From a virus: a DNA stretch of 64,000 nucleotides. Below, one piece after another: positions 1-64,000 of the stretch (position 1 is the first letter of the stretch; the number at the start of each line of letters is the position of its first letter). The notes beneath the pieces are model-generated. The model was given only the letters and a program-made list of their open reading frames with translations. It ran no database searches and was not told the DNA's origin. The translations under genes and the position numbers were made by a program. Where the stretch lies: positions 1 to 64,000 of IMG/VR virus record IMGVR_UViG_3300036715_000213. The stretch is one strand, 5' to 3'.

Positions 1-107
1 GTAGGTTCCCACAAATCTTTTCTCATGTTCGGAATGCCGTCAACGACTTCCCGAACTAGAACATTAGAACCTACTATGCTAATATTGGTATAGAACCTAG
101 AATTCAT
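1..107 (-). CDS. 43: DNA polymerase gp43, N-terminal fragment (continues past the window edge)
   Basis: The minus strand opens at an ATG (107-105) preceded by a GAGGA ribosome-binding site and stays open to the window edge. The 35 visible codons begin MNSRFYTNISIVGSNVLVRE. This matches the start of T4 gp43 in pattern (xxFYxxIxxVGNxIxxR), where the first beta strand of the N-terminal domain of family B polymerases lies. The gene order hsp20, exonuclease, 43, downstream of regA, fits the T4 core, where 43 follows regA. The protein would be the replicative polymerase with 3'-5' proofreading. No catalytic motif is visible because only the first strand is present, so the call rests on this short match plus synteny. 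Confidence 0.75.
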   Translation of the reverse strand, partial: MNSRFYTNISIVGSNVLVREVVDGIPNMRKDLWEP

Positions 108-124
108 TGTTGTCCTCGAACAAG

Positions 125-706
125 TTACAAAACATCAAAAGCACAATCATGTGTTGGATGATGCTTAACGACTTGGTATTTGTCAAAATCTGGAATATCC
201 ACATAACCGCCTTTAGAGGTTTCACTGTAGATTAAATCTATAGCAGTGCGAACATCTCTATAGCAATTATACGGTATAAATGGATCAACTCCAAATGTTC
301 TCTGCAATGATTCTAAAATTAGTTGGTCTAGACTACCACGCGTCCAGATCGGCAGTTCTTTGTGGTTTGGAAATGATAACCAGAACTTCTTCAGTTTCTG
401 CAATCCAGGAATTGCCAGCATGTCAAGTTCTTTGTTAGGAATAAAGGATGCTTTCTTTTGAACATCACCTTGCTTCTCCCACCAATCCAATGTGCCACTA
501 TTAATTGAGCGTGGTTTGTATTCTGAATTAACTTGTTCTTTTGCGTTGAACTTAACAAATATGCTTTCATTAAGCAAATATGAATAGGCTTCATCATTAT
601 TTTCCGGAAGAACTTCTGGATCACAATAAACCATAGCAAGTGATAGACAAACCGAATTAGACTCAATACCTAAAGTCTCAACGTCAAAGACAAAAAAACC
701 ACTCAT
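125..706 (-). CDS. DexA-like 3'-5' exonuclease (DEDDh fold)
   Basis: This 193-residue protein has the exonuclease motifs of the DEDDh superfamily. Motif I is FDVETLG near the N-terminus (Asp8, Glu10). A central Asp lies in RGSLDQL around residue 127. The final His-x4-Asp motif is HDCAFD (His186, Asp191), very close to the C-terminus. Size and motif spacing match T4 DexA and the related RNase T-like exonucleases. It probably trims DNA or RNA 3' ends using two metal ions. The ATG at 706 follows a strong GAGGAG ribosome-binding site. It is the last gene before polymerase 43, and a promoter-like sequence lies just upstream at 729-757. The substrate cannot be determined from sequence. Confidence 0.78.
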   Translation of the reverse strand: MSGFFVFDVETLGIESNSVCLSLAMVYCDPEVLPENNDEAYSYLLNESIFVKFNAKEQVNSEYKPRSINSGTLDWWEKQGDVQKKASFIPNKELDMLAIPGLQKLKKFWLSFPNHKELPIWTRGSLDQLILESLQRTFGVDPFIPYNCYRDVRTAIDLIYSETSKGGYVDIPDFDKYQVVKHHPTHDCAFDVL

Positions 707-728
707 AGATTACTCCTCAATATCATTC

Positions 729-757
729 ATTATAAAGTGTTTTGGGTTGGTACCCAA
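729..757 (-). promoter_or_regulatory. Sigma70-type promoter candidate for exonuclease and gene 43
   Basis: In the short gap upstream of the exonuclease the minus strand carries TTGGGT, a 17-base spacer and a perfect TATAAT (729-734). The -35 box overlaps one arm of a small inverted repeat (TTTGGGT/ACCCAAA). Transcription would start about 15 bases before the exonuclease start codon. Inferred from consensus only. Confidence 0.5.
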
Positions 758-761
758 ATAA

Positions 762-956
762 TTATTCGAAGTGCTTACCCATCACGCACTCATCAATAAA
801 TACTCGCGCGTGGTCTTCATCTGTAAAATATCGCATTAGAAATTGGCTTTCGGGACCGAAACCAAAAACCATTATCTGTTCTTGGTTATAGACTGAAGCA
901 CGAAAGGTCCATTCAACTGTTTTGATGAGTGGAAAGATTCTAAGATTGTGCTGCAT
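762..956 (-). CDS. Small hypothetical protein, 64 aa
   Basis: A 64-residue ORF between the chaperone and exonuclease genes. I do not recognise the family. It is soluble-looking, aromatic in the middle and acidic near the end (TDEDHARVFIDE). The ATG at 956 lies right after a GC-rich hairpin at 962-979, and no good ribosome-binding site is visible outside that hairpin, so translation may be weak or coupled. A TATAAATA sequence inside the hsp20 coding region (1042-1049) could supply late transcription but may be chance. It is kept because it fills the gap exactly and has no competing frame. Confidence 0.5.
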   Translation of the reverse strand: MQHNLRIFPLIKTVEWTFRASVYNQEQIMVFGFGPESQFLMRYFTDEDHARVFIDECVMGKHFE

Positions 957-961
957 GTTGA

Positions 962-979
962 AAGGGGCTTGCGCCCCTT
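962..979 (-). terminator. GC-rich tetraloop hairpin after hsp20 (weak terminator candidate)
   Basis: A perfect 7-bp stem, AAGGGGC/GCCCCTT, with a GCAA loop (GNRA type on the minus strand) lies between the hsp20 stop and the next ATG. Only three T residues follow on the minus strand, so it could be an attenuator or an mRNA-end stabiliser rather than a full terminator. Confidence 0.4.
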
Positions 980-982
980 GTA

Positions 983-1462
983 TTAAATGTCCGATTCTTC
1001 GTTTAACAATTGAGGATGGTACTCCGCTTTAGGAGCCTCAATATTTATACGGATCGGTTTCTTCTCTTCTGGAATATTATGTTCCAGGAAGATCTTCAAC
1101 AGTCCGTTTACAAACGTCGAACTAGAAACACGCACATCTTCTTTAATCCAGAACTTACGCATCCAATGCTTGTTAGTCAGTCCTTGATGGATAAACGAAT
1201 CCGCGGATTCTGTTTTCTCGGGTGCACATTTGATTACTAATTGCTCACCCTCAACTGTAACCTCAAAGTCACCCAGACTATAGCCAGCGGCAGCTAATTC
1301 GATAACATAATTGTTTTCGTTTAGCTTACGGATATTGTATGGTGGGAATGCGATTTTTGTTTGTTGGGAAAGTGTTTCCATCAACGTTTGACGTGTGCGA
1401 GCAATGTCTCCAAAACCCACCGCGAAACGGTCCCAACCAAAGTCTGTATTTGCGAATTGCAT
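983..1462 (-). CDS. hsp20: Hsp20/alpha-crystallin small heat-shock chaperone
   Basis: A 159-residue small heat-shock protein. The segment FPPYNIRKLNENNYVIELAA, followed by GYSLGDFEVTVEGEQLVI, is the start of the alpha-crystallin domain as in bacterial IbpA. The domain runs roughly over residues 38-140 and is followed by a charged tail. Such genes are common in T4-like cyanophages and their relatives, near the replication genes. The protein should hold unfolded proteins in oligomers; a virion-assembly role is inference. The ATG at 1462 has a strong AAGGAG ribosome-binding site, and a small GAAA-loop hairpin (1478-1496) lies just upstream. The C-terminal IxI motif typical of the family may be represented by IRINI near residue 140. 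Confidence 0.92.
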   Translation of the reverse strand: MQFANTDFGWDRFAVGFGDIARTRQTLMETLSQQTKIAFPPYNIRKLNENNYVIELAAAGYSLGDFEVTVEGEQLVIKCAPEKTESADSFIHQGLTNKHWMRKFWIKEDVRVSSSTFVNGLLKIFLEHNIPEEKKPIRINIEAPKAEYHPQLLNEESDI

Positions 1463-1545
1463 AGTTTTCTCCTTATAATTAGACTTTCGTCCTAATTTAA
1501 ATTAAGTGCCCCTTACGGCAGCACTATCCAGGATCCTCTCCTGAA

Positions 1546-1980
1546 TTACTTTGGCTTGCGCTCACTGCGCATAGCGTACTTTGATTGCAAGTTCCAATTT
1601 TTCTTTTCCTTATACGACACCACTTTGATTGCACTTAGTGGTACTCGCATAACAGTGTATTCATCCGTCTTTACAACGGAACACAATCCCCATTGTTCTA
1701 GAAGAGCCGCGATTGTGTTTCTGCGCGAAATGTCTTCATGGGAGATATCCGATGGACGACCATCAAGCTGAAACAATTCTTTAAACATCGCGCAATAGTA
1801 TTTACCACGCTTGTGAAGAATATGACATGTTTGATAGAGCGTATCGTCTCTCTTGCTTGCTACTCCGATACGGGTTAGCGTTTCTTTAATTTTCAGAAAG
1901 TCATCTGGAGTTAATAGCTCAATTTCCAATAGTGATTCTGCTGACCATGGATATAAGTCAAGTTCGTTTTTTGTTATCAT
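1546..1980 (-). CDS. regA: RegA translational repressor
   Basis: The 144-residue protein matches T4 RegA (122 aa) along its length. Shared blocks include DDFLKIKETLTRIGVAS, LYQTCHILHKRGKYY, FKELFQLDGR and RRNTIAALLEQWGL. RegA binds ribosome-binding sites of early phage mRNAs, including those of clamp and clamp-loader genes, and blocks translation. The N-terminus is about 20 residues longer than in T4. The start overlaps the gene 62 stop by ATGA, as expected for translational coupling, and the order 44-62-regA-43 is the T4 order apart from inserted genes. Confidence 0.95.
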   Translation of the reverse strand: MITKNELDLYPWSAESLLEIELLTPDDFLKIKETLTRIGVASKRDDTLYQTCHILHKRGKYYCAMFKELFQLDGRPSDISHEDISRRNTIAALLEQWGLCSVVKTDEYTVMRVPLSAIKVVSYKEKKNWNLQSKYAMRSERKPK

Positions 1981-2354
1981 TTCCCACCACGAGTTGTCAT
2001 TTCTTTCAGAGTATTTAGTGAATCTGAATCTAACAGCTTGTGGAAGGAAAGTGCTCTTTGGCGATTAACCTTGTAAGTTTCCATGATCAATGTAATCATG
2101 TCATCTTTTTCCGGCTTGTGCCACTTAGCGAAACGCTTTTTCTTAGGATTGATAGCGATGCGGTAAAAGTCGTATTGCCACTTTTTGGGGATAGTAGTCA
2201 TACGATTCATCTCATTCGCAATCATCACGGTGTCATGATGAAGGCTAAATGCGCGATTAACCATGAAGGAATTGTAGTCTTTTTCGTCTAACTCATCCCA
2301 ATTGTCATTTTTGGACGTTGACAGTTGCCCAATTATTTCAAATGGGTTCGCCAT
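1977..2354 (-). CDS. 62: Clamp loader small subunit gp62
   Basis: This 125-residue protein resembles T4 gp62 in MANPFEIIGQL at the start, YNSFMVNRAFSLHHDTVMIA, ANEMNRM and KKKRFAKWHKPE. It is much shorter than T4 gp62 (187 aa), as in cyanophage relatives. Gp62 is the single adaptor subunit of the gp44(4):gp62(1) clamp loader that opens the gp45 ring. It overlaps regA by ATGA, and its start lies inside the end of the membrane-protein gene (17-base overlap). In T4, gene 62 follows 44 directly; here a 100-residue membrane protein separates them. Confidence 0.9.
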   Translation of the reverse strand: MANPFEIIGQLSTSKNDNWDELDEKDYNSFMVNRAFSLHHDTVMIANEMNRMTTIPKKWQYDFYRIAINPKKKRFAKWHKPEKDDMITLIMETYKVNRQRALSFHKLLDSDSLNTLKEMTTRGGK

Positions 2355-2640
2355 TATCGTCTACCACAATGTACATAAGGACTTGACCATCTTCCATGTC
2401 TGCGCGGCAGCGTTCTTTACCTTCATCAATTGTGCGTGTCTGAAACAAGAACTTGTTCTTCTCCAGATTATAGAACAAATAAGCACCGTCAGTTACAACA
2501 ATTTCAATGTTAATACATTTGCTTTTCTGCTCACGTTGCTTTGTGTTGTATCCAGAGATAACGCCGCGCCAGTAAAAGAAGCCACAGATCGCCATCCAGA
2601 ACAAAAATGCTCCGAGATTGTCTAATTCAAGCCAGTTCAT
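2338..2640 (-). CDS. Small membrane protein between clamp-loader genes
   Basis: I place the start at 2640, where the ATG overlaps the gene 44 stop as ATGA; a longer reading from 2676 has no support. The resulting 100-residue protein begins MNWLELDNLGAFLFWMAI and has one predicted membrane span (about residues 8-28) followed by a basic stretch (KQREQKSK) and a soluble domain. The charge pattern suggests the C-terminal domain is cytoplasmic. I do not recognise the family. Its location, translationally coupled between the two clamp-loader subunits, is unusual and may mean co-expression with the replisome. Membrane tethering of replication is speculation. Confidence 0.72.
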   Translation of the reverse strand: MNWLELDNLGAFLFWMAICGFFYWRGVISGYNTKQREQKSKCINIEIVVTDGAYLFYNLEKNKFLFQTRTIDEGKERCRADMEDGQVLMYIVVDDNGEPI

Positions 2641-3581
2641 ACCCACTCCGCTTCTGCAGCAAATACTGCAAGGCAAGCTGTAATCAAGAGCTCAGTATCA
2701 GCAACTTGACTGCATTTATATAGATAGTCACCCAGAGTAACAACAATAGAGGGGAGACATCTTGGGGAAAGTAGTGGTGTAGTTTTTTCATATAAGCCTT
2801 TAAAAATATGTAAAGGTTCGATGTCTGAATTTGTTCCAACCCACTTACGCATGTCAGTAAAGTTTTTTGCCTTCAGAGCAACGACCAATTCGTTTAATTG
2901 AGCGTCAACCTGATTCACTAAAATACCAGAATCAATCTTGCCGCTTGAACTGTAACTTTGCAGCGCATTCAATGTGCTACGGAAGTCAGGATAGAACTTT
3001 TTAACCAACTCAGCGATGACTGGTTTGTCGTACTCAACACCTTCACTATCCAAGATGGTGAGAATACGTTTGAAGAAATGCGCTTGTAGTTTCGGCGCTT
3101 CTTCTTTGCTTACCTTAAAATCAATAACAAAACAACGGCTATGGATTGCGTCCATTACCTTGTTCTTAAAATTACAAGTAAAGATAAATCGTGTATTAGG
3201 AAATTGTTCAATAACGCCACGCAACGATTGTTGCTGGGCTGCTGATGCTCCGTCAAACTCATCAAGTAAGACAATCTTAATTCCATCGCCAAACGAAACA
3301 GATGATGCGAACTGAATTACATTCATCCGAACTGCGTCAATACCTTCAAGCGAAGCATTAATGTACATCAAGTCGGCGCCCAACTCATTAGCGATGACTC
3401 GTGCTAAAGTCGTCTTTCCTGTGCCTGCAGATCCAGTGAATAGGAAATGCGGGATGTTTCCGTTATCAATTAGATCCTGGATTGTTTTCTTTGTACCGTC
3501 TGGAAGAATTGCATCAGCCAGTTTGACTGGGCGATACTTCTCAGCCCACACGAGATTGTTCAATTTGTCGTTTTCAATCAT
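2637..3581 (-). CDS. 44: Clamp loader ATPase subunit gp44
   Basis: The 314-residue AAA+ protein carries Walker A GSAGTGKT (residues 50-57), Walker B with DEFD (107-110) and the SRC sensor motif (148-150). This is the arrangement of T4 gp44 (319 aa). The AAA+ module fills the first ~210 residues and the collar domain the rest. Four copies assemble with one gp62 to load gp45 clamps at primer ends using ATP. The ATG at 3581 has only a weak ribosome-binding site, and a 7-bp hairpin (3610-3627) lies upstream, so leader structure may matter. It directly follows the tmRNA gene. Confidence 0.97.
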   Translation of the reverse strand: MIENDKLNNLVWAEKYRPVKLADAILPDGTKKTIQDLIDNGNIPHFLFTGSAGTGKTTLARVIANELGADLMYINASLEGIDAVRMNVIQFASSVSFGDGIKIVLLDEFDGASAAQQQSLRGVIEQFPNTRFIFTCNFKNKVMDAIHSRCFVIDFKVSKEEAPKLQAHFFKRILTILDSEGVEYDKPVIAELVKKFYPDFRSTLNALQSYSSSGKIDSGILVNQVDAQLNELVVALKAKNFTDMRKWVGTNSDIEPLHIFKGLYEKTTPLLSPRCLPSIVVTLGDYLYKCSQVADTELLITACLAVFAAEAEWV

Positions 3582-3609
3582 GGATTGCTTTCATAATGTA
3601 GATGTCTTA

Positions 3610-3627
3610 TTGTAATAGGAATTACAA
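3610..3627 (-). promoter_or_regulatory. Leader hairpin upstream of gene 44
   Basis: A perfect 7-bp inverted repeat TTGTAAT/ATTACAA with loop TCCT lies about 30 bases before the gene 44 ATG and after the tmRNA. No long T-run follows, so it is more likely a leader structure or processing site than a terminator. AT-rich hairpins of this size also occur by chance. Confidence 0.3.
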
Positions 3628-3644
3628 CGAAACAAAATAAAGTA

Positions 3645-3676
3645 AGAGGTTGATTTGGTTATATAGTCCAACCTCT
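3645..3676 (-). terminator. Terminal hairpin of the tmRNA transcript / intrinsic terminator candidate
   Basis: An 8-bp perfect stem (AGAGGTTG/CAACCTCT) with a 16-base loop follows the tag hairpin and is followed on the minus strand by the T-rich run TACTTTATTTTGTTT. It could be the 3' structure of the tmRNA coding piece, an intrinsic terminator, or both. The long loop lowers confidence in termination. Confidence 0.45.
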
Positions 3677-3885
3677 AAAACACTACACTCTCGGTTTAGG
3701 CAACCAGAGAGAATCTTTCGTCGTTTGCATTTACTGCGATTTAGGTTTTACGTCCACTTTGACGATCTCTATAATTGTTTCCCTGCGCTGTCGAAACTAT
3801 GGCTGGCCCATCAAAAACATTTGAGTTGCTTTTGGTGGACCAGGGCGGTACTGCCCCGCCTTCCAACACATATACGCAATTACAG
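3645..3885 (-). ncRNA. ssrA: Circularly permuted (two-piece) tmRNA, tag ANDERFSLVA
   Basis: On the minus strand the acceptor piece comes first (about 3885-3833): a helix strand, a T-arm (GGCGG, 7-nt loop, CCGCC), the strand CTGGTCC and an encoded ACCA (3836-3833). A 23-nt spacer follows. The coding piece then begins with GGGCCAG (3809-3803), which pairs with CTGGTCC as a 7-bp acceptor stem (one G-U), followed by TTTCGAC typical of the tmRNA D-arm analogue. CAATTATAG (3777-3769) pairs with CTGTAATTG (3885-3877) as helix P2. The tag frame (3728-3696) reads GCA AAC GAC GAA AGA TTC TCT CTG GTT GCC TAA, ANDERFSLVA-stop, and its stop lies in a P5-like hairpin loop. tmRNA rescues stalled ribosomes and tags the nascent chains. 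The 3' end is approximate. The T-loop (GGCAGTA) lacks the usual TTC. Confidence 0.9.
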
Positions 3886-3892
3886 TTGCTAA

Positions 3893-4345
3893 TTAAATAG
3901 CGGATTCTTTATTTAGTTTCTTTGAATGGAAATTCAATCCTGGATTGACTAACTTCTTTCCTTGACCTAATTTCCACCCATCGGGCTGTTCGTTTTCCAT
4001 AAAACAACCGCGCTTAGTCATATTGTCTGGATTATAGTACCAACGAGTTCCTTTAGTTCCTGCAGGATTTCTATTACCACCATTATCTAATTTCATTCCT
4101 TTGCGACTTTTTCTCGGTACTGTATGAGCTTTTTTACCAGCTTCATGTAACATTTGCTTGATGATTTCTTCACGGTTAATCATCTTAGCTAATCCCATCC
4201 ACGCTAACCTATCTTGCCAACGTCCATGCTGTTCAAACAAAACGCGATGTGCTTCTGCATGTTCTTCAATTGAAAGCTCTATCAAATTTTCTAGATTATC
4301 AGTTCCGCCGGCGTGTTTTGGTATGATGTGGTGTTTATGTTTCAT
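3893..4345 (-). CDS. HNH homing endonuclease
   Basis: This 150-residue protein starts with the compact HNH core of phage homing endonucleases: KHHIIPKHAGGTDNLENLIE, then LSIEEHAEAH. His5-His6, the Asn of NLENLIEL and the His of EEHAEAH are the likely metal and catalytic positions. The C-terminal half (GGNRNPAGTKGTRWYYNPDN) looks like a DNA-binding module of the NUMOD type. The gene sits as a free-standing element between a small unknown gene and the tmRNA, ending only about 8 bases before the tmRNA acceptor piece. It has its own late promoter inside a hairpin that covers its ribosome-binding site. The target site is unknown; the neighbouring RNA genes are candidates. Confidence 0.9.
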   Translation of the reverse strand: MKHKHHIIPKHAGGTDNLENLIELSIEEHAEAHRVLFEQHGRWQDRLAWMGLAKMINREEIIKQMLHEAGKKAHTVPRKSRKGMKLDNGGNRNPAGTKGTRWYYNPDNMTKRGCFMENEQPDGWKLGQGKKLVNPGLNFHSKKLNKESAI

Positions 4346-4346
4346 T

Positions 4347-4381
4347 GTATCGATCCTATGTTTTATTTATAGGATCGATAC
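4347..4381 (-). promoter_or_regulatory. Late promoter embedded in an RBS-sequestering hairpin (HNH gene)
   Basis: The minus strand has a perfect 13-bp inverted repeat (4381-4369 with 4359-4347) around a 9-nt loop. TATAAATA, the T4 late-promoter consensus, spans the 5' arm and loop (4371-4364). With late spacing, RNA would start near 4358, losing the 5' arm but keeping the AGGA ribosome-binding site in the 3' arm, 8 bases before the HNH ATG. Read-through RNA would fold and hide that site. The same logic is known for T4 I-TevI, e and soc. Confidence 0.75.
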
Positions 4382-4388
4382 CTTAACA

Positions 4389-4676
4389 TCATATGATTGT
4401 AGTTTTATCAGGTTGCACAGGACGATAAGCCTGTGCAACAATAGGAGAGCTGATTCGAATCGTACTTCCATCTTTACAAGTCACTTCGTGCGGTGTAAAA
4501 GGTGGCCATGTTGTTGGACCCGCAGGTACAAAACCCGGCGGATAATACCCTGGACCAATTGGAGTCATTCGTTCCACATTTGGTTTCATATTGTAAACCA
4601 ATTGGCGGAGCGTTGCTATTTCCCGCTCTAGTGCTGTTACACGGCTGTCGAGAGTATGTTGTGCTAATGTGTTCAT
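4389..4676 (-). CDS. Hypothetical protein, 95 aa, coiled coil plus proline-rich middle
   Basis: A 95-residue protein with a short predicted coiled coil at the N-terminus (DSRVTALEREIATLRQLVYN, about residues 10-29), a Pro/Gly-rich centre (PIGPGYYPPGF) and a short tail. I do not recognise the family. The ATG at 4676 has a good AAAGGA ribosome-binding site only 10 bases past the tRNA CCA end, so it is probably co-transcribed with the tRNA. The coiled coil suggests oligomerisation. There is no signal peptide or membrane segment. Confidence 0.65.
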   Translation of the reverse strand: MNTLAQHTLDSRVTALEREIATLRQLVYNMKPNVERMTPIGPGYYPPGFVPAGPTTWPPFTPHEVTCKDGSTIRISSPIVAQAYRPVQPDKTTII

Positions 4677-4686
4677 ATAAATCCTT

Positions 4687-4762
4687 TGGTGCGGCGTCTG
4701 GGAGTCGAACCCAATATCGGTGAATTATGAGTTCACTGCTTTTACCAATAAGCTACCGCCGC
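4687..4762 (-). tRNA. tRNA with CAU anticodon (tRNA-Met, or tRNA-Ile2 if lysidine-modified)
   Basis: A 76-nt cloverleaf with encoded CCA: acceptor arm GCGGCGG/CGCCGC (last pair G-A), D-arm GCTT/AAGC, anticodon arm GTGAA/TTCAC with loop CTCATAA (anticodon CAT), T-arm TTGGG/CCCAG with loop TTCGACT, and discriminator A. It has no variable-arm extension and no initiator-type anticodon stem (GGG/CCC absent), so it is an elongator Met or an Ile(CAU) tRNA. The sequence alone does not settle which. Its 5' end abuts a structured RNA candidate. Confidence 0.95.
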
Positions 4763-4871
4763 AGTGGGCTCCTCTATAACTGCACATCCTGAGAAGGAAT
4801 TTATCGTCTTTGACAGCAGTTTATTAAGATTCAGCGGGATGTCTCGGTTACTAACCCGCTTAGAGCCTACT
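4763..4871 (-). ncRNA. Structured RNA candidate (~109 nt) abutting the tRNA 5' end
   Basis: The non-coding stretch between the 60-aa gene and the tRNA folds as a closed domain. A terminal helix joins AGTAGGCTC (4871-4863) to GAGCCCACT (4771-4763) with one A-C mismatch. One branch is GCGGG/CCCGC enclosing GGTT/AACC. A second branch is AACTGC/GCAGTT with small inner hairpins. The closing helix ends on the base next to the tRNA 5' end, so RNase P cleavage of the tRNA would free this RNA with a blunt paired end. It has no tRNA arms or CCA. T4 has comparable stable RNAs C and D of unknown function in its tRNA cluster. The fold was found by eye, not computed. Confidence 0.55.
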
Positions 4872-4875
4872 ATAT

Positions 4876-5058
4876 TTAGCCGTTCAGTTGTTGCTTACCG
4901 TCAGACTTTGTAGATTCATCAGTAGAATCAGCCAGCTTAACTATATCCTTAACCTGCTTCATTGCGTTGTTCAAAGATGTGTGTACATGTACACTATCTT
5001 GTTCACGAACAATATAACCGCCGTTTACAGCGGCGATAATTACAATTTTTTCTTCCAT
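4876..5058 (-). CDS. Small hypothetical protein, 60 aa
   Basis: A 60-residue ORF nine bases after the clamp gene, with AAGGA at good spacing before the ATG at 5058. The N-terminus KIVIIAAVNGGYIVRE looks like two beta strands. It is followed by a short helix (NAMKQVKDIVKLA) and a polar Asp/Ser/Lys tail. I do not recognise it, though similar short beta-beta-alpha proteins are frequent next to clamp genes in T4-like phages. It is probably co-transcribed with gene 45. Confidence 0.68.
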   Translation of the reverse strand: MEEKIVIIAAVNGGYIVREQDSVHVHTSLNNAMKQVKDIVKLADSTDESTKSDGKQQLNG

Positions 5059-5067
5059 GATATTTCC

Positions 5068-5724
5068 TTAAAGTTCAGAGGTAGATTCTAGTGCAACGTA
5101 AACAGTCATCTTGTCATCAACGCTAGTAAAGCGGCTAATCTTCTTAGATGAGATCGACACCTTATAGTCCTGTGACATCAACTTCAAGTTTTCAATCTTC
5201 AAGTTAGCTGTAAACTCTTTGTCGGTTGTACTGAGCTCCAAGTTATACGAGTTTGCTGTTGCGTTCTTCAAATCACCGATAACGATCGACAAGGTGCCGT
5301 CCTTACCAACAACCGAGACGTCAACTGCGCGCAATACGCTTGCCATCTTCTGGATAGTCGACAATTGTTGAGCTGACAGATCAAACTCAATATCGCTTGC
5401 CGGAAATACAACCTTCTTCTGTGGTACAGTCAATACAGATTCATCAGCTGCATAGAACTTAACACTAGATCCACCTTCCTTAAAGACAACGTATTTGTCC
5501 TTAAATTCCAGTTCAGGTTCGTTAAACGCACTAATGATTCCCAGGAACTCATTAGTGTCGTAGATACCAAACTGCTTTGGAAATGTCTCTGCTACAGTTG
5601 CTGAAGCAATAACGTTCTTCTGTACGTTGATTGTATTTAGTACGTTACCTTCTTTGATCAACAAATTTTGGTTGATGCTGGCGAAGTTACGCAATACCGC
5701 CATTGTGTCTTTGGAAATTCTCAT
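5068..5724 (-). CDS. 45: Sliding clamp gp45
   Basis: The 218-residue protein matches T4 gp45 (228 aa): start MRISKDTMAVLRNFASINQN, then IYDTNEFLGIISAFNEPEL and the C-terminal YVALESTSEL. Gp45 is a trimeric ring that tethers polymerase gp43 and, in late infection, activates transcription through gp55/gp33. Two clamp domains of about 110 residues each are expected. The ATG overlaps the stop of the upstream DUF5664 gene (ATGA). It is the natural substrate of the 44/62 loader encoded about 1.5 kb downstream. Confidence 0.95.
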   Translation of the reverse strand: MRISKDTMAVLRNFASINQNLLIKEGNVLNTINVQKNVIASATVAETFPKQFGIYDTNEFLGIISAFNEPELEFKDKYVVFKEGGSSVKFYAADESVLTVPQKKVVFPASDIEFDLSAQQLSTIQKMASVLRAVDVSVVGKDGTLSIVIGDLKNATANSYNLELSTTDKEFTANLKIENLKLMSQDYKVSISSKKISRFTSVDDKMTVYVALESTSEL

Positions 5725-6329
5725 AGTTTTTCTCGGTTACGAATCATCTTATCAACGATATCGCCTAATGTTTCGTTCTTCTTGTTTCCGTAAATGAACA
5801 CGTTCAATTCCGGATTCCATTTCATTGGACTAGTGTACTTAGGTTGTGGTTTCATATCTTCAGCGTCAAAGTTTTCTTCCAACCACTTATGTAGTCTAGC
5901 GACTGAAACATCATCCCAAGAGAGTTGTTCAGCACCAACTTCATCCGGAGGATCTATATCTCCGTCAACAATGCCTGTTGGAAATGGCCATGATGTATTC
6001 TTTGGCAATTCAACTTTAGCGCAAGGATTAGATTCAATCTCTTCCTCTGCTTCCAGATCAGCAATAAACATCAAGCAACACAGAGCATGAGCCATATGCG
6101 GCAATCCAGTTTCCTGATCTTTCTTCTCACCCGTCATATACGCTGTAATATGACGCAGTGCAGCATCTAGATAACGCTCAGGACCGTTCTCTACATGCTT
6201 CCAATTATTTGGCAAATACTTCTTTGCACCAAATGTCAGCACATCCGAAACAAGACAAAGCGCACGTGGTGGCAAAAGCCCCATGCGTGCTTTCTCTTGG
6301 TCGAATTTCATCCCTAGAGTTTTCGTCAT
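5721..6329 (-). CDS. DUF5664-type dATP/dGTP diphosphohydrolase-like protein
   Basis: The 202-residue protein begins with the DUF5664 signature (GMKFDQEKARMGLLPPRAL, LTFGAKKYLPNNWKHVENG, ERYLDAALRHITAYMTGEK, HMAHALCCLMFI). This family is annotated as dATP/dGTP diphosphohydrolase N-terminal and is related to the all-alpha NTP pyrophosphohydrolases. The Glu/Asp-rich helices are the expected metal site. Residues beyond ~100 form a phage-specific acidic extension ending in a basic helix. It may adjust host nucleotide pools during replication. It is translationally coupled to gene 45. The fold is well supported; the substrate is inferred. Confidence 0.78.
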   Translation of the reverse strand: MTKTLGMKFDQEKARMGLLPPRALCLVSDVLTFGAKKYLPNNWKHVENGPERYLDAALRHITAYMTGEKKDQETGLPHMAHALCCLMFIADLEAEEEIESNPCAKVELPKNTSWPFPTGIVDGDIDPPDEVGAEQLSWDDVSVARLHKWLEENFDAEDMKPQPKYTSPMKWNPELNVFIYGNKKNETLGDIVDKMIRNREKL

Positions 6330-6340
6330 GGGTATTTTAC

Positions 6341-6583
6341 TTAGGAAGTAAAACCAGCGGCTTGCATTACTTGTGTTGGAGTACCAATACGATACTTTGT
6401 CACAATAGTGCCGTCGCGCAAGGTACGTTTGTTGCCATAAACTGCAACAAACTCGCGCTCACGTAGGTTACGAACTGCTGTGTACGGATTAGCAAACCCC
6501 ATTGCGGAGATTTGTGTCGCAGTTAGTTCTTTACCGGAACGGAGAGTCTTTAACAGTTTTGCTTGCTTTGTAATTGTCGTCAT
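6341..6583 (-). CDS. Small winged-helix/HTH DNA-binding protein
   Basis: An 80-residue basic protein with a helix-turn-helix pattern: LLKTLRSGKELTATQISAMG, then NPYTAVRNLREREFV as recognition helix, and a beta wing (VYGNKRTLRDGTIVTKYRIG). This is the layout of small phage winged-helix proteins. It may be a transcription regulator, possibly for early or middle genes, but no operator can be assigned. GAAGG precedes the ATG at 6583. The gene lies between DUF5664 and an unknown in the early region. Confidence 0.72.
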   Translation of the reverse strand: MTTITKQAKLLKTLRSGKELTATQISAMGFANPYTAVRNLREREFVAVYGNKRTLRDGTIVTKYRIGTPTQVMQAAGFTS

Positions 6584-6631
6584 AATTATGCCTTCATCAG
6601 TGGGATTGAAAATTGAAATAGATTACCACTA

Positions 6632-6952
6632 TTATACTACTCCAAATTCTTTTAGCTCTTTGACATAGTCCGGATAAAACTCATGTGTCGTATCTGGATC
6701 AATCTGCGGAACTGATTCTGCTTGCGTTGGCAATTGGTAAACGCCACGATCAATTGCATTGTTCGTGATCAACCAAATAGGCCAGCCCGTTTTATATTTC
6801 TTATCTTCCTTCCGGAGTTCTAAGAAATGTTTATGAGCCGTAACTAATTGGGCATGTGTTATTCTACCCGATATATACGTTTCTGCAAAATAATATTCAA
6901 TCAACGCCAGCCATTTGGCTTGGGCTGGCGTCATCTTTTCGAAGGTAATCAT
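6632..6952 (-). CDS. Hypothetical protein, 106 aa
   Basis: A 106-residue protein rich in aromatic residues (KWLALIEYYFAE, GWPIWLITNN) and acidic at the C-terminus. I do not recognise a family. No membrane segment or signal peptide is evident. It starts inside the stop codon of the DUF932 gene (ATGA at 6952-6949), so it is translated with that gene. A role in early takeover or DNA metabolism is only inferred from position. Confidence 0.68.
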   Translation of the reverse strand: MITFEKMTPAQAKWLALIEYYFAETYISGRITHAQLVTAHKHFLELRKEDKKYKTGWPIWLITNNAIDRGVYQLPTQAESVPQIDPDTTHEFYPDYVKELKEFGVV

Positions 6953-7920
6953 GCTTCGATTTCGTAGTTTTCGAGAATGTAGTTGAATGCTTCATTCTTT
7001 TTAGTGTTACCAGTACCCCAGAATGTAGAGTTCAGGATACGGTTTGGGTTACGTCCAACGTGATGATCATGATACTCAGTGACTGCGTTCAACAGTCCCC
7101 AAGCAGTTTGTCCTGCCATATCGGAACCCATTGCACCACCTAGGTACAGATTGTGAACATCATTTGCCATTGCTACTTCTGCCTTTGTTGGGTCAGCTGC
7201 ATCATTTGCAAACAGTGTTAACAGGTCCGCGTATGCGTCCTTAACTGTAACCTTCTTAGACTTCATCTCCAACAGTTGACGTTGGAACTTGTCCCAAGAC
7301 GATTCAAACAAACCAAGTTCGTTCTTAACATTGTTAGGATTGAACGTAGAACGGTGATTAGTTGCTACGCGAGATTTGCGTTGGTCACCAACTGCGACGC
7401 TTAATGTGTTATTACACACGACGCGAACGCTGGTAAACTGTGCTGCGGTTGCCATTGAACCGTCACACGATGTAGACAAGAGCAAATAGCCGCCTACAAT
7501 GTCATTACCGCCAACTGCCACCTTTTGATTGGTGTCAGCCAGAGCCCAGAACTTCTTACCGCCGAACAATGTTCCGGCAGTAGACAGTTCCATTCCTGCA
7601 TCGCTAACGAGCGAGCGGAAGAATTCCAAAACTTCCTTCGGCTGGACAGCCTTGTACTTGTCGGAAACTACAGACAGGGCTTCACGGGTGTCACTACGAT
7701 ACAAGACGCGCTTGCCGTCAAAGATTTGAGTTGTTGAATCTTGATCGGTGAAGTTCAACTCTGAGGAATTGATTTCCCAATCCATACCAGCTTCGCGCTG
7801 CCATACTTCAATAGGAGAACCGCGGGTCAATTCTTGGCCAAGTCCGTGCCAAATCTCGGAACGGTTACCGACAAATGCCATTTCGTCTTTGCCGGCGGTG
7901 CGTGTAATTTCGTGTGCCAT
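6949..7920 (-). CDS. DUF932 phage/plasmid-like protein
   Basis: A 323-residue member of the DUF932 family (also modelled as phage/plasmid-like protein TIGR03299). Typical segments are WHGLGQELTRG near residue 25, ALSVVSDKYKAVQPKEVLEF, the central VRVVCNNTLSVA and, late, LYLGGAMGSDMAGQTAWGLL with NAVTEYHDHH. The family is widespread in phages and plasmids, and its molecular role is not established. The ATG at 7920 has a GAAGGAC ribosome-binding site, and a promoter-like TTTACT-17-TAGACT lies upstream (7948-7976). Confidence 0.88.
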   Translation of the reverse strand: MAHEITRTAGKDEMAFVGNRSEIWHGLGQELTRGSPIEVWQREAGMDWEINSSELNFTDQDSTTQIFDGKRVLYRSDTREALSVVSDKYKAVQPKEVLEFFRSLVSDAGMELSTAGTLFGGKKFWALADTNQKVAVGGNDIVGGYLLLSTSCDGSMATAAQFTSVRVVCNNTLSVAVGDQRKSRVATNHRSTFNPNNVKNELGLFESSWDKFQRQLLEMKSKKVTVKDAYADLLTLFANDAADPTKAEVAMANDVHNLYLGGAMGSDMAGQTAWGLLNAVTEYHDHHVGRNPNRILNSTFWGTGNTKKNEAFNYILENYEIEA

Positions 7921-7947
7921 AATATAAAGTCCTTCAAGTAAAACGTA

Positions 7948-7976
7948 AGTCTAACACAAATAATAATAAAAGTAAA
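7948..7976 (-). promoter_or_regulatory. Promoter-like element upstream of the DUF932 gene
   Basis: TTTACT, 17 bases, TAGACT on the minus strand in the short gap before the DUF932 gene. It resembles the element at 8736-8764: both have T-N-ACTTTTATT, then TGTGTTA into the -10 box. The repeated layout suggests a phage early promoter class, but only two clear copies are seen. Confidence 0.4.
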
Positions 7977-8168
7977 TCAGCTATTGAGCATCAAGCGATC
8001 GTAGTGCTCCAAGAACTCAATAACATTACGGCACATGGCTTTGAAAGCCTTTAGCTCATATTCGTTCAATTTCATTTCAGAAAGAGACTCAGCTCCTTCC
8101 ATGGCACCAACACAGTCATCCAAATCGCGTTGAGTATTTTCAAAGCGGCAGTAAGACATATTAGACAT
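7977..8168 (-). CDS. Small conserved phage protein, 63 aa (MSYCRFENT type)
   Basis: A 63-residue protein whose start MSNMSYCRFENTQRDLDDC is a pattern I have seen in many phage and bacterial hypothetical proteins. It is followed by two acidic helices (SEMKLNEYELKAFKAMCRNV, IEFLEHYDRL). Function unknown. Its start codon overlaps the stop of the 54-aa gene upstream (8161-8325), so the two are coupled. A second in-frame ATG three codons later could also serve. Confidence 0.7.
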   Translation of the reverse strand: MSNMSYCRFENTQRDLDDCVGAMEGAESLSEMKLNEYELKAFKAMCRNVIEFLEHYDRLMLNS

Positions 8169-8325
8169 TCTTATCCTTCATTCGGGCATCGTAACCCATT
8201 AAAAATAGTGACACAAGGGTGCTATGAATATCTGGATTCAATGCCACCCATTTAGCAAGTGCTTCTTCACGAGCCCTCAAATACTCGGGAGAGAATTCTT
8301 TCACATGTTCATCTTGTACTCGCAT
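8161..8325 (-). CDS. Small hypothetical protein, 54 aa
   Basis: A short ORF that fills the apparent gap between the 142-aa and 63-aa genes. It reads MRVQDEHVKEFSPEYLRARE at the start, then an Ala/Trp helix and LVSLFLMGYDARMKDKNV at the end. The ATG at 8325 has the strongest ribosome-binding site of the neighbourhood (GAGGAGGTC, five bases before ATG). It overlaps the gene before it by 25 bases and its stop overlaps the next ATG, the normal packing here. Family not recognised. Confidence 0.7.
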   Translation of the reverse strand: MRVQDEHVKEFSPEYLRAREEALAKWVALNPDIHSTLVSLFLMGYDARMKDKNV

Positions 8326-8729
8326 CGTTTGACCTCCTCGATATGCTCTGCCAGCACCATCTTCTCTTCCAACAGATTGCCAATATCTTCAGAAACTTGT
8401 TTTTGTACGGGAGCCTTCTTCATCTGTGCAGCCTCGAGTAGTTGACCCGCATACTTTGCGATGCGCGGCACGCCTTTTGTGTTTGGCTTTTTCCAATACG
8501 CGAGCTGCTTCTCGGACAAGCGGTTAAACTTAGCATAGAAGTTTGCCATTGACGTTCCCATGAACGCGTCTGCAGGGGTGAAGCCGCGACCATTTTGTAC
8601 GCGAGTAGATTGATTAACCTGCTCATCCGCTGTCTGGCGTTCATTGAGAACCAACAAAGCACGAGCGATAGCTTTATCGTTTGTACTGAGAAGCTGGGCA
8701 ATACTGTCTTTGGTAAGTGTTTGCGTCAT
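8301..8729 (-). CDS. Conserved phage hypothetical protein, 142 aa
   Basis: A 142-residue protein with the recurrent pattern ALLVLNERQTADEQ, NGRGFTPADAFMGTSMANFY and LSEKQLAYWKKPNTKG, which I recognise from small uncharacterised proteins in many phages. The C-terminus is a charged helix (LLEEKMVLAEHIEEVKR). There is no clear ribosome-binding site before the ATG at 8729, and a TATAAT box ends seven bases upstream, so the mRNA may be nearly leaderless. Function unknown. Confidence 0.72.
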   Translation of the reverse strand: MTQTLTKDSIAQLLSTNDKAIARALLVLNERQTADEQVNQSTRVQNGRGFTPADAFMGTSMANFYAKFNRLSEKQLAYWKKPNTKGVPRIAKYAGQLLEAAQMKKAPVQKQVSEDIGNLLEEKMVLAEHIEEVKRCEYKMNM

Positions 8730-8735
8730 GATGTT

Positions 8736-8764
8736 ATTATAACACAGAAACGAATAAAAGTGAA
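8736..8764 (-). promoter_or_regulatory. Sigma70-type promoter candidate upstream of the 142-aa gene
   Basis: TTCACT, a 17-base spacer and a perfect TATAAT on the minus strand. It lies so close to the ATG at 8729 that transcription would begin at about the start codon. It shares the ACTTTTATT and TGTGTTA blocks with the element at 7948-7976. Confidence 0.5.
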
Positions 8765-8773
8765 TTAGGTGAT

Positions 8774-8971
8774 TTAGCGCATTGTCTCTTTGTGGTTCCG
8801 TTGGACTCGCTCAGCAACTAGGTCAGTTGCTTTCTTAAATCCACCACACCATGCTTCCCACATAGCTTGCTTTTTAGTCATTACAGTGTAACGGTTTTCT
8901 TCTGGATGCCAAACGGCATGAAGTTTGTGGAAGCGGACGTTGTACCATTCTTCGAATAGATCTCGTCTCAT
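8774..8971 (-). CDS. Small hypothetical protein, 65 aa
   Basis: A 65-residue basic protein, MRRDLFEEWYNVRFHKL onward, with KKQAMWEAWCGGF in the middle. Short phage proteins with an xEWY...AWEAW layout are common, and their function is unknown. I choose the ATG at 8971 because it overlaps the stop of a tiny ORF upstream (ATGA) and because the longer reading would need a TTG start at 8983 with no ribosome-binding site. Translation is probably coupled to that tiny ORF. Confidence 0.6.
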   Translation of the reverse strand: MRRDLFEEWYNVRFHKLHAVWHPEENRYTVMTKKQAMWEAWCGGFKKATDLVAERVQRNHKETMR

Positions 8972-9015
8972 TCTTTTTCGCAATCAAAAATTTCAGTTCC
9001 AGAACACCATCCCAT
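8968..9015 (-). CDS. Tiny ORF (15 aa) or remnant coupled to the 65-aa gene
   Basis: Directly after gene 46, GGAG at good spacing precedes ATG and the ORF MGWCSGTEIFDCEKE, whose TGA overlaps the next ATG. The start resembles the MGxxSGTxIFD opening of a family of small phage/bacterial proteins, so this may be a truncated copy. It may act mainly as a leader delivering ribosomes to the 65-aa gene. Confidence 0.4.
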   Translation of the reverse strand: MGWCSGTEIFDCEKE

Positions 9016-9018
9016 TAT

Positions 9019-10722
9019 TTACTCCACGATGCTATAAACCGAGAAGTCGTTTGGCTTCTCTACATGTATGACGCGGTCATATGCCTCAGTGCTTGCATCA
9101 GCATGGCTGATAACAATCACATTCGAATCTGGGATACTAACTAGCATATCGTTAAACGCAGAACGAGCGTCCAAGTCAAAAGCGCCGTCAACAATTTCAT
9201 CCAGAATTAATACGTTAGTCTTTGCGCTGTTCTTTAGTGCAGCTAGTTGACGGAATGCCATCAGGATAGCAAAGTCGATACGGCGTTTTTCACCTTCGCT
9301 GAAACTGCTATAGGAGAACACATCGCGTCCACGACTCTTGATAACTTCGTTAAAACTTTCATCCAGAGTAAAGTCCACAAAGAAATCAAACATCGCCAGG
9401 TACTTGTTAATCAGCTGATTCATAACTGGTAGGTATTCTTTTACAACCGCAGTCTTAATACCAGTGTCCTTTAGCAATTGAGCAGCAACATCCTGCAGGT
9501 GTTTCTCTTCGGACAGTTCGCCTCTACGTGCTATGATTTTCAAAGCATGTTCGCCAATTGTCTTTAGCTTCTCTTGCTCTGCTTCCACGTCATTGGTGTT
9601 TAACATGATGGATTTAATAGCATCATCAATATTTGCTATCTGTTTCTCGACTGCCTTAGCATCGCGTTGCGCTATCAGCAACAGACCCGATATGCGCTTG
9701 TGTTCTTCTAGGTACTCATACAGCACGGAACGTTCAGTTTCCAATGTTACCTTTTGGGCTTCGAGAATTACGAGGTCTAAACGATGATCCGCAATTTCTT
9801 GCTTTATCGACTCGCCGACATTGTGAACATGGTCATCAGTAACTGCCTGCATACATGTCGGACATTCATCCATTGTATGCAAAGACTTAACACGAGTATC
9901 AAGTGTATTGATACGGCGCGTCTTTGCACTGGCATTAGTACAAACAGATTCGTATTTGTCAGTATCAAAGTCTGGCTCAACTAACTGATTCAGTTCATCC
10001 TCAAGCTCGTTACGTGCGCTACTGTGTGCTGCTAAATCTAATAGCAACTGAACACGTTGTGACTCATACTCAGCGATACGTGACTTAGTGTTATCTTGCA
10101 TCACACCAATCAATCTCTTTTGTGCAACTGCTTCAGTCTTTTTCAGTTCCAAGCGATGTTCGATTGTCTTAGACTCTTCGCGAGTTGCTGCAATACGGTC
10201 CTTGAGTACAGTGTTCATACGACTAAAGACTTCAATGTCCAAAATGCTTTCCACTAACTCGCGGCGTTGTGCTGCATTAAGTTGCATGAATGGAATGTAG
10301 GAAGCGGAACCCAATACAGCGATTTGCTTAAACGTGCGCTCGCTTACCTTCAGGATCTGCGATTCCAAAATGTCTTGGTAATCGCGGGCGGCTGCACTTT
10401 GTTCAACCAAGACACCGTCACGGTAGATATCAAACACGGATGGTTTCATTCCACGAACAACTTGGTACTCAATAGGTCCAATGCTGAAGAAGATCTCGAC
10501 CAGCATACCAGTCCGGTTAATAGAATTGATTAACTGCGGCTTACTAATATCGCGATACGGCTTGCCATACAGCGCGTACAGGATCAAATCCATTAGAGCT
10601 GATTTGCCATGACCGTTCTTGCCACGAACCAATGTCGCTTTGTGTGTGTTTAGATCAAACTCCGTTACTGAGTTCCCATAACTCAGGAAGTTCTTACATG
10701 TTACTTTCTTGATTAAAATCAT
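9019..10722 (-). CDS. 46: Recombination endonuclease subunit gp46 (Rad50/SbcC-like ATPase)
   Basis: The 567-residue SMC-type ATPase has Walker A GKNGHGKS (residues 34-41), a zinc-hook CPTC near residue 288 between two coiled-coil arms, the ABC signature SEGEKRR near 477, and Walker B VLILDEIVDGAFD. Length matches T4 gp46 (560 aa). With gp47 it resects DNA ends for recombination-dependent replication and degrades host DNA. It overlaps gene 47 by ATGA (10719-10722), which is the usual pairing. The Glu of DE is the expected catalytic base. Confidence 0.96.
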   Translation of the reverse strand: MILIKKVTCKNFLSYGNSVTEFDLNTHKATLVRGKNGHGKSALMDLILYALYGKPYRDISKPQLINSINRTGMLVEIFFSIGPIEYQVVRGMKPSVFDIYRDGVLVEQSAAARDYQDILESQILKVSERTFKQIAVLGSASYIPFMQLNAAQRRELVESILDIEVFSRMNTVLKDRIAATREESKTIEHRLELKKTEAVAQKRLIGVMQDNTKSRIAEYESQRVQLLLDLAAHSSARNELEDELNQLVEPDFDTDKYESVCTNASAKTRRINTLDTRVKSLHTMDECPTCMQAVTDDHVHNVGESIKQEIADHRLDLVILEAQKVTLETERSVLYEYLEEHKRISGLLLIAQRDAKAVEKQIANIDDAIKSIMLNTNDVEAEQEKLKTIGEHALKIIARRGELSEEKHLQDVAAQLLKDTGIKTAVVKEYLPVMNQLINKYLAMFDFFVDFTLDESFNEVIKSRGRDVFSYSSFSEGEKRRIDFAILMAFRQLAALKNSAKTNVLILDEIVDGAFDLDARSAFNDMLVSIPDSNVIVISHADASTEAYDRVIHVEKPNDFSVYSIVE

Positions 10723-11777
10723 TCGGATAGAGATTCTATATAGAGACCACTCATGTAGTCTTTTAGGCGTTGTTTATCAACGGACGTTTCCAAGGCATCA
10801 ATGTATTGATGAATAATACTTTGCGCATTCTCAATGTGAATTGTCCCATCCACATCAACACTATGCAAGTCTTGGAAGTTTTCAATAATGTTTAGATCAT
10901 AGGGCTGTACTAGTTTAACACTGTCTATGAAGCGATCAAAATTATATAGGTCAGTCTTCTTCTCGACTACCAGTTTTACCGCTTTGCCGCGCAACGTTTC
11001 AATATCCCCATTCCAACCTTCGTTATAGACGATACGGTCAAACATGGTATTAGGATTAGGAATAAATTCAAGTTCACGAGTCTCTGTATCAAAGACGTGG
11101 AATCCTCTTGGATCGTGCATGTCAGCGAATGTGATTTCATATGGTGTTCCAACGTAACGGATTCGGTGATACTCGTCATAGCTTCTAGTGTGGTAGTGAC
11201 CGCTGAGTGTCATCTCAAAGTTTCCAAATAGTGAACGTGGCAGACCACCATGTCCAGCAACGCCGCGCATCATTTCGAATCCATCAATCTCAAAGTGGCC
11301 GCATACAATGTCAACAGAAGCTATATGAGGATTGTTAAAGAAGTTGAATGTTTCTTCCTTGTTGTCATCACATATCCATGGAATCATAGCAAACTGGGTA
11401 TTGTCCAGTTCCAAGATTGTTGGATGGTTAATGATAGTGATGTTATCTTTGTATTCGTTTGCAAGTAGCAACTCTGGAGTGTTTACCTTTAGTGTACTCT
11501 TGTAAAGGATATCGTGGTTTCCCAGCAACGTAGTCATATGGATTCCATGTTCCTTTAATGGATCAAACCAAACAGATTTACACGCATGGAATGCTTTGAT
11601 GCTTAATGCTGTTCTGTTATCAAACAAATCACCAAGCTGGAAGATTTCCTTGATGTTATGCTCTACCAAATACGGGTAAAAGACTTCCCGGAAGAACTTG
11701 TTAAAAAAATGGCTGTAATGCCCCGACGCATTGCGAGCACCCAAGTGAGTGTCGCCCAAAACAGCAATAAGAGCCAT
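10719..11777 (-). CDS. 47: Recombination endonuclease subunit gp47 (Mre11/SbcD-like nuclease)
   Basis: A 352-residue calcineurin-like phosphoesterase. Metal motifs appear in order: GDTHLGARN near the N-terminus, GDLFDNR around residue 50, GNHD near residue 85, and GHFE and GHYHTRSY later. These ligands coordinate two Mn ions in Mre11 nucleases. T4 gp47 has 339 residues. It partners gp46, encoded immediately downstream with an ATGA overlap. It follows gp55 across a 34-base gap. Confidence 0.96.
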   Translation of the reverse strand: MALIAVLGDTHLGARNASGHYSHFFNKFFREVFYPYLVEHNIKEIFQLGDLFDNRTALSIKAFHACKSVWFDPLKEHGIHMTTLLGNHDILYKSTLKVNTPELLLANEYKDNITIINHPTILELDNTQFAMIPWICDDNKEETFNFFNNPHIASVDIVCGHFEIDGFEMMRGVAGHGGLPRSLFGNFEMTLSGHYHTRSYDEYHRIRYVGTPYEITFADMHDPRGFHVFDTETRELEFIPNPNTMFDRIVYNEGWNGDIETLRGKAVKLVVEKKTDLYNFDRFIDSVKLVQPYDLNIIENFQDLHSVDVDGTIHIENAQSIIHQYIDALETSVDKQRLKDYMSGLYIESLSE

Positions 11778-11811
11778 AATTAAAAATCCTTTTTACTAAA
11801 TGGGATAAAAA

Positions 11812-12321
11812 TCATTCCATAAATCCTTCTAATGGACTAACTGGATCCGGCTTCTTCTCTTTTACTTTTGGTAAATCGTCTTCACCTAAGCCTTGGATGA
11901 ACTCGTTAATCTGTACAGTAAATTCCCCATCCTCATCTTGGCCTTGTAGTGAGAATGTATCGAATCCAGCACTGCTAACCAATGCACGTTTAATCTTACC
12001 CTGTTTCTTTTCCGCTGTAATTCTCCCAATAAAGCTATACCAGCACGTGGTAGTAAAGTAGCCGAACGGCGATTTGGAACGTTCCGGGTCAAACGACTTA
12101 ACATATTTCAAGCATGTCTCAATCGCATCGCCAATCATTTCATCGCGCCAACTATAACCCGAGAAGTTGGGTCTCTTGGCTAATCCCTCGGCGATCTTAA
12201 TAATGCAGTAGCCGATGTACTCCGGAACTTGGGGTGTTTCGTCAGGATTTGCATCGCAGAGCTTGCGATATTCAACTAACGCTTCGTAAAATTGTGTGTT
12301 ATCAATGTAGTGGGTTGCCAT
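11812..12321 (-). CDS. 55: Late-transcription sigma factor gp55
   Basis: A 169-residue protein resembling T4 gp55 (185 aa): IAEGLAKRPNFSGYSWRDEM, then GDAIETCLKYVKSFDPERS, SPFGYFTTTCWYSFIGRI and a conserved acidic C-terminal end. The central part is the degenerate sigma region 2. Gp55 binds host RNA polymerase core and directs it to TATAAATA late promoters, with the gp45 clamp as activator. The C-terminal LEGFME resembles the clamp-binding tail of T4 gp55. AAGGAG precedes the ATG at 12321. The 115-base gap upstream carries a plus-strand promoter. Confidence 0.92.
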   Translation of the reverse strand: MATHYIDNTQFYEALVEYRKLCDANPDETPQVPEYIGYCIIKIAEGLAKRPNFSGYSWRDEMIGDAIETCLKYVKSFDPERSKSPFGYFTTTCWYSFIGRITAEKKQGKIKRALVSSAGFDTFSLQGQDEDGEFTVQINEFIQGLGEDDLPKVKEKKPDPVSPLEGFME

Positions 12322-12381
12322 AATCTCTCCTTGACTAATGGTAACATGAACATTACGAAATCAAAATAATGTGAAGATTAT

Positions 12382-12410
12382 TTGACCATACGGAAAAGTA
12401 TTGCTATAAT
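12382..12410 (+). promoter_or_regulatory. Consensus sigma70 promoter on the plus strand (antisense)
   Basis: TTGACC, exactly 17 bases, then TATAAT preceded by TGC (extended -10), all on the plus strand in the gap upstream of gene 55. Its RNA would start near 12417 and run antisense through the 139-aa gene toward uvsW. No plus-strand gene with coding character is visible downstream, and I see no nearby terminator. Confidence 0.6.
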
Positions 12411-12436
12411 TACTCTGTAGTGTTTAAGGATAGCAA

Positions 12437-12856
12437 CTATTGTAATGTTTGATGTGTCTCAAATGTAAAGACATCAGTTGATGGTTCTTCTAAAGTTTGA
12501 TTCATAGCTGATGGAATCTCCAGCTTATTCACTAATTTGACATACATCCGATGAGCATCAGGATGCATTGGTGACAATACCATAATAGACGTAGTCGGTA
12601 TAAAGAAGAGACGAGTCTTAGAGAATGGCATCCAGGACTGACTATTTATCTCATTACGCATTCCATTTTCATCCATAATAGGAATAGTTCGAACTAGAAC
12701 TGGACTTTCAACAATGATTCCATGCTCACGTTCGTCAACAAGAGTCACCATCAATTCCTCACCTGTGGTAAGTTTCATCGTATAAAGCAGTTGATTTGCT
12801 TGAGGAACTGATTCTAAGTTTTCGGTCATGTTATTGTTAGTTTTCTGAGTGTCCAT
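12437..12856 (-). CDS. Conserved hypothetical protein, 139 aa (possible Sm-like fold)
   Basis: A 139-residue protein. Residues 25-60 (YTMKLTTGEELMVTLVDERE, then HGIIVESPVLVR) have the beta-strand rhythm of an Sm/LSm domain, and FFIPTTSIMVLSPMHPDA follows. Similar proteins occur beside uvsW in T4-like cyanophage relatives as unknowns; the Sm comparison is inference. The ATG at 12856, with AAGGA upstream, is preferred over an ATG at 12829 that overlaps the uvsW stop as ATGA but lacks a ribosome-binding site. The N-terminal 20 residues look disordered. No membrane segment. Confidence 0.7.
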   Translation of the reverse strand: MDTQKTNNNMTENLESVPQANQLLYTMKLTTGEELMVTLVDEREHGIIVESPVLVRTIPIMDENGMRNEINSQSWMPFSKTRLFFIPTTSIMVLSPMHPDAHRMYVKLVNKLEIPSAMNQTLEEPSTDVFTFETHQTLQ

Positions 12857-14172
12857 GAAAAACTTTCCTTCTCATAGATGCTGATACGATCTTCTAAGTG
12901 ATTTTGTGTTGTATTCTTGAACGACTTCCAGCTAAGGTCATCAGCGATGTCGTACAATACGCACTTCTCCTTTCCCTTGTTCAAACGTAGTCCACGGCCG
13001 ATAGATTGACGAATGCGAATTGTTGATTTGCTTGGAATAGCAAAAATTATATTCCTGATGCTCGGTATGTTGACACCAGTAGACATTAGCGCGCTATTAG
13101 CAACAACAATTGCATCCGTCTCCGTACTTAGTATGTTACGAATACGTTCGCGTTCTTCAACGTCCACGCCACCGTGGATAAAGTAAACTTTCCGGTCAGT
13201 AATTTCCCGTATCATTTTCTCAATAATAGCGCCGTGACGATCCACGAAGTTGAACAGCACTAGAGTGTTACCCTTAACAACTGATGCTAGTTTTGCAATG
13301 AAACGATTCCGTGGTTCGTATGCAACCAAGAAAGCAATCTCCTCTTGGTATGTCATTCCCTTATAGGCTTTCCGTATGTGCTCTGGGTACTGTAACACTG
13401 TACAATTAATGTCCAATTGTGACACCTGTCCGTTGTCCATTAGTTCCTTAGTGGAAATAACTTTGTAGATTGGACCCATTAGTCCTTGTAAAACAAGTGC
13501 GTTAATCTTTGCATCGTCAATCGTACCCGTTGTTCCAATACGATACTTGGTAAGGATAAAACGTTCCATAACACTCGAAGCAATACCTGATTTTTGTGTG
13601 TGACAATTTGAAACCATTACACCATTAGCAAAATAATTATGATTATCTTTCACATGTAAATTATATGTATCTTCGTCATTGTTTATCAATTGTATTTCAC
13701 TAATACCAGACCACTCTACAAAATCTTCATACCAATAGCCAAGCTCGCGACGCGTTTTACCTAACATAGTTTTTGGTATTTTATTTTTACTTGCGTTAAT
13801 AGATTGACAAGTTATAATTTTTTGTGAATTTTTGCACCATTGTGCTTCACGTCCAATTAGACTTGTAAAAACTCCCGAAGGAGTATGGTATAATCCCTTA
13901 CATTGTATCGGGTACCATTCTTGCGATCCCCAATATTGCTTATCTACAATGTTTATAGTTTTTGTTTCATTAGAGTATCTATATTTTACTGTTAATTTTT
14001 CTTTTCTGTTAGTAGTAAGATCACTTCGATTATAAAAATCTTCCTTGGATACTGTTTCAACTAAGCCGCTAGCGTTTCTAGCTCTAACTTTATTTTTTTG
14101 TGCTATACTCATATTCAATCTCATTTTAGATGAGTCATAATTTAACCATCTAATTCTATTGTTCTTTACCAT
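12826..14172 (-). CDS. uvsW: UvsW helicase C-terminal half with C-intein and insert domain
   Basis: A 448-residue ORF in two parts. Residues 1-189 are intein: an insert of ~140 residues including YHTPSGVFTSLIGREAQWCK (like DNA-binding repeats of homing endonucleases), then the C-intein NLHVKDNHNYFANGV ending VMVSN. Cys190 starts the extein CHTQKSG, followed by the second RecA-like helicase domain with TTGTIDD (motif III), STGVNIPS and IRQSIGRGLR (motif VI), as in T4 UvsW. The start is three bases after the stop of the N-terminal ORF and in the same frame; no convincing ribosome-binding site is seen. The residue before Asn189 is Ser, not the common His. Joined exteins give about 501 residues against 503 for T4 UvsW. 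Confidence 0.9.
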   Translation of the reverse strand: MVKNNRIRWLNYDSSKMRLNMSIAQKNKVRARNASGLVETVSKEDFYNRSDLTTNRKEKLTVKYRYSNETKTINIVDKQYWGSQEWYPIQCKGLYHTPSGVFTSLIGREAQWCKNSQKIITCQSINASKNKIPKTMLGKTRRELGYWYEDFVEWSGISEIQLINNDEDTYNLHVKDNHNYFANGVMVSNCHTQKSGIASSVMERFILTKYRIGTTGTIDDAKINALVLQGLMGPIYKVISTKELMDNGQVSQLDINCTVLQYPEHIRKAYKGMTYQEEIAFLVAYEPRNRFIAKLASVVKGNTLVLFNFVDRHGAIIEKMIREITDRKVYFIHGGVDVEERERIRNILSTETDAIVVANSALMSTGVNIPSIRNIIFAIPSKSTIRIRQSIGRGLRLNKGKEKCVLYDIADDLSWKSFKNTTQNHLEDRISIYEKESFSWTLRKLTIT

Positions 14173-14460
14173 GCTTTATGATATACGAATTTTTGAATTA
14201 ATAGTTAATTCGTCTACTCTTACCCATCCACTAGCAGTCATAATTTTATGATTTCCAGTTACTTCAAGAAATTTTCCATTTTTTAATTTGATTTTATATT
14301 TCTGTTCTGTAGAAATATTTTTGTGAAGTTTTATGACTGGTTTGTACTCAACATTTAATGTAGTTTCATTAATTGTTTTTACCATATCTCCGACATTTAT
14401 TTCTTTAATTTTCTTGAAAATATTATTTTCCAATTCAATTAAAGAATCACCAGCCAAACA
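13606..14460 (-). other. Intein inserted in the DECH motif of UvsW, interrupted by one in-frame stop
   Basis: The intein runs from Cys243 of the N-terminal ORF (CLAGDSLIELENN, block A) through TGNHKIM (block B, TxxH) to NYFANGV and SN in the C-terminal ORF (blocks F and G), followed by Cys+1. It interrupts WDE/CH, the Walker B (motif II) of the helicase, a common intein target. One TAA (14178-14176) followed by AGC and ATG, all in frame, divides it. The DNA is visibly more AT-rich than its flanks, as expected for a mobile insertion. Confidence 0.88.
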
Positions 14461-15186
14461 CTCATCCCAGATACCAACTTCAGTACGCTTTACGATTTCG
14501 TCGAACTTCTTTGGGTCGTTTTTCATCATAGATGCTAGCGATTGCCATGTGCTAATTACGACTGACTTTTCAAAGACACGTTCCTTGCCACTATACAGAG
14601 TGCTACAATGTTCTTCAGCATTCCATCCATTTTCACTGCTGTAATCTTCAAAGTCGCTAAACAATTGTTCCACTAGCATTGTAGTGGGTACAACAATCAT
14701 TAGCTTACGTCCATGCTCAATGTGCCAGCGAATGATACACATAATAATCATTGACTTACCGGAAGCTGTTGGGCTTAGCAATAGCTGGCGCTCATTGGAG
14801 ATTGCTTGCCAGACAGCTTCATATTGGTACTCGCGAATGTCTAACTTGTCACCGCGTCCATGTAGATCTAAACTGTCAACAAAATCCTTTGCCTTCTCAT
14901 AAGTTACTTCCAGAGCATTGGAGTTCTTTAAAGATTTGTCGATGAAAAGCTCGTAGTCACGGTTCTTGGCAAACTTGATTATCTCATGGATAAGACCTTT
15001 GTACAGTTGCTTGTTCCGCATGTTGAACAAACGAATCTTCCCGTCCCACATTTTGTTCTTGTAGGAAGGCATGAATCGATATCCCGGAGCCATGAACGTA
15101 AAATACTCGCTGATTTCTTGTTCAATGCCGTAGTCATCCGTCTCAATACGGATGTAGGTTTCGTTACATGGGATAACTTTTATCAT
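14176..15186 (-). CDS. uvsW: UvsW helicase N-terminal half with N-intein
   Basis: A 336-residue ORF. Residues 1-242 match the T4 UvsW N-terminus: FMAPGYRFMPSYKNKMWDGK (DNA-binding domain), LDIREYQYEAV (Q-like motif), Walker A PTASGKS (139-145), VVPTTMLVEQ (motif Ia), STWQSL and IWDE (motif II, cut). From Cys243 on, the N-intein CLAGDSLIEL ... TGNHKIMTASGWVRVDEL takes over and ends at TAA (residue 336). UvsW is a branch-migration/annealing helicase that unwinds R-loops and D-loops and shifts replication to recombination mode. Alone this half lacks motifs III-VI, so splicing with the downstream product is needed. It overlaps uvsY by ATGA. Confidence 0.92.
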   Translation of the reverse strand: MIKVIPCNETYIRIETDDYGIEQEISEYFTFMAPGYRFMPSYKNKMWDGKIRLFNMRNKQLYKGLIHEIIKFAKNRDYELFIDKSLKNSNALEVTYEKAKDFVDSLDLHGRGDKLDIREYQYEAVWQAISNERQLLLSPTASGKSMIIMCIIRWHIEHGRKLMIVVPTTMLVEQLFSDFEDYSSENGWNAEEHCSTLYSGKERVFEKSVVISTWQSLASMMKNDPKKFDEIVKRTEVGIWDECLAGDSLIELENNIFKKIKEINVGDMVKTINETTLNVEYKPVIKLHKNISTEQKYKIKLKNGKFLEVTGNHKIMTASGWVRVDELTINSKIRIS

Positions 15187-15617
15187 GCGCCTGCTCTAAA
15201 TTTAGTCCAATCGATAGCTGCCCGAATTGACCAGTTACGGTTTTTAATTTCACTCAACACACTCTCAAGAAAATAGATTGTAGTTTTCATGTAAGATTCG
15301 CGAGCCATGAACTTCTGATACTCAGCATCCGCATCAATCAGTTCCGGAATGTCGCTCTTGAGTGTCCGGTATTGCCATTGTGTCCAACCACGATCAGTTA
15401 GTTCTTCCTTGGTCATTTCGCCGCGAAAATACTTTCCCTTGACTGCCTTTAGTTCAGCAATCTCATGAGTAATTTTTGTGTGCTTTAGTTTGGCTGTAAT
15501 CAACTCGTCCAGATACTTTGCGTGAAGCATTGGCGTGGATATTGCTGCGTTACCCAAGTCATCTTTGATGACGCAGTCGTTAGCCCATGATAGTTTCAGT
15601 TCATCAAGTGTCGCCAT
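15183..15617 (-). CDS. uvsY: Recombination mediator UvsY
   Basis: A 144-residue protein of UvsY size (T4: 137 aa). The helical layout, YLDELITAKLKHTKITHEIA, KYFRGEMTKEELTDRGW, the LKSDIPELIDADAEYQKFMA block and the end IKNRNWSIRAAIDWTKFRAG, match UvsY of T4-like phages (SRGFAIKH...RAFEAG in T4). UvsY displaces single-strand binding protein and loads UvsX recombinase. AGGAACT precedes the ATG at 15617, and its end overlaps uvsW (ATGA), a usual T4-like pairing. Confidence 0.9.
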   Translation of the reverse strand: MATLDELKLSWANDCVIKDDLGNAAISTPMLHAKYLDELITAKLKHTKITHEIAELKAVKGKYFRGEMTKEELTDRGWTQWQYRTLKSDIPELIDADAEYQKFMARESYMKTTIYFLESVLSEIKNRNWSIRAAIDWTKFRAGA

Positions 15618-15641
15618 AATATAGAGTTCCTAAAAATGTAT

Positions 15642-16175
15642 TTATGATACTGAATAATAGGAGTAGGAAATAGTTAGAGTTGCAACAAGGTACTGAACAT
15701 CGCTATTGTTAGCTTGGAATGTTAGTCCAGTTAGCGATACTGGGAACGCATCTGTAAAGGTAAAACGTTTCAGCGGCTTGTTATCGCTATCTAAGATAGT
15801 CAGTGAACAATCAGAAACAGCTTTGCTATTTTCACTGTAACCTTGTGCGTTGCGTTCTGCAGAAATCAATTCACGATACCATTTGTGTCCTTCGGGAAAT
15901 CCAAGTCCAATCATCCAATCGTGAATAGCAAGATAGTTTGCCATCTTTTCGTCCACTAGGAACTGGATAGTCAGGTCATCAAAGTCAAGTGCTTCGCCGG
16001 GCATGTTAAAGTCATGTACACTGTTTGCCATGACTGCTTTACCTAAAGTAATACCCGGCAATGGAGCCTCTTGGACAAAGTAAGTTAGCTCCGGGTATTT
16101 CTGAATCGAGAACAGAAACCCATTTGGATTTAAAGCACTGATATTATCAGGAACTGGGCATGTAAGAATTGGAAT
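15642..16175 (-). CDS. Tail-tube-fold structural protein, apparent AUU start
   Basis: The first ATG or TTG in frame (16061) would delete 38 clearly coding residues: PILTCPVPDNISALNPNGFL onward, a pattern I recall from T4-like virion proteins. The frame opens after a TAA, and only ATT (16175-16173) lies at proper distance (7 bases) from a perfect AAGGAG. I therefore annotate an AUU start and 177 residues. The C-terminus (FTFTDAFPVSLTGLTFQANN, VQYLVATLTISYSYY) parallels the end of tail tube gp19 in this window (FIDAFPTEV...FSVTFDYNYF), so it is likely a tube-like baseplate or tail protein. The exact role is unknown. Confidence 0.75.
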   Translation of the reverse strand: MPILTCPVPDNISALNPNGFLFSIQKYPELTYFVQEAPLPGITLGKAVMANSVHDFNMPGEALDFDDLTIQFLVDEKMANYLAIHDWMIGLGFPEGHKWYRELISAERNAQGYSENSKAVSDCSLTILDSDNKPLKRFTFTDAFPVSLTGLTFQANNSDVQYLVATLTISYSYYSVS

Positions 16176-16236
16176 TTTAGTTCTCCTTTAATTTACAATT
16201 ATCAGTAAGGTTTGTTTCTAACATACGCATACAATA

Positions 16237-16770
16237 TTAGACGTAGTCCTTATTAATTGTTTCTGACTTGAAATTTGCTAGGTTAATAGACAACGAAATA
16301 TTAGCGGAATTTAGTTTGTCTTTGTAATAGTGTGCTTCTTCAACACTCATATTGTATCTTAGTGTAACATGCGGTCTGTACTCTGGAAAAGAGTGTTGCA
16401 TACCCATAGACTTTAGGTATTCATGCATTCTGTTTAGAAGTGGATTCTGTAGTTCCATGACAATACAACTCTTAGCTTCGTCACGAACACCTTCTTCCGG
16501 AAGCGAATCGAAGCATTCAAAATGTACGACTTCAGCTTTTATCTCTCTTGGAAACATAGAAGTGATATTAGCCATTGCTTTGTCTGGATTAACACTACTA
16601 TCAGTACTGTACATGAGGGTACAGTGATAATCGCCATTTGGTGGCGCTTTTCCAGACACTGGTTCTTGCATGCCTATTCTAGCGAAAAACGCGCCAAGAT
16701 CCTCCGAATCTATGCAGACATAGTTGCCTTTTCCAGTAGTTTCTATCAAATAATCCTTAAAAGTCTTCAT
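16237..16770 (-). CDS. 2H phosphoesterase, similar to anti-CBASS nuclease Acb1
   Basis: The protein has the two His-x-Thr motifs of 2H phosphoesterases: YHCTLMYS and PEYRPHVTLRYN, about 85 residues apart. Spacing and flanking sequence resemble T4 Acb1 (57B), which cleaves the cyclic oligonucleotide signals of bacterial CBASS defence; other 2H enzymes act on 2',5' or 2',3'-cyclic RNA ends. The start at 16770 gives MKTFKDYLIETTG, a familiar phage N-terminus. An alternative ATG at 16806 adds 12 residues, and both have near-identical upstream sequence. The gene stands alone between the head-gene terminator and the tube-like gene. Acb1 function is an inference from motif context. Confidence 0.75.
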   Translation of the reverse strand: MKTFKDYLIETTGKGNYVCIDSEDLGAFFARIGMQEPVSGKAPPNGDYHCTLMYSTDSSVNPDKAMANITSMFPREIKAEVVHFECFDSLPEEGVRDEAKSCIVMELQNPLLNRMHEYLKSMGMQHSFPEYRPHVTLRYNMSVEEAHYYKDKLNSANISLSINLANFKSETINKDYV

Positions 16771-16830
16771 GATTTTATCCAGTATATTTTTAATGGTTTT
16801 GTACATAATTTTATCCAGTATTTAGCCATG

Positions 16831-16859
16831 AAAAAGCCCAGCGGTTAAACTGGGCTTTT
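16831..16859 (-). terminator. Rho-independent terminator after major capsid gene
   Basis: AAAAGCCCAG, an 8-base loop, CTGGGCTTTTT on the minus strand: a strong GC stem flanked by A- and T-runs, 29 bases after the gene 23 stop. The symmetrical A/T flanks mean it could also work on the plus strand. It closes the structural operon. Confidence 0.92.
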
Positions 16860-16888
16860 GAAACTTAGTTAACTAAGTTAGTGGAAAC

Positions 16889-18157
16889 TTACATCAAATT
16901 CGCGACGGTCACCTTACGAAAATAAATGTTCTGACCAGATGCCAGCGATGTGAATGGGTTAGCTACGAAACCGTAACGTGTACGGAACGCAATCTTTGGC
17001 TGGAACGTAGCTGGGTCAACAGCACGGTACAGTTGCAATGGAACGTATGGGCAGTAGAATGCACCAGCGTCAAAGCTGCTTGTACCCTTGTAACCAACCA
17101 TCAGGAACTGAGAAGCAGTTTGGTTAGCAGCGAACGGATCCACATAAACCTTGTACTTACCATTCAACACACCAGCGAAAGTGCTGGAAGCTTCATCAAC
17201 GTTTAACTTAGTCGACAGTGCTGGAGCGTAGTCCAGAACACCAGCCATGCTCAGTGCGCTTGCAACGTCTGCAGAGCAAACGATGAAGTTACCACGACCA
17301 CGACGTGTTTGTTGATAAATCGCATTAGCTTCACGCTCGATTTGGAACAACAGACCCTTGAACTTTTCAACAGACCAACGACCGTTAGAGTCAACGTCCA
17401 AGTCGAAAGTACCAGCAGTAGCTGTACCAACTTGAGCACCTGGCTTAGCAGCACTGTAAACAGTACGGATAACTTCACGGTTGATTTCGTTCAAGATTTC
17501 TTGAGACAAAATGTTGCTCAGTTCAGCTTCAGCATCCAGACCGTGTACAGCCTTCAAGTCTTGAGCCAATTCAACGCTGTACTCTGCCTTCAACGCACGG
17601 CTTTGGGCTGTAACGGAAGTCTTTTCAATGCTGAATGCCATTTCACCGAAGTTAGTTGGCGATGCACCGGAACCTGTTTGAGTTTCAGCTGTTGCTGTTG
17701 AGTAAGCTGTACCAGTTGTAGCACCAGGACCTGCTGGGCCCATTGTACCGTCAGCGTGTGTACCTGTACCAGAGAAGTCAGTGTCTGCTTCGTTGAACAA
17801 CGCTTCAGTACCACCTTGTGTACCATACTTGCTCTTCATAGCAAAGATCAGGCCAGTTGGCTGAGTCATTGGCTGAACACCACACATGTCATATGCAATC
17901 ATTGCTGGCATTGCACGACGTACCAAGCTAATCAACACTGGGTCGAACTTAGCTACACCACCTGTATCAGGCATTGCACCAGCGGAGTTGGTTGGAGCAG
18001 CTTCGAACAGTGCTTGACGTTCGTCACGGTTAGCAATTTCTTGGTTCTCCAGCAAAACTGCTGTAACTTCACGGCGGTGTTGCTCAGTAATAGGAGCTGC
18101 GCCTTCGGCATCCAGAACTGGAGCCCACTTTTTAACTAGATCTGCACGAGATGTCAT
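16889..18157 (-). CDS. 23: Major capsid protein gp23
   Basis: I start the gene at 18157 (MTSRADLVKKWAPVLD), where AAAGGA lies at proper spacing; the frame stays open to 18247, but that part overlaps gene 22 and has no ribosome-binding site. The 422-residue product is an HK97-fold capsid protein of the T4 type: FDPVLISLVRRAMPAMIAYD, CGVQPMTQPTGLIFAMKSKY, ELSNILSQEILNEINREVI, RRGRGNFIVCS and the ending NPFTSL..IYFRKV. LFEAAPTNS near residue 56 fits the gp21 cleavage rule ((L/I)xE|), so the N-terminus is probably removed during maturation. It is shorter than T4 gp23 (521 aa) and is followed by a strong terminator. Confidence 0.97.
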   Translation of the reverse strand: MTSRADLVKKWAPVLDAEGAAPITEQHRREVTAVLLENQEIANRDERQALFEAAPTNSAGAMPDTGGVAKFDPVLISLVRRAMPAMIAYDMCGVQPMTQPTGLIFAMKSKYGTQGGTEALFNEADTDFSGTGTHADGTMGPAGPGATTGTAYSTATAETQTGSGASPTNFGEMAFSIEKTSVTAQSRALKAEYSVELAQDLKAVHGLDAEAELSNILSQEILNEINREVIRTVYSAAKPGAQVGTATAGTFDLDVDSNGRWSVEKFKGLLFQIEREANAIYQQTRRGRGNFIVCSADVASALSMAGVLDYAPALSTKLNVDEASSTFAGVLNGKYKVYVDPFAANQTASQFLMVGYKGTSSFDAGAFYCPYVPLQLYRAVDPATFQPKIAFRTRYGFVANPFTSLASGQNIYFRKVTVANLM

Positions 18158-18188
18158 TTTATTTTCCTTTGTTGTTTTAGTTGACAGA

Positions 18189-19223
18189 TTACTTAATAGC
18201 CTTAACGTACTGTGCCATCGCTGGGTCAATACGCTTAACTTCTTCATTCAATGAACCTACTGGAGCGTTCGAATCTTGTGTAACGTCTTCAGTTAGTTCC
18301 TTAACTTCCTTCTTTGAACCTTTGTTAGAAACATAGTTCTCAGCAATTACTGCTAGCTTCTTAGTAAAAGATTCTTCATCGTCGAACTGAATTTCTTCAG
18401 ACAATAGTGCAAACTTTTCAGCATCGATATCAGTCATACCATTGGTAGCTTCGTCGATAGCGGTCTGCTTTGCATACTGCTTAATTATCTTGTTCAGTTC
18501 AATATTTTGAGCAACTTGCTCATCAAGAGTTTCTTCAATTGCTTCGACTTTTTCTTGCAGAGATTCTACAAGACTAAATTCGTCATCTGGAAGATTAATG
18601 TTGTGCTCAACGAACACGTCTTTCATCTTATCAATGAAGCTTTCAAAGATTTCAGCTTTGATGCCACGCTCAAGGGCGATTTCATTATTTTTCATCCATT
18701 GCTCGACGATGAAGTCGAGGTATCCATCAACTTTTTCAACTAACCCCTCTTTTAGTTCTTCGGACTCAGTTAGAGCACGGAGAGCCAATTCTTCTTCCAG
18801 TGATTCCTGAATTTGGGAAACACGAGCGGAAACTGCTGCTTCAAAAATTGTAGTAGCTTTTTCCTTAAATTCTTCTGTAAGTTCAACACCGTCGAATAGT
18901 GAGCCCAAATCAATAGCTTCCTTAACAGTGCCTGGCTTCATCTTAGGTTGTGGATCTTGTCCGCCAGCCTTACGCTTAATCTTTGCATTCTTAGTAGCAA
19001 CATCATCAGTTGTCTGATCAGTAGCTGCTTGAGACTGATTTGGATCAGTAGCTTCCTTAACGTCCTTCTTAGACTTAGTTTCGTCTTCCGAACCGTCTTC
19101 GATTTCGTCATCGCAACAATCGTCAGAATCGTCAGAATCGTCAGAATCTATATCCGACTTCTTGCTTGCTTTTAGAGCCATTGCAGCTTCCTGCAATGCT
19201 TTGATCTTATCTTCTAGTGCCAT
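18189..19223 (-). CDS. 22: Prohead scaffold core protein gp22
   Basis: A 344-residue very acidic, helix-rich protein in the gene 22 position between protease 21 and capsid 23. After MALEDKIKALQEAAMAL comes an Asp/Ser run with a Cys pair (residues ~25-38), coded partly by a 9-bp tandem repeat, then a long coiled-coil region (EIFESFIDKMKDVFVEHNIN, LQEKVEAIEETLDEQV). Scaffold proteins form the inner core of the prohead and are degraded by gp21. Similarity to T4 gp22 (269 aa) is mainly architectural. Confidence 0.85.
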   Translation of the reverse strand: MALEDKIKALQEAAMALKASKKSDIDSDDSDDSDDCCDDEIEDGSEDETKSKKDVKEATDPNQSQAATDQTTDDVATKNAKIKRKAGGQDPQPKMKPGTVKEAIDLGSLFDGVELTEEFKEKATTIFEAAVSARVSQIQESLEEELALRALTESEELKEGLVEKVDGYLDFIVEQWMKNNEIALERGIKAEIFESFIDKMKDVFVEHNINLPDDEFSLVESLQEKVEAIEETLDEQVAQNIELNKIIKQYAKQTAIDEATNGMTDIDAEKFALLSEEIQFDDEESFTKKLAVIAENYVSNKGSKKEVKELTEDVTQDSNAPVGSLNEEVKRIDPAMAQYVKAIK

Positions 19224-19260
19224 TTGGGAACTCCTTATTATTATTTAGTAGATTTTGTCT

Positions 19261-19917
19261 TTAACTCTTGATGGTCTTCAAGAACTTTTGAAACTGGCGA
19301 ATTGCCGTTTCTTCTAGTTGCTTCTTAGAGGCAGTATGAATTGCCTTCTTTGCTGCTTCAATTTCACGTTCTTCGTAACGTCCATCAATGTAAACCCAAT
19401 CACGGCTTTCGTTAATAGCATTAACCCAGCAATCAATACCACTTGGGTCTGATACTGCGTCAATAGCCATCATTGCAAAGTCGTCCTTCACGTAAGTAGT
19501 ACCAGCGCGTTCCTCAATGGAACCCAAACCACGTGTTGAAACACCCATTTGCACACCACCCTCAAGAAGTCCTTTTAGAACATTACCTTGTGGTGTGTTG
19601 AGTACTTTTGCTTTACCGTAAACGTCGTTGCCTTCGCAACGTAGTGTAGTAATCAAGTGTGATGCAAGTTCTGGTTTAACAGTTGGACGCGACTCTGGGT
19701 GACTTAGTTCCCCCAAAGCACGGCGATTATTAACAAACTCGTTAACATACTTGTTGACTGCATTTTCCATGATATCTCTTGGATAAATGCGTCCGTTGCG
19801 ATTCTTTTTCTCTGCTTGTGCAAAGATACCTTCAATGAACAGTGTCTTGCTATCACCAGTACCTTCGGTAATAATCTGCACATTATTAAAGTCGATTGAT
19901 TCTCTAAGGAATTTCAT
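19261..19917 (-). CDS. 21: Prohead maturation protease gp21
   Basis: The 218-residue serine protease has the catalytic His in GELSHPESRPTV (around residue 95) and the Ser in MGVSTRGLGS (around residue 128-135), with IEGIFAQAEKKNRNGRIYP near the start, all as in T4 gp21 (212 aa). It cleaves the scaffold and the N-terminus of gp23 after head assembly. Its position between portal-side genes and scaffold 22 is that of T4. Confidence 0.95.
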   Translation of the reverse strand: MKFLRESIDFNNVQIITEGTGDSKTLFIEGIFAQAEKKNRNGRIYPRDIMENAVNKYVNEFVNNRRALGELSHPESRPTVKPELASHLITTLRCEGNDVYGKAKVLNTPQGNVLKGLLEGGVQMGVSTRGLGSIEERAGTTYVKDDFAMMAIDAVSDPSGIDCWVNAINESRDWVYIDGRYEEREIEAAKKAIHTASKKQLEETAIRQFQKFLKTIKS

Positions 19918-19918
19918 T

Positions 19919-20329
19919 TTAGCTTCCTACCACTGCTGGGTTATCGTAAGAACCAAACTTCTCTGGCTCAACTGAACTAATATATCCAGACTTACGCAAT
20001 GTTACATATAGTTGAGCTGTACCAACGGATGTTACAACAAGGTCTGAACCTGATCCGATGTTATCAGCAAAACCGCCGTTACCACCAAAGTCCAGTTGAC
20101 CGTTTTGATATAGTTGAAGAATCTGCGTACCGCCGCGAGTAATAGTTACTTGATCAGAAGCTCCTGGACTATTTGCCCATGCAACAAAAACAATCGTTGC
20201 ATCTGGTGTGCCACCAATTTGTGTAGCAAGACGCAAAGCTGTGTTCAGCGTTAGCGTATCATTAAGTGTTATACCAGCAAACTTAACTACTGCCAAGTTA
20301 TGGGTATTTTTAAGGATTGAGATTGCCAT
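19919..20329 (-). CDS. Putative head-associated structural protein, 136 aa
   Basis: A 136-residue beta-rich protein, MAISILKNTHNLAVVKFAG at the start, with the core VTITRGGTQILQLYQNGQLD and FADNIGSGSDLVVTSVG. Proteins with this N-terminus sit beside protease 21 in various T4-like phages and are annotated as structural or unknown. It could be a capsid decoration or head-vertex protein; that is inferred from location only. The gap to gene 21 is one base, so it is co-translated. Confidence 0.72.
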   Translation of the reverse strand: MAISILKNTHNLAVVKFAGITLNDTLTLNTALRLATQIGGTPDATIVFVAWANSPGASDQVTITRGGTQILQLYQNGQLDFGGNGGFADNIGSGSDLVVTSVGTAQLYVTLRKSGYISSVEPEKFGSYDNPAVVGS

Positions 20330-20338
20330 TTTATACTC

Positions 20339-20917
20339 TTACTTGGTAGACTTTGGTTTACGGTCATCAGCTGAGTTACGGCGCCCTGCGCGGGGATCGT
20401 ATGCAGAATCCTTAGGAGCATCCGGCACTGTCTTTGCAGAGAGTACATTACCATCCTTATCCTTCTTTACTGAACCAGGAACAACGGCTTCTTCAACGGC
20501 TTCTTCTTGTACGCTGAACAAGTTAGATGCAATTTCAATACGGTGATTGTCAATAGCTACAGATAACTTATTAGACATGATTTCGTTAAACGAAGCGTCA
20601 ATATCAAGTGTCTTACCAGCAGAGATTGCATCAATGAGTTCTCTAACTTCTTCTGTCAAAGTAAACTCTTCTTTAATGATGGAGTGTGTATCTGCTCCAC
20701 CCATCTTTGCTCGAGCGCGAACTGCGTCAGGGGCATTAGCGTGAGTAGACATGATCTTACCAGTAGTCTTGTTCTTTACGTGGTACTTGGACTTCTTTGC
20801 GACTATAGGAGCATTTGAGTGTTGTGATACAAACTCACGCTCCGCTGCGTACCCCATTGCTGCAGCACTAGCTTCGTTGATTTCCTCTTCAGTTAGTTCG
20901 ATTAAATTCTTTGCCAT
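20339..20917 (-). CDS. Prohead core-like protein (gp67/68 position)
   Basis: A 192-residue acidic, helical protein one base from the portal gene, the position of T4 prohead core proteins gp67/gp68. The block LTEEVRELIDAISAGKTLDI followed by FNEIMSNKLSVAIDNHRIEI resembles helical segments of T4-like core proteins. The C-terminus (PRAGRRNSADDRKPKSTK) is basic and probably flexible. A role as minor scaffold or core component is likely but not shown by a specific motif. Confidence 0.65.
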   Translation of the reverse strand: MAKNLIELTEEEINEASAAAMGYAAEREFVSQHSNAPIVAKKSKYHVKNKTTGKIMSTHANAPDAVRARAKMGGADTHSIIKEEFTLTEEVRELIDAISAGKTLDIDASFNEIMSNKLSVAIDNHRIEIASNLFSVQEEAVEEAVVPGSVKKDKDGNVLSAKTVPDAPKDSAYDPRAGRRNSADDRKPKSTK

Positions 20918-20918
20918 T

Positions 20919-22637
20919 TTATTTTCCTGCCTTAGGTTTAGTTGGTGTTGGCTTCTTCATCTTATTTATACGTTCGCCATGCACTTCATCATTCTGGTCA
21001 AGCTTCTGTTGGTGCAACTCATCGCTTTGTTGCATCTCTTGGTCTTGGGCTTCTTGATCTTGTGCCATTTGATCTTGTTGCATTTGCAGCGCATCAACTG
21101 GATTACCATCAGCGTCAACTGTTGGTGTACCTGGAATAACTGGGTTAGCAGCAATACCTTCTTCAGCGATTTCCTCGGCAATTTCATCAATCTCTTCTTC
21201 GGTCATATTAAGGACATTACGTTGAATCCATGCCTTCGAGAAATACTTACCGGAGTACTGATCAACTTGTGCCAAAGCCCCGATCTTATTCTGTAGGATT
21301 TCCAAGTTCTTCAGTTCAGCAAAGTGATTGTCTTGGATAAAGTCGTAGCGGAGTTTTAACTTGATAGAATCCCAGTCTTGGAGACTAATAATGCCCTTTG
21401 CTACTAACTGTACCTTCAACAAATCGGTGAACAAGCTAGAGAACTTCATACGAAGCTTTCCAATAAACTTGCTAAACTTCAACTCGTCGCGAGTGATAGT
21501 CTGAGACTGTCCGAGTGTAAATCCGGATTCTTCTTTAGTGCGACTGTTTGGGACGTTCAACGATTGTTGAAGTTTCTTCTTGAAATACTCCAAGTCGTCA
21601 AGCTGGCTCATGTTTTGAGCGCCAGCTAATGTAGTAATTTCCGTACCCTTACCGCCTTCGCGACGTGGCATCCAGAAGTCTTCCATCATGGACATATGAC
21701 GTTTGCTGTCCGCAACTTCACCAGTGTGAGCATCATAAACAAGTTTGTTCTTAAACTTGTTCATCATGTCAGTAACGTATTGCTCAGCTTTGTGCTTTGG
21801 CAAGTTACCAACGTCAATGTAGAAAATACGACGTTCCGGGGCGCGAGTTAAACGATAGATAACTACCGCGTCCTCGATCATCCGGAGTTGGTTAGCTGGC
21901 TTGACCGCTTTGTCTAGGTGACCAACAACCATACCGTTATTGCCGTCAATGTTACCAGATGTACAGAGAACAACTGAATCCAAGGACATTTTAATACCTT
22001 GGATGTTTTGCTCTGTAATGCCCTTTTCATTGTAGATGTAATACTCGTCAATGGAGATAACAATGTCCAGACCTTGCTGGTTCTTACCTTTGTTGATTTG
22101 TTTTACACGTTTAATCTTACGTGGATCAATTAGACGAATTTCAGCGATACCTTCTTTTGTATTCTCTTTCTCAAACAAGATGTGAGCATACAAACGTCCG
22201 TCAACATACCATTGACGGAAGATGTCGTGACCCTTTTCGTTAAAGTCCAATACATTAAGCAGATTTTGAAATTCCTCTTGGAACTTCTTCTTGATGCCTG
22301 AAGGCGCTTGTAGTAGATCCAGTTGTAATTTAACTGGAAAGTCTTCTTGGTCAGTAACGATTGCTTCGTTAACGATATCCTCAATAGCCGAGTCAACCTC
22401 TTGAAATTTCGCAACGTTGCGATAGCGAGAGATTAACTCGTTTTCAGTCTTGACTTGGCCTTCAATATCAAACGTTAAACCATAATGTTGACCCATACTG
22501 CCCGTAGCAGTATCGACAACAATTGCGCCATTATCGCTCTGGGGAGCAATTATTGACGGTATTTGTTCTTGGTCACTAGTCTTTCGTTTAAACTGAAAGC
22601 CAAACAATTGTTGTAATAATGAATTAGCTGTTGACAT
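20919..22637 (-). CDS. 20: Portal protein gp20
   Basis: A 572-residue protein with T4 gp20 features: RYRNVAKFQEVDSAIEDIVN near residue 70, RLIDPRKIKRVKQI, RLTRAPERRIFYIDVGNLPK and the long stem helix MLNKFKNKLVYDAHTGEV region, then MSMMEDFWMPRREGG. Twelve copies form the DNA channel at the head vertex and dock terminase and neck. The C-terminus has a Gln/Asp/Met-rich tail (QMQQDQMAQDQEAQDQEMQQ) before a basic end, longer than in T4 (524 aa). A TATAAATA site near its end (20963-20970) may drive the following head genes. Confidence 0.96.
   Translation of the reverse strand: MSTANSLLQQLFGFQFKRKTSDQEQIPSIIAPQSDNGAIVVDTATGSMGQHYGLTFDIEGQVKTENELISRYRNVAKFQEVDSAIEDIVNEAIVTDQEDFPVKLQLDLLQAPSGIKKKFQEEFQNLLNVLDFNEKGHDIFRQWYVDGRLYAHILFEKENTKEGIAEIRLIDPRKIKRVKQINKGKNQQGLDIVISIDEYYIYNEKGITEQNIQGIKMSLDSVVLCTSGNIDGNNGMVVGHLDKAVKPANQLRMIEDAVVIYRLTRAPERRIFYIDVGNLPKHKAEQYVTDMMNKFKNKLVYDAHTGEVADSKRHMSMMEDFWMPRREGGKGTEITTLAGAQNMSQLDDLEYFKKKLQQSLNVPNSRTKEESGFTLGQSQTITRDELKFSKFIGKLRMKFSSLFTDLLKVQLVAKGIISLQDWDSIKLKLRYDFIQDNHFAELKNLEILQNKIGALAQVDQYSGKYFSKAWIQRNVLNMTEEEIDEIAEEIAEEGIAANPVIPGTPTVDADGNPVDALQMQQDQMAQDQEAQDQEMQQSDELHQQKLDQNDEVHGERINKMKKPTPTKPKAGK
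20963..20970 (-). promoter_or_regulatory. Late promoter candidate (TATAAATA) inside the end of gene 20
   Basis: An exact T4 late-promoter box on the minus strand, predicted to start RNA near 20957, about 40 bases before the gp67/68-position gene. It lies within coding sequence, so chance is possible. Confidence 0.5.
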
Positions 22638-22644
22638 TTAAGCC

Positions 22645-23190
22645 TTAAGCGATTTGAGCGCCTGCGGCACCTTCTGATAAGAAATAGTTGTAGTCAAACG
22701 TTACAGAGAAAGTACCGATCTGATTGTTTGTCTCCCAATCCAATGCAATGTTACCAACTTCAGTTGGGAATGCATCAATAAATGTATAAGTCTTAACAAC
22801 ACGGTCGTTACGGTCCAGCGCGCTAACTTGCAAATCTGCTTGATATACTGAAGGAAGCAAAGCACCACCAGTTGTAGCAGCATTTTGCATTGTGTCGATC
22901 CATGCTTCAAAAGCATTACGAACCACAAAGTCAGTGTCAGTGTAAACTTCGATTGTCCATGGTTGGAATTCACGTTCACCAGCAAACTTGACTGGACGTC
23001 CACGAAACGCAACTTGAATTGGAGATAAGCTGGAAGCTGGTAGAGAAGAAGACTTAGCTAAGAACTGAGTCTTTTGTCCAGCAAGCGCCCCACCCGGGAT
23101 TGCACTTGGGAATACGATTGAGCATTGGAACTGATTTGGGCGGAATCCACCAGAAATCATTTGTGCTTTGAAATCACTAATACTTGACAT
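22645..23190 (-). CDS. 19: Tail tube protein gp19
   Basis: The 181-residue protein matches T4 gp19 (163 aa) in plan: FRPNQFQCSIVFPSAIPGG, SLPASSLSPIQVAFRGRPVK, FAGEREFQPWTIEVYTDTDF, RNAFEAWIDTMQNA and the final beta strands TFIDAFPTEVGNIALDWETN, GTFSVTFDYNYF. Hexameric rings of gp19 stack into the inner tail tube. It sits between sheath 18 and portal 20 as in T4, with a CATAAATA promoter-like box in the gap upstream. Confidence 0.95.
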   Translation of the reverse strand: MSSISDFKAQMISGGFRPNQFQCSIVFPSAIPGGALAGQKTQFLAKSSSLPASSLSPIQVAFRGRPVKFAGEREFQPWTIEVYTDTDFVVRNAFEAWIDTMQNAATTGGALLPSVYQADLQVSALDRNDRVVKTYTFIDAFPTEVGNIALDWETNNQIGTFSVTFDYNYFLSEGAAGAQIA

Positions 23191-23214
23191 TTTTATTATC
23201 CTTATTGGTTGAAT

Positions 23215-23222
23215 TATTTATG
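23215..23222 (-). promoter_or_regulatory. Late promoter candidate (CATAAATA) upstream of gene 19
   Basis: One base from the T4 late consensus, in a 52-base intergenic gap and 25 bases before the gene 19 start, giving an RNA start about 20 bases upstream of the ATG. Confidence 0.5.
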
Positions 23223-23242
23223 AGGCATCTCAGCCCCATTAA

Positions 23243-25411
23243 TTATGCGTTTGCTTTACCCGCAATTTCAGTAAAAGCTACACCAGTACGAGTAGCGATG
23301 AAATTCAACTGAATAAAGTTGATCGAACGGTTTGGCTTTAAGTAAATATCAGCTACAAAACGGTTTGTATCAATAACTTCACCGGTGTTGTTTGATTCGT
23401 CGCAAACAACCAAGAAGTCTGTCAAACCACGACGTCCACGTACATCACGCAAAAACGGTGTTACCATACCTACGAACTGTGCACGTGTAAATCCATCGTT
23501 AAACTCAAACAATTGGAACTTGGATGCAGTAGCGATTGCCTTTTCCAGCACAATAAACAAACGGCGTACATTAATACGATCGAATGCACTTGGCTTAGCC
23601 AAGGCTGTCTTGTCACCGTACAGAACAACACCTTGTCCTGGGAATGCTACAACAGGGTTAATACCGCTCTTGTACAGGTTATCACGGTCAGTACGCTTTG
23701 GAGAGAAAGCCAACTTAACAGTGTTCTTAATCTGACCGCGGTTGAAACCAGCTGGAGAGAACCAAGGATCATCAGTGTTGTCAGTACGAGCGCACAAACC
23801 AGCAACATCACCATTTAATGGAACCCAACGGTATTGGTCATTATACTTGTCGTATTGGTATTTGTAACCGCTATCAATAACACCGTATGAACTAGATGTA
23901 ATCAGTGCGCGATATGCAAGGATTGCAGTAGTAATGCTGCTATCGTTACCAATCAGTGGAGCTCCTGATGTAATGTTCTGTGGAGACACAAAAGCGATAC
24001 AGTCCTTACGAACTTCTGCAATGTTCTGGATAACATAGTTAGCCAAAGTTGCATCTGCTGGACCAACAGCAATCAGGTTAACGTCATACTGCTCGTCATT
24101 GTTGAACAAGTCAAATGCCAGCATCTTTTGTGCGTTAGTTGATGTGAAGTGGTCAACACCAGCAACCAAATCGTTCGTAACTGCGCCAGCAGCCTTGAAA
24201 CCTGCGGCTGTAACTGCTACGGCTGCATTAGCTGCCAAAGTAACCGCAGTTGCGCTTGTGAATGTCGCCACAGTACCAATCAAGGCACCTGTAAGATTGT
24301 ACAGCTTACGACCTACATCAGATGATGCGAATGCTGTACCAACACCAGTAATAGTTGCTGCACTAGTTGTGCAAGTAATTGTACCAGTTTGTGCGGTAAT
24401 CAGCGACTTGTATGTACCAGCAACAAGGTCAGTACTCCAACTCAATTCGCCAACTACAGCAGTCAATTGAACTGTATCATCAGTCCACAAAACATACTTG
24501 GAATTGTTGTTAATCACGTTTTTGTAGTAAGCCGATGTACCGTCTTCCTTACGTGTATTAGCCGCCTTGGAAATATATGGGTAAATTTCCAGAATACCAC
24601 CAGCGGTACCAGTCCAGCGACCAGCTTGGTCAATAACTACAACGTGCATTTCGTCGTTAGATGCGCCAACTTGTGCTGCGTCCGTAGATGTACCAGGAGC
24701 ACCGCTAAACAGATCTTTGTAGGCCCATGTAGCGTAAGAACTTGCGTCTGCCATCGAAACACGTAGCGAGTTACCAAGAGTACCTGGATACTTTGCAGCC
24801 CACTCACCAATAACGCCTTGACCACTGCTATAATTATTCGCATAATCAGAGTCGTTGTTAATCTTAATACCGCCTTGAGCGGTTACAACAGTACCGATAA
24901 CGGCAGGAGTTGTGTTTGTACCAGAAACAGTAACTACTGGAACTGTATCGTAACCAGTACCAGCGTTAGTGATAACGATACCAGTAATAATACCGCTAGC
25001 AACAGTAGCAGTAGCAGTAGCTTGAATACCACCGGTAGTTGTTGGGGCTGGAATATTAACTGTTACAGTACCAACGTAAACTGTACCACCGGAAGTTACT
25101 GGAATAGATGTGATAGAACCAGTAGTGTTGGAAACTGCATTACGCTGGTTAGTAGTATCGCTACGAACAACCAACAGGTTATTAGAATAAGCTAGAAAGT
25201 TTGCTGCATTAATCCATCCAGCTGCATTAGATGCGTTTGGCTTACCAAAACGGCTTGCGAGTGTATTTTCCGACTCAACTGTGGTAACGTCCATAACTGG
25301 ACCCCATGCTGCATCAATAACGGCGGCACCCACCGATGTTGAAACTGCTGGGATTACGTTGGTTAGGTCCTTTTCAGATACTGTAACTGATGGAGAAAGT
25401 GCGATTGCCAT
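23243..25411 (-). CDS. 18: Tail sheath protein gp18
   Basis: A 722-residue contractile sheath protein. Typical blocks are MAIALSPSVTVSEKDLTNVI at the start, AAVIDAAWGPVMDVTTVESE, the late NDGFTRAQFVGMVTPFLRDV and GRRGLTDFLVVCDESNNTGE, then RFVADIYLKPNRSINFIQLN. The last two segments are the conserved core handshake region. Residues ~90-175 are a Gly/Thr/Val-rich insertion (VTITNAGTGYDTVPVVTVSG style) that T4 gp18 (659 aa) lacks and that resembles repeats in two other tail proteins here. Monomers form helical rings around gp19 and contract on infection. Confidence 0.95.
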   Translation of the reverse strand: MAIALSPSVTVSEKDLTNVIPAVSTSVGAAVIDAAWGPVMDVTTVESENTLASRFGKPNASNAAGWINAANFLAYSNNLLVVRSDTTNQRNAVSNTTGSITSIPVTSGGTVYVGTVTVNIPAPTTTGGIQATATATVASGIITGIVITNAGTGYDTVPVVTVSGTNTTPAVIGTVVTAQGGIKINNDSDYANNYSSGQGVIGEWAAKYPGTLGNSLRVSMADASSYATWAYKDLFSGAPGTSTDAAQVGASNDEMHVVVIDQAGRWTGTAGGILEIYPYISKAANTRKEDGTSAYYKNVINNNSKYVLWTDDTVQLTAVVGELSWSTDLVAGTYKSLITAQTGTITCTTSAATITGVGTAFASSDVGRKLYNLTGALIGTVATFTSATAVTLAANAAVAVTAAGFKAAGAVTNDLVAGVDHFTSTNAQKMLAFDLFNNDEQYDVNLIAVGPADATLANYVIQNIAEVRKDCIAFVSPQNITSGAPLIGNDSSITTAILAYRALITSSSYGVIDSGYKYQYDKYNDQYRWVPLNGDVAGLCARTDNTDDPWFSPAGFNRGQIKNTVKLAFSPKRTDRDNLYKSGINPVVAFPGQGVVLYGDKTALAKPSAFDRINVRRLFIVLEKAIATASKFQLFEFNDGFTRAQFVGMVTPFLRDVRGRRGLTDFLVVCDESNNTGEVIDTNRFVADIYLKPNRSINFIQLNFIATRTGVAFTEIAGKANA

Positions 25412-25473
25412 TGATGTTCCTTATTATGAAATTATTATTTGGTGTCACTGATGTATTTAGTGAAATTATAGTT

Positions 25474-27084
25474 TTAGAAGTTTAGTAGTTCATCCGCTTC
25501 ACGCTCTGTTCCATCCGAGAACCATCCAGTTGGGAGTTGTTCTAATTCAATAGATTCCATGCGACTCGCATATATTTCCTTACGCAAGTCAATGTCAATC
25601 AAGTCCTTAAAGTAAGCCTGAGTAGTTAACCATCCAAACAATACAAGGGTCATAGCTAAATCGTCGTGATATCCTTCGTCAGCAGCATAGCTGTCTTTTA
25701 CTTGGATAAACGTTGAAAGCTCGGAAATCATGTCGTTATCATGAATTTCCAGTTTGTTTTCTTCAATAATCGCTTTAATATTGGAGCATCCAATACGTTT
25801 TGTACGTTTATCCGTATTTACGCCTAATTGTAACGATTGTTGACTAAAGCCAGCAGTAATAGCCTGACCCTTGCTTCCGCGAGTAACAAAGAGGATGTTT
25901 TCGTATTCAAGTTCGTGATACATGATATGCGGGACTTGCTCAGTCGCATTAATTTCAAACAACAGATACGCATTGTTGTAATCGCGGGCGACCTTGTGAA
26001 TGATATTTGGGAATAGCATTGGGGAAACTTTATTGTTTCGATACTTACCAACTAAGCGATATGGTATCACGGATGCGTCAATAATTGAGAACGTCGAGTA
26101 GTCTCCTCCCACACCCTTTGCTGTATCAATGGTCATAACATAAGAATGGTCCTTTGTCCCTAGTTCCTTGTTACCCTTAATTGGCTTTTCGTAAATGTCC
26201 AATCCATCCTTGCTGAAGATAATCGGCTTTCCAAACATCTTCGCGATTGTGTCCGCAGCGATAAGAGTTGCGCTTGAACCCAAGAATGAGCACAAAACCT
26301 CTTGGTTAAACTTGAGTTCACCCAATAATGACTTCTGTTTGTTTGCCCATACGTCATCGCGATCAGGGTGTTCGCTGTAATGTACATCAACTGGCTTGAA
26401 TTCGTTTACGCCAGTAAGAGCTTCATTCCAGAACTTCCAGAAGTGATTGTAACCCAAAGGAGTCGATGTGAGTACAATCTTAGTTGTCTTACCTGCAGAA
26501 ATTGTTGGATATGTGGAAGTAAAGAACTCTTCTGCTACGTTGTTTGGGATAATCGCTGCTTCGTCAACGTACAAGAAGTTAACCGATTTACCACGAATAC
26601 CGCTAGAGCTAGTTGCACCAGTGAAAACTTTGGAACCGTTCTCCAGTTTAATGTCACCCTTGTTCCATGTCTTTACACCTTGTTGCAAAAAGAATGGAAC
26701 GTACTCGTACATCAATTGGAAACGACTCATAATTTCACGAGCTGCTGCTCCCTTGTTAGCTAGAATAGCAACAGTCTTGGATGCATTAAACAAACAATAC
26801 CAAAGGATGTAAGCCGCTACTGTCTGGGTCTTTCCCATCTGACGCGGCATCTTCGCGATAACACGACGCTCATCTTCCAGCGAACGGATAAAGCGAACTT
26901 GATATCCGTACAGTTCAAATGGAACTAAACCATGATCTAGAGAAACAATCTTACAATGCTTTGTGATAAAGTAGACAGGATCTTGTTTACACTTGACGTA
27001 TTCGTTCAGCTCTTCCTCAGTGTATCCAATTGGATTACCGACACCTTTTAACTGGGGATTCCCTAGGTAATAAACATGAGACAT
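25474..27084 (-). CDS. 17: Terminase large subunit gp17
   Basis: A 536-residue packaging motor. The ATPase domain has the Walker A-like RQMGKT (residues 81-86), Walker B FLYVDEAAII near residue 173, and the coupling motif LTSTPLG around 205. The nuclease domain shows the Asp in MTIDTAKGVGGDYS, LLFEINATEQ and the Asp pair of DEGYHDDLAMTL. It is shorter than T4 gp17 (610 aa). It binds the portal, cuts concatemers and pumps DNA. The small subunit (T4 gp16) is not found next to it in this window. Confidence 0.97.
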   Translation of the reverse strand: MSHVYYLGNPQLKGVGNPIGYTEEELNEYVKCKQDPVYFITKHCKIVSLDHGLVPFELYGYQVRFIRSLEDERRVIAKMPRQMGKTQTVAAYILWYCLFNASKTVAILANKGAAAREIMSRFQLMYEYVPFFLQQGVKTWNKGDIKLENGSKVFTGATSSSGIRGKSVNFLYVDEAAIIPNNVAEEFFTSTYPTISAGKTTKIVLTSTPLGYNHFWKFWNEALTGVNEFKPVDVHYSEHPDRDDVWANKQKSLLGELKFNQEVLCSFLGSSATLIAADTIAKMFGKPIIFSKDGLDIYEKPIKGNKELGTKDHSYVMTIDTAKGVGGDYSTFSIIDASVIPYRLVGKYRNNKVSPMLFPNIIHKVARDYNNAYLLFEINATEQVPHIMYHELEYENILFVTRGSKGQAITAGFSQQSLQLGVNTDKRTKRIGCSNIKAIIEENKLEIHDNDMISELSTFIQVKDSYAADEGYHDDLAMTLVLFGWLTTQAYFKDLIDIDLRKEIYASRMESIELEQLPTGWFSDGTEREADELLNF

Positions 27085-27108
27085 TAAACATAATCCTTGT
27101 TAGTAAAT

Positions 27109-27834
27109 TCATGGAGTCCAGGTGTCAATTGTGATATTGCCAGTAGTTTGATTACCAACAGCGTGATATTTCAGTTCGCCTTGCCCCAGAGTCTTAGTAT
27201 CAACATCAGCCTGCACATCAGTAATTATCTTACCAGTTTTGACTGGTCCGTATAGATTAATCTTAGCAGTGAAGTTGTAGGTATGTGTTACAAAACGACG
27301 TGTCTGGAAGTCACCTTCGTAGTCATCTTGTACAGTAACACCGTTCAGGATGATTGGGACGTCCTGTTTGATGTTCATTTCCGGAATCGCATTGAGATTC
27401 AGATTGTACTCGGGAGCAAACAGTGGAAGGATCTGTTCCAGAATAGCTAGTCCATCTTCAGTACCCTTTGTCTGGGTATAGAGTTGAATGTCCAAATTGT
27501 AAGGAACTGGTGCGTATGTTGACGTTAGAGTTCCGTCATTGGCAAAGCACTTGATAATGTTGTTACGGTTTACCATGCGTTGCGGATCATAGTTGTATCC
27601 AGTAATCTCAAATCCCATGCGTGGGAGTGTAGTGTAGACTTCGTTAGTCAGCTCCGGATCTTGATCAACACGGACATGCCATTTTTCTTTAGGTGCGTAA
27701 GCTAAAGGTACTTTTACTAGCTGCGCAGTCGCTCCAGTAGAGTCAGCACGAATAATTTGAATGTTACTGAATAGTGTTCCAAAGCCGATGATCGTCTTTT
27801 TAATCAACCCATTATAAAATGGTACCTCAAACAT
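27109..27834 (-). CDS. 15: Tail sheath stabiliser/terminator gp15
   Basis: A 241-residue protein matching T4 gp15 (272 aa): MFEVPFYNGLIKKTIIGFGT, LFSNIQIIRADS, LVKVPLAYAPKEKWHVRVDQ, LPRMGFEITGYNYD, NIIKCFANDG and LEQILPLFAPEYNLNLN. Gp15 caps the last sheath ring and joins the tail to the neck. The order 14, 15, (16 missing), 17 follows T4. Its ATG overlaps the end of a 17-codon leader ORF. Confidence 0.93.
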   Translation of the reverse strand: MFEVPFYNGLIKKTIIGFGTLFSNIQIIRADSTGATAQLVKVPLAYAPKEKWHVRVDQDPELTNEVYTTLPRMGFEITGYNYDPQRMVNRNNIIKCFANDGTLTSTYAPVPYNLDIQLYTQTKGTEDGLAILEQILPLFAPEYNLNLNAIPEMNIKQDVPIILNGVTVQDDYEGDFQTRRFVTHTYNFTAKINLYGPVKTGKIITDVQADVDTKTLGQGELKYHAVGNQTTGNITIDTWTP

Positions 27835-27880
27835 ATTTCGTACCTACTTTTTTACAATTATCAAAATGAAACCTTTTCAT
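27827..27880 (-). CDS. 17-codon leader ORF upstream of gene 15
   Basis: MKRFHFDNCKKVGTKYV, preceded by AAGGAAAGGCGG and ending across the gene 15 ATG. It may be a translated leader that delivers ribosomes to gene 15. No homology is recognised, and it could be chance. Confidence 0.3.
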   Translation of the reverse strand: MKRFHFDNCKKVGTKYV

Positions 27881-27905
27881 ATTACCGCCTTTCCTTTTTA
27901 AGAGT

Positions 27906-28559
27906 TCAGAGATTACCAAAAGGATTACCCGGGTTGAAGAAGTGATCAGATTTCTTAGCTTTAAACTTCTCATTATCGCCAAAACTGTTTGCAGTATCGG
28001 CACTTGGGTTAATAACTGGATCGTGGCTCTTTAGTGATTCAAACACGTCAATATCCGATACGCCAGTATTAATCATTTCTGACGAGTAGCGGAATGTTTC
28101 TACGTTCAATTGATACACGTATAGTTGACCTGCTTGATAGAATGGAGTTTGATGCTGTACAAAAGTAACCTCAAACAATCCACCAGTCATTGGAAAGTAA
28201 ATCAAGTCACCCTCAGATGGACGATTTGGTAGCTGCCCGTCATTGTATTGTCCACATAGTTTTGACCATTCGCGACGGGCGACTGTTAGGGTTGCTGACT
28301 GTTCCATCTGCAGACCGAATTTGGATGCGAACGCTTGCTGTCCTTCAAATCCACCATCACTATTTTCCATATACATTGGAATTGGATAAGCACTCTTGAA
28401 TTGGCTTAGGCGATCTTCACCAAGTAATTTATCTAGAGCAACTAGCTTTCGCGGCATGTAGAAGAAGTCACATGCGTACATGCGGATCGCTTCAGTAATG
28501 AGCGATTCAATAACCAGATTTTGATTATTTGATACTGATGGGTGAAGTCTTAATGTCAT
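27906..28559 (-). CDS. 14: Neck protein gp14
   Basis: The 217-residue protein resembles T4 gp14 (256 aa): ACDFFYMPRKLVALDKLLGE, RLSQFKSAYPIPMYMENSDG, GFEGQQAFASKFGLQMEQSA, TLTVARREW and EGDLIYFPMTGGLFEVTFVQ. It forms part of the head-tail connector that closes the portal after packaging. The ATGA overlap with the upstream 1443-residue fibre gene (28556-28559) couples the two, and a TATAAATA box lies 53 bases upstream. Confidence 0.93.
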   Translation of the reverse strand: MTLRLHPSVSNNQNLVIESLITEAIRMYACDFFYMPRKLVALDKLLGEDRLSQFKSAYPIPMYMENSDGGFEGQQAFASKFGLQMEQSATLTVARREWSKLCGQYNDGQLPNRPSEGDLIYFPMTGGLFEVTFVQHQTPFYQAGQLYVYQLNVETFRYSSEMINTGVSDIDVFESLKSHDPVINPSADTANSFGDNEKFKAKKSDHFFNPGNPFGNL

Positions 28560-31500
28560 GTAATAGTTCCAGAACCAACAAGATCACGGTCAAAGCTGTG
28601 ATCTACTACGATATTTATAAGGTAAGTACGAGTGATTGGAATGAGAGGACCACCATCGTCGTAGATGCCTTTCATCTCAAATTCGAGACGTAAAACTTTG
28701 TTCGCCTCAATTTTGTAGATGTCGTTATCTGCTGGCACATCCTTATAGAACAATGCCTCACCGTAATTACCCTTTTGGTCCACATAGTAGAGTTTCGAGT
28801 CCTCAAAGCTACCCGGAGTGTTTAGACGGATCCAAGCACGATTGTCGCGGTGGTAAACTTCAATTACTGGGCTAGAGCAGTTAATACACTCAAAGCTCTG
28901 TATGAAGGAGAACTCACCTTCAAGCGTCAATGAGTATCCACGTGGAATTTCCACTTCGTGATGTTCGCCTAACTCAATGACATCCGGTTCAAGTGCTTTG
29001 TATAGTTTACCAGTTGAACTATTACCAACCAAGGTACGCATATAGTCTTGACGAAATCCAACATTACCAACAGAAGTATTACGTTCATTTCCAATGAGAC
29101 TAAACGAGCGCACAAATTTAACGCTACCAACACTAGAAATACTCTGCACACCTAAACTGTGTTGGACGTCTGCATAATTGTTGATTAGACCGTTGAATGT
29201 AGTTCCAACCAGCGCAACTGTTTGTGTAGCGAATACAACCCCAGTTTGTCCAGTAGAGTGGTTACCGCTTGGGTACTCTGACTTGAGTACAAAGAAGTCC
29301 ATAGCGTTAATTTGACATACAGCACGCACACCATATGAGTGTGTATCAACTAATGAGTTGCTGCTTAACGTAGACTCTATACCAGTCAGCGGGCTATATT
29401 TGTAATTGCGTACTGAGCCGATTCCAGTATTTGATTGGCTACTGTTCAATAAGGTAACACAATCTTGTGATGTAACAACACTACCAACACGACAATCAGC
29501 CTTGACACCAATTGATTGTCGTGTGTTGATGAATCCAGGAACTATTGAGCTTTGGTTACCAGTTAGGTTGGCAAACTTCGTGCTGATCAAAATACCAGTG
29601 TAGCCCAACATTGACGAGCCAAACAATGCTAGTAGACCGTCATTTTGCAATCTAATCGTACCAACTGCTAATGTAGATGATATACCTGCGGCAAAGTTCT
29701 CAGTTACTGACGTCGTAAAAGACCCAACGTCATTTGTGTTGGATACACCAGTTAACAATGTTGTATTAGTTGGGCTAATTGTACCTGCATATAACGTAGT
29801 CAGACTACGGTAACTCTGACTATTCAACGCCTTAACTTGAGTATTAGTTGACACTAAAGATCCAATACCCGTTACTGATACATTAGCAGTCGCATAGTTT
29901 TGGGTCAATGATGTTGTAATGTTTCCAACATTTCTAGTTAATTCAACCCCAGTTAACGGTGTTAGGAACAATTGATAAAAACCGCCGGGTAAACCAACAC
30001 CCAGCACTGATGTAATTGCTCTTGTGTAATTAGAAGTGACAGTGATGTTACCAACTGTACCAACGGCTGCATTGCTAATATTAGCTTGCAATTGCATACT
30101 GTTGATTGCAAAGAATGAACCATTACCAGTCAAGTTAACTTGCAAGCTACCAATAACATATCCAGTCGCACCGTTAAACTGATTGCCAGTAAGAGCACGA
30201 GTTAGATCGCTTTTAGCCAATATCGTGCCACGTTGCCCAGCACTGGATACTCCAGTAACAAAATAAGAATTAGCACCGACTGTAACCGTACCAACTTGAC
30301 CTGTAGAAAATACGCCAGCTGGGAATATCTCAGTACCAATATTATATGTACCTAGGTTAACTACAGTCTGAACGCCGTTTAAAGCACGATTTAATGCTTG
30401 TTGTGCTGTTAGAAAACCTGTTTGTCCGATAATTGCGCTGGGAGTCTGTTGCGTCGTAATTATACCAATCGCAGTATTCAAACTCATATTAGATAGTTGA
30501 GTTTGGTTTCCAAGAAACACACTATTAATAGATGTCTTGATATCTAAGTCAAGGTACCGTGAAACTCCGGTTGTTAGACGGAAGTCATCAATGTACATAT
30601 TAGATGACAAACTATATGTCGGATTTCCACCAACATTTATTGCGCTTCCAGATGGTTGGAACGTTGTTGGTGCAGTAGTACCGTTAAGTACACCGTCAAC
30701 ATATAGACGAATGCTTTCATTATCTTGAGCTACCGCAATGTGATACCATTGATTAGTATTAATTGTAGTGGTTCCAGTAATAACGGTGGCGATTAGCGGT
30801 TTCGATATTTGAATCTTACCGCTCGCGATACCCATAGTGAATGTACCATAACCGGATCCAATCCACTGAGTATCAGTAGATGCATCAAGCAAGTAAATCC
30901 AATAGTCAAGTGTATAGACTGATGCACTTGTAAAATCCCATGCGTTATCCGCATTTGGAATAGAAATATACGAGTAATTGGTGTTGAGCGATGTTCCACC
31001 GAACTTACTTTGTGTGGCGGAAATGATAGTGCTGTTTGGCGTTATGGTTTTGGCACTCAAACTATCATCAGTATAGTTACTATCAAAACTCAGCTGAGTG
31101 TTAACGTTTAGCCAGTATGGATCACTACCAGTACCGGAAAATAATTGTGGTTCAGTTCCGGGAACTGAAAAATCACCGCCCGTATAACGACTTACACCAA
31201 TAGTGATACGAACATCATCCATGTAGCACAACGATTGCTGGTATTGAATCAGTCCACCGAAGCTAGTGTAATATGGTTGAAGTGTAAAATCGCATGTTAC
31301 TGGATTACCACTTAGTCGTAGAGTATCGGCAACAAGCTGAACACCGTTGACAAACATTCGGAATATGCCCGATGTTCTTGTTACTGCTAAGTGGTACCAA
31401 GTGTTAGTGCTAAATGTAAACGTACATGCAACGTTTTTATCCGGTGATCGTGTAAGCTCATGGAATGACATTCCGCTACCAGTGTCAAAGTACCAAGCAA

Positions 31501-32887
31501 AACAACCAGTAGCACCGTCTTGTTCATAACGGTTTGTGATGATTGGATTGTAGCTATTGTCAGCCGTATAATACCATGTTTCCATAGTAAAATCACCAAG
31601 ACCGAGAACAGGTCCTTGACTTGGCGGTATAACGAAACACGACCCAGTAGAGCCGTTCGACTTTAATGAAGAACCACCGAACTTAGATTGGTTAGTCGAT
31701 ATCGATGCACCGCTTGTATAACGACTAATTTTCTTATTGCCGTAGTTCTTGATTATGGTGCTGTTATTAGCACCGTCGCCATGCAACATCAAAACAACAT
31801 CACTTAGGTATGGATCGTTATTTGAATAAGGTACTGTTGGTAGTGTGAAATTGGCACTATAACGAGCAGTACCAAGTGTTAGGCGGTACTCATCAAGTCC
31901 ACCAGACCCCATACTGCTTGAATCTGGATCACCATTAATCCATGTATTACTTGGAATTCCTGGATATCCTGTTGCAGTATTGAAACCATATGGTCCAGAC
32001 ACGTTCGATTTTAAAATTCCATCAATGAAGAACTTAATTGTATTTCCGGCGCGCACAATAGCATAATGGACCCAATTTGTGCTGGACACAGTAGTTACGA
32101 CACAAGAAAACTCTTGAAATGCGTAACCGTTAGCTGGTCCCCATTGTTGATAAATTAGACGTGCAGTTGTTGTTGATTGGCGATCGAGCGATGCTAAGTA
32201 GCCGCTCGATCCAGTGTGACGCCCTAAAAGTGTTCCATTGTATGCTGGAGATGCCCACCCCTCAAGGGTGAAGTCAGTGTTGAGGTCAATTAGTCCCGGC
32301 TCAATTCGTGATGAAGTATCGAACAGAATCGACGACCCGCCAAACTTTGAGTCAGCGGTTGTGATTTTTGTGTTACCAACAACCGTTAGATTTGTGGATG
32401 TATCAGCTTCGTTTACAGCGTATGCAGTTCCATCAGCAGCATTCCCGCGCATTAGCAACCAAACGTTATTCCAATAAGCATCACCGCTAATAATGTTAGC
32501 ACCTGGAGGGGTAAATCCAATGCTTGATATTGACCGGAAAAACGATTGCGCCCCGGATGTTGAACCAACTGACGTGGTTAATCCATTACCAGTAATAGCA
32601 AAGGTAGATGTACTGCTAGTTGCAATCGTTCCAACAGCAGTTGTAGATACGCTGCCGGTTAACGCATTCACATATCCAACTAATGGGAAACTAACAAGTT
32701 GTCCGGTAGCAGTATTTCCGGTAATCGGGAACGAGCTAGTTGTAATCGTTGGCGTTATAACACCGGTTTGTCCAAGAATAATAACCGATGAAAAAATTGG
32801 GGTGGACGGATCATTACCACCGAAGAATAGCGGCGTTGGTGTACCCGCTATTGGGGTACTATTGAAAAATAGATTTGTATCAGCCAT
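28556..32887 (-). CDS. Giant LamG-domain fibre protein, 1443 aa
   Basis: A 1443-residue virion protein. An N-terminal Thr/Gly-rich beta region (TGVITPTITTSSFPITGNTA) is followed by three concanavalin/LamG-type domains (about residues 140-350, 360-590 and 600-790). Each begins with a WLLMRGN- or VVLMLHGDG-like strand and contains KFGGSS, then DEYRLTLGTARYSANFT or MDDVRITIGVSRYTGG. Residues ~800-1290 are many imperfect ~25-residue repeats with LTGN, VG and TTxV patterns. The C-terminus is an Ig-like acidic domain (RGYSLTLEGEFSF). LamG domains bind glycans, so this is probably a host-surface fibre. It overlaps gene 14 by ATGA. Confidence 0.85.
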   Translation of the reverse strand: MADTNLFFNSTPIAGTPTPLFFGGNDPSTPIFSSVIILGQTGVITPTITTSSFPITGNTATGQLVSFPLVGYVNALTGSVSTTAVGTIATSSTSTFAITGNGLTTSVGSTSGAQSFFRSISSIGFTPPGANIISGDAYWNNVWLLMRGNAADGTAYAVNEADTSTNLTVVGNTKITTADSKFGGSSILFDTSSRIEPGLIDLNTDFTLEGWASPAYNGTLLGRHTGSSGYLASLDRQSTTTARLIYQQWGPANGYAFQEFSCVVTTVSSTNWVHYAIVRAGNTIKFFIDGILKSNVSGPYGFNTATGYPGIPSNTWINGDPDSSSMGSGGLDEYRLTLGTARYSANFTLPTVPYSNNDPYLSDVVLMLHGDGANNSTIIKNYGNKKISRYTSGASISTNQSKFGGSSLKSNGSTGSCFVIPPSQGPVLGLGDFTMETWYYTADNSYNPIITNRYEQDGATGCFAWYFDTGSGMSFHELTRSPDKNVACTFTFSTNTWYHLAVTRTSGIFRMFVNGVQLVADTLRLSGNPVTCDFTLQPYYTSFGGLIQYQQSLCYMDDVRITIGVSRYTGGDFSVPGTEPQLFSGTGSDPYWLNVNTQLSFDSNYTDDSLSAKTITPNSTIISATQSKFGGTSLNTNYSYISIPNADNAWDFTSASVYTLDYWIYLLDASTDTQWIGSGYGTFTMGIASGKIQISKPLIATVITGTTTINTNQWYHIAVAQDNESIRLYVDGVLNGTTAPTTFQPSGSAINVGGNPTYSLSSNMYIDDFRLTTGVSRYLDLDIKTSINSVFLGNQTQLSNMSLNTAIGIITTQQTPSAIIGQTGFLTAQQALNRALNGVQTVVNLGTYNIGTEIFPAGVFSTGQVGTVTVGANSYFVTGVSSAGQRGTILAKSDLTRALTGNQFNGATGYVIGSLQVNLTGNGSFFAINSMQLQANISNAAVGTVGNITVTSNYTRAITSVLGVGLPGGFYQLFLTPLTGVELTRNVGNITTSLTQNYATANVSVTGIGSLVSTNTQVKALNSQSYRSLTTLYAGTISPTNTTLLTGVSNTNDVGSFTTSVTENFAAGISSTLAVGTIRLQNDGLLALFGSSMLGYTGILISTKFANLTGNQSSIVPGFINTRQSIGVKADCRVGSVVTSQDCVTLLNSSQSNTGIGSVRNYKYSPLTGIESTLSSNSLVDTHSYGVRAVCQINAMDFFVLKSEYPSGNHSTGQTGVVFATQTVALVGTTFNGLINNYADVQHSLGVQSISSVGSVKFVRSFSLIGNERNTSVGNVGFRQDYMRTLVGNSSTGKLYKALEPDVIELGEHHEVEIPRGYSLTLEGEFSFIQSFECINCSSPVIEVYHRDNRAWIRLNTPGSFEDSKLYYVDQKGNYGEALFYKDVPADNDIYKIEANKVLRLEFEMKGIYDDGGPLIPITRTYLINIVVDHSFDRDLVGSGTIT
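28612..28619 (-). promoter_or_regulatory. Late promoter candidate (TATAAATA) before gene 14
   Basis: Exact late-promoter box on the minus strand inside the end of the 1443-residue gene; RNA would start near 28606, about 47 bases before the gene 14 ATG. This could give neck, tail and head genes a fresh start after the giant fibre genes. Confidence 0.5.
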
Positions 32888-32894
32888 CTACTAT

Positions 32895-35800
32895 TTAAGT
32901 AGATGTTGGGAACGGTGTGATTAGCGGTTTAAATGCAGCCGTGTAACGAGCAGTCTTGCTAATGCGAACTTCGTCAATATAACCATTCCAGTTATTGCTG
33001 TTTGGTTGCCCAGATTCGTAACCAACTAGTAAAGGACGACCATTATCTACTATAGTTGGTTTAGCAGCACTGGTTGTCAAAGCGCCATTAACATATAGTG
33101 AGACTGTTCCGCCGCTATTGACTACAGCAATATGATACCAACGTTTTGGGACCATAGTAACACCAGATGCGTATGTTGTTCCTGTTGCTGATAGATTATT
33201 ACCACCAACAGTAGCTTGAATCAATCCAGCTGGCGTGATATAGATTGTATATTGTGGGTATGCAGTACCTGATGCACCATCTTTATTAATGATGTACATG
33301 TTAGTAGCTGACTGAGTATCTAACCATGTCCACAATTCAATAGTAAAATCACCAGTAGTCAGACTCAATAATGAATTATGTGGAATACTTAAATAACTCC
33401 CAATACCGTCACAGTATAATGATGAACGATCAAAACGTGCTTGTAAGTTTGTTGTCTTTGCGTTGCCAATAGCAGTCACAGTATTAATAGCAGTAGCATC
33501 ACTAAATGTTGTCCCATTTACTGTACCATTCATCTTCAGTAGCAAGCTATTAGTTCCAAATTGTATATCGTTGTAGCTTGGGATAATTGGCGATAGCTTA
33601 TCAATTAGAGTAAATCCAGTGGTATAGCGACCAATACCCTTAGTGATACGAATGTCATCCATATATCCACCAAAGAAATTACCCGAACCGTCATCATCTC
33701 TTCCGATTGATAGTTGATATGTACTTGTTAGATTATACGACGAAGTAGTTGTAGCAACTTGTATTCCATCAATAAATGCGTACATTGTTCCGGAGGTACG
33801 TGAAATGGCTAAGTGGTGCCACACGTCATTAGTTGGTGTAGTCCAAGTCATTAGAGTATTTGGACCTTGCAATTCTTGGAAATTGCTGTAGTTTAATCGG
33901 AACGAACCTGCACCAGCACCGCCAGCGCGCTTACACATGTAGGTACCGTTACCAAGTCCGGTAACACGATAGAACCAAAACTCAATAGTAAAATCGCCAG
34001 TACCAAAGTCAAAATCGGTATTTGAGGGAACAGTCAAGCCTGAATCGTTTGACAATGATGCTAACGAAGTTGTCCCAAACTTTGTAATGGTAGTTGATGT
34101 TGTTGGGCTACCAACTGTTCCGATTGTCTTAGTATAACGGCTTGCATCTTTAAATGATGTACCAGAATTAACACCCTCACAATCTAGCAATAATGATACA
34201 TTCTCAAAGTATGTATCGGATGGGACTGCTTGATGAAAATCACTTGGTGCTTGATATGAAGTAAAATTAGCAGTATAACGAGCAATACCTTTAGTGATGC
34301 GGAAATCACTCATATAACCGTTATAACAAAATCCAGTGCTATAGTAAGCACCGATAGTCAAGTAAGTGTTTGCTCCAGATAGTGTTCCAGTAAATGTGGA
34401 ATCAGTTCCAATCGATACACCATTCTTATAGAATGTGAATGTGTCACCAACTCGTATTAGTGCATAATGAGCCCAGACATTTGCTGTTGGGACATTAGAT
34501 GATATTAATACGTTGGTTGTATTGTGGTAAATCAGCCAACCTGTTGTTCCATCATTACCGATAGCTACACCGTCAACAAATGGGCTACCAGCAGTAAACA
34601 CGGTATTTGATATATGGAAACGACCGCGGTTAGCTGCGTCGGATGGGCGCTCCCACCACTCAATAGTAAATGCGTCAGATCCCAGATTAAAGTCTTGGTG
34701 GCTTGCGTATTGTACATAGCACCCTGCTCCACTAAAATAGTTTGCATTACCAAACTTCCCGTCTAGTGAATTAAGAACTGTTCCAAATATCGTTGGAGTC
34801 TTTGTAACTGGACTAATATCATTAGCTGTCCCATTGTCTTGCAGATAACTAACATTGTCTTTAAAATATGGGTCAGCAATAACACGCATATTGTTGGCGT
34901 ATTCTATTGGTGGTGTAAATGTGGTAGTATAACGAGCAACACCTTTAGTGAATCTAAAATCGTCTATGTATCCAAGGAATGGTAATTCACCAGCGGATGC
35001 TAAAGCACCAACCGCAAATGGTTGTGCTGACTGATAATCAAGTCCCGCACTAAACGATATTGACATATCTGAAACACCATTGATATAAGCTGTATATGTG
35101 CTAGCAGTTTTTACAAATGCAACATGAACCCATGTATTTGTTGGGATAGTAGCTATTGATAATTGACGGTCAACGTAACTTTGACCGATGATTACCCCAC
35201 CGGTATATAATTGACCTGTATTTCGTATGTAAAAACACCAACCCGAGCCCGAACTATTAGCTCGTGCACCACAAATACCATAATGGTTTGACGCATTAGG
35301 TACATTAATCCATGCTTCAACAGTAAAATTGCCACCAGCAGATAAATCAAATGCACTTACATTTGGTGTTGTTATATAACTTGAGCCATCAAATGTTAAA
35401 GAACTGCCACCAAATTTACTCTGTGTTGTGCTGATTTTTGCATTACTAACAGTTGTAAATGTTTTAGAAACAGGAGACTTGTCAAATATCGTTGTTTGAT
35501 TGTTAGCACCATTAGCATTAACTGCTAATGATACGCTTGTAAAATATGTATCATATGAATATTCGTCTAGTGTCGCAGTAACACCGCTGATACCAATAGT
35601 CGTAAAATTACCAGTCACGCTTGCATACAGATATAGGATATCAGGAATATATGGAAGTTGATTCGATGCGATAACAGAATTGTATTGTCCAGTGTAATCA
35701 TAACCTAGCACAGTATAACGGTGGTACGGGTTCAAATTACTGAATTCGTAATAACCAGTTACTGGGGCAGATATAGCAGATGCAACAATTGTATTAGTCG

Positions 35801-36710
35801 ATTCATCTAAACACATCACTTTACGCGCATCAAAATATGATGGAGTGCCCTTAATAAGAGTAGTACCAGTGATTAGACCAAATCTGAATTTTGTAGTTAG
35901 CGTATTATTTTTAAATTTATCAGTGCTGACAGATTCAGTTTTTACTGCTAGATTATCACTATTGATCAACGGATCAAAGTCAGCCATTGTTTTGTTCTTA
36001 CTCAAGAACGTGGTAACTGCTTTATGTGTTGGATTGCTTGGAGACACATAACCAGTAGTTTCACTTAATTTGAAATTAGCTGGTGAATTATCAGTAAATG
36101 CTATAAGCGCAGTTTGTGGAGCATCCCATACCTTTACTGAGTAAACTCGTGTGCTACATTGATTAATATAAACTGCGGGCCGGAATGATGTAATAGCACC
36201 AAAGTACGAATATACTAATTTAGTGTCAACACGAATTTCAATTGTTGGTTTTTTAGCAGCTATTCCACCTGTTGAATCCCAACGCATATTAATAACGCGC
36301 CGATCGGCAACTGTATTAAATTGTAGCAAATTTAGTGAATTTGGGATGTTTGCGTTTACTGCATTACCAGCCCATGATGTGCCACCAGTCCAAGTCTGCA
36401 GAGTCCAGTTAAATGCATTATGTGTAAATGATACACCGTTAGAAACTGCGGCTGCACCAGTCACTAACCATAATCCAGCATATCCCCCAGCATTTTGTAA
36501 TGCAAGTATACCAATATCAATCTCAGCTTCTCCTGTTGAGTACAATGATGAAGAAGTGATATCCCAAAGATTTTGTGCTGCTGTAGAATTTGCTAAGTCG
36601 TAAGAAACACCCGCATTGTATGTTGCGGTTAGAGTCCCAGATTGTGCTCGAATTGTTGCAAAAGACCCACCTGGATCGGATGCGAAATTCTGATTAATTA
36701 TTAATGCCAT
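32895..36710 (-). CDS. Giant LamG-domain fibre protein, 1271 aa
   Basis: A 1271-residue paralogue in domain style of the following gene. The N-terminal ~370 residues are unique (MALIINQNFASDPGGSFATI, with YSVKVWD near 195). Four LamG modules follow, each ending in a DFRFTKGVARYTTTF, DFRITKGIARYTANF, DIRITKGIGRYTTGF or EVRISKTARYTAAF motif. The spacing is roughly 200 residues. KFGGSS or KFGTTS marks the start of each jelly-roll. It probably forms a trimeric adhesin exposed on the tail or neck. The gap to the next gene is 7 bases. The module count suggests growth by internal duplication. Confidence 0.85.
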   Translation of the reverse strand: MALIINQNFASDPGGSFATIRAQSGTLTATYNAGVSYDLANSTAAQNLWDITSSSLYSTGEAEIDIGILALQNAGGYAGLWLVTGAAAVSNGVSFTHNAFNWTLQTWTGGTSWAGNAVNANIPNSLNLLQFNTVADRRVINMRWDSTGGIAAKKPTIEIRVDTKLVYSYFGAITSFRPAVYINQCSTRVYSVKVWDAPQTALIAFTDNSPANFKLSETTGYVSPSNPTHKAVTTFLSKNKTMADFDPLINSDNLAVKTESVSTDKFKNNTLTTKFRFGLITGTTLIKGTPSYFDARKVMCLDESTNTIVASAISAPVTGYYEFSNLNPYHRYTVLGYDYTGQYNSVIASNQLPYIPDILYLYASVTGNFTTIGISGVTATLDEYSYDTYFTSVSLAVNANGANNQTTIFDKSPVSKTFTTVSNAKISTTQSKFGGSSLTFDGSSYITTPNVSAFDLSAGGNFTVEAWINVPNASNHYGICGARANSSGSGWCFYIRNTGQLYTGGVIIGQSYVDRQLSIATIPTNTWVHVAFVKTASTYTAYINGVSDMSISFSAGLDYQSAQPFAVGALASAGELPFLGYIDDFRFTKGVARYTTTFTPPIEYANNMRVIADPYFKDNVSYLQDNGTANDISPVTKTPTIFGTVLNSLDGKFGNANYFSGAGCYVQYASHQDFNLGSDAFTIEWWERPSDAANRGRFHISNTVFTAGSPFVDGVAIGNDGTTGWLIYHNTTNVLISSNVPTANVWAHYALIRVGDTFTFYKNGVSIGTDSTFTGTLSGANTYLTIGAYYSTGFCYNGYMSDFRITKGIARYTANFTSYQAPSDFHQAVPSDTYFENVSLLLDCEGVNSGTSFKDASRYTKTIGTVGSPTTSTTITKFGTTSLASLSNDSGLTVPSNTDFDFGTGDFTIEFWFYRVTGLGNGTYMCKRAGGAGAGSFRLNYSNFQELQGPNTLMTWTTPTNDVWHHLAISRTSGTMYAFIDGIQVATTTSSYNLTSTYQLSIGRDDDGSGNFFGGYMDDIRITKGIGRYTTGFTLIDKLSPIIPSYNDIQFGTNSLLLKMNGTVNGTTFSDATAINTVTAIGNAKTTNLQARFDRSSLYCDGIGSYLSIPHNSLLSLTTGDFTIELWTWLDTQSATNMYIINKDGASGTAYPQYTIYITPAGLIQATVGGNNLSATGTTYASGVTMVPKRWYHIAVVNSGGTVSLYVNGALTTSAAKPTIVDNGRPLLVGYESGQPNSNNWNGYIDEVRISKTARYTAAFKPLITPFPTST

Positions 36711-38114
36711 TTAGTACCATGGACCAGTAATATCAAACGCCACACGGCTTGCTGGGTATGATACATAGCCAACCCCACCCTGTGCTGTGTAGGTTTGAAC
36801 ATACATAAATTTTCTACCGGCGAAGTTTGATACTGTATCAATAATAGCATGATCATATAACGGTTGGTTATTTGCTGAGAACATTATGCCCGGCATTGTC
36901 CCACGTAAACAGTTTCCAGTTACTCCAGGTGCTGTGCCAACTAGATAATACGGAAACAGAATAAAAGAATAATCAGAACCATTAACTGCTGGCACACCAG
37001 TTGCCGCCCCAGAAACGGCTTGTAGTGTAGTAATACCACTATACGATGTGAATGCGACATTATTATTTAGCCCAGGAGCAGCTCCTAGTGGATCACGTAA
37101 AGTAACTTTACCAGCAAAATTCAAATTTAGCGTTGAATATGTTTGATAATCAGCTGCATTATTGGGATAGCTAAAATTAGCTGTTTGATACATATCAGTT
37201 GCAGTCAAAACTGCATTATATGTATCTCCCGATTTATTACTAAGGAAATCGGTGAAAGTGTACATGACTTTACCGTAGGCTATGGTGCCAGCAATTGTGC
37301 CGTTTCCTGGACCATAATCGACAAACAAATAAAATCCGCGATCATCACCAACTAATGACCATGCTCGATTACCAGAAGTCTCAGCATTTACTGACCCAAC
37401 CGCTGATGCTTGTGCCATAAATCCTGCATTGGTAGATGGAATGCCTGTAGTATAGTACCAAATGCTAGTAAACCATTTATACCAACCATTAACCGCAGTC
37501 GCACCAGATCCTGTTCCTACTCTGTTTTTAGTTGGTAAATTAGGATCAAAAGGTGCTGGCGTACCAACTGGAGTATCAATATCGGAATATGACGATGCCA
37601 TTTCTACCTTACCGAATTTAGCATAGGTTGTAGTCCATACCGCATCCAGAGAATTATCAATACGTAGACAAATGCCAGTGCTCGCTGGATTGTTTGATTT
37701 AAATACTCGCTTATTAGTACCAGTGAATAATGTTGTGAAACCATAACCGTTGGATGCAGTTTGCAAACCTGGAGTCTTCATTAATATTGTTCCGGTTGCT
37801 GGACTAGTCGGGTTGTTTAAAATATCAAAAGTAACAGTAGTGGATGTTATTGACTTCACACGGAAATCACCATTAAAGTCAGCTTGAGCAGCGCCCGAAA
37901 TATTGATAATTTGATCAACTAGGAATCCGTGCCCTGCTGCTAGAGTTGCGATTGCGACGTTACTAGTTTGAGTAAGAGTAGTTACTGTTTGGCTGTTAAA
38001 TCCATTGATTAAAACTGCGTCCAGGAATGTAGTTAGCGAGCCCCATGCTGCTGTGATTGTTGGCGCATTCTTCATTAAAGAATGCGACCATTTTACGGGA
38101 AGAAATTGACCCAT
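36711..38114 (-). CDS. Tail fibre/adhesin paralogue C (467 aa)
   Basis: The third of three tandem paralogues in transcription order, the longest at 467 residues. All share the opening (P)VKWxHSxMxxAPxI, LDAVLINGFNS, an early beta module around VDQIINISGAAQADFNGDFR, GTGSGATAVNGWYKWFTSIW, RAWSLVGDDRGFYLFVDY and the ending RVAFDITGPWY. A signal peptide is absent, as for virion proteins. The family is known to me only as phage structural proteins; host-binding is inferred from position beside LamG fibres. It starts one base before the LamG gene's end. Confidence 0.78.
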   Translation of the reverse strand: MGQFLPVKWSHSLMKNAPTITAAWGSLTTFLDAVLINGFNSQTVTTLTQTSNVAIATLAAGHGFLVDQIINISGAAQADFNGDFRVKSITSTTVTFDILNNPTSPATGTILMKTPGLQTASNGYGFTTLFTGTNKRVFKSNNPASTGICLRIDNSLDAVWTTTYAKFGKVEMASSYSDIDTPVGTPAPFDPNLPTKNRVGTGSGATAVNGWYKWFTSIWYYTTGIPSTNAGFMAQASAVGSVNAETSGNRAWSLVGDDRGFYLFVDYGPGNGTIAGTIAYGKVMYTFTDFLSNKSGDTYNAVLTATDMYQTANFSYPNNAADYQTYSTLNLNFAGKVTLRDPLGAAPGLNNNVAFTSYSGITTLQAVSGAATGVPAVNGSDYSFILFPYYLVGTAPGVTGNCLRGTMPGIMFSANNQPLYDHAIIDTVSNFAGRKFMYVQTYTAQGGVGYVSYPASRVAFDITGPWY

Positions 38115-38117
38115 CTG

Positions 38118-39446
38118 TTACCACCATTTAAAGTTATTTGACGGATCGCCAGTTATATCAAATGCTATTCTTATAACGTTACCATTTTGTAACCAACCTA
38201 AAGACACGATAAAAAATGTACGACCAGCATACCCAGCAACATTTATAACAGTATCACGATTATTGAACGGACTATTGTTATTCATTATCCAAAATAGCCC
38301 AGGCATCATTCCGCGTATTGACCCACTACTACCGCCTCCAGAATCTTGTAACGTTACTGGAAAGAAATTTGCGCCGCCAGTAACTGGATCCGGATACGCC
38401 ATACCAGTTGCGTAGCCGGGTGTCTCCTGCGTCGCAAGGCCTTGGAATGTATTAAGAACCCCTTTACATGGAACTGTAGAAGTCACATCACGCATTATCC
38501 ATTTTCCACTTGTATCGTTTGACAAACAAAAATTAGAGTATGGATTTGGTCCACCAATACTACTATAACTCCATGTTCCAGAATTTGCTGCGATTTGAAG
38601 ATCGGTTGCTTGGAAGAACGTGTTATAAATGTCGTTAGTCCGAAATGATGGGAATTCTGTGAAAGCATAACCGGCTTTTCCGTATGAGAAGTTAAACTCT
38701 GTGAAGAAATAGAACCCGCGGTCATCACCAACAATAGTCCACGATCTATTACCTGAAGAAGGTGTTGTTGATTCTGAGTTATTTGATGCATCAGCACGAG
38801 CATAGTACCATTTGTGCCATCCAAGCTGGGCAGTAGCACCAGATCCGGATTGAATAGTTTGATTTGCGGCTAGTGAATTTGTAATTGATGTTGAGAACGG
38901 GATGTAATCAATACCTGTTGGTGTAAATCCATCTGGTTTGAAAGCAGGTGCTACCCCAACGCGCGCAAACTTTGCATATGTACCTGTCCATCCAGCATCA
39001 AGAGAATTGTCAACACGCAATTGTGGTTTTGTGCTACTTGAATTGGTACTACGATAGATACGGATGTTTGTTGCACTATATGTGATTTCAAATGTCAGCG
39101 GTGCTGTAATAGTATTTGGCGTTCCAGTAGCAAGAGTGGCTGGCAATCCGGTAACTGCAAATGTTAGTGTAGTAGATGTTGGTACTGATACTACACGTTG
39201 TTCACCGTTGTATTCAGTCTCATTACAGCCCGACACTTTGATAATTTGATCTTGCAGATAACCATGCGCTGTTGCGTATGTAGCAGTTGCAACAGATCCA
39301 GATCGAGAAATAGTAGTCGGATTGAGCGAATTAAATCCGTTAACAAGAACTGCATCAAGCATTGTTGTTAAAACGCCGTGAGCATCAGATAGCTGCGGCG
39401 CGCCCGCCATTCCAGAGTGGAAATATTTTACTGGATATGTTGCCAT
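38118..39446 (-). CDS. Tail fibre/adhesin paralogue B (442 aa)
   Basis: Second tandem paralogue, 442 residues. It keeps every shared block: MATYPVKYFHSGMAGAPQLS, LDAVLVNGFNSLNPTTISR, DQIIKVSGCNETEYNGEQRV, GSGATAQLGWHKWYYARAD, RSWTIVGDDRGFYFFTEF and the ending RIAFDITG, here followed by the extra tail DPSNNFKWW. The central surfaces differ strongly from the neighbours, as expected for receptor-binding copies under diversifying selection. Three bases separate it from paralogue C. Confidence 0.78.
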   Translation of the reverse strand: MATYPVKYFHSGMAGAPQLSDAHGVLTTMLDAVLVNGFNSLNPTTISRSGSVATATYATAHGYLQDQIIKVSGCNETEYNGEQRVVSVPTSTTLTFAVTGLPATLATGTPNTITAPLTFEITYSATNIRIYRSTNSSSTKPQLRVDNSLDAGWTGTYAKFARVGVAPAFKPDGFTPTGIDYIPFSTSITNSLAANQTIQSGSGATAQLGWHKWYYARADASNNSESTTPSSGNRSWTIVGDDRGFYFFTEFNFSYGKAGYAFTEFPSFRTNDIYNTFFQATDLQIAANSGTWSYSSIGGPNPYSNFCLSNDTSGKWIMRDVTSTVPCKGVLNTFQGLATQETPGYATGMAYPDPVTGGANFFPVTLQDSGGGSSGSIRGMMPGLFWIMNNNSPFNNRDTVINVAGYAGRTFFIVSLGWLQNGNVIRIAFDITGDPSNNFKWW

Positions 39447-39447
39447 C

Positions 39448-40776
39448 TTAGTACCAAGGTCCTGTTAAATCAAATGCCATATTGGCGCGTGCAATATAAT
39501 TGTTGGTACCGCTCGCACTTTGGCCCACTGCTGGTTGTACGTTCATATATAATCTTCCATCATTACCATACCATTGCATATGTTCGGGAATTGATGTATT
39601 TATGTTACCAATCATATATTTTATGCCGGGCATTTTTCCTCGGATAAAACCACTTGTGTTTTCAGAAATAAATAAATCAGCAATCATGAAATTATTGTCA
39701 ATCTTACTTGGGAATGTCACATTAGTCTGGTATCCGCTAATTGGCCAAAGCGTGCCTGGATTAAATGCTAATGTATCAATACTTTGGAACGATACTTGAA
39801 TTGGTAAACCAGTGTTGGTATAATCTTTCATGACTATTTTACCCGAGCCAGTTGCCTTTAATGTATGCATCCAGCAACCTGAATCAGTTTGATTGTATGC
39901 GCCGATATTCGCATTTGCAGCCGCATATCGTTCAGTTGCACATAGAATGCTGTTGTATTTGTCGCTACCCTTGAAGCTGATAAAGTCAGTAAAACAGTAT
40001 CCGCCCTTACCTATGTTTTGCTGAAACTCATTCATCAAGTAGAAGCCACGACTATCACCGATGATTGTCCATTGTTTAGCAGATGTTTGATTACCTAGAG
40101 ATTCTGTTGTATTGCTACCGCTGTTCCATGCTAACCAAGAGTAATACCATTTATACCAACCGTTAACTACCGTTGCACCAGATCCACTTGACACCCAATT
40201 CTTTGTTGGGCTGATAATATCAAACGGCATTTGATTTCCAGTGAATGTGTCAATATCAGTCATTGTATCAGCAACGCCGACTTTAGCATACTTACCGTAA
40301 GCACTTGAATAGTTTGCGTCAAGAGCATCATCAACACGCAGATATTGTTGAGTACCTGCTATATCAGAACTACGGTAAACACGCTTGTTTGTTCCACTGA
40401 AAGCAATAGTAAATCCAAGTCCGGGAGTTTTCATCGTCAGAGTGCCAGTAGCAGCTAACATACCAGCTGGATTTGCTACTAGAGTAACTGTAAACAGATT
40501 TGTAGTTGATGTGCTAGTAACACGGAACTGACCAACATAAGCATCATCAGAAGCGCCTATCAACTCAACTACTTGGTTAATTTGCATACCATGACTAGTA
40601 GCAGTAACTACTGCACTTAATGGTCCTTGCATCACAATACTAGTTACTGATAGAGTATTGAAACCGTTAACCAAAACTGAATCAAGTGCGTTTACCAAAT
40701 CGCCATTGCTGTTATTGATAACAGGCGAACCTTGCATTGTATTATTGTACCATTTGACTGGAAGTGTAGTAGGCAT
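39448..40776 (-). CDS. Tail fibre/adhesin paralogue A (442 aa)
   Basis: First of the three tandem copies, 442 residues. Shared blocks are MPTTLPVKWYNNTMQGSPVI, LDSVLVNGFNTLSVTS, INQVVELIGASDDAYVGQFR, GSGATVVNGWYKWYYSWLAW, KQWTIIGDSRGFYLMNEF, GFIRGKMPGIKYMI and the ending MAFDLTGPWY. The RGxMPGI motif is present in all copies (RGTMPGI, RGMMPGL), so it may be structurally essential. It begins right after the 194-aa gene. Confidence 0.78.
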   Translation of the reverse strand: MPTTLPVKWYNNTMQGSPVINNSNGDLVNALDSVLVNGFNTLSVTSIVMQGPLSAVVTATSHGMQINQVVELIGASDDAYVGQFRVTSTSTTNLFTVTLVANPAGMLAATGTLTMKTPGLGFTIAFSGTNKRVYRSSDIAGTQQYLRVDDALDANYSSAYGKYAKVGVADTMTDIDTFTGNQMPFDIISPTKNWVSSGSGATVVNGWYKWYYSWLAWNSGSNTTESLGNQTSAKQWTIIGDSRGFYLMNEFQQNIGKGGYCFTDFISFKGSDKYNSILCATERYAAANANIGAYNQTDSGCWMHTLKATGSGKIVMKDYTNTGLPIQVSFQSIDTLAFNPGTLWPISGYQTNVTFPSKIDNNFMIADLFISENTSGFIRGKMPGIKYMIGNINTSIPEHMQWYGNDGRLYMNVQPAVGQSASGTNNYIARANMAFDLTGPWY

Positions 40777-41361
40777 TTAAATTAACTCTATTTGTAAGCG
40801 AAGTCCCTGACTTGGTCCAACTCGCTGTAATTGTCTTTTGCTATTACCAACAAAGTACTCAATATCATATCGATCACGTTGACGACGGTAATACACTCTA
40901 TTATTTAACGTATAGACAAACATAACATCCGAGTTTTGATTATAAAAATCACGACTATCATCAACACAGACTCGGCATGCTGTTGCTCCAGGAAAAGAAC
41001 GAGTAATGAAGTTCTGCGTCAGTGTATCACGATAATACATGTAACATCCGTCATCTTTCTTCCAAGCGATAACCTGACTCATGTTATTGTCAAACGCACA
41101 TGACACTGATCGAACGTCGTTTTCAGAACGGGTCCACACGATGTCACCATCAGCAGGCTTCAAACGGATTACATTATCTACATACGAAACATTCCATAGC
41201 TTGAACATACGACCGCGAGAGCCATCACCCAAATTTATTCCACCGAGAATGTTCTGCGAATACGGAGTGTATTTCTCATTGTATGGAGCAAGGAATGTAC
41301 TTGGGACTGGGACATCAGTCCACTCATGCGTACCACTTCCATCAACATGTTGTGGAATCAA
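40777..41361 (-). CDS. Structural protein of the fibre cassette, 194 aa
   Basis: A 194-residue protein with repeated beta-strand, propeller-like pairs (VSCAFDNNMSQVIAWKKDDG, YMYYRDTLTQNFITRSFPGA, RVCVDDSRDF, VMFVYTLNNRVYYRRQRDRY). The N-terminal motif HVDGSGTHEWTDVPVPSTFL is familiar from phage fibre-accessory proteins. I cannot assign a function. It is coupled to the upstream 319-aa gene by ATGA and followed at once by the first adhesin paralogue, so it may be an adaptor that anchors the paralogues. Confidence 0.7.
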   Translation of the reverse strand: MIPQHVDGSGTHEWTDVPVPSTFLAPYNEKYTPYSQNILGGINLGDGSRGRMFKLWNVSYVDNVIRLKPADGDIVWTRSENDVRSVSCAFDNNMSQVIAWKKDDGCYMYYRDTLTQNFITRSFPGATACRVCVDDSRDFYNQNSDVMFVYTLNNRVYYRRQRDRYDIEYFVGNSKRQLQRVGPSQGLRLQIELI

Positions 41362-42317
41362 ATTCTACCCCATGAAATGCGAGTTGTTAGTGAAAGTACA
41401 TTTGTCGTATCCTTCGGAATAGCACGATCCAGAACAATTTGATATGCAAACACCGCAGTACTCTGACCCCATGATGCACGAATAGCTGCAATACCACCAG
41501 TAGAATTCGCTAGTTGAATACCAAATGTCCATGTTGCATCAATGTAATAAGATCCACCAACATATGTGCCGTTACCAGCAGATCCATATGAGCTACCTTG
41601 ACTCCACCCGGACCCGGTTTGTGTGCCGCTTGGTCCACTTGCTGATACGTCTTGAATAGTTGGATATGATGGGGATGCTCCGTAGAAGCTCATACCCCAT
41701 GGACCTAACCAACCATAGTAAAACGCTAAAGTCGATGCACCAAAACTGGCTGCGGAACATAATTTGGATGTGTAGTTATACGATGTACCGTTAATTGAGA
41801 ACGAACCATATGATTCAGTTAGATTTGGAATTACCTTCACACGATAGTAGACAGTCAACTGGTCAATTGCAATTAGTGTAATGGAAATAGGATTACCAAA
41901 TGTGTCAGTAATTAAAGCTCGAGAAAATAAATTACCCGCTGCGGCTGCCCATCCAACACCAATCTCAGATATGTTACCAACAACCGCACCTTGGGTAAAC
42001 GTCCATGCAAAAGTGTAGATACACGAATAACCATCTGCAGCTCCCTGATTAACTGCTGATGTAGCCGAGCTATTGCCAGCAGTTGACGATACAAGTTGCG
42101 CATCTAATGCTGTTTGTGTTTCAACAGGAGTGCTAACACCAGTACCTAATTTACAGTAAGAGAACACCTGTCCACCAGCAGTATAGAGTGCATCTAATCC
42201 TTGGTTAAGAACAAGGTTGTCAAACCATCCAGTCTCCTGAACTACTTTCTCGCCGCGTCGTATAACGAGTTTATACTCGCCAGCGACTTTGTTGTGCATT
42301 TGTAAATTGATTGTCAT
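41358..42317 (-). CDS. Fibre-adaptor-like structural protein, 319 aa
   Basis: The first half (RRGEKVVQETGWFDNLVLNQ, GLDALY, CKLGTGVSTPVETQTALDAQ, VGNISEIGVGWA, LFSRALI) has the same layout as the 147-aa protein at 54130-54573 (REIHNMVVDTGKNLIAG, VALGSSNVA, TLDAEM). This is a recurring phage tail-fibre module. The second half is Ser/Gly/Tyr-rich (GSGWSQGSSYGSAGNGTYVG) and ends in beta strands. A virion location in the tail is likely. ATGA overlaps link it to genes on both sides. Confidence 0.75.
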   Translation of the reverse strand: MTINLQMHNKVAGEYKLVIRRGEKVVQETGWFDNLVLNQGLDALYTAGGQVFSYCKLGTGVSTPVETQTALDAQLVSSTAGNSSATSAVNQGAADGYSCIYTFAWTFTQGAVVGNISEIGVGWAAAAGNLFSRALITDTFGNPISITLIAIDQLTVYYRVKVIPNLTESYGSFSINGTSYNYTSKLCSAASFGASTLAFYYGWLGPWGMSFYGASPSYPTIQDVSASGPSGTQTGSGWSQGSSYGSAGNGTYVGGSYYIDATWTFGIQLANSTGGIAAIRASWGQSTAVFAYQIVLDRAIPKDTTNVLSLTTRISWGRI

Positions 42318-42775
42318 GTTAGAGTTCCTGAAATAATACCCACCCCGCCCAATTCATATTGCTCGATAGGTGTTGTATTTGTTACATAATTTATGGTTAC
42401 TGTTAAAGTGCCGCTGAGAATATGTGGATGTCGCGCTTCCCATTCTTCCGGTGGGTTGTGATCAATTGTCTTATACGCGATGACTGTTTGTAGAGTACCG
42501 CTTAAGATTCGACTATCTCCACGACCAACCTCCTCTGGGGGTTGGTGGTCATATACTGGATAACGAATTACCTCAGTCAATGTCCCGGAAATAATATGGG
42601 GATGTCGGGCCTCATATTCATCTTCGGGTTGAGTCATATCTATTCCGTGAGTAATTCCCGGCGGATTTTGACGGATTGACTCATCGTATGCATGGGGGTA
42701 TAAATTGCTCGTGAAGAACTGGGGTCTATGTTCTCGAGAACAGATAACTCCAATTGTTGCAACTGCATTCATCAT
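42314..42775 (-). CDS. Repeat protein, 153 aa (HPHIISGTL repeats)
   Basis: This 153-residue protein is built from four copies of a ~38-residue unit: acidic linker PEDEYEARHPH or PPEEWEARHPH, then IISGTLTEVI or ILSGTLTVTI, then YPVYDHQP, YKTIDHNP or YVTNTTP. The third and fourth copies are more divergent (DSRILSGTLQ, GVGIISGTLT). Similar repeats occur in short structural proteins of other phages; function unknown. Each unit may be one beta hairpin of a fibre shaft or tip. It lies between two fibre-type genes. Confidence 0.72.
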   Translation of the reverse strand: MMNAVATIGVICSREHRPQFFTSNLYPHAYDESIRQNPPGITHGIDMTQPEDEYEARHPHIISGTLTEVIRYPVYDHQPPEEVGRGDSRILSGTLQTVIAYKTIDHNPPEEWEARHPHILSGTLTVTINYVTNTTPIEQYELGGVGIISGTLT

Positions 42776-42797
42776 ACAACGATACTCCCCTGTCGTA

Positions 42798-42805
42798 TAT
42801 TTATG
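42798..42805 (-). promoter_or_regulatory. Late promoter candidate (CATAAATA) before the repeat-protein gene
   Basis: The box overlaps the stop of the 217-aa gene; RNA would begin near 42792, 17 bases before the 153-aa gene ATG at 42775. Same variant and spacing class as the site before gene 19. Confidence 0.45.
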
Positions 42806-43454
42806 TCGCGATTGCTAAATTGCCTTCGAGTTCCCAGTAGTCAGGACCTGTTTTGATTGCAGTGACTTTACCATAACGGCGAGCGATATCGAAAGTATCG
42901 GGAGACACTAGAGTCACTCCAGGTTTGGCTGCAACCGTTACAATTCCATCAGTACTACCGTTCCATGATACTAGAATTGCGCTACCAATTGGTAACTTTA
43001 CGTCAGCTTGCATTGGTAGCCAAACTGTTACAAAATCATTAGCAAAACTACGGATTAGAGTATTGTACGAATCCTCTTCAACTAAAGTATAATCTTCAGT
43101 AATGTCTTTGATTTGGATGAAGCGATTCGCAATGATTGCTCGAGCCCATTCCAGTTCCTCAGCCCAGCTGATAAGACCGTCTTGGAGGACTTTAAAGTTT
43201 GCATCAATCTCTTCATTAGTTAGAGTTGTACCTTTTACTGAGCTAAATTTGGGAATTTGTGGAAGCCATGTTTCACGATATGTGATTGGGAGGACGTCGG
43301 AGATTTTAACACCATCCCAGCCGACCGGAAAGTGCCAGGTTTGTCCTGTAGCTTGATTACCAGTGATGGCAGTTGTCTGGTTCTTAATTGTACAGAAGGA
43401 TCCAGGAGCCGCTCGGAACCAGTTACCTTGTACGGATAACGTTACATTTGCCAT
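42801..43454 (-). CDS. Structural protein with shared fibre module, 217 aa
   Basis: A 217-residue protein with MANVTLSVQGNWFRAAPGSF, then the motif ITYRETWLPQIPKFSSVKGT and TLTNEEIDANFKVLQDGL. The VKGTxLTNxEIDxN segment is also at the start of the 435-residue fibre protein (44793-46100) and, truncated, in the 37-residue ORF at 44663. The C-terminal half (YTLVEEDSYNTLIRSFANDF onward) resembles phage beta-prism repeats used in tail proteins. Likely a tail or fibre attachment protein, downstream of gene 13 by 3 bases. Confidence 0.75.
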   Translation of the reverse strand: MANVTLSVQGNWFRAAPGSFCTIKNQTTAITGNQATGQTWHFPVGWDGVKISDVLPITYRETWLPQIPKFSSVKGTTLTNEEIDANFKVLQDGLISWAEELEWARAIIANRFIQIKDITEDYTLVEEDSYNTLIRSFANDFVTVWLPMQADVKLPIGSAILVSWNGSTDGIVTVAAKPGVTLVSPDTFDIARRYGKVTAIKTGPDYWELEGNLAIAT

Positions 43455-43457
43455 TTA

Positions 43458-44204
43458 TCATCCCATAATAAAATCAAGGGGCGATAGTTTACCCATGATT
43501 TCGTTTTCAATATCTTCAGCCTCTTGTTTTCCTTCTTCGTACAATGCTTGTCCGTCTAGTGTTACACCACCGGGCAATGTAATACCACCGAATTTCTTGA
43601 TGTTGCCACCCCATTGACGTTTTAGCAATGCAGTAACATAGTGTTTTAGATTGTTGTCGTTCCAGAACTTTGTCGCATCATCTGGATCCAACGCTCTATA
43701 GCAATCAATGAGAATGTACTCGCCCTCAGCAATTTTAGCATTCCAGTTTTGATCGATGTACAATTTGCTAGTTAGCTTGTTCCAACGGAATTGCTTTTGA
43801 GTGTTTAAAATCTGATCAAGCAAATCTAAATGCATCATTGATTGTACATAGTATATCATTGATGTAGATGTCAAATCTCGGAGATCGTTCATACGCAATT
43901 GATACTGGACGTCAAAAATATTAGCATCAGAATTAGCTTGTGTTCCAGTAGTTGGGAATACACGATTTACACCAAAAATTAAATCCGGAAGTGTGATGTA
44001 TTTGTTAGTGATATCAGTAGCGGTTACTAAATGCTTTAGGTACACGCGCTCAATACCATCCCAATAGTAATCGCGGAAATATGCGATTGCATCGTCAACT
44101 ACATCGTCAGCTTGTTCATCAGTGATATTGATTTCAACAAGAGGTGCTCCAAGTTTACGGTAGCAATATTGAATTAGTTCGTCGCGACTTGTAACATTAG
44201 CCAT
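43458..44204 (-). CDS. 13: Neck protein gp13
   Basis: The 248-residue protein resembles T4 gp13 (309 aa) and cyanophage homologues: SRDELIQYCYRKLGAPLVEI, NITDEQADDVVDDAIAYFRD, YYWDGIERVYLKHLVTATDI, YIDQNWNAKIAEGEYILIDC and GGVTLDGQALYEEGKQEAED. It forms the neck between portal and tail. In T4, 13 and 14 are adjacent; here about 15 kb of fibre genes separate them. The start overlaps the stop of the 135-aa membrane protein by one base. Confidence 0.92.
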   Translation of the reverse strand: MANVTSRDELIQYCYRKLGAPLVEINITDEQADDVVDDAIAYFRDYYWDGIERVYLKHLVTATDITNKYITLPDLIFGVNRVFPTTGTQANSDANIFDVQYQLRMNDLRDLTSTSMIYYVQSMMHLDLLDQILNTQKQFRWNKLTSKLYIDQNWNAKIAEGEYILIDCYRALDPDDATKFWNDNNLKHYVTALLKRQWGGNIKKFGGITLPGGVTLDGQALYEEGKQEAEDIENEIMGKLSPLDFIMG

Positions 44205-44611
44205 TATTCTTCTCCAGAATTTACACTCAACGTTTTGTTCAGTGCTTCAAGAACTCGGTAGTTCTTTACTGTACATAATTCACACAATATTAGATTCTCA
44301 TGGTGTGCTGTAATGCCAACCATACGTGCTTCCATCTCGGAAAGCTTTTTGAGCAACTCAGTGATTTGTACCGATTGGGCAACATAAGCAGCTTCCATCG
44401 TAGATAAACGCTCACGTACTGCCTTAATTTCTTTGGCTTGTTCTTCGTAAGTATTGGACTGGATGTTATCGGCGGTGACTGATTTATGTGCTTTTGCTGA
44501 CTCGACGCGTTCCCGACGCATCCACCATCCAATAGATGTGGCGATTACAGCAATACCAGCAATTATTGTCCCACCAGTCTCCCCAAGTTCATTAATAAAA
44601 CTAGCTAGCAT
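44204..44611 (-). CDS. Small membrane protein with coiled coil, 135 aa
   Basis: One N-terminal membrane span (GGTIIAGIAVIATSIGWWM, about residues 13-31), a basic flank (RRERVESAKAHK) and a long coiled coil (AKEIKAVRERLSTMEAAYVA, ITELLKKLSEMEARMVG), then CELCTVKNYRVLEALNK. This layout fits a holin- or spanin-type lysis protein or a minor tail membrane protein; no motif decides. It is the first gene after a late promoter at 44781-44788, with GGGAAG before its ATG, and precedes gene 13. Confidence 0.68.
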   Translation of the reverse strand: MLASFINELGETGGTIIAGIAVIATSIGWWMRRERVESAKAHKSVTADNIQSNTYEEQAKEIKAVRERLSTMEAAYVAQSVQITELLKKLSEMEARMVGITAHHENLILCELCTVKNYRVLEALNKTLSVNSGEE

Positions 44612-44662
44612 TGTCTTCCCATTCGCGATGTGTTAGATATCTTATTAGTAACCATAGTGAAA

Positions 44663-44776
44663 TCATTGCCCAATATAGGTGAACCCAATTGAAAAGTCTA
44701 AAAAGCCCTTGACTGTAGTGGTAGCACCTGGAACTATTGGGGTAGTTGACTGACGGTATGATATTTGTGTTGGCAT
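44663..44776 (-). pseudogene. 37-codon ORF: truncated copy of a fibre N-terminal module
   Basis: MPTQISYRQSTTPIVPGATT then TVKGFLDFSIGFTYIGQ. The first 24 residues parallel the start of the adjacent 435-residue fibre (IKYRASSTPTVPTTTTVKG) but the sequence diverges after VKG and stops. A late promoter ends four bases before its ATG, so late RNA would begin at the start codon and probably would not translate it. Most likely a remnant. This ORF covers much of the 180-base gap at 44612-44792. Confidence 0.5.
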
Positions 44777-44780
44777 ACCG

Positions 44781-44788
44781 TATTTATA
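44781..44788 (-). promoter_or_regulatory. Late promoter (TATAAATA) in the gap after the 435-aa fibre gene
   Basis: Exact T4 late consensus on the minus strand in an intergenic gap. RNA would start near 44775 and lead into the 135-aa membrane-protein gene and gene 13. Confidence 0.65.
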
Positions 44789-44792
44789 TCAA

Positions 44793-46100
44793 TCAACCAC
44801 GCGATACTAGAACGCCTGCGAAGTTGGTTACGTTAGTACCGAAGGCGACGACTGGTGTTGTACCAGTAGCCGTAACACGCAATTCGAATGTATCACCAAC
44901 TGCTGTGGTTTTAAACAGGTCAGTAATGCTTGCTGTGAGAGATGTAACTGATGCTCCGGTTACAGTCTTAGTGTAAACTGCTGCAGCATTCATCCATAAT
45001 TCTATAGTCATTGCAGTCAGTGCAGTTCCAGTAACTTGGACGTTACCAGTTAATTGATAGTAACCAATTACACCTGGAGTCCAACGGAATGTAGTTGTGC
45101 TATCGAAAACGCTAACGCTATCGAATGTTTCACCGTTGAATGGTAATACGACTGATGCTGCTGCACTTGTCAACGCAAATGTGGTTGTATTACGAAATGC
45201 ACGGAACACAGGTTCTGCTAAAGAGCCGTGCACGTGATCTTGACGTGCGAAACGAGTTGATGTACCAACAACTGCTGTTGCTGCTGCCGATACTGGAGTA
45301 GCTGAACCCGCTTGCCCAATAACAAACGCAGTAGTCGCTAATAATAGAGAACTGTTATCAACTGCTGGAGTTGATGTTGCTGTTGGAGTAACAAGAGCGG
45401 GACTTGAGTTATTTGCTTTTGTTGCAATGTTACCGTCTAGCTTATTGATAGCTTGGAGGATCGTATCAGTAACTGCTACAGTACCAGAACCTGATGCAAA
45501 ACCAGTTAGAACCTTACTAATTACAGATGCATTAGTTACAGTCGTTGCATTACCAGTTGAAGTAACTTCACCAGTTAGATTAGCGTTAGTAGCATCGTTT
45601 CCAATCAACTTATTGATAGCTTGGAGGATCGTATCAGTGGAAGCAACTACACCAGCGCCTGGAGATAATCCAGTTAGAACCTTACCAATTACAGTTGCAT
45701 TTGGAACTATAGTAGAATTACCAGTTGAAGTAACTTCACCAGTTAGATTAGCGTTTGTTGTTACAGTAGAAGCTAGAGTGGCGGTATTAGCATTTCCACT
45801 GAAGTTTGCGGCATACAAAGTGTCAGTGGATGGCTTGTAACGTAGATTAGTAGAGCTGATACGATACGGGACAGCACCAGTACCATTCGATGCAGTTGCA
45901 CCAAATGCCCACATCGGGAACACAAATGCTGTATTTGTAACGTCATCAGTAATCGCAGTGTTGGTTGTCAACAGATCTAACTGATCGGCAATTGACTTGA
46001 TATTTCCATCAATTTCCAGATTAGTCAGCGGCGTACCCTTAACCGTTGTGGTTGTTGGTACTGTCGGTGTTGACGACGCGCGGTATTTAATTTTTGCCAT
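44793..46100 (-). CDS. Tail fibre-type structural protein with internal repeat, 435 aa
   Basis: A 435-residue protein starting MAKIKYRASSTPTVPTTTTV with KGTPLTNLEIDGNIKSIADQ, the shared N-terminal module. Two copies of a 56-residue repeat follow (NLTGEVTSTGN ... VLTGLSPGAGVVAS.TDTILQAINKL), encoded by a 168-bp tandem duplication. The C-terminal domain (FDSTTTFRWTPGVIGYYQLT, GNVQVTGTALTAMTIELWMN) looks like a C1q/TNF-like beta sandwich, a trimeric head common in phage fibres. A host-binding role is inferred. Confidence 0.8.
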   Translation of the reverse strand: MAKIKYRASSTPTVPTTTTVKGTPLTNLEIDGNIKSIADQLDLLTTNTAITDDVTNTAFVFPMWAFGATASNGTGAVPYRISSTNLRYKPSTDTLYAANFSGNANTATLASTVTTNANLTGEVTSTGNSTIVPNATVIGKVLTGLSPGAGVVASTDTILQAINKLIGNDATNANLTGEVTSTGNATTVTNASVISKVLTGFASGSGTVAVTDTILQAINKLDGNIATKANNSSPALVTPTATSTPAVDNSSLLLATTAFVIGQAGSATPVSAAATAVVGTSTRFARQDHVHGSLAEPVFRAFRNTTTFALTSAAASVVLPFNGETFDSVSVFDSTTTFRWTPGVIGYYQLTGNVQVTGTALTAMTIELWMNAAAVYTKTVTGASVTSLTASITDLFKTTAVGDTFELRVTATGTTPVVAFGTNVTNFAGVLVSRG

Positions 46101-46287
46101 TTATGTGTTCCAGTATTTTCTGCATCTGTTTCTTTAGTGTATTTACTTCATTCTGTAGACTATCAAAAGCGTCATGCTGCATCCGACTCTTCATGAAAGC
46201 CGCTTTGTCAACTACAACGATACTCCTATCGTCTTTCTTGTACAGCCCCTTGAGCGGTGATCCGTTACGATCAACTATCTGCTTCAT
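46087..46287 (-). CDS. Small phage protein, 66 aa (coiled coil)
   Basis: A 66-residue protein: MKQIVDRNGSPLKGLYKKDD, then RSIVVVDKAAFMKSRMQHDA and a coiled coil (LQNEVNTLKKQMQKILEHIN). Similar small proteins of form 'IVDxNGxPLxGLYK...VVVDKxAF' occur beside fibre genes in T4-like phages; function unknown. It overlaps both neighbours (ATGA with the 719-aa gene; 14 bases with the 435-aa gene). It may be a trimerisation or assembly factor. Confidence 0.72.
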   Translation of the reverse strand: MKQIVDRNGSPLKGLYKKDDRSIVVVDKAAFMKSRMQHDAFDSLQNEVNTLKKQMQKILEHINGKN

Positions 46288-48443
46288 GTTGCGACGATAA
46301 TGCTACGGTATTGGTCAATAACCGGATATGAAATCTTATCATTCGAACTCAATACAATCTTAATGTCGTACATGTCGAATCCATCGAGATCGTCAATCTT
46401 AAACTCGTAGTCTTGATATTCGCCAAGTTTGCGTGCTAAGTTGCGGGCTGTGTCGCATGTCATCTCAACCCAATTACCACTCTTATGTGGTACAGTGCTG
46501 GCTGCTAATGAACTACGGAAGTAGACATTAAAAGATGTTGTTGCAATGCTACTAGCAGTAACAATAACGCGAGCGCCCTTGGAAATAGTTTCCAATTGGA
46601 ATGGCTGGCTAATGTAACGCGCATAAGCAGTCCCACCGCTTGGAGTCAACTCAGTTGCTTTGTCGAATGTCGATGCTGGGTTAGTCAGAATGTCATTGAC
46701 GTTATTATTTTCCAGTACCAAACGCGGTGTTGCACGTAAATCTAGCATTGGGGAAACGTTAACATTCTTTGATTCAAAATATAATAGCATTTCTGCGGAA
46801 GAATCACTACCGAAGAACAATTGCTCATTATCCAATGTAGCAATAACTGCTTCTTTGTCTAGGATAGTTGCTTGGCTCAATGAGATGTTTTCGTGTAAAC
46901 CAACAAGGTAGTTCTCATCAGTTGTGCGTAGGGTAGCGCTCAATCCTGTTTCATTCGGAACTATAGTATTCAACAGTGGAGCAACTGCTTGGTAACGACG
47001 GTTTAAACTTGTCGCGAAGATCGCTTCATCAATAACAGTTAAAGATGCACCGGATCCAGTTCCATCAGTAATCTTTACAGTTGGTGTAGTCATGTAACCA
47101 GTACCAGCATTTGTGATAGTCACAGTGTTAATCTTACCACCAGAAGTTGTAACTGTTGCTGTTGCACCAGTACCATCGCCAATGATTTGTACTGTTGGAG
47201 CCGAGTAATTGATACCACCATCGTCAATCTCAATCGCTTCCATACGTCCTGTTGATGACAAGATTCCAGTAGATGTTGCGTTGGTAGCGCCCAAGCTAAA
47301 TGTGAATGTGAAATCGTTAACCCGAGTTACAGTATATCCAGTTGAACTTGACAATATAGCAGATGGGATCCCACGGTATGTAGCACCTGTCAATCCACGT
47401 AGGATAATCGTATCACTAGTCTTAAAACCGTGTTGCATTGGCAACGTGCAAGTCACCAGAGGTGAGCTGTTTGTAACTGAGAAATACTTACCGGGAATAC
47501 GATCGTTTGGAGCAACTGCGCGCAACTTCAACGATGCTTGAGAAGAGATATCAAATTTGGCGCGATATATGTTGAACTTAATGTCTTGCGTTTGCTCAGC
47601 AGTCCATGTAATGTTGTTTTCCGATTTAAACATGGAACCAACGAATGGTTGTTCACTAATCGTCTTACCAGTTTCTATAGACTTTGCACCCATCTCAGAT
47701 GTGAAGGCATAGTATGAATTTGAGTTGGACAGCAGGACGAAACAGAAATCCTTATCTTCAGGCAAGTAGATTGGACGTGGGAAGATAAACTTTGTACCAA
47801 CCAATGCAGTATTGCTTGTGTTAACTGAGCTTGGATTTAACGAAACAAAAGACCATTCATTAACCAAGTCAGCTGCTGGATAACCGTTTTCTACATTACG
47901 CAATTCACAACGCACTGGAATTGACGCATCCTTCGCTTGAAAGAACACTTCAATCATCGTTACAAAACAACCACCCTTGATACCATAGGTGAAGAATGTC
48001 TGAGCAAGCGGATCGCCCGGCGGACGGGTTGTATTAACACGCACTACATTTTGTGTAATAACATTAATAGTTTTCTGAAATGTATCCAAGAAACCATTAG
48101 CAGTAAACAATGTAGTCGCAGAGCTAACTGCGCTTCCAGCAAATGCTTCAGTTTCATAGTTGGATGTATCAAGCAATTTGAAAATACGCTCACCAGTGTT
48201 AAATGTGTTCCCCGGCATGCGGAACTCACCAGTAATTTTACCAGCAGCGTCTGATACAATCTGATCACCTAAGTTCTTACCGTCTTGTTTAATAAATTCA
48301 TCCACGCTCTTAGTATCAAAGAATGCGTAGAATTTACTATTTGGTTTCAAGTCAGTTGCAGCAAACTTAATCGTCTGTGGACGAATAAAAGAAAGTGATT
48401 TATAACCAACCAAACTGGTACGTGATTTTGTACGTGTTACCAT
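46284..48443 (-). CDS. Large tail/baseplate structural protein, 719 aa
   Basis: A 719-residue virion protein. The N-terminal block FIRPQTIKFAATDLKPNSKF, then YAFFDTKSVDEFI and ITGEFRMPGNTFNTGERIFK, and the central QTFFTYGIKGGCFVTMIEVF are conserved in T4-like cyanophage relatives as unnamed structural proteins. Residues ~405-470 carry two Gly-rich units (VQIIGDGTGATATVTTSGGK, VTITNAGTGYMTTPTVKITD) shared with gp18 and gp8. The C-terminus has a carbohydrate-binding-like beta domain (NNNVNDILTNPASTFDKATE onward). A baseplate-peripheral position is inferred from location after gp8. Confidence 0.8.
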   Translation of the reverse strand: MVTRTKSRTSLVGYKSLSFIRPQTIKFAATDLKPNSKFYAFFDTKSVDEFIKQDGKNLGDQIVSDAAGKITGEFRMPGNTFNTGERIFKLLDTSNYETEAFAGSAVSSATTLFTANGFLDTFQKTINVITQNVVRVNTTRPPGDPLAQTFFTYGIKGGCFVTMIEVFFQAKDASIPVRCELRNVENGYPAADLVNEWSFVSLNPSSVNTSNTALVGTKFIFPRPIYLPEDKDFCFVLLSNSNSYYAFTSEMGAKSIETGKTISEQPFVGSMFKSENNITWTAEQTQDIKFNIYRAKFDISSQASLKLRAVAPNDRIPGKYFSVTNSSPLVTCTLPMQHGFKTSDTIILRGLTGATYRGIPSAILSSSTGYTVTRVNDFTFTFSLGATNATSTGILSSTGRMEAIEIDDGGINYSAPTVQIIGDGTGATATVTTSGGKINTVTITNAGTGYMTTPTVKITDGTGSGASLTVIDEAIFATSLNRRYQAVAPLLNTIVPNETGLSATLRTTDENYLVGLHENISLSQATILDKEAVIATLDNEQLFFGSDSSAEMLLYFESKNVNVSPMLDLRATPRLVLENNNVNDILTNPASTFDKATELTPSGGTAYARYISQPFQLETISKGARVIVTASSIATTSFNVYFRSSLAASTVPHKSGNWVEMTCDTARNLARKLGEYQDYEFKIDDLDGFDMYDIKIVLSSNDKISYPVIDQYRSIIVAT

Positions 48444-48477
48444 TGTATTCCTATTTTCTAGTATTTATTATACACTA

Positions 48478-51400
48478 TTAGAGTGATTTGTTGGAGTAAA
48501 AGTCCACGGATTTAATATTATGGTGCAAGATGAAGTTTCTATTAACATCACCAGCTAAGAAGCATTTGTTACCGCATGTAATGTGGCGAACTAATCCCAT
48601 ACCAATAAACTTAACATCAATAATCTCTTCCCAACGCAAAACACCGTTTAATTCAGTAACAGTGTGCTTGCCTAGCATATCCGGAGCATTGACTAAAGTT
48701 CCATTAATAGTTGGGATGGGTGCAGTAGAAGAACATGTTAATTTGACACCTAAAGTGGATGTCAGGCAATACAGAGGTTGTTCTTTAGTTTCAGCGAATG
48801 TAACTTCGTCAAAAGAACGTTTCCATGTATTTGGATCAACTGTTGGTATGATCATACCAACATTGATATCTTTAGCTTGCATTCCATTTTCCAGCCATGC
48901 ATCAAGAACAACACAGCCACCTCCACCATAGCTAGGAATTATAACTTGAAGCGGTAATGATGGAGGTAAGTATGCCCATCCCCATGGTCCTAGAACTGGA
49001 GGTGGAGGTGGAGCAATAATTGGTGCCGGCGCTGGAATTGGCGCTGGCGCTGGTGGAGGTGGAACAACTACTGGTGGCGCTGGGATTGGAATAATCACAG
49101 GAACTGGTGGTGTTGCTGCCACTGGTGGAGGTGTTACCTTAATCTCAACCTTTGGTACTGGTGGGATAATTACAACCGCTGGAGTGATGATTGGTGGAGT
49201 AATAATCACTGGACGTGGTGGTTGGATAAACACAAACTCAGTGATAGTCTCAGTTGATGTCTTAACGATATCAGCTAAGTTTTCAACTTCAGTCCAAGTG
49301 TCATCCTTTGGTACAATTTCCAGCGCGCCTTGCCAGCTAAACACAGCAAACGGGTTAATGTTGGTAATACGACTCGATACGCCTTGTGAAGCAAGGATAA
49401 CGTTTTCATAGTTCAGTGTTGCGATATCATTGATAATGGATACGTTAGTACCAACCGATACTGGAGATAACATTGTTTCAATACGATCAAACAATGGTTT
49501 AATCTTACCAGAAACATACGATACCTTAAATCCTGGATCAGTTACATCCGAGATAGCATCAGCATCGCTAAAGTTATCGACTAAGTAACCGCTCTTGTAA
49601 CGTGATAGTCCAGTTGTTGTGTCAACAATGTCATAGTTAACTGCGCTCTGTTCTGCTTCGGATAGAGTGATGTAATCTTCGATGTTAGCCACACGCTTGT
49701 CTAGAGAAGCAACATCGCGCATAGTGTAAACACGGTTATCATTCTTCTTAACTGTACAATCAATTGCCTTGGCAGTATAAGGAGGAACTGTAATAGTTGC
49801 CAGCTTGATAGAATCTGCTGGCAGTGGCTTCTCTTTTGGTACGTCAGCTGGAGTACCTGTTATAATACTTAATGTACCATCCTTGCTGAAGATAACAGAG
49901 TCAATACGACCAACATAGTGGCGAACAGTTGCAGTAATACGGGAATCATTCTGAACTAGCTTGCTTACAGAAGCGCCAGTACCGGTAAATGTTCCATCAG
50001 TACCAACGCGCGGACGGAAGTCTAACACATTGCGTAGGTTGTATGTCTTACGGTCGTTTTTACTAGTGTAAGATAACAGTGGAGAATCATAGTAACCAGA
50101 CATTGTGGTGTACGAGTCAACGCTGAAGTAATCTCCAGAATTATGGCTAAAGTAATCGTATGTGACTGTCACATTGTATGCTGGAGTTTGTGCTCCAGCT
50201 TTCAAAGTAATTGATCCACGATCGTAAAAATAATCAGTTTGACCATTATCGTATGAGTAGCTAGCAGTTACATCAAGTTCGTTTGCTCCACCAGCGTCTT
50301 GCACAACCTTAGTAACACGAACCAAGTCAGCATGTGGCAACACAAGTGTCGCAGAACTTGGATTTATTGCAGCAGATACAACATTCTGGACTAGAGTTTT
50401 TGTCTTTGGAGCACGTGATGCACCAGTTACAGTAGCAGCACAAAATACGCTCAATGTGCTACTTGCTGGGCTAATGCCGCTAAAGGATACAGATAGCCCG
50501 TCTGGAGCGACTGTTGCTGTTGACAATGCTTGGATACCGCTGGAAGTAACCAGCAACATGTTGCCTTCTTCCTTTGGATTGATTGTCATACCAGTTACAG
50601 TCATTGTACCAGCACCACCAGTAATAGTCACAGTTTGTTCATGATAAACAGTGTAAGAAATATCACTAACTTCGCTGTCACCCTTGGCGCTGTATGTGTA
50701 ATCATATGGAAGTGGAACTAGCAGATTGTTAGTTACATTCTTAACGATAACTTCTTTGTCAATAACCTTAGCAGTTCCGCCGGATGTCATACCAAGAATG
50801 GTATCACCAATCAGTGGAGTTGATTCACCCACGCAACGAGTGTTAACGTACAAGACGCCTTCAGGGCGCAGGTACTTTATAACGTTACCGCAGCGAGCTT
50901 CTGATTCAACTTCTTCGTTTAGAGTAAACGCCAAGCTGTTAGTCGAAACCACAGTTAATTTATGCAATACAGTAGCAATCTCTGATGCACCATATGTGAT
51001 GATACCAATCTCATCTACTGAGTGTGTTGGTCCCACAGCAATGTCAGTAACAAACATCTTGTAGATTGCATTGGTTGTGGTTGTGTTGGATTCAACAAAA
51101 TCAACTGCCAACAATGTAGCTGAACCAATAACAGTTCCAGCCGTAATATCCTTCAGTGTAACTGGCGAATGCAGCTTAAAGCTAGGTAGATTAGACAGTC
51201 CAGTAACGTAAAACGCTTGTCCAAAGGATGGGACAATATTAATAACGTTCTCTTGGATGGATTCAACATCACGCGCTTTGTTAACAGTCAGCAACGTATC
51301 TGCTATCTTTTCGTTCTCGAATCCCTTGATGTATGCCTTACCAGCAGCAATAGTGTAAATCATCTTAGATGAATCACCGCCAGCTGTAGAAACATAACGA

Positions 51401-52320
51401 CCGTCGTTCAGTTCTGATTTCAAGTGTTCACGAGTTGTTACTTTCAAACCAGTTGTAACATAGTCACCGTTTGTGTCATAGTTACGACGAGCCAGACCCT
51501 TGTCCAACTCATTATATTTTGGATAGCGGCTATGCTCTTCAAGAACGCCTTCATTATAGCGCATCAACTCGATGTAATCGTCATTTACAGCTACACTTAA
51601 ATCCAGAGTAACTAGGTTCAATGTAATTTGTAGACGATCTGCGCCTGGAGCCGCATAATTATATGAGCCCTGAGCTGGATCCAGCAACGTTGCGTCGTCA
51701 TCCGATGTTACAACGCTTTCAACGATTTGTAGCAATACGCGAGTGCTTGGAGATGCGCTGTACTTGGAAATAACAACTGATTGCTTATTAACAGTCGCGA
51801 ACGTGCCGTTTACATAGTAAACACCTTGGTCGATATTAGCAACTGCGGCTGCACCACATGGTGTTCCGCTTGCTGTGGTAAATGTAGTCGAGATGCCTTC
51901 AACAGTCAACACTTCACTCGCCAGGAATACCTTTTCACCGTTTGTACCGGAATTGCTATAGGAAACATACAGAGTATCAGGATCAGTCAAAGTCTTAGCA
52001 ATGCCCTTACGGATGATACCGCGCAAACCGGAAGTCGCACCAACAACAAACTTGCCTTCAAGTGTAGCAATATCGTAGGATGTATCAACCAACTTCACAT
52101 AACATACATTGAAGTCGGAATTGATGTTACCCGGAATAACTACGGAGCCATGCTTAAACACGTGATTGCCAAACTTAGCAATCTGATTCTTCAGTATTGA
52201 TTGAATCTGTGTTAGTTCACGAGCCTGAATACTATTACCCGGCTTAAACAGGATTTGATAGAATTGTTTAGACTCATCAAAGTCGTCATAGTATGGATTC
52301 GAATTTAAATTGATTGTCAT
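48478..52320 (-). CDS. DUF4815-type tail protein with C-terminal polyproline linker and Hint domain, 1280 aa
   Basis: Residues 1-~950 are a DUF4815-type structural region (DDFDESKQFYQILFKPGNSI, QARELTQIQSILKNQIAKFG, FKHGSVVIPGNINSDF). Residues 1029-1128 are extremely proline-rich (PPVVVPPPPAPAPIPAPAPI). After GGGG, Cys1136 opens a Hint-type domain: CVVLDAWLENGMQAKDINVG, the block-B analogue TCSSTAPIPTINGTLVNAPD (no His in TxxH), and CFLAGDVNRNFILHHN ending with His-Asn (1267-1268) and a 12-residue tail. Hint domains cleave or ligate protein backbones, so C-terminal autoprocessing is possible; the missing block-B His may reduce it. It is probably a fibre-carrying baseplate protein. Confidence 0.85.
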   Translation of the reverse strand: MTINLNSNPYYDDFDESKQFYQILFKPGNSIQARELTQIQSILKNQIAKFGNHVFKHGSVVIPGNINSDFNVCYVKLVDTSYDIATLEGKFVVGATSGLRGIIRKGIAKTLTDPDTLYVSYSNSGTNGEKVFLASEVLTVEGISTTFTTASGTPCGAAAVANIDQGVYYVNGTFATVNKQSVVISKYSASPSTRVLLQIVESVVTSDDDATLLDPAQGSYNYAAPGADRLQITLNLVTLDLSVAVNDDYIELMRYNEGVLEEHSRYPKYNELDKGLARRNYDTNGDYVTTGLKVTTREHLKSELNDGRYVSTAGGDSSKMIYTIAAGKAYIKGFENEKIADTLLTVNKARDVESIQENVINIVPSFGQAFYVTGLSNLPSFKLHSPVTLKDITAGTVIGSATLLAVDFVESNTTTTNAIYKMFVTDIAVGPTHSVDEIGIITYGASEIATVLHKLTVVSTNSLAFTLNEEVESEARCGNVIKYLRPEGVLYVNTRCVGESTPLIGDTILGMTSGGTAKVIDKEVIVKNVTNNLLVPLPYDYTYSAKGDSEVSDISYTVYHEQTVTITGGAGTMTVTGMTINPKEEGNMLLVTSSGIQALSTATVAPDGLSVSFSGISPASSTLSVFCAATVTGASRAPKTKTLVQNVVSAAINPSSATLVLPHADLVRVTKVVQDAGGANELDVTASYSYDNGQTDYFYDRGSITLKAGAQTPAYNVTVTYDYFSHNSGDYFSVDSYTTMSGYYDSPLLSYTSKNDRKTYNLRNVLDFRPRVGTDGTFTGTGASVSKLVQNDSRITATVRHYVGRIDSVIFSKDGTLSIITGTPADVPKEKPLPADSIKLATITVPPYTAKAIDCTVKKNDNRVYTMRDVASLDKRVANIEDYITLSEAEQSAVNYDIVDTTTGLSRYKSGYLVDNFSDADAISDVTDPGFKVSYVSGKIKPLFDRIETMLSPVSVGTNVSIINDIATLNYENVILASQGVSSRITNINPFAVFSWQGALEIVPKDDTWTEVENLADIVKTSTETITEFVFIQPPRPVIITPPIITPAVVIIPPVPKVEIKVTPPPVAATPPVPVIIPIPAPPVVVPPPPAPAPIPAPAPIIAPPPPPVLGPWGWAYLPPSLPLQVIIPSYGGGGCVVLDAWLENGMQAKDINVGMIIPTVDPNTWKRSFDEVTFAETKEQPLYCLTSTLGVKLTCSSTAPIPTINGTLVNAPDMLGKHTVTELNGVLRWEEIIDVKFIGMGLVRHITCGNKCFLAGDVNRNFILHHNIKSVDFYSNKSL

Positions 52321-52321
52321 T

Positions 52322-54130
52322 TTAACACTTTATGTATGTTTTGAGTGCCAGGCTTTGTTCCGATGTAAACTTGAACGGTACCTCGGATGCTACTGTTAGG
52401 ATGTCACCACTGTATTTATTGACTGCCGGAGAGGATATTAAATCAGTCGCAAACCAAGTTGTTGTACCATCTGATAGCGAACCCAACGGTGGAACATTGT
52501 TTCCCGATAGCGGTTGCAGGTATGCTGTTGTTGCATCAAACTTTACAACCAAATAGCGATAGTTATTCGCCGAGCGTAGTTCCATATCAGATGCCATTCC
52601 AGAAGTTGACAACATAGTCATCTTGTATGCCAACAATGCTTCTGATGTTGATGTAAACGAGTTGCTGTACAGTTGACGTGGATTCTTAATGACACCGTAT
52701 TGGCGGAAGTCTTGATTAATATCTGAGATTATCGAGTTAGCACTTAGAACTGAGCTGATACAAATCACATCTGCTCCCAGTTCATTCACTGCATCGTATC
52801 CATGTCCATAATATGGAGCCTTAATTGCGCTTACTGTTGCTGTTACTGGACTTCCACCTGTTGGCGCTTCTACTACAAAATCCGCATAGCTGTAACCAGA
52901 ACCAAATGTCAGCATCTTCACGCCAACCAATGTTCCAGTACTCATAATAGCCAGTGCAGTTGCACCCTTACCGTCACCAGTGATAGTAATCTTTGGTGTA
53001 ATTAGCGGATCGTACCCATTACCCGCAGTAGTAACCTTTGCTGCATAAATTCCACCAGCCACTGCTAGCTGCTCAACTACAGATTGGTCAGAGATTGTAT
53101 CGTTCAATCCAATGTTAGCTGTCAGACTTGCACCAGTACCTGTCCCACCAACTGTTAAAATCATGTAAGAGTAGCCAGTTCCATTGTTCTCAATAACAAC
53201 ATCAACAATTCCACCAGCGTAAACCACTGGAGTCAATACAGCGCCAGATCCATCGCCCTTTACAGCAATAGTGGAACTGTTGTTGCTTACATAGCTAATG
53301 CCTGGATCAACAACCAGAACTGATTGAATAACACCAGCAGAAACTATAGCAGTTAGGATTGCTCCACCACTATTCTCTGGATACTTGTGAGTTCCTGCTC
53401 CCGCAATAACAATTGTTGGAGCAGTTGTATATCCGGATCCGCCACTAACAATCTTAACACGGATAATGCTACCCGCTGCATCAATAACTGGAATCAGTAC
53501 AGCACCGCTCCCATCACCAGATACAGATAATGTAGTTGCGGATGCGCTTGAGTATCCAGAACCGGGAGCATTGATAATAATATCTTCAACTGCTCCACGA
53601 TTGTAGAAGGAATCACTGATCGCATTTTGAACTGGAATGTATTGACTATTTGTAAACTTGAATTGCTTAAAAGATGGGATTGAATACATGTATTTCCACA
53701 CGTAACCATCAGCGGCGCGGAACACTTCTAGCCCATCACCCGCTGATGGTTCAACTGTAGAAGCAACTCCACCATTGTTATCCAAGCACTTGTAAACACG
53801 AAAAGAGGTGTTTACAACGTAGAAGTTCAAATCCTCCATTGCTACTGTATCATCCCAACGGGCATAGGTAGTTCCAGTCACCCAATCGTAACGATTAGCA
53901 CATAGAGAAACATCGTTTGGCATGATTTTATTCATGTATAGCATATTCTCACGGATGCTTGAATCATTAGATAATGTCAATGCAGTAGTGCTTTCTGGCG
54001 GAAAATCCGGTACGCCCCAGCTAGATGCTTTACCTAGATAGTAGTAAAGGTTGCTCTTTTGGAGTTGAACTTCCTTAACAAACTGAGATGCTAGATTTGT
54101 GTGAAATTCTTGTTTGAGAATTTGTGACAT
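52322..54130 (-). CDS. 8: Baseplate wedge protein gp8
   Basis: The 602-residue protein matches gp8 of T4-like phages in NSSIRENMLYMNKIMPNDVS-like DSSIRENMLYMNKIMPNDVS, ANRYDWVTGTTYARWDD, NFYVVNTSFRVYKCLDNNGG and GYVWKYMYSIPSFKQFKFTN. It is much longer than T4 gp8 (334 aa) because of an insertion (about residues 185-430) of Gly-rich repeats (GSGYSSASATTLSVSGDGSG, NGTGYSYMILTVGGTGTGAS). Gp8 is a peripheral wedge subunit of the baseplate. Its stop is one base from the DUF4815 gene start, and its start overlaps the 147-aa gene. Confidence 0.88.
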   Translation of the reverse strand: MSQILKQEFHTNLASQFVKEVQLQKSNLYYYLGKASSWGVPDFPPESTTALTLSNDSSIRENMLYMNKIMPNDVSLCANRYDWVTGTTYARWDDTVAMEDLNFYVVNTSFRVYKCLDNNGGVASTVEPSAGDGLEVFRAADGYVWKYMYSIPSFKQFKFTNSQYIPVQNAISDSFYNRGAVEDIIINAPGSGYSSASATTLSVSGDGSGAVLIPVIDAAGSIIRVKIVSGGSGYTTAPTIVIAGAGTHKYPENSGGAILTAIVSAGVIQSVLVVDPGISYVSNNSSTIAVKGDGSGAVLTPVVYAGGIVDVVIENNGTGYSYMILTVGGTGTGASLTANIGLNDTISDQSVVEQLAVAGGIYAAKVTTAGNGYDPLITPKITITGDGKGATALAIMSTGTLVGVKMLTFGSGYSYADFVVEAPTGGSPVTATVSAIKAPYYGHGYDAVNELGADVICISSVLSANSIISDINQDFRQYGVIKNPRQLYSNSFTSTSEALLAYKMTMLSTSGMASDMELRSANNYRYLVVKFDATTAYLQPLSGNNVPPLGSLSDGTTTWFATDLISSPAVNKYSGDILTVASEVPFKFTSEQSLALKTYIKC

Positions 54131-54573
54131 TAATTGACCCTTACGTTCCAGGTAATAACTAAATTATCGGATGTTGTCTTTGTGATAGCGTTGAACGCAG
54201 TTCGGCACATCATAATACCACCAGTAGATGCAGTAAACAATCCAGCTTCGCGATAAACACCGCTTGTACCTGTTGGATATGTTGTAACAAATGTAGCAAC
54301 ATTTAGAACAGATGCCCCACTATTAAACACACGGCGAGTCCCACCCATTTCCGCGTCCAGTGTTGTTTGGTCTGCCGCTGCGGCTACATTGGAACTTCCC
54401 AGAGCAACGTAAGTTGCCTTTGTAGATCCACCAGCGATTAGACCCGCAATTAAGTTCTTGCCAGTATCCACAACCATGTTATGGATTTCGCGAGTGTCTT
54501 TAACAACGCCATTAGCATCGATGATTTGGATAGTCAAGTCGCCTATCAGTTTGACGTTATCACTAAAACTCAT
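54130..54573 (-). CDS. Fibre-module structural protein, 147 aa
   Basis: A 147-residue protein with LTIQIIDANGVVKDTREIHN, MVVDTGKNLIAGLIAGG, YVALGSSNVAAAADQTTLDA, GVYREAGLFTASTGG and LVITWNVRVN. This is the same recurrent phage tail module as the N-terminal half of the 319-aa protein at 41358-42317. It is wedged between gp8 and the gp7-position gene with overlaps on both sides, so it is probably a baseplate-associated or fibre-attachment protein. Function unknown. Confidence 0.75.
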   Translation of the reverse strand: MSFSDNVKLIGDLTIQIIDANGVVKDTREIHNMVVDTGKNLIAGLIAGGSTKATYVALGSSNVAAAADQTTLDAEMGGTRRVFNSGASVLNVATFVTTYPTGTSGVYREAGLFTASTGGIMMCRTAFNAITKTTSDNLVITWNVRVN

Positions 54574-56225
54574 GAACCTACTCCTGTGGCGCTTACTCCG
54601 CTAACACCTAAGCGGAAGTTGACTGTTACATTGTTGATAGCTGTATTAGCTACAACACCATCCGGATTTGGAGATCCGTGAGTGTTGATAATAGCTACTT
54701 CACTATTTATTAACTCGAATTTCTTTATCAAAGTGCTACTGAACTTAGTTCCCGCTGGGTGAATCAAGTCAATAGAACTGCGGTACTCGTTGATGTCACG
54801 AGTAGTTTGTAATGAATATGCGTAGGCTTGGTAATACAGATTGTCGTGGATACGACTATTCTGATTAGAAATCAAACTACTATCATCACTGTATGTTGAC
54901 TTCTCTTTTGCGTAAGCTGAGTTGACTACTTTGATAGTCGCATAGGATGCTTCCCAAACGACTGGATCTTGTGTTTGTGATTCTTTAACCGGATCCAATA
55001 GCGGCTGATATGCTTGTAGAGTACCCATGTAATCTTCAAGTTGATAGTCTTCGTTGAAGAATTCACTGCCTCCAAGCTGGGTTAGAGAAATAACAACACC
55101 GTCACCAACTGGATCAGTGTTATCGTATATCGTTAGAGCTTGCTCATAGTGACCGTCATCCTGTTGAACTTGGGTAAATGTGTTTGAGTTACTTGAATTA
55201 TCCGCAATTGATTTGTACGATGAAATTGAGTATTGTTCTGCAGATAGTGGATATCCGTATTGTAGAATCTCAATACCTTCAAGTCCAGTATCAGCGTTTA
55301 CCTTTGTGACACGACAGATCGTAGACAATCCGCCAGTTGTTGCTGGAAGCTGGATAATCTGTCCTTTACGCCAATCAGCACCCTTGGTAACAGGAACAAC
55401 ACTGCTTGGAGTCGGCTTAACAACACCGGTGAATGTCTCAATGCTATTCTTAGTTACAGTAACCTTGTCTCCGATTTCAGCAGCATAGCCAACTGGCGGA
55501 ACAAAGTAGACAGCGTATGTATTTGTGTCTAGTGTTTTAATCTTCACTAGTTCAATAAGGTTCTTGGATGTACCGCTAACAAAGTGAAAGCCTAAGACTT
55601 CCGCATCAAGATTCGAATTGCGAGTGAGTACTACGTTCTGACTATCAGTAATGGAATCAATAACACCAACAAGCTCGCTATTGATATACAGGGAATTACC
55701 AATATTCGTAGAATCAAAAGCAGGCTTGCTGCTATGTATATTCTTAGAAGCCTTGCTAGCAGTGATACCGCCGACACCAGCCTTTTTAACTTGGGTTGTG
55801 ACAACAATTGGGTCATGCTCTAACAGTGTTCCAGTTTTCTTGGTTACATAGAAAAAGAAGTCACCAACTGCCTTTGCTCCAGACGCAACCAAATAGTCTG
55901 GACGAATGATTTCAACGTCATCACCAAAGTACGCATTAAAGAAATATGTGAACGCTTCTTCTGTACCCTTACGCGAGAAGAAATCCTTATTATTAAGGAT
56001 AAAATCCTTCACGCTCATGTTCTTTGGATCGCTAAATCCCTTGGCTACAATGTTCTTGTATAGATGGATGTAATCAGCATCCGCATTATCCAGAAATGCA
56101 GAGTCAATGGTCTGCAGACTTTCCATGTAGCGATAATACGCTTCAATGAAAGCTACAAGACCCGGATACTCTGCCTGGATAAACTCAGGCAGTTTTATAC
56201 TCGATAAGAGTGCTAATTTATTCAT
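54570..56225 (-). CDS. Baseplate wedge protein (gp7 position), 551 aa
   Basis: A 551-residue protein immediately downstream of gene 6. LPEFIQAEYPGLVAFIEAYY, RYMESLQTIDSAFLDNADAD, FILNNKDFFSRKGTEEAFTY and FFNAYFGDDVEIIRPDYLVA form a conserved N-terminal block seen in wedge proteins of T4-like cyanophages. T4 gp7 is 1032 aa; only position and the wedge context connect the two, so I give no symbol. The region from ~120 on is beta-rich with repeated pilot-strand units. It overlaps gene 6 by ATGA. Confidence 0.75.
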   Translation of the reverse strand: MNKLALLSSIKLPEFIQAEYPGLVAFIEAYYRYMESLQTIDSAFLDNADADYIHLYKNIVAKGFSDPKNMSVKDFILNNKDFFSRKGTEEAFTYFFNAYFGDDVEIIRPDYLVASGAKAVGDFFFYVTKKTGTLLEHDPIVVTTQVKKAGVGGITASKASKNIHSSKPAFDSTNIGNSLYINSELVGVIDSITDSQNVVLTRNSNLDAEVLGFHFVSGTSKNLIELVKIKTLDTNTYAVYFVPPVGYAAEIGDKVTVTKNSIETFTGVVKPTPSSVVPVTKGADWRKGQIIQLPATTGGLSTICRVTKVNADTGLEGIEILQYGYPLSAEQYSISSYKSIADNSSNSNTFTQVQQDDGHYEQALTIYDNTDPVGDGVVISLTQLGGSEFFNEDYQLEDYMGTLQAYQPLLDPVKESQTQDPVVWEASYATIKVVNSAYAKEKSTYSDDSSLISNQNSRIHDNLYYQAYAYSLQTTRDINEYRSSIDLIHPAGTKFSSTLIKKFELINSEVAIINTHGSPNPDGVVANTAINNVTVNFRLGVSGVSATGVGS

Positions 56226-58027
56226 CTTGACAATGAGAAGACGTGTTCAGTACGTGCGTTGCGGACTTGGGATAGCTTATCAACTAGGATATTTACCTTC
56301 ACATGTTCCGGCTTCATACGGACAATAACACCATTTGGTGGAATAACGTCGTACGAGCTTGGATAAAATACAAATTCAAACTGCTCATCGTATAGCGATG
56401 TTAATGTGATATTGTTTAGGTTAATCTTACCGTTGAAGTCAATAGTACCTACTGTCTCTTGATAGAAAGGTACACCGTTCGCATCTTCAGTGTAGAATTC
56501 AATATCAGATCCATTGTTCTTCAAGTATCCACGATCAGTATATCCCTTCATGTAGAAGCGAGTGCTAAAGAACGTTGCAGTATTACTTGATGCAATTGGG
56601 TTATAGAAGTTGATACTATAGTTCTTCTCTACATTATACATCGGCTTTATTGTGTAACGGATACGGATTGTGTTGATTGAGCTAACAATTGACAGCTCTG
56701 TTGAGTCAATCTTTGTAGTCAACACCGAGTGGCGATATGCGCTCTCAAACTTAGCTAGTGTATTTCCATAGTCGTTGATAACTGCGGTAACTTGATTAGC
56801 CAGTTCTCCAGCAGTGTAAGCAGTCTTACCTGGAGCGTAGTAAACGTTCGCTTCAATTTCTATGTTATAGTATGCTGGATCTACGAACTCTGGAGTTACT
56901 GTAACCATGCTACGACGTCCCAGAATACCTTGCTTAATCTCATTCTTTTCCAGCGCACTAAACACATCGCGACCGTAAGGTTTCGCTGAGATAAACACCT
57001 TACCGTATTGTGGTGGAATGTTATCTTGTCCGCCCCATACGTTAATCGACTCAATCTGCGGATACATTTCGGATACGACTGCTGCGTAGTCATTAGCAGT
57101 TACAGCACGGTTCTGGGCTTGATAGCTTAGTGGAGCAAAGAAGCGGATTGATTCCTTATCCTCTTCATCGGATCCCATTGCGCTTGCCAAGTTAGTGACA
57201 ATGTCATAACCCTTAGTAGAATCTAGTCCACCTGCGTATGAGAAGATAGCTGCTGCGTTTGCTGCAGCACCGCTCGAGATCAAATAACGCATTGTAACGA
57301 CGCAACCGTTTGGAACAACGGTACCAAATGTACCGTCACCGAATGTTACTTCGTACAAGTTATCCTCAACATGACGAATAAAGAACACGTTATCAGTGGA
57401 CTTTGTGTCAACAGTAGATTTAGCATTGTTGTATATTGTAGTGCTGCTATTTGATGGATCGAATACTGAGATCTTGATGGTAGTCGTATCTACGTTCAGT
57501 TCCGGAACAACATAGCGAGTCTCTGGATTAGCGACGTATGTAATCTTACCTAGAGAACCTTCGTATATTAGAACGTTTGAAAATGTGAAGAATGACTCGC
57601 TTGGGAGTTTAGTTATGCTAATTGGCTCAATTAGATTGAACGTAAACTGAGTATTATTTACTTCAGTTGTGAACGTTGCTCCGGCATCTAGAGTCAGGGC
57701 GTTGGAGCTAATTCCGTAGGTTCCAACGGTAATATCCACGTTTGCACGCGCGCTTGAAACGCTACGTGGAACATAGCCTAGCAGTTTAGCTAGTGAGGAA
57801 ATACTACTACGCTTGGATGCGCTATCAATAAACATCTCATTGATAGCCATATTCGTGTAAAGAGCATTGTAGTGCGTATTGTACGCCAACAGATCAATTA
57901 CAGTGGAAATAACAGAGCCGTCAAAGTCGTAATCAGCGAGCTCATCCTGATCTGATAGAAACATCTTTAGATTTTGCTTAATACTAGAAAAATCCAAGTC
58001 TCCAGTATTGATTAAACGGCTTGTCAT
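56222..58027 (-). CDS. 6: Baseplate wedge protein gp6 (baseplate J-like)
   Basis: A 601-residue protein with the gp6/baseplate-J pattern: GDLDFSSIKQNLKMFLSDQD, FDGSVISTVIDLLAYNTHYN, NMAINEMFIDSASKRSSISS, LAKLLGYVPRSVSSARANVD, then QAQNRAVTANDYAAVVSEMY and INVWGGQDNIPPQYGKVFIS. T4 gp6 has 660 residues. Two gp6 copies per wedge form the inner ring that clamps gp53 and gp25 and dilates on contraction. ATGA overlaps link it to gene 25 upstream and the wedge gene downstream. Confidence 0.95.
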   Translation of the reverse strand: MTSRLINTGDLDFSSIKQNLKMFLSDQDELADYDFDGSVISTVIDLLAYNTHYNALYTNMAINEMFIDSASKRSSISSLAKLLGYVPRSVSSARANVDITVGTYGISSNALTLDAGATFTTEVNNTQFTFNLIEPISITKLPSESFFTFSNVLIYEGSLGKITYVANPETRYVVPELNVDTTTIKISVFDPSNSSTTIYNNAKSTVDTKSTDNVFFIRHVEDNLYEVTFGDGTFGTVVPNGCVVTMRYLISSGAAANAAAIFSYAGGLDSTKGYDIVTNLASAMGSDEEDKESIRFFAPLSYQAQNRAVTANDYAAVVSEMYPQIESINVWGGQDNIPPQYGKVFISAKPYGRDVFSALEKNEIKQGILGRRSMVTVTPEFVDPAYYNIEIEANVYYAPGKTAYTAGELANQVTAVINDYGNTLAKFESAYRHSVLTTKIDSTELSIVSSINTIRIRYTIKPMYNVEKNYSINFYNPIASSNTATFFSTRFYMKGYTDRGYLKNNGSDIEFYTEDANGVPFYQETVGTIDFNGKINLNNITLTSLYDEQFEFVFYPSSYDVIPPNGVIVRMKPEHVKVNILVDKLSQVRNARTEHVFSLSR

Positions 58028-58416
58028 CTTGTTCTATCCAATGCGAATGTTATGTTGAACGGCTTCTCAGTGTTCTTGATCTTGAAGTTAATGTTGACCA
58101 TAACTTCGTTATTATCGGGCTTTGCATCAATATTTATTGATGTGACAGTTACTCTCGGTTCATGGTTTGTGATTGCATTCAGTATCACCTGCTTCATTAT
58201 AATGATAGTCGTGTCGTCGATTAATTCAAACAGGAAACGGTTTAGCTGCGATCCAATGCTACTATCAAACGGGCGCTCATAGTTACGAGTCAGAACAAGG
58301 TTCTTAATCGAGAATTTGATTGCCTGCTCATCCTTGCGTAGAGAGATGTCACCAGTAATTGGATTAGCTGCAAACGTTGCATCTATGTCTGAGTAATTTC
58401 TATATTTGCGTGCCAT
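58024..58416 (-). CDS. 25: Baseplate wedge protein gp25
   Basis: The 130-residue protein matches T4 gp25 (132 aa): YSDIDATFAANPITGDISLR, DEQAIKFSIKNLVLTRNYER, PFDSSIGSQLNRFLFELIDD and NHEPRVTVTSINIDAKPDNN. The EPR core of gp25-like proteins is present. It nucleates sheath polymerisation at the baseplate. It lies between PAAR and gp6 with one- to four-base overlaps. A short palindrome (CATCAAT/ATTGATG near 58122-58139) is within the gene and has no clear meaning. Confidence 0.95.
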   Translation of the reverse strand: MARKYRNYSDIDATFAANPITGDISLRKDEQAIKFSIKNLVLTRNYERPFDSSIGSQLNRFLFELIDDTTIIIMKQVILNAITNHEPRVTVTSINIDAKPDNNEVMVNINFKIKNTEKPFNITFALDRTR

Positions 58417-58781
58417 TAGTATTTCGCTTCCAAATCTGATATATCCGCAAACTGTTGTGCGAACGTTCCATCGGAGAATCCAGGTTTAGTTCCACCACCA
58501 TCGCCAGCGATTACATTTGGCGATCCTTCTGCATTAAAAGAACCACAAGCAATTTGATCCCCAACTCTTGCCAGCGACTTACCGTTAACAAATACAGTTG
58601 GTGCTCCCTTTGCTTGATGTGAATCGTGGCATTTACCGGAACAATGCACAATCCAATGATCACCAACTCGATGTGCCCCAAGATTATTTATGAACACATC
58701 TCCGGACGCTGAATCGTTTGGGCGCGGTGGCCAGGGTCCATGACCCGTACATATATCACCTAATCTTACTGCTGCTGGCAT
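58416..58781 (-). CDS. PAAR-domain spike-tip protein
   Basis: A 121-residue PAAR protein: PAAVRLGDICTGHGPWPPRP, GDVFINNLGAHRVGDHWIVH, GAPTVFVNGKSLARVGDQIA and GSPNVIAGDG. His/Cys residues (CTGH, HCSGKCHDSH, CGSF) can bind the single metal that stabilises the cone. PAAR proteins cap the gp5 trimer (T4 gp5.4) and sharpen the spike. It is coupled by one-base overlaps to genes 5 and 25. Confidence 0.93.
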   Translation of the reverse strand: MPAAVRLGDICTGHGPWPPRPNDSASGDVFINNLGAHRVGDHWIVHCSGKCHDSHQAKGAPTVFVNGKSLARVGDQIACGSFNAEGSPNVIAGDGGGTKPGFSDGTFAQQFADISDLEAKY

Positions 58782-61303
58782 TATGCTACCGAGATGATTG
58801 TTGTTAGGTTCGGGCTAACACGTTTGTCGTTTACCATTGTAAACTTCTCCATACGCAATCCACGCTTGTCGTTAAACGCAACATGAATCCATGTTGATGA
58901 TCCACGAGTCTCAAAAATCAACTGAGTATATGCTGGCAATAGTTTAGCGATTTCAACGGCTGCTTCGTAATGTTGCATACGGTTAAATCCGCTCAACTGG
59001 AAGTCACAAGCACACCCATATAGGTGATCGGATGTTGTAGATCCGCCTTTTGGAACGCTATTACGGAATCCGCTGGTTGGGTGCATGTTTGGATACGCCT
59101 TCTTGATTGGCTCGAGACAGTTTTCAGCCAGCTTCTTTAGGTTACATACTGCTTCAGCTCGAGTGAGTTGAACTGCTGGAGGTGAGCTTAGACGATCTCC
59201 ATTCAAGTCTCTCAACTTAAAGTTTGGACTCAACTGGAACGACAAGTCAACAGGACCTTCGTTTGGAATCATCGAGCAGTCAGTTACCTTTGGATTTGGT
59301 TTTTTCTGATCAGTTGTGTCTTTAATTTCTTCAGTTTGTGGCGCACTATCATTTGGTGCTTGAGTTGGATCCGAGCTGTCAGTTACACCACTTGCTTCCA
59401 GCTTCTTATTGTAATCTGTTGGATCTCCATCCTCTGGAGTTTCATATTGAGCAACTTGTTCATCGCTACGAGTCGGAACTTGAAGTGTTGGGAAGTCTGG
59501 CAAGCCACCAGCCGAACCTTTTCCAGTTACATTACTGAGACTCTGTCCTTTACCGCTGTTCAAGTCAAGACGGCTTCCATCCCATGAACCAGATCCGCCA
59601 GTATTGATCATAGTGTTACCGCCAGAAGCGATGTTAATATCACCCTTGACATTCATGTTCAAATCACCAGTAATACCCAGGTTAAAATCGCCACCAACTG
59701 TTTGGTTAACGTTACCAAGTACATCAATGTTAGCATCGTTTTCGACGCGAATATTATTATTCCCAATGATTGTCACGTTCAACGATCCACGAATTAGAAC
59801 GTTACCGTTCCGTTCCAGGATTTCATATGCGTCACCAACAATACGATTAACTCGTGTTCCGTTAACATCAATTTCCTCATATGTTCCGGAGCGGTGATAT
59901 GTATGGATACGTTCGTTACCCTCTGTATCATCAAACTCTTGTACGTGTCCGCTTTCAGTTACACGCGCATGATTATATGGATACTTGGCATTGTATGGGA
60001 TTGGAGGTTGACTCCATTTACCGTCGCCTCCCGAGATAACACCCTTTGCGCGTGCTGACTCTTTAGCAAACACAATAGTCTGGTCAATCTTTTCGTGACG
60101 TGCTAGACGATGTGTATCCGGCTCATCGAAGAACTTTGGATAAACGCCGTTTGGATCCTTAAATCCTTCTAGCTTACGAGTTTCAGTAGTCGTTGATCCA
60201 GTTTGTTTCGCATCAGCTGCACCTGGTTGTTCCCCGGGCGCGTATGGAGTGACAACTGGATTTTGAGTTGCGGCATCAACTACTGGTTGTGTTTGCTCTG
60301 GAGGTGGAGTAACACTACTCATGTCCTTTGTTGGGAATCCATCCTTACTAAACAGAGCTTTTTCACGACCGCGGCGCGCAGCTAATGTGCCTTTGTTGTT
60401 TCGAAATGTAGTAATCAAGGCAGCAGCTTGTTCGTAGTTTGCCGCATTGACTGCACTGAATACTGCGGAACTTGTCATGCCATCAACACCCGCATTGTAC
60501 GCCATGGATACAAGCGCATCAAACATACTTTGAGTAACTGGAGCAGTCAGCTTCTTCTGTATCTGTGGACCAAAAAAGTTGTTAACTGCATCCTTCATCA
60601 ACGCATCCGCTTCATCCTTTGTTAGACGAGTTTCTGATGTAACTGGATTCGATTTACCACCATTGAGAAACGTAGATCCCCACCCAATAGTCCAGATACC
60701 CTTTGTATCTTGATATGGATATATTGGAGTATTTCCAGCTAAAGCATTGAACTTCTCGACACGGATGTAATTGTTCTTACCTTCAACAGTGCTACTGAAC
60801 GCTTCTTCATCTCGGATGCTAGTAAAGCAATCAGGACCAGGAACTAAGGCAGACGTTGGCTTCTTGATTGTCGAATCAACTGCGCTTAACTTACCTTCTG
60901 GAGCCTTTGGCGTTCCAGATTGTACTGGATCACCCGAGCTGTCTTTGAGAATAAAACCGTCGGATGTTGTCCAAACTGCTGACTCAGTAGTAAGAACAAC
61001 CTCTACTGACTTATCAACAGGTTTAACAGGAATACCAGCAACTGATCCAATGATGATTGGTTGCTGTTGATTTTCATCGCGGAAAATAACAATAACAGTC
61101 GTACCCTCAACCAATCCTGTTGGCGATTGTCCAATACCGCTATTAGCAGCACTAGTGATTGGCTGCATAATTGTAGCCCAAGGTAAATCTGCTGTTGGTA
61201 ACTCTACTTTGTCTGGCGAGTGTAATCCCAAGACACGGACACGGCAACGGCCCAGTTTTAGCGGGTCGTTTAGACGATCTTCAACTACTCCAACATAGTA
61301 CAT
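58781..61303 (-). CDS. 5: Baseplate spike gp5 with lysozyme and M15 peptidase domains
   Basis: An 840-residue spike, much longer than T4 gp5 (575 aa). Residues 1-~95 form the OB-fold (CRVRVLGLHSPDKVELPTAD, GTTVIVIFRDENQQQPIIIG). Residues ~174-320 are a T4-type lysozyme with Glu183, Asp199 and Thr205 in YPYQDTKGIWTIGWGST. Residues ~480-590 are the beta-helix (GNVLIRGSLNVTIIGNNNIR). The C-terminus (~670-840) is a peptidase M15-type domain, SGFRN ... SDHLYGCACDF with His760-x6-Asp767, and WIHVAF with His807 as zinc ligands. The pairing suggests cleavage of both glycan and peptide bonds in peptidoglycan at entry. Confidence 0.93.
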   Translation of the reverse strand: MYYVGVVEDRLNDPLKLGRCRVRVLGLHSPDKVELPTADLPWATIMQPITSAANSGIGQSPTGLVEGTTVIVIFRDENQQQPIIIGSVAGIPVKPVDKSVEVVLTTESAVWTTSDGFILKDSSGDPVQSGTPKAPEGKLSAVDSTIKKPTSALVPGPDCFTSIRDEEAFSSTVEGKNNYIRVEKFNALAGNTPIYPYQDTKGIWTIGWGSTFLNGGKSNPVTSETRLTKDEADALMKDAVNNFFGPQIQKKLTAPVTQSMFDALVSMAYNAGVDGMTSSAVFSAVNAANYEQAAALITTFRNNKGTLAARRGREKALFSKDGFPTKDMSSVTPPPEQTQPVVDAATQNPVVTPYAPGEQPGAADAKQTGSTTTETRKLEGFKDPNGVYPKFFDEPDTHRLARHEKIDQTIVFAKESARAKGVISGGDGKWSQPPIPYNAKYPYNHARVTESGHVQEFDDTEGNERIHTYHRSGTYEEIDVNGTRVNRIVGDAYEILERNGNVLIRGSLNVTIIGNNNIRVENDANIDVLGNVNQTVGGDFNLGITGDLNMNVKGDINIASGGNTMINTGGSGSWDGSRLDLNSGKGQSLSNVTGKGSAGGLPDFPTLQVPTRSDEQVAQYETPEDGDPTDYNKKLEASGVTDSSDPTQAPNDSAPQTEEIKDTTDQKKPNPKVTDCSMIPNEGPVDLSFQLSPNFKLRDLNGDRLSSPPAVQLTRAEAVCNLKKLAENCLEPIKKAYPNMHPTSGFRNSVPKGGSTTSDHLYGCACDFQLSGFNRMQHYEAAVEIAKLLPAYTQLIFETRGSSTWIHVAFNDKRGLRMEKFTMVNDKRVSPNLTTIISVA

Positions 61304-62592
61304 TATTTGGTCTTTCCAATAGAATCGCGAATTAGCTCAAGCGTGCATTCATGTTTACCAGTACGGTCAAACCGATGTGCCACTGCGGATATTAGATATT
61401 TACCGCTCAGCATTGGATCGTAAATGTCGTCTTTTGATGTCTTATTGTCGAATTGGCGTAGCGCATTAATGTCAACCTTTACAGTACGTCCAACCGTGTA
61501 ATCAGTACGTCCAAACACAGTGATCTCAATACGGTGTTGCTGCATCTGATTGATAATTCCAATACGTTGCTGTTTCACTTTGTAATCAGATACTTCAGTC
61601 GTATTGTCGTACAGCTTCATGTGGTGTGCTTGATTGAGCATCACGGTACTATTTGTACCCTTAAAGGATCCGCTAATCAGCTTCTCCGTGTAGAACTTGT
61701 TTGGATTTGCACGTGCACGAGTATCATCATTTGCAGTGTATGTTGTATCAGTAAACTTCTTTGTCACTGTATCGTAAGAAAACATACGAGTGCTTAGAGC
61801 ACCGTTTGCCTTGTCCTTGATGTAATCGTAAAGTGCTGGAATGCGAACTAGCAATATGTTACGGTAATCATTAGCTAAATCTTTAAACACATCACCGGAG
61901 TTCATTCCGTCTGTAGCGATAGACGACAAACTGTTATCAGTCGTAAAGTACAATTTTGGTTCTTCATTGCTCATTTTAGCTAATGATTTGAAATTAAATC
62001 CCTTACGGTTCTCGAAGAATATCATACTTGGAGTATTGTCTTCGGAGCATACAGCTAAATCAGCATTATAAGAAAAGTTCTTAATCGGACTCCAATAGTT
62101 GGAAGTGTATGTTATATCGCTAGTAGTTGAATCGATATTGAACGGTACGCTAGTAGATATGTCATCCGTTAGAATCTTCTTGATATTGTCTTCTGCCTTA
62201 CCGCGGAATGTACGACTCAAGTTCATCCCAGATTCAATCAGGCTTTCTAAAGCGACAAAGTGATACACGTATGTTTGTGCTCGCTCGCCAGTCTTTTGTT
62301 GATCAGATAAGCGATAGATGTGAAACAAACGATTAATTTCCTGCTCTTTGTTAATCGTTGGTGTCTTAATTACTAAACGAAGCAAATCAGTACCGGAATC
62401 ACCAAACAAAGCAGGTAAATCCACTGTATCTGACATAACCAAGTTACCGCTCATGAATGGGCTAAATAAGTCCTCATAGATAGTAATCAAACTAACTTGA
62501 TCGCGAATGTCAACAGCAAGCCCACCGTTTGGCTGTAATATATCAATAGCAATTAAAGAGTATTGCCCTGCATAGACTAGTGAATCGCTCAT
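61303..62592 (-). CDS. 27: Baseplate hub protein gp27
   Basis: The 429-residue protein has T4 gp27 (391 aa) features: DIRDQVSLITIYEDLFSPFM, SGNLVMSDTVDLPALFGDSG, FHIYRLSDQQKTGERAQTYV, HFVALESLIESGMNLSRTFR, LAVCSEDNTPSMIFFENRKG and, near the end, GKYLISAVAHRFDRTGKHEC. It forms the trimeric hub that holds gp5 and starts the tube. It overlaps gene 5 by one base and gene 53 by ATGA. Confidence 0.92.
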   Translation of the reverse strand: MSDSLVYAGQYSLIAIDILQPNGGLAVDIRDQVSLITIYEDLFSPFMSGNLVMSDTVDLPALFGDSGTDLLRLVIKTPTINKEQEINRLFHIYRLSDQQKTGERAQTYVYHFVALESLIESGMNLSRTFRGKAEDNIKKILTDDISTSVPFNIDSTTSDITYTSNYWSPIKNFSYNADLAVCSEDNTPSMIFFENRKGFNFKSLAKMSNEEPKLYFTTDNSLSSIATDGMNSGDVFKDLANDYRNILLVRIPALYDYIKDKANGALSTRMFSYDTVTKKFTDTTYTANDDTRARANPNKFYTEKLISGSFKGTNSTVMLNQAHHMKLYDNTTEVSDYKVKQQRIGIINQMQQHRIEITVFGRTDYTVGRTVKVDINALRQFDNKTSKDDIYDPMLSGKYLISAVAHRFDRTGKHECTLELIRDSIGKTK

Positions 62593-63119
62593 TTAGTGAA
62601 AGCCTCATCTAAATCTTTAATAAAAATACCGATTAGGTTTGGTAACACGATACGAATTCGACGTTTAGTATCATTCAATGTACGTTCGTAATCCGTATTG
62701 GTAATTGGTGTAAGAATACTATCCACTGGATTAAGCGGAGCATCCACAATCTTACCGCTTGGATCAACCCAATGTTGACGTCCATACAGCAAGTGGATAT
62801 CATTCTCATGTCCTTCACCGTATTTCATAGTGATATACTCGTCCAATTTGTTTTGTGGCATTGGCCAATCATCCAAGTAATTGTACTTTTCGTTAACCAA
62901 CATCAAAATCCAGTGTAATTCTGGATTACCATACAAACGCTCCGCGATAACTTCTGGAGTGTCCATATCATTGATGTCATAGTCACCGTAATACAATGTA
63001 TTCTCAAGAATGCGTTTTACTGGGCGGACGTTAGCAGTTATATCCGTGACAGCACGAACACCCAGCTTGTCGCCAATCTGGAAGGCATACTGTAACTTCT
63101 TGAATTTGCTGAAATACAT
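62589..63119 (-). CDS. 53: Baseplate wedge protein gp53
   Basis: A 176-residue protein of gp53 type (T4: 196 aa): YGDYDINDMDTPEVIAERLY, GNPELHWILMLVNEKYNYLD, DWPMPQNKLDEYITMKYGEG. The LysM-like N-terminal region includes KLQYAFQIGDKL. Gp53 bridges adjacent wedges through gp6 during baseplate assembly. It directly follows gene 48. Confidence 0.93.
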   Translation of the reverse strand: MYFSKFKKLQYAFQIGDKLGVRAVTDITANVRPVKRILENTLYYGDYDINDMDTPEVIAERLYGNPELHWILMLVNEKYNYLDDWPMPQNKLDEYITMKYGEGHENDIHLLYGRQHWVDPSGKIVDAPLNPVDSILTPITNTDYERTLNDTKRRIRIVLPNLIGIFIKDLDEAFTK

Positions 63120-64000
63120 TTATGCTCCTGAACGCATGCTTGGGCTAGTTTCTTTACTTGGGGTACCAAGTTCCTTGAATCGTAATGTCACACTGATGTG
63201 TGTCGGCATACCATTGTCAAACGTTGAGTACTGACCGTTTGGTGTATAGTTGATAGTCATATTAGTTAGCACCGCGGTGATATGGTGTTCCAGATACTTA
63301 TTTTCTTCAACACCATGGTAATAACGAATCTCAAACTCCGATGGATAGATGTAGATGAATTTTCCAGAATCCAAAAACTCCGGCAACATATGATGGCGGA
63401 ATGTACGGATAATCTCTAATACGTTACCAGCTTCTGATTCAGTTTTCGGAGCGAACTTGTAATCGAACGTAAACTCACCAAAATCAACGGAGCGGAACAA
63501 TAATTGCGCCTTGCTATTTCCCGGTGTCAATCCAGCGGCTTTTTGGGCGTACTTTTGTCCGCCCAGTACCTTGGATGCTAATCCACCCAATGCGTTTTCT
63601 TTGATTTCTTCTGTCCCATCTTCTCGTGTACTTTTGTTGAATAGCTTAACACCACCCAACAGTATTCCGGACCATATTTCACCAGTAACCATGGAATCGC
63701 CATCCTCCATGTTCCAATCGACACTATACGCCTTTGTAAGTGATTCCGGAACATACAGAGAAATGGCACGCGATAAACGACGCTTTGGCTTAGTTATATT
63801 CAGCTCTTCATCCAATTGAGTTGCATTTTTCTTCAATTCGTCGCCGGATGATGTTATGTAACGATATGGCTCAAGCTCAATGGTTGGGAAAGAATCTTGA
63901 GTACCACCTTTTGCAATTTTGCCAGCACCTTGCACGTTGATATAAAACAATACTCGGTTCTTACCGTATTCATCGGAATTGCCGGATAGTGTTTCTGGAT
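63120..64000 (-). CDS. 48: Baseplate tail-tube cap protein gp48 (5' end outside the window)
   Basis: The frame is open through the window edge: upstream of the first possible TTG (63950) it reads PETLSGNSDEYGKNRVLFYI, clearly coding. Visible blocks RRLSRAISLYVPESLTKAYS, FGEFTFDYKFAPKTESEAGN, FRHHMLPEFLDSGKFIYIYP, SEFEIRYYHGVEENKYLEHH and THISVTLRFKELG match the tube-initiator gp48/gp54 group; length and order next to 53 favour 48. It sits on the gp27-gp5 hub and starts tail-tube assembly. The N-terminus is missing. Confidence 0.85.
   Translation of the reverse strand, partial: PETLSGNSDEYGKNRVLFYINVQGAGKIAKGGTQDSFPTIELEPYRYITSSGDELKKNATQLDEELNITKPKRRLSRAISLYVPESLTKAYSVDWNMEDGDSMVTGEIWSGILLGGVKLFNKSTREDGTEEIKENALGGLASKVLGGQKYAQKAAGLTPGNSKAQLLFRSVDFGEFTFDYKFAPKTESEAGNVLEIIRTFRHHMLPEFLDSGKFIYIYPSEFEIRYYHGVEENKYLEHHITAVLTNMTINYTPNGQYSTFDNGMPTHISVTLRFKELGTPSKETSPSMRSGA

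Follow-up and report, generated by a model that had tools for sequence, protein, structure and literature searches.

An intact permuted tmRNA gene in a T4-like phage and an adjoining HNH endonuclease gene from a clade that probably targets permuted tmRNA genes

Introduction

A survey of phage genomes found tmRNA in 402 of 18,146; its 133 distinct genes included 53 of the two-piece form (PMC9004378). The current tmRNA database lists 79 phage sequences (PMC11915505). The intervening segment (IVS) of permuted tmRNA genes has been reported to contain a tRNA gene or a repeat, and the same paper places homing endonucleases only in group I introns of tmRNA genes (PMC11915505). An earlier note on the DNA treated here called phage tmRNAs rare; in view of the survey count (PMC9004378) and of the many uncultivated viral contigs that carry such genes, this calls for qualification.

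Because permuted tmRNAs of phages are already known (PMC9004378; PMC11915505), the tmRNA described here is a new member rather than a new class. What may be new is its neighbour, an HNH gene; almost every member of the clade to which it belongs touches a permuted tmRNA gene. No earlier report of a homing endonuclease in permuted tmRNA genes was found in the openly accessible literature. The window, that is, the whole stretch of DNA that was analysed, comprises 64,000 nucleotides (positions 1 to 64,000 of IMG/VR record IMGVR_UViG_3300036715_000213). Gene structure, covariation, conservation of the locus, the phylogeny and contexts of the HNH gene, and its HNH-filled and HNH-free relatives were computed. 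In our judgment, the window very probably holds an intact permuted tmRNA gene whose transcript would be processed to a two-piece RNA for ribosome rescue, beside an HNH gene of a probably tmRNA-targeting clade.

Structure of the permuted tmRNA gene

Positions 3889-3645 on the minus strand of the window are an intact permuted (two-piece) tmRNA gene of a T4-like phage. In the Rfam search with Infernal, two families matched over the whole model and above cut-off: RF04321 tmRNA_permuted at 3893-3696 (96.7 bits, gathering score 47, E 1.6e-17) and RF01850 beta_tmRNA at 3929-3656 (92.2 bits, gathering score 84, E 1.4e-26). These matches bear out the phage-encoded permuted tmRNA that the earlier note had proposed, and the features it named all lie where it had placed them on the minus strand. 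It had not remarked on the GGCAGTA T-loop, on the homing-endonuclease nature of the abutting ORF or on the permuted tmRNA at the corresponding locus of sister phages. ARAGORN, which the note had also suggested as a check, did not report a permuted tmRNA; its only call in the window was a tRNA-Met at 4687-4762. The gene has the following parts.

3645-3889, minus strand: whole permuted tmRNA gene (Rfam matches, fold)
3833-3889, minus strand: acceptor piece with P2 5' strand, T-arm, acceptor 3' strand and encoded CCA (RF04321 and RF01850, two-strand fold)
3877-3885, minus strand: P2 5' strand CTGTAATTG, paired with 3777-3769 in the lowest-energy fold
3844-3860, minus strand: T-arm GGCGG-GGCAGTA-CCGCC with an alphaproteobacteria-type T-loop (loop class shared with the RF01849 consensus and other viral tmRNAs)
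3843-3833, minus strand: acceptor 3' end CTGGTCC-A-CCA, the CCA ending at 3833 (sequence)
3810-3832, minus strand: IVS, 23 nt, without an ORF (fold; position of the IVS in other permuted tmRNAs)
3803-3809, minus strand: acceptor 5' strand GGGCCAG, where the coding piece begins; G3.U70 (sequence)
3790-3796, minus strand: D-loop analogue TTTCGAC, preceded by AG, which suits a GGC T-loop (elbow covariation)
3769-3777, minus strand: P2 3' strand CAATTATAG (lowest-energy fold)
3696-3728, minus strand: tag frame ANDERFSLVA and stop codon TAA (sequence)
3645-3686, minus strand: 3' pseudoknot-like domain with a AGAGGTTG/CAACCTCT stem (from the fold) and a second helix GTAGT/ACTAT (read from the sequence)

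Co-folding of the two predicted pieces reproduced the textbook tRNA-like domain, with its T-arm and an acceptor stem of 7 bp; a further stem of 7 bp lies beneath this domain, and P2 formed with 9 bp. The two pairings pointed out in the earlier note are both present: GGGCCAG and CTGGTCC form seven of seven pairs, the third being G3.U70, and the 9-bp pairing is P2, with one G.U. The 23-nt spacer that it had seen between the CCA and the 5' acceptor strand occupies 3832-3810 and, in the folded precursor, forms a hairpin that extends the acceptor stem. The precursor fold has a z-score of -3.67, and none of 200 dinucleotide shuffles was equally low. The tag is encoded by GCA AAC GAC GAA AGA TTC TCT CTG GTT GCC TAA; a resume codon, a hydrophobic C-terminal end and a stop codon are all present, and the LVA end is degron-like.

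A G.U at the third pair of the acceptor stem (G3.U70) is an alanine identity signal. All 138 viral permuted tmRNAs that were parsed have it, the parser having demanded pairing but not G.U. Compensatory changes were found in related phages: among 52 phage tmRNAs whose location did not depend on pairing, 622 of the 624 cells of the T-stem and acceptor stem (99.7%) are paired, as against 76.8% (maximum 80.8%) when partners are re-dealt. A direct DNA search of phage records with the window tmRNA gave no match, and the viral searches yielded no close relative of this exact tmRNA.

The T-loop and the elbow

The T-loop of the window, GGCAGTA, is not of the usual TTC type and is without U54, U55 and A58. 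It fits the RF01849 alpha_tmRNA consensus, and the same loop class recurs in many viral tmRNAs; since GGCAGTA is a consensus in its own right, a TTC T-loop does not define the tmRNA family. Among viral permuted tmRNAs, a GG D-loop accompanies TTC loops by 59 to 0, and an AG D-loop accompanies TGC or GGC loops by 62 to 0, a covariation (p 5e-36, ignoring relatedness) counted only in genes whose D-loop is readable in a fixed frame. The elbow of the window belongs to the second of these classes and is therefore consistent, not broken. A reading of the odd T-loop as decay was dropped on the strength of the alpha_tmRNA consensus and the covariation with the D-loop.

The window combines a beta-like tag with this alpha-type elbow. 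A search of 300 genomes of the order Burkholderiales found a permuted tmRNA above 120 bits in 13, and the six that were parsed have short IVSs (30-40 nt) and mostly TTC loops. In light of this survey, a beta-type tag alone cannot name the host.

The locus and its sister phages

Two neighbours of the tmRNA gene help to place it among related phages.

2637-3581, minus strand: clamp loader gp44 homologue, downstream of the tmRNA (PHROG 168, E 1.7e-99)
4687-4762, minus strand: tRNA-Met(CAT), which the sister phages likewise have upstream of their tmRNA (ARAGORN)

The earlier note's placement of the gene inside the replication operon, directly ahead of clamp-loader gene 44, was confirmed; the operon is T4-like. 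Gene 44 was used to gather 56 related viral contigs, and the nearest two, L002 (a contig of 164,769 bp) and L003, have a gp44 79% identical to that of the window. Both have a permuted tmRNA at the corresponding locus, flanked by gene 44 and a small ORF, and a tRNA-Met further upstream; no HNH gene stands at their tmRNA locus, and their tmRNA differs widely from that of the window. Their tag, ANIAQNDEVFALVA, ends in LVA as in the window, and most other parsed viral tags end in LAA, the parser having looked for such endings. The ancestor that the window phage shares with the sister phages probably already had a permuted tmRNA at this locus in the replication operon.

The two sister phages are about 97% identical around the gene, with 63 of 63 positions identical in the acceptor pieces and 247 of 250 in the coding pieces (310 of 313 in both). 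Their IVSs (78 and 89 nt) give no sensible alignment, yet each is closed by a different end stem of 9-11 bp. Conservation breaks exactly at the predicted processing points, the CCA and the acceptor 5' strand. As indirect evidence, this pattern fits excision of the IVS and a two-piece product. A permuted tmRNA was not seen in many of the more distant T4-like relatives, many of which are fragments, and the tmRNA therefore seems dispensable in the group. One T4-like pair, L141/L142 (gp44 49% identical), has an apparent one-piece tmRNA with the tag ANDDAPIAQAA directly after tRNA genes.

The HNH gene adjoining the tmRNA

Immediately ahead of the tmRNA lie an HNH gene and its presumptive control elements.

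3893-4345, minus strand: HNH homing endonuclease ORF, 150 aa, ending at the tmRNA 5' end (PHROG 655, E 5.8e-12; Pfam HNH)
4347-4381, minus strand: 13-bp hairpin GTATCGATCCTAT..ATAGGATCGATAC (fold, -18.4 kcal/mol)
4364-4371, minus strand: T4-type late promoter box TATAAATA (exact match)

The protein matches PF01844 with 21.8 bits, just over the cut-off of 21.4, and has the catalytic His/Asn pattern HHIIPKH...N...EH..AH. Its stop codon falls a few nucleotides ahead of the acceptor piece; the gene is outside the tmRNA and now stands between it and the upstream gene. Within the hairpin at 4381-4347, the late-promoter box falls in the 5' arm and loop, and the 3' arm contains the Shine-Dalgarno sequence of the HNH gene (AGGA). 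Transcripts starting just past the box would be without this masking hairpin. Five exact copies of the box occur on the minus strand of the window and none on the plus strand, and a late sigma factor gene is encoded in the window. A tmRNA-like operator before the HNH gene (I-TevI has an operator) was not significant in the window, being so in some relatives only, and sigma-70-like promoters near the tmRNA gene were not above chance.

Of 135 viral permuted tmRNAs, 15 have the same box 73-79 nt ahead of their CCA end (L463, L480, L472, L567-L589 and others). Several of these have TTGACA about 17 nt upstream, which suggests a shared promoter type.

HNH relatives within and beside tmRNA genes

A search of 2.9 million viral contigs for homologues of the HNH protein returned 80 loci. 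The nearest homologues, L461 (61% over 146 residues) and L462 (55%), both sit inside the IVS of a permuted tmRNA. HNH genes are also found inside a tmRNA IVS in L472, L488, L504 and L511 and in copies of these in other contigs, and several such cases have Rfam matches of 653-696 nt that span the endonuclease gene. In these tmRNAs, the acceptor stem, T-arm and tag frame look intact. In a second set (L463, L465, L508, L515, L526, L535 and L536), the HNH gene is antisense and borders on a broken acceptor piece, terminating either within the T-loop or immediately behind the acceptor 5' strand. At the far side of the HNH gene, an entire tmRNA adjoins it in L463 and L515 and stands about 0.8 kb off in L508. 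The major head protein marks L462, L504 and L494 as T4-like. Among isolate phages, no close full-length copy of the window HNH protein was found.

Of the 19 rows associated with tmRNA in the protein tree, 18, among them the window, belong to a single 20-row group, and 18 of the 20 rows in this group touch tmRNA genes; 44 rows of the tree belong to no group. The window HNH joins L461 and L462 with support of 99/97, and the node uniting the two tmRNA-associated subclades is weak (80/54). Two rows of the IVS clade, L497 and L525, showed no adjacent tmRNA. Identical filled alleles recur in contigs from different metagenomes (five for L472, for example), and assembly error is therefore unlikely. 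Judging from these contexts and the tree, the clade of the window HNH probably consists of homing endonucleases that target permuted tmRNA genes.

Closely related filled and empty alleles could also be compared. L545 has an IVS of 492 nt with an HNH gene, and L543 has an HNH-free IVS of 85 nt; the two share an identical run of 58 nt up to the T-arm and another of 65 nt from the D-loop on. Against a further HNH-free copy, L546, the identical run from the D-loop reaches 142 nt. The block that differs between L545 and the HNH-free copies comprises the acceptor 3' strand, CCA, IVS and acceptor 5' strand, with acceptor strands CCGGTCC/GGGCCGG as opposed to CGCCTCC/GGGGGCG. Movement of the block as a unit would keep the acceptor stem paired. 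Such a pattern may reflect gene conversion started by the HNH enzyme.

The IVS as a possible niche for cargo

Among 28 distinct IVSs of at least 100 nt, a single sense-strand ORF takes up 80% or more of the length in 17; on the antisense strand, the same is true of one, and shuffles lead one to expect 2.2. The IVS-filling ORFs include four HNH genes, and others make up small families that recur in different tmRNAs (50% and 57% identity). Shine-Dalgarno sequences of IVS ORFs often lie in the left arm of the IVS stem and stop codons in its right arm. The phage permuted-tmRNA IVS may be an intron-like niche, in which the tmRNA-targeting HNH clade and several small-protein families settle because normal RNA end processing discards the IVS. 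They could move as a block with both acceptor strands, keeping the stem paired, and the HNH-tmRNA pair of the window would be one form of this mobile unit. We hold this broader picture to be reasonably likely.

The small ORFs that fill IVSs encode 24-65 aa (L252, L154, L136, L137, L102, L558, L584, L594, L182, L574 and L205), and some of their products have homologues in other tmRNAs, zinc-ribbon-like CxxC pairs or single membrane helices. In some phage IVSs (L002 and L066), tRNA T-arm-like pieces (GGTTCGA...ACCA) were seen.

Two further features were noticed elsewhere in the window. Adjoining ORFs at 12826-15186 on the minus strand are the two parts of a split UvsW-like helicase gene, and the break has intein-like ends (CLAGDSLIELENN..., ...GVMVSNCH), possibly those of an intein with a frame break or of a split intein. 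The 1280-aa phage protein encoded at 48478-52320 on the minus strand has a C-terminal part that ends in a Hint-like stretch (CVVLDAWLENGMQAKDINVG...).

Proposed function and rival explanations

The proposed working of the phage tmRNA follows what is generally known of trans-translation. Cuts by tRNA-processing enzymes at 3833, where the encoded CCA ends, and at 3809, where GGGCCAG begins, would take the 23-nt IVS out of the precursor and leave two pieces, which P2, the long stem and the acceptor stem would hold together. Host AlaRS would charge this two-piece tmRNA with alanine through G3.U70, and host SmpB and EF-Tu would deliver it to ribosomes that have stalled. The 76-kb record and 17 other phage records yielded no SmpB gene, and host SmpB would therefore be needed. 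By trans-translation during infection, the tmRNA would free ribosomes caught on cut or incomplete mRNAs and would append ANDERFSLVA as a degron. As infection is expected to yield many truncated messages, a phage copy of tmRNA may keep ribosomes usable and have broken proteins degraded. With respect to timing, we infer, as the earlier note did, that the phage uses its tmRNA during host takeover. The HNH protein, for its part, is predicted to cut DNA.

It is conceivable that the tmRNA no longer works and is a decaying passenger with a wrecked T-loop, its fold kept by chance or by recent arrival. The absence of U54, U55 and A58, the failure of ARAGORN to see the gene and the apparent dispensability of tmRNA in related phages are what such decay might leave. 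However, GGCAGTA is the Rfam consensus of alphaproteobacteria and recurs with a D-loop AG wherever that loop is readable in frame; moreover, all helices, G3.U70, the CCA, the tag frame and the stop codon are intact, and the sister phages keep a tmRNA at the locus. We consider decay very unlikely. Another alternative is a decoy or competitor that poisons host trans-translation, for which phage DS6A sets a precedent: its tag-less tmRNA-like form inhibits E. coli tmRNA, according to work cited in PMC11915505, and host SmpB would be shared. Unlike the DS6A RNA, the window gene retains its whole tag frame, including the degron-like LVA end and the stop codon, and the different tag of the sister phages keeps the same ending, which makes a decoy highly improbable.

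The HNH gene might, in turn, be an ordinary free-standing phage endonuclease that stands beside the tmRNA by chance. T4-like phages commonly carry HNH genes, many homologues lie away from tmRNA (the 44 ungrouped tree rows), and the window copy is outside the tmRNA gene, whereas other endonucleases of the clade are inside. The closest homologues among the 2.9 million viral contigs nevertheless sit inside permuted tmRNA IVSs, and the surrounding group consists almost entirely of rows that touch tmRNA genes. A chance neighbour is thus unlikely, although it deserves more weight than decay or a decoy. The reading that we favour, a working permuted tmRNA beside a probably tmRNA-targeting HNH gene, points to a homing-endonuclease clade specialised on permuted tmRNA genes and able to live in an RNA segment that is removed without splicing. 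If this is true, RNA processing of fragmented genes shelters mobile DNA as introns and inteins do, which may explain why spacers vary and mature pieces stay constant in phage tmRNAs, and the question of why phages carry tmRNA becomes testable. For the census of such genes, it matters that ARAGORN-based surveys miss some phage tmRNAs.

Comparison with known systems

Two-piece ssrA genes are likewise present in the T4-like myoviruses Melnitz, Pelagibacter phage Mosig and others, where host machinery is assumed (PMC9004378). The Melnitz gene is of the alpha type and has a glutamine riboswitch (PMC9004378); the window gene, in contrast, has a beta-like tag, an alpha-type elbow and an adjoining homing endonuclease, and no Rfam riboswitch was found in the window. 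With RF01850 beta_tmRNA and RF04321 tmRNA_permuted, the window shares the whole-model match, the ANDERF tag, G3.U70 and the encoded CCA (PMC11915505). It differs from both in its T-loop GGCAGTA and D-loop AG, which are as in RF01849 alpha_tmRNA, and in a tag that ends in LVA.

For the endonuclease, the nearest parallel is LAGLIDADG in the group I introns of tmRNA genes, where an endonuclease likewise lies inside a tmRNA gene and the RNA is spared (PMC11915505), as holds for the relatives of the window HNH. Unlike those introns, the phage HNH genes lie in an IVS that is not self-splicing and would be removed by end processing without ligation. The late promoter is placed as in T4 I-TevI, SegB and Aeh1 MobE, whose late transcripts are without the hairpin that masks the ribosome-binding site of read-through transcripts (PMC2988022). 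I-TevI and SegB, however, are GIY-YIG enzymes, and MobE is an HNH enzyme encoded between ribonucleotide reductase genes (PMC2988022), whereas the likely target of the window HNH is a tmRNA gene.
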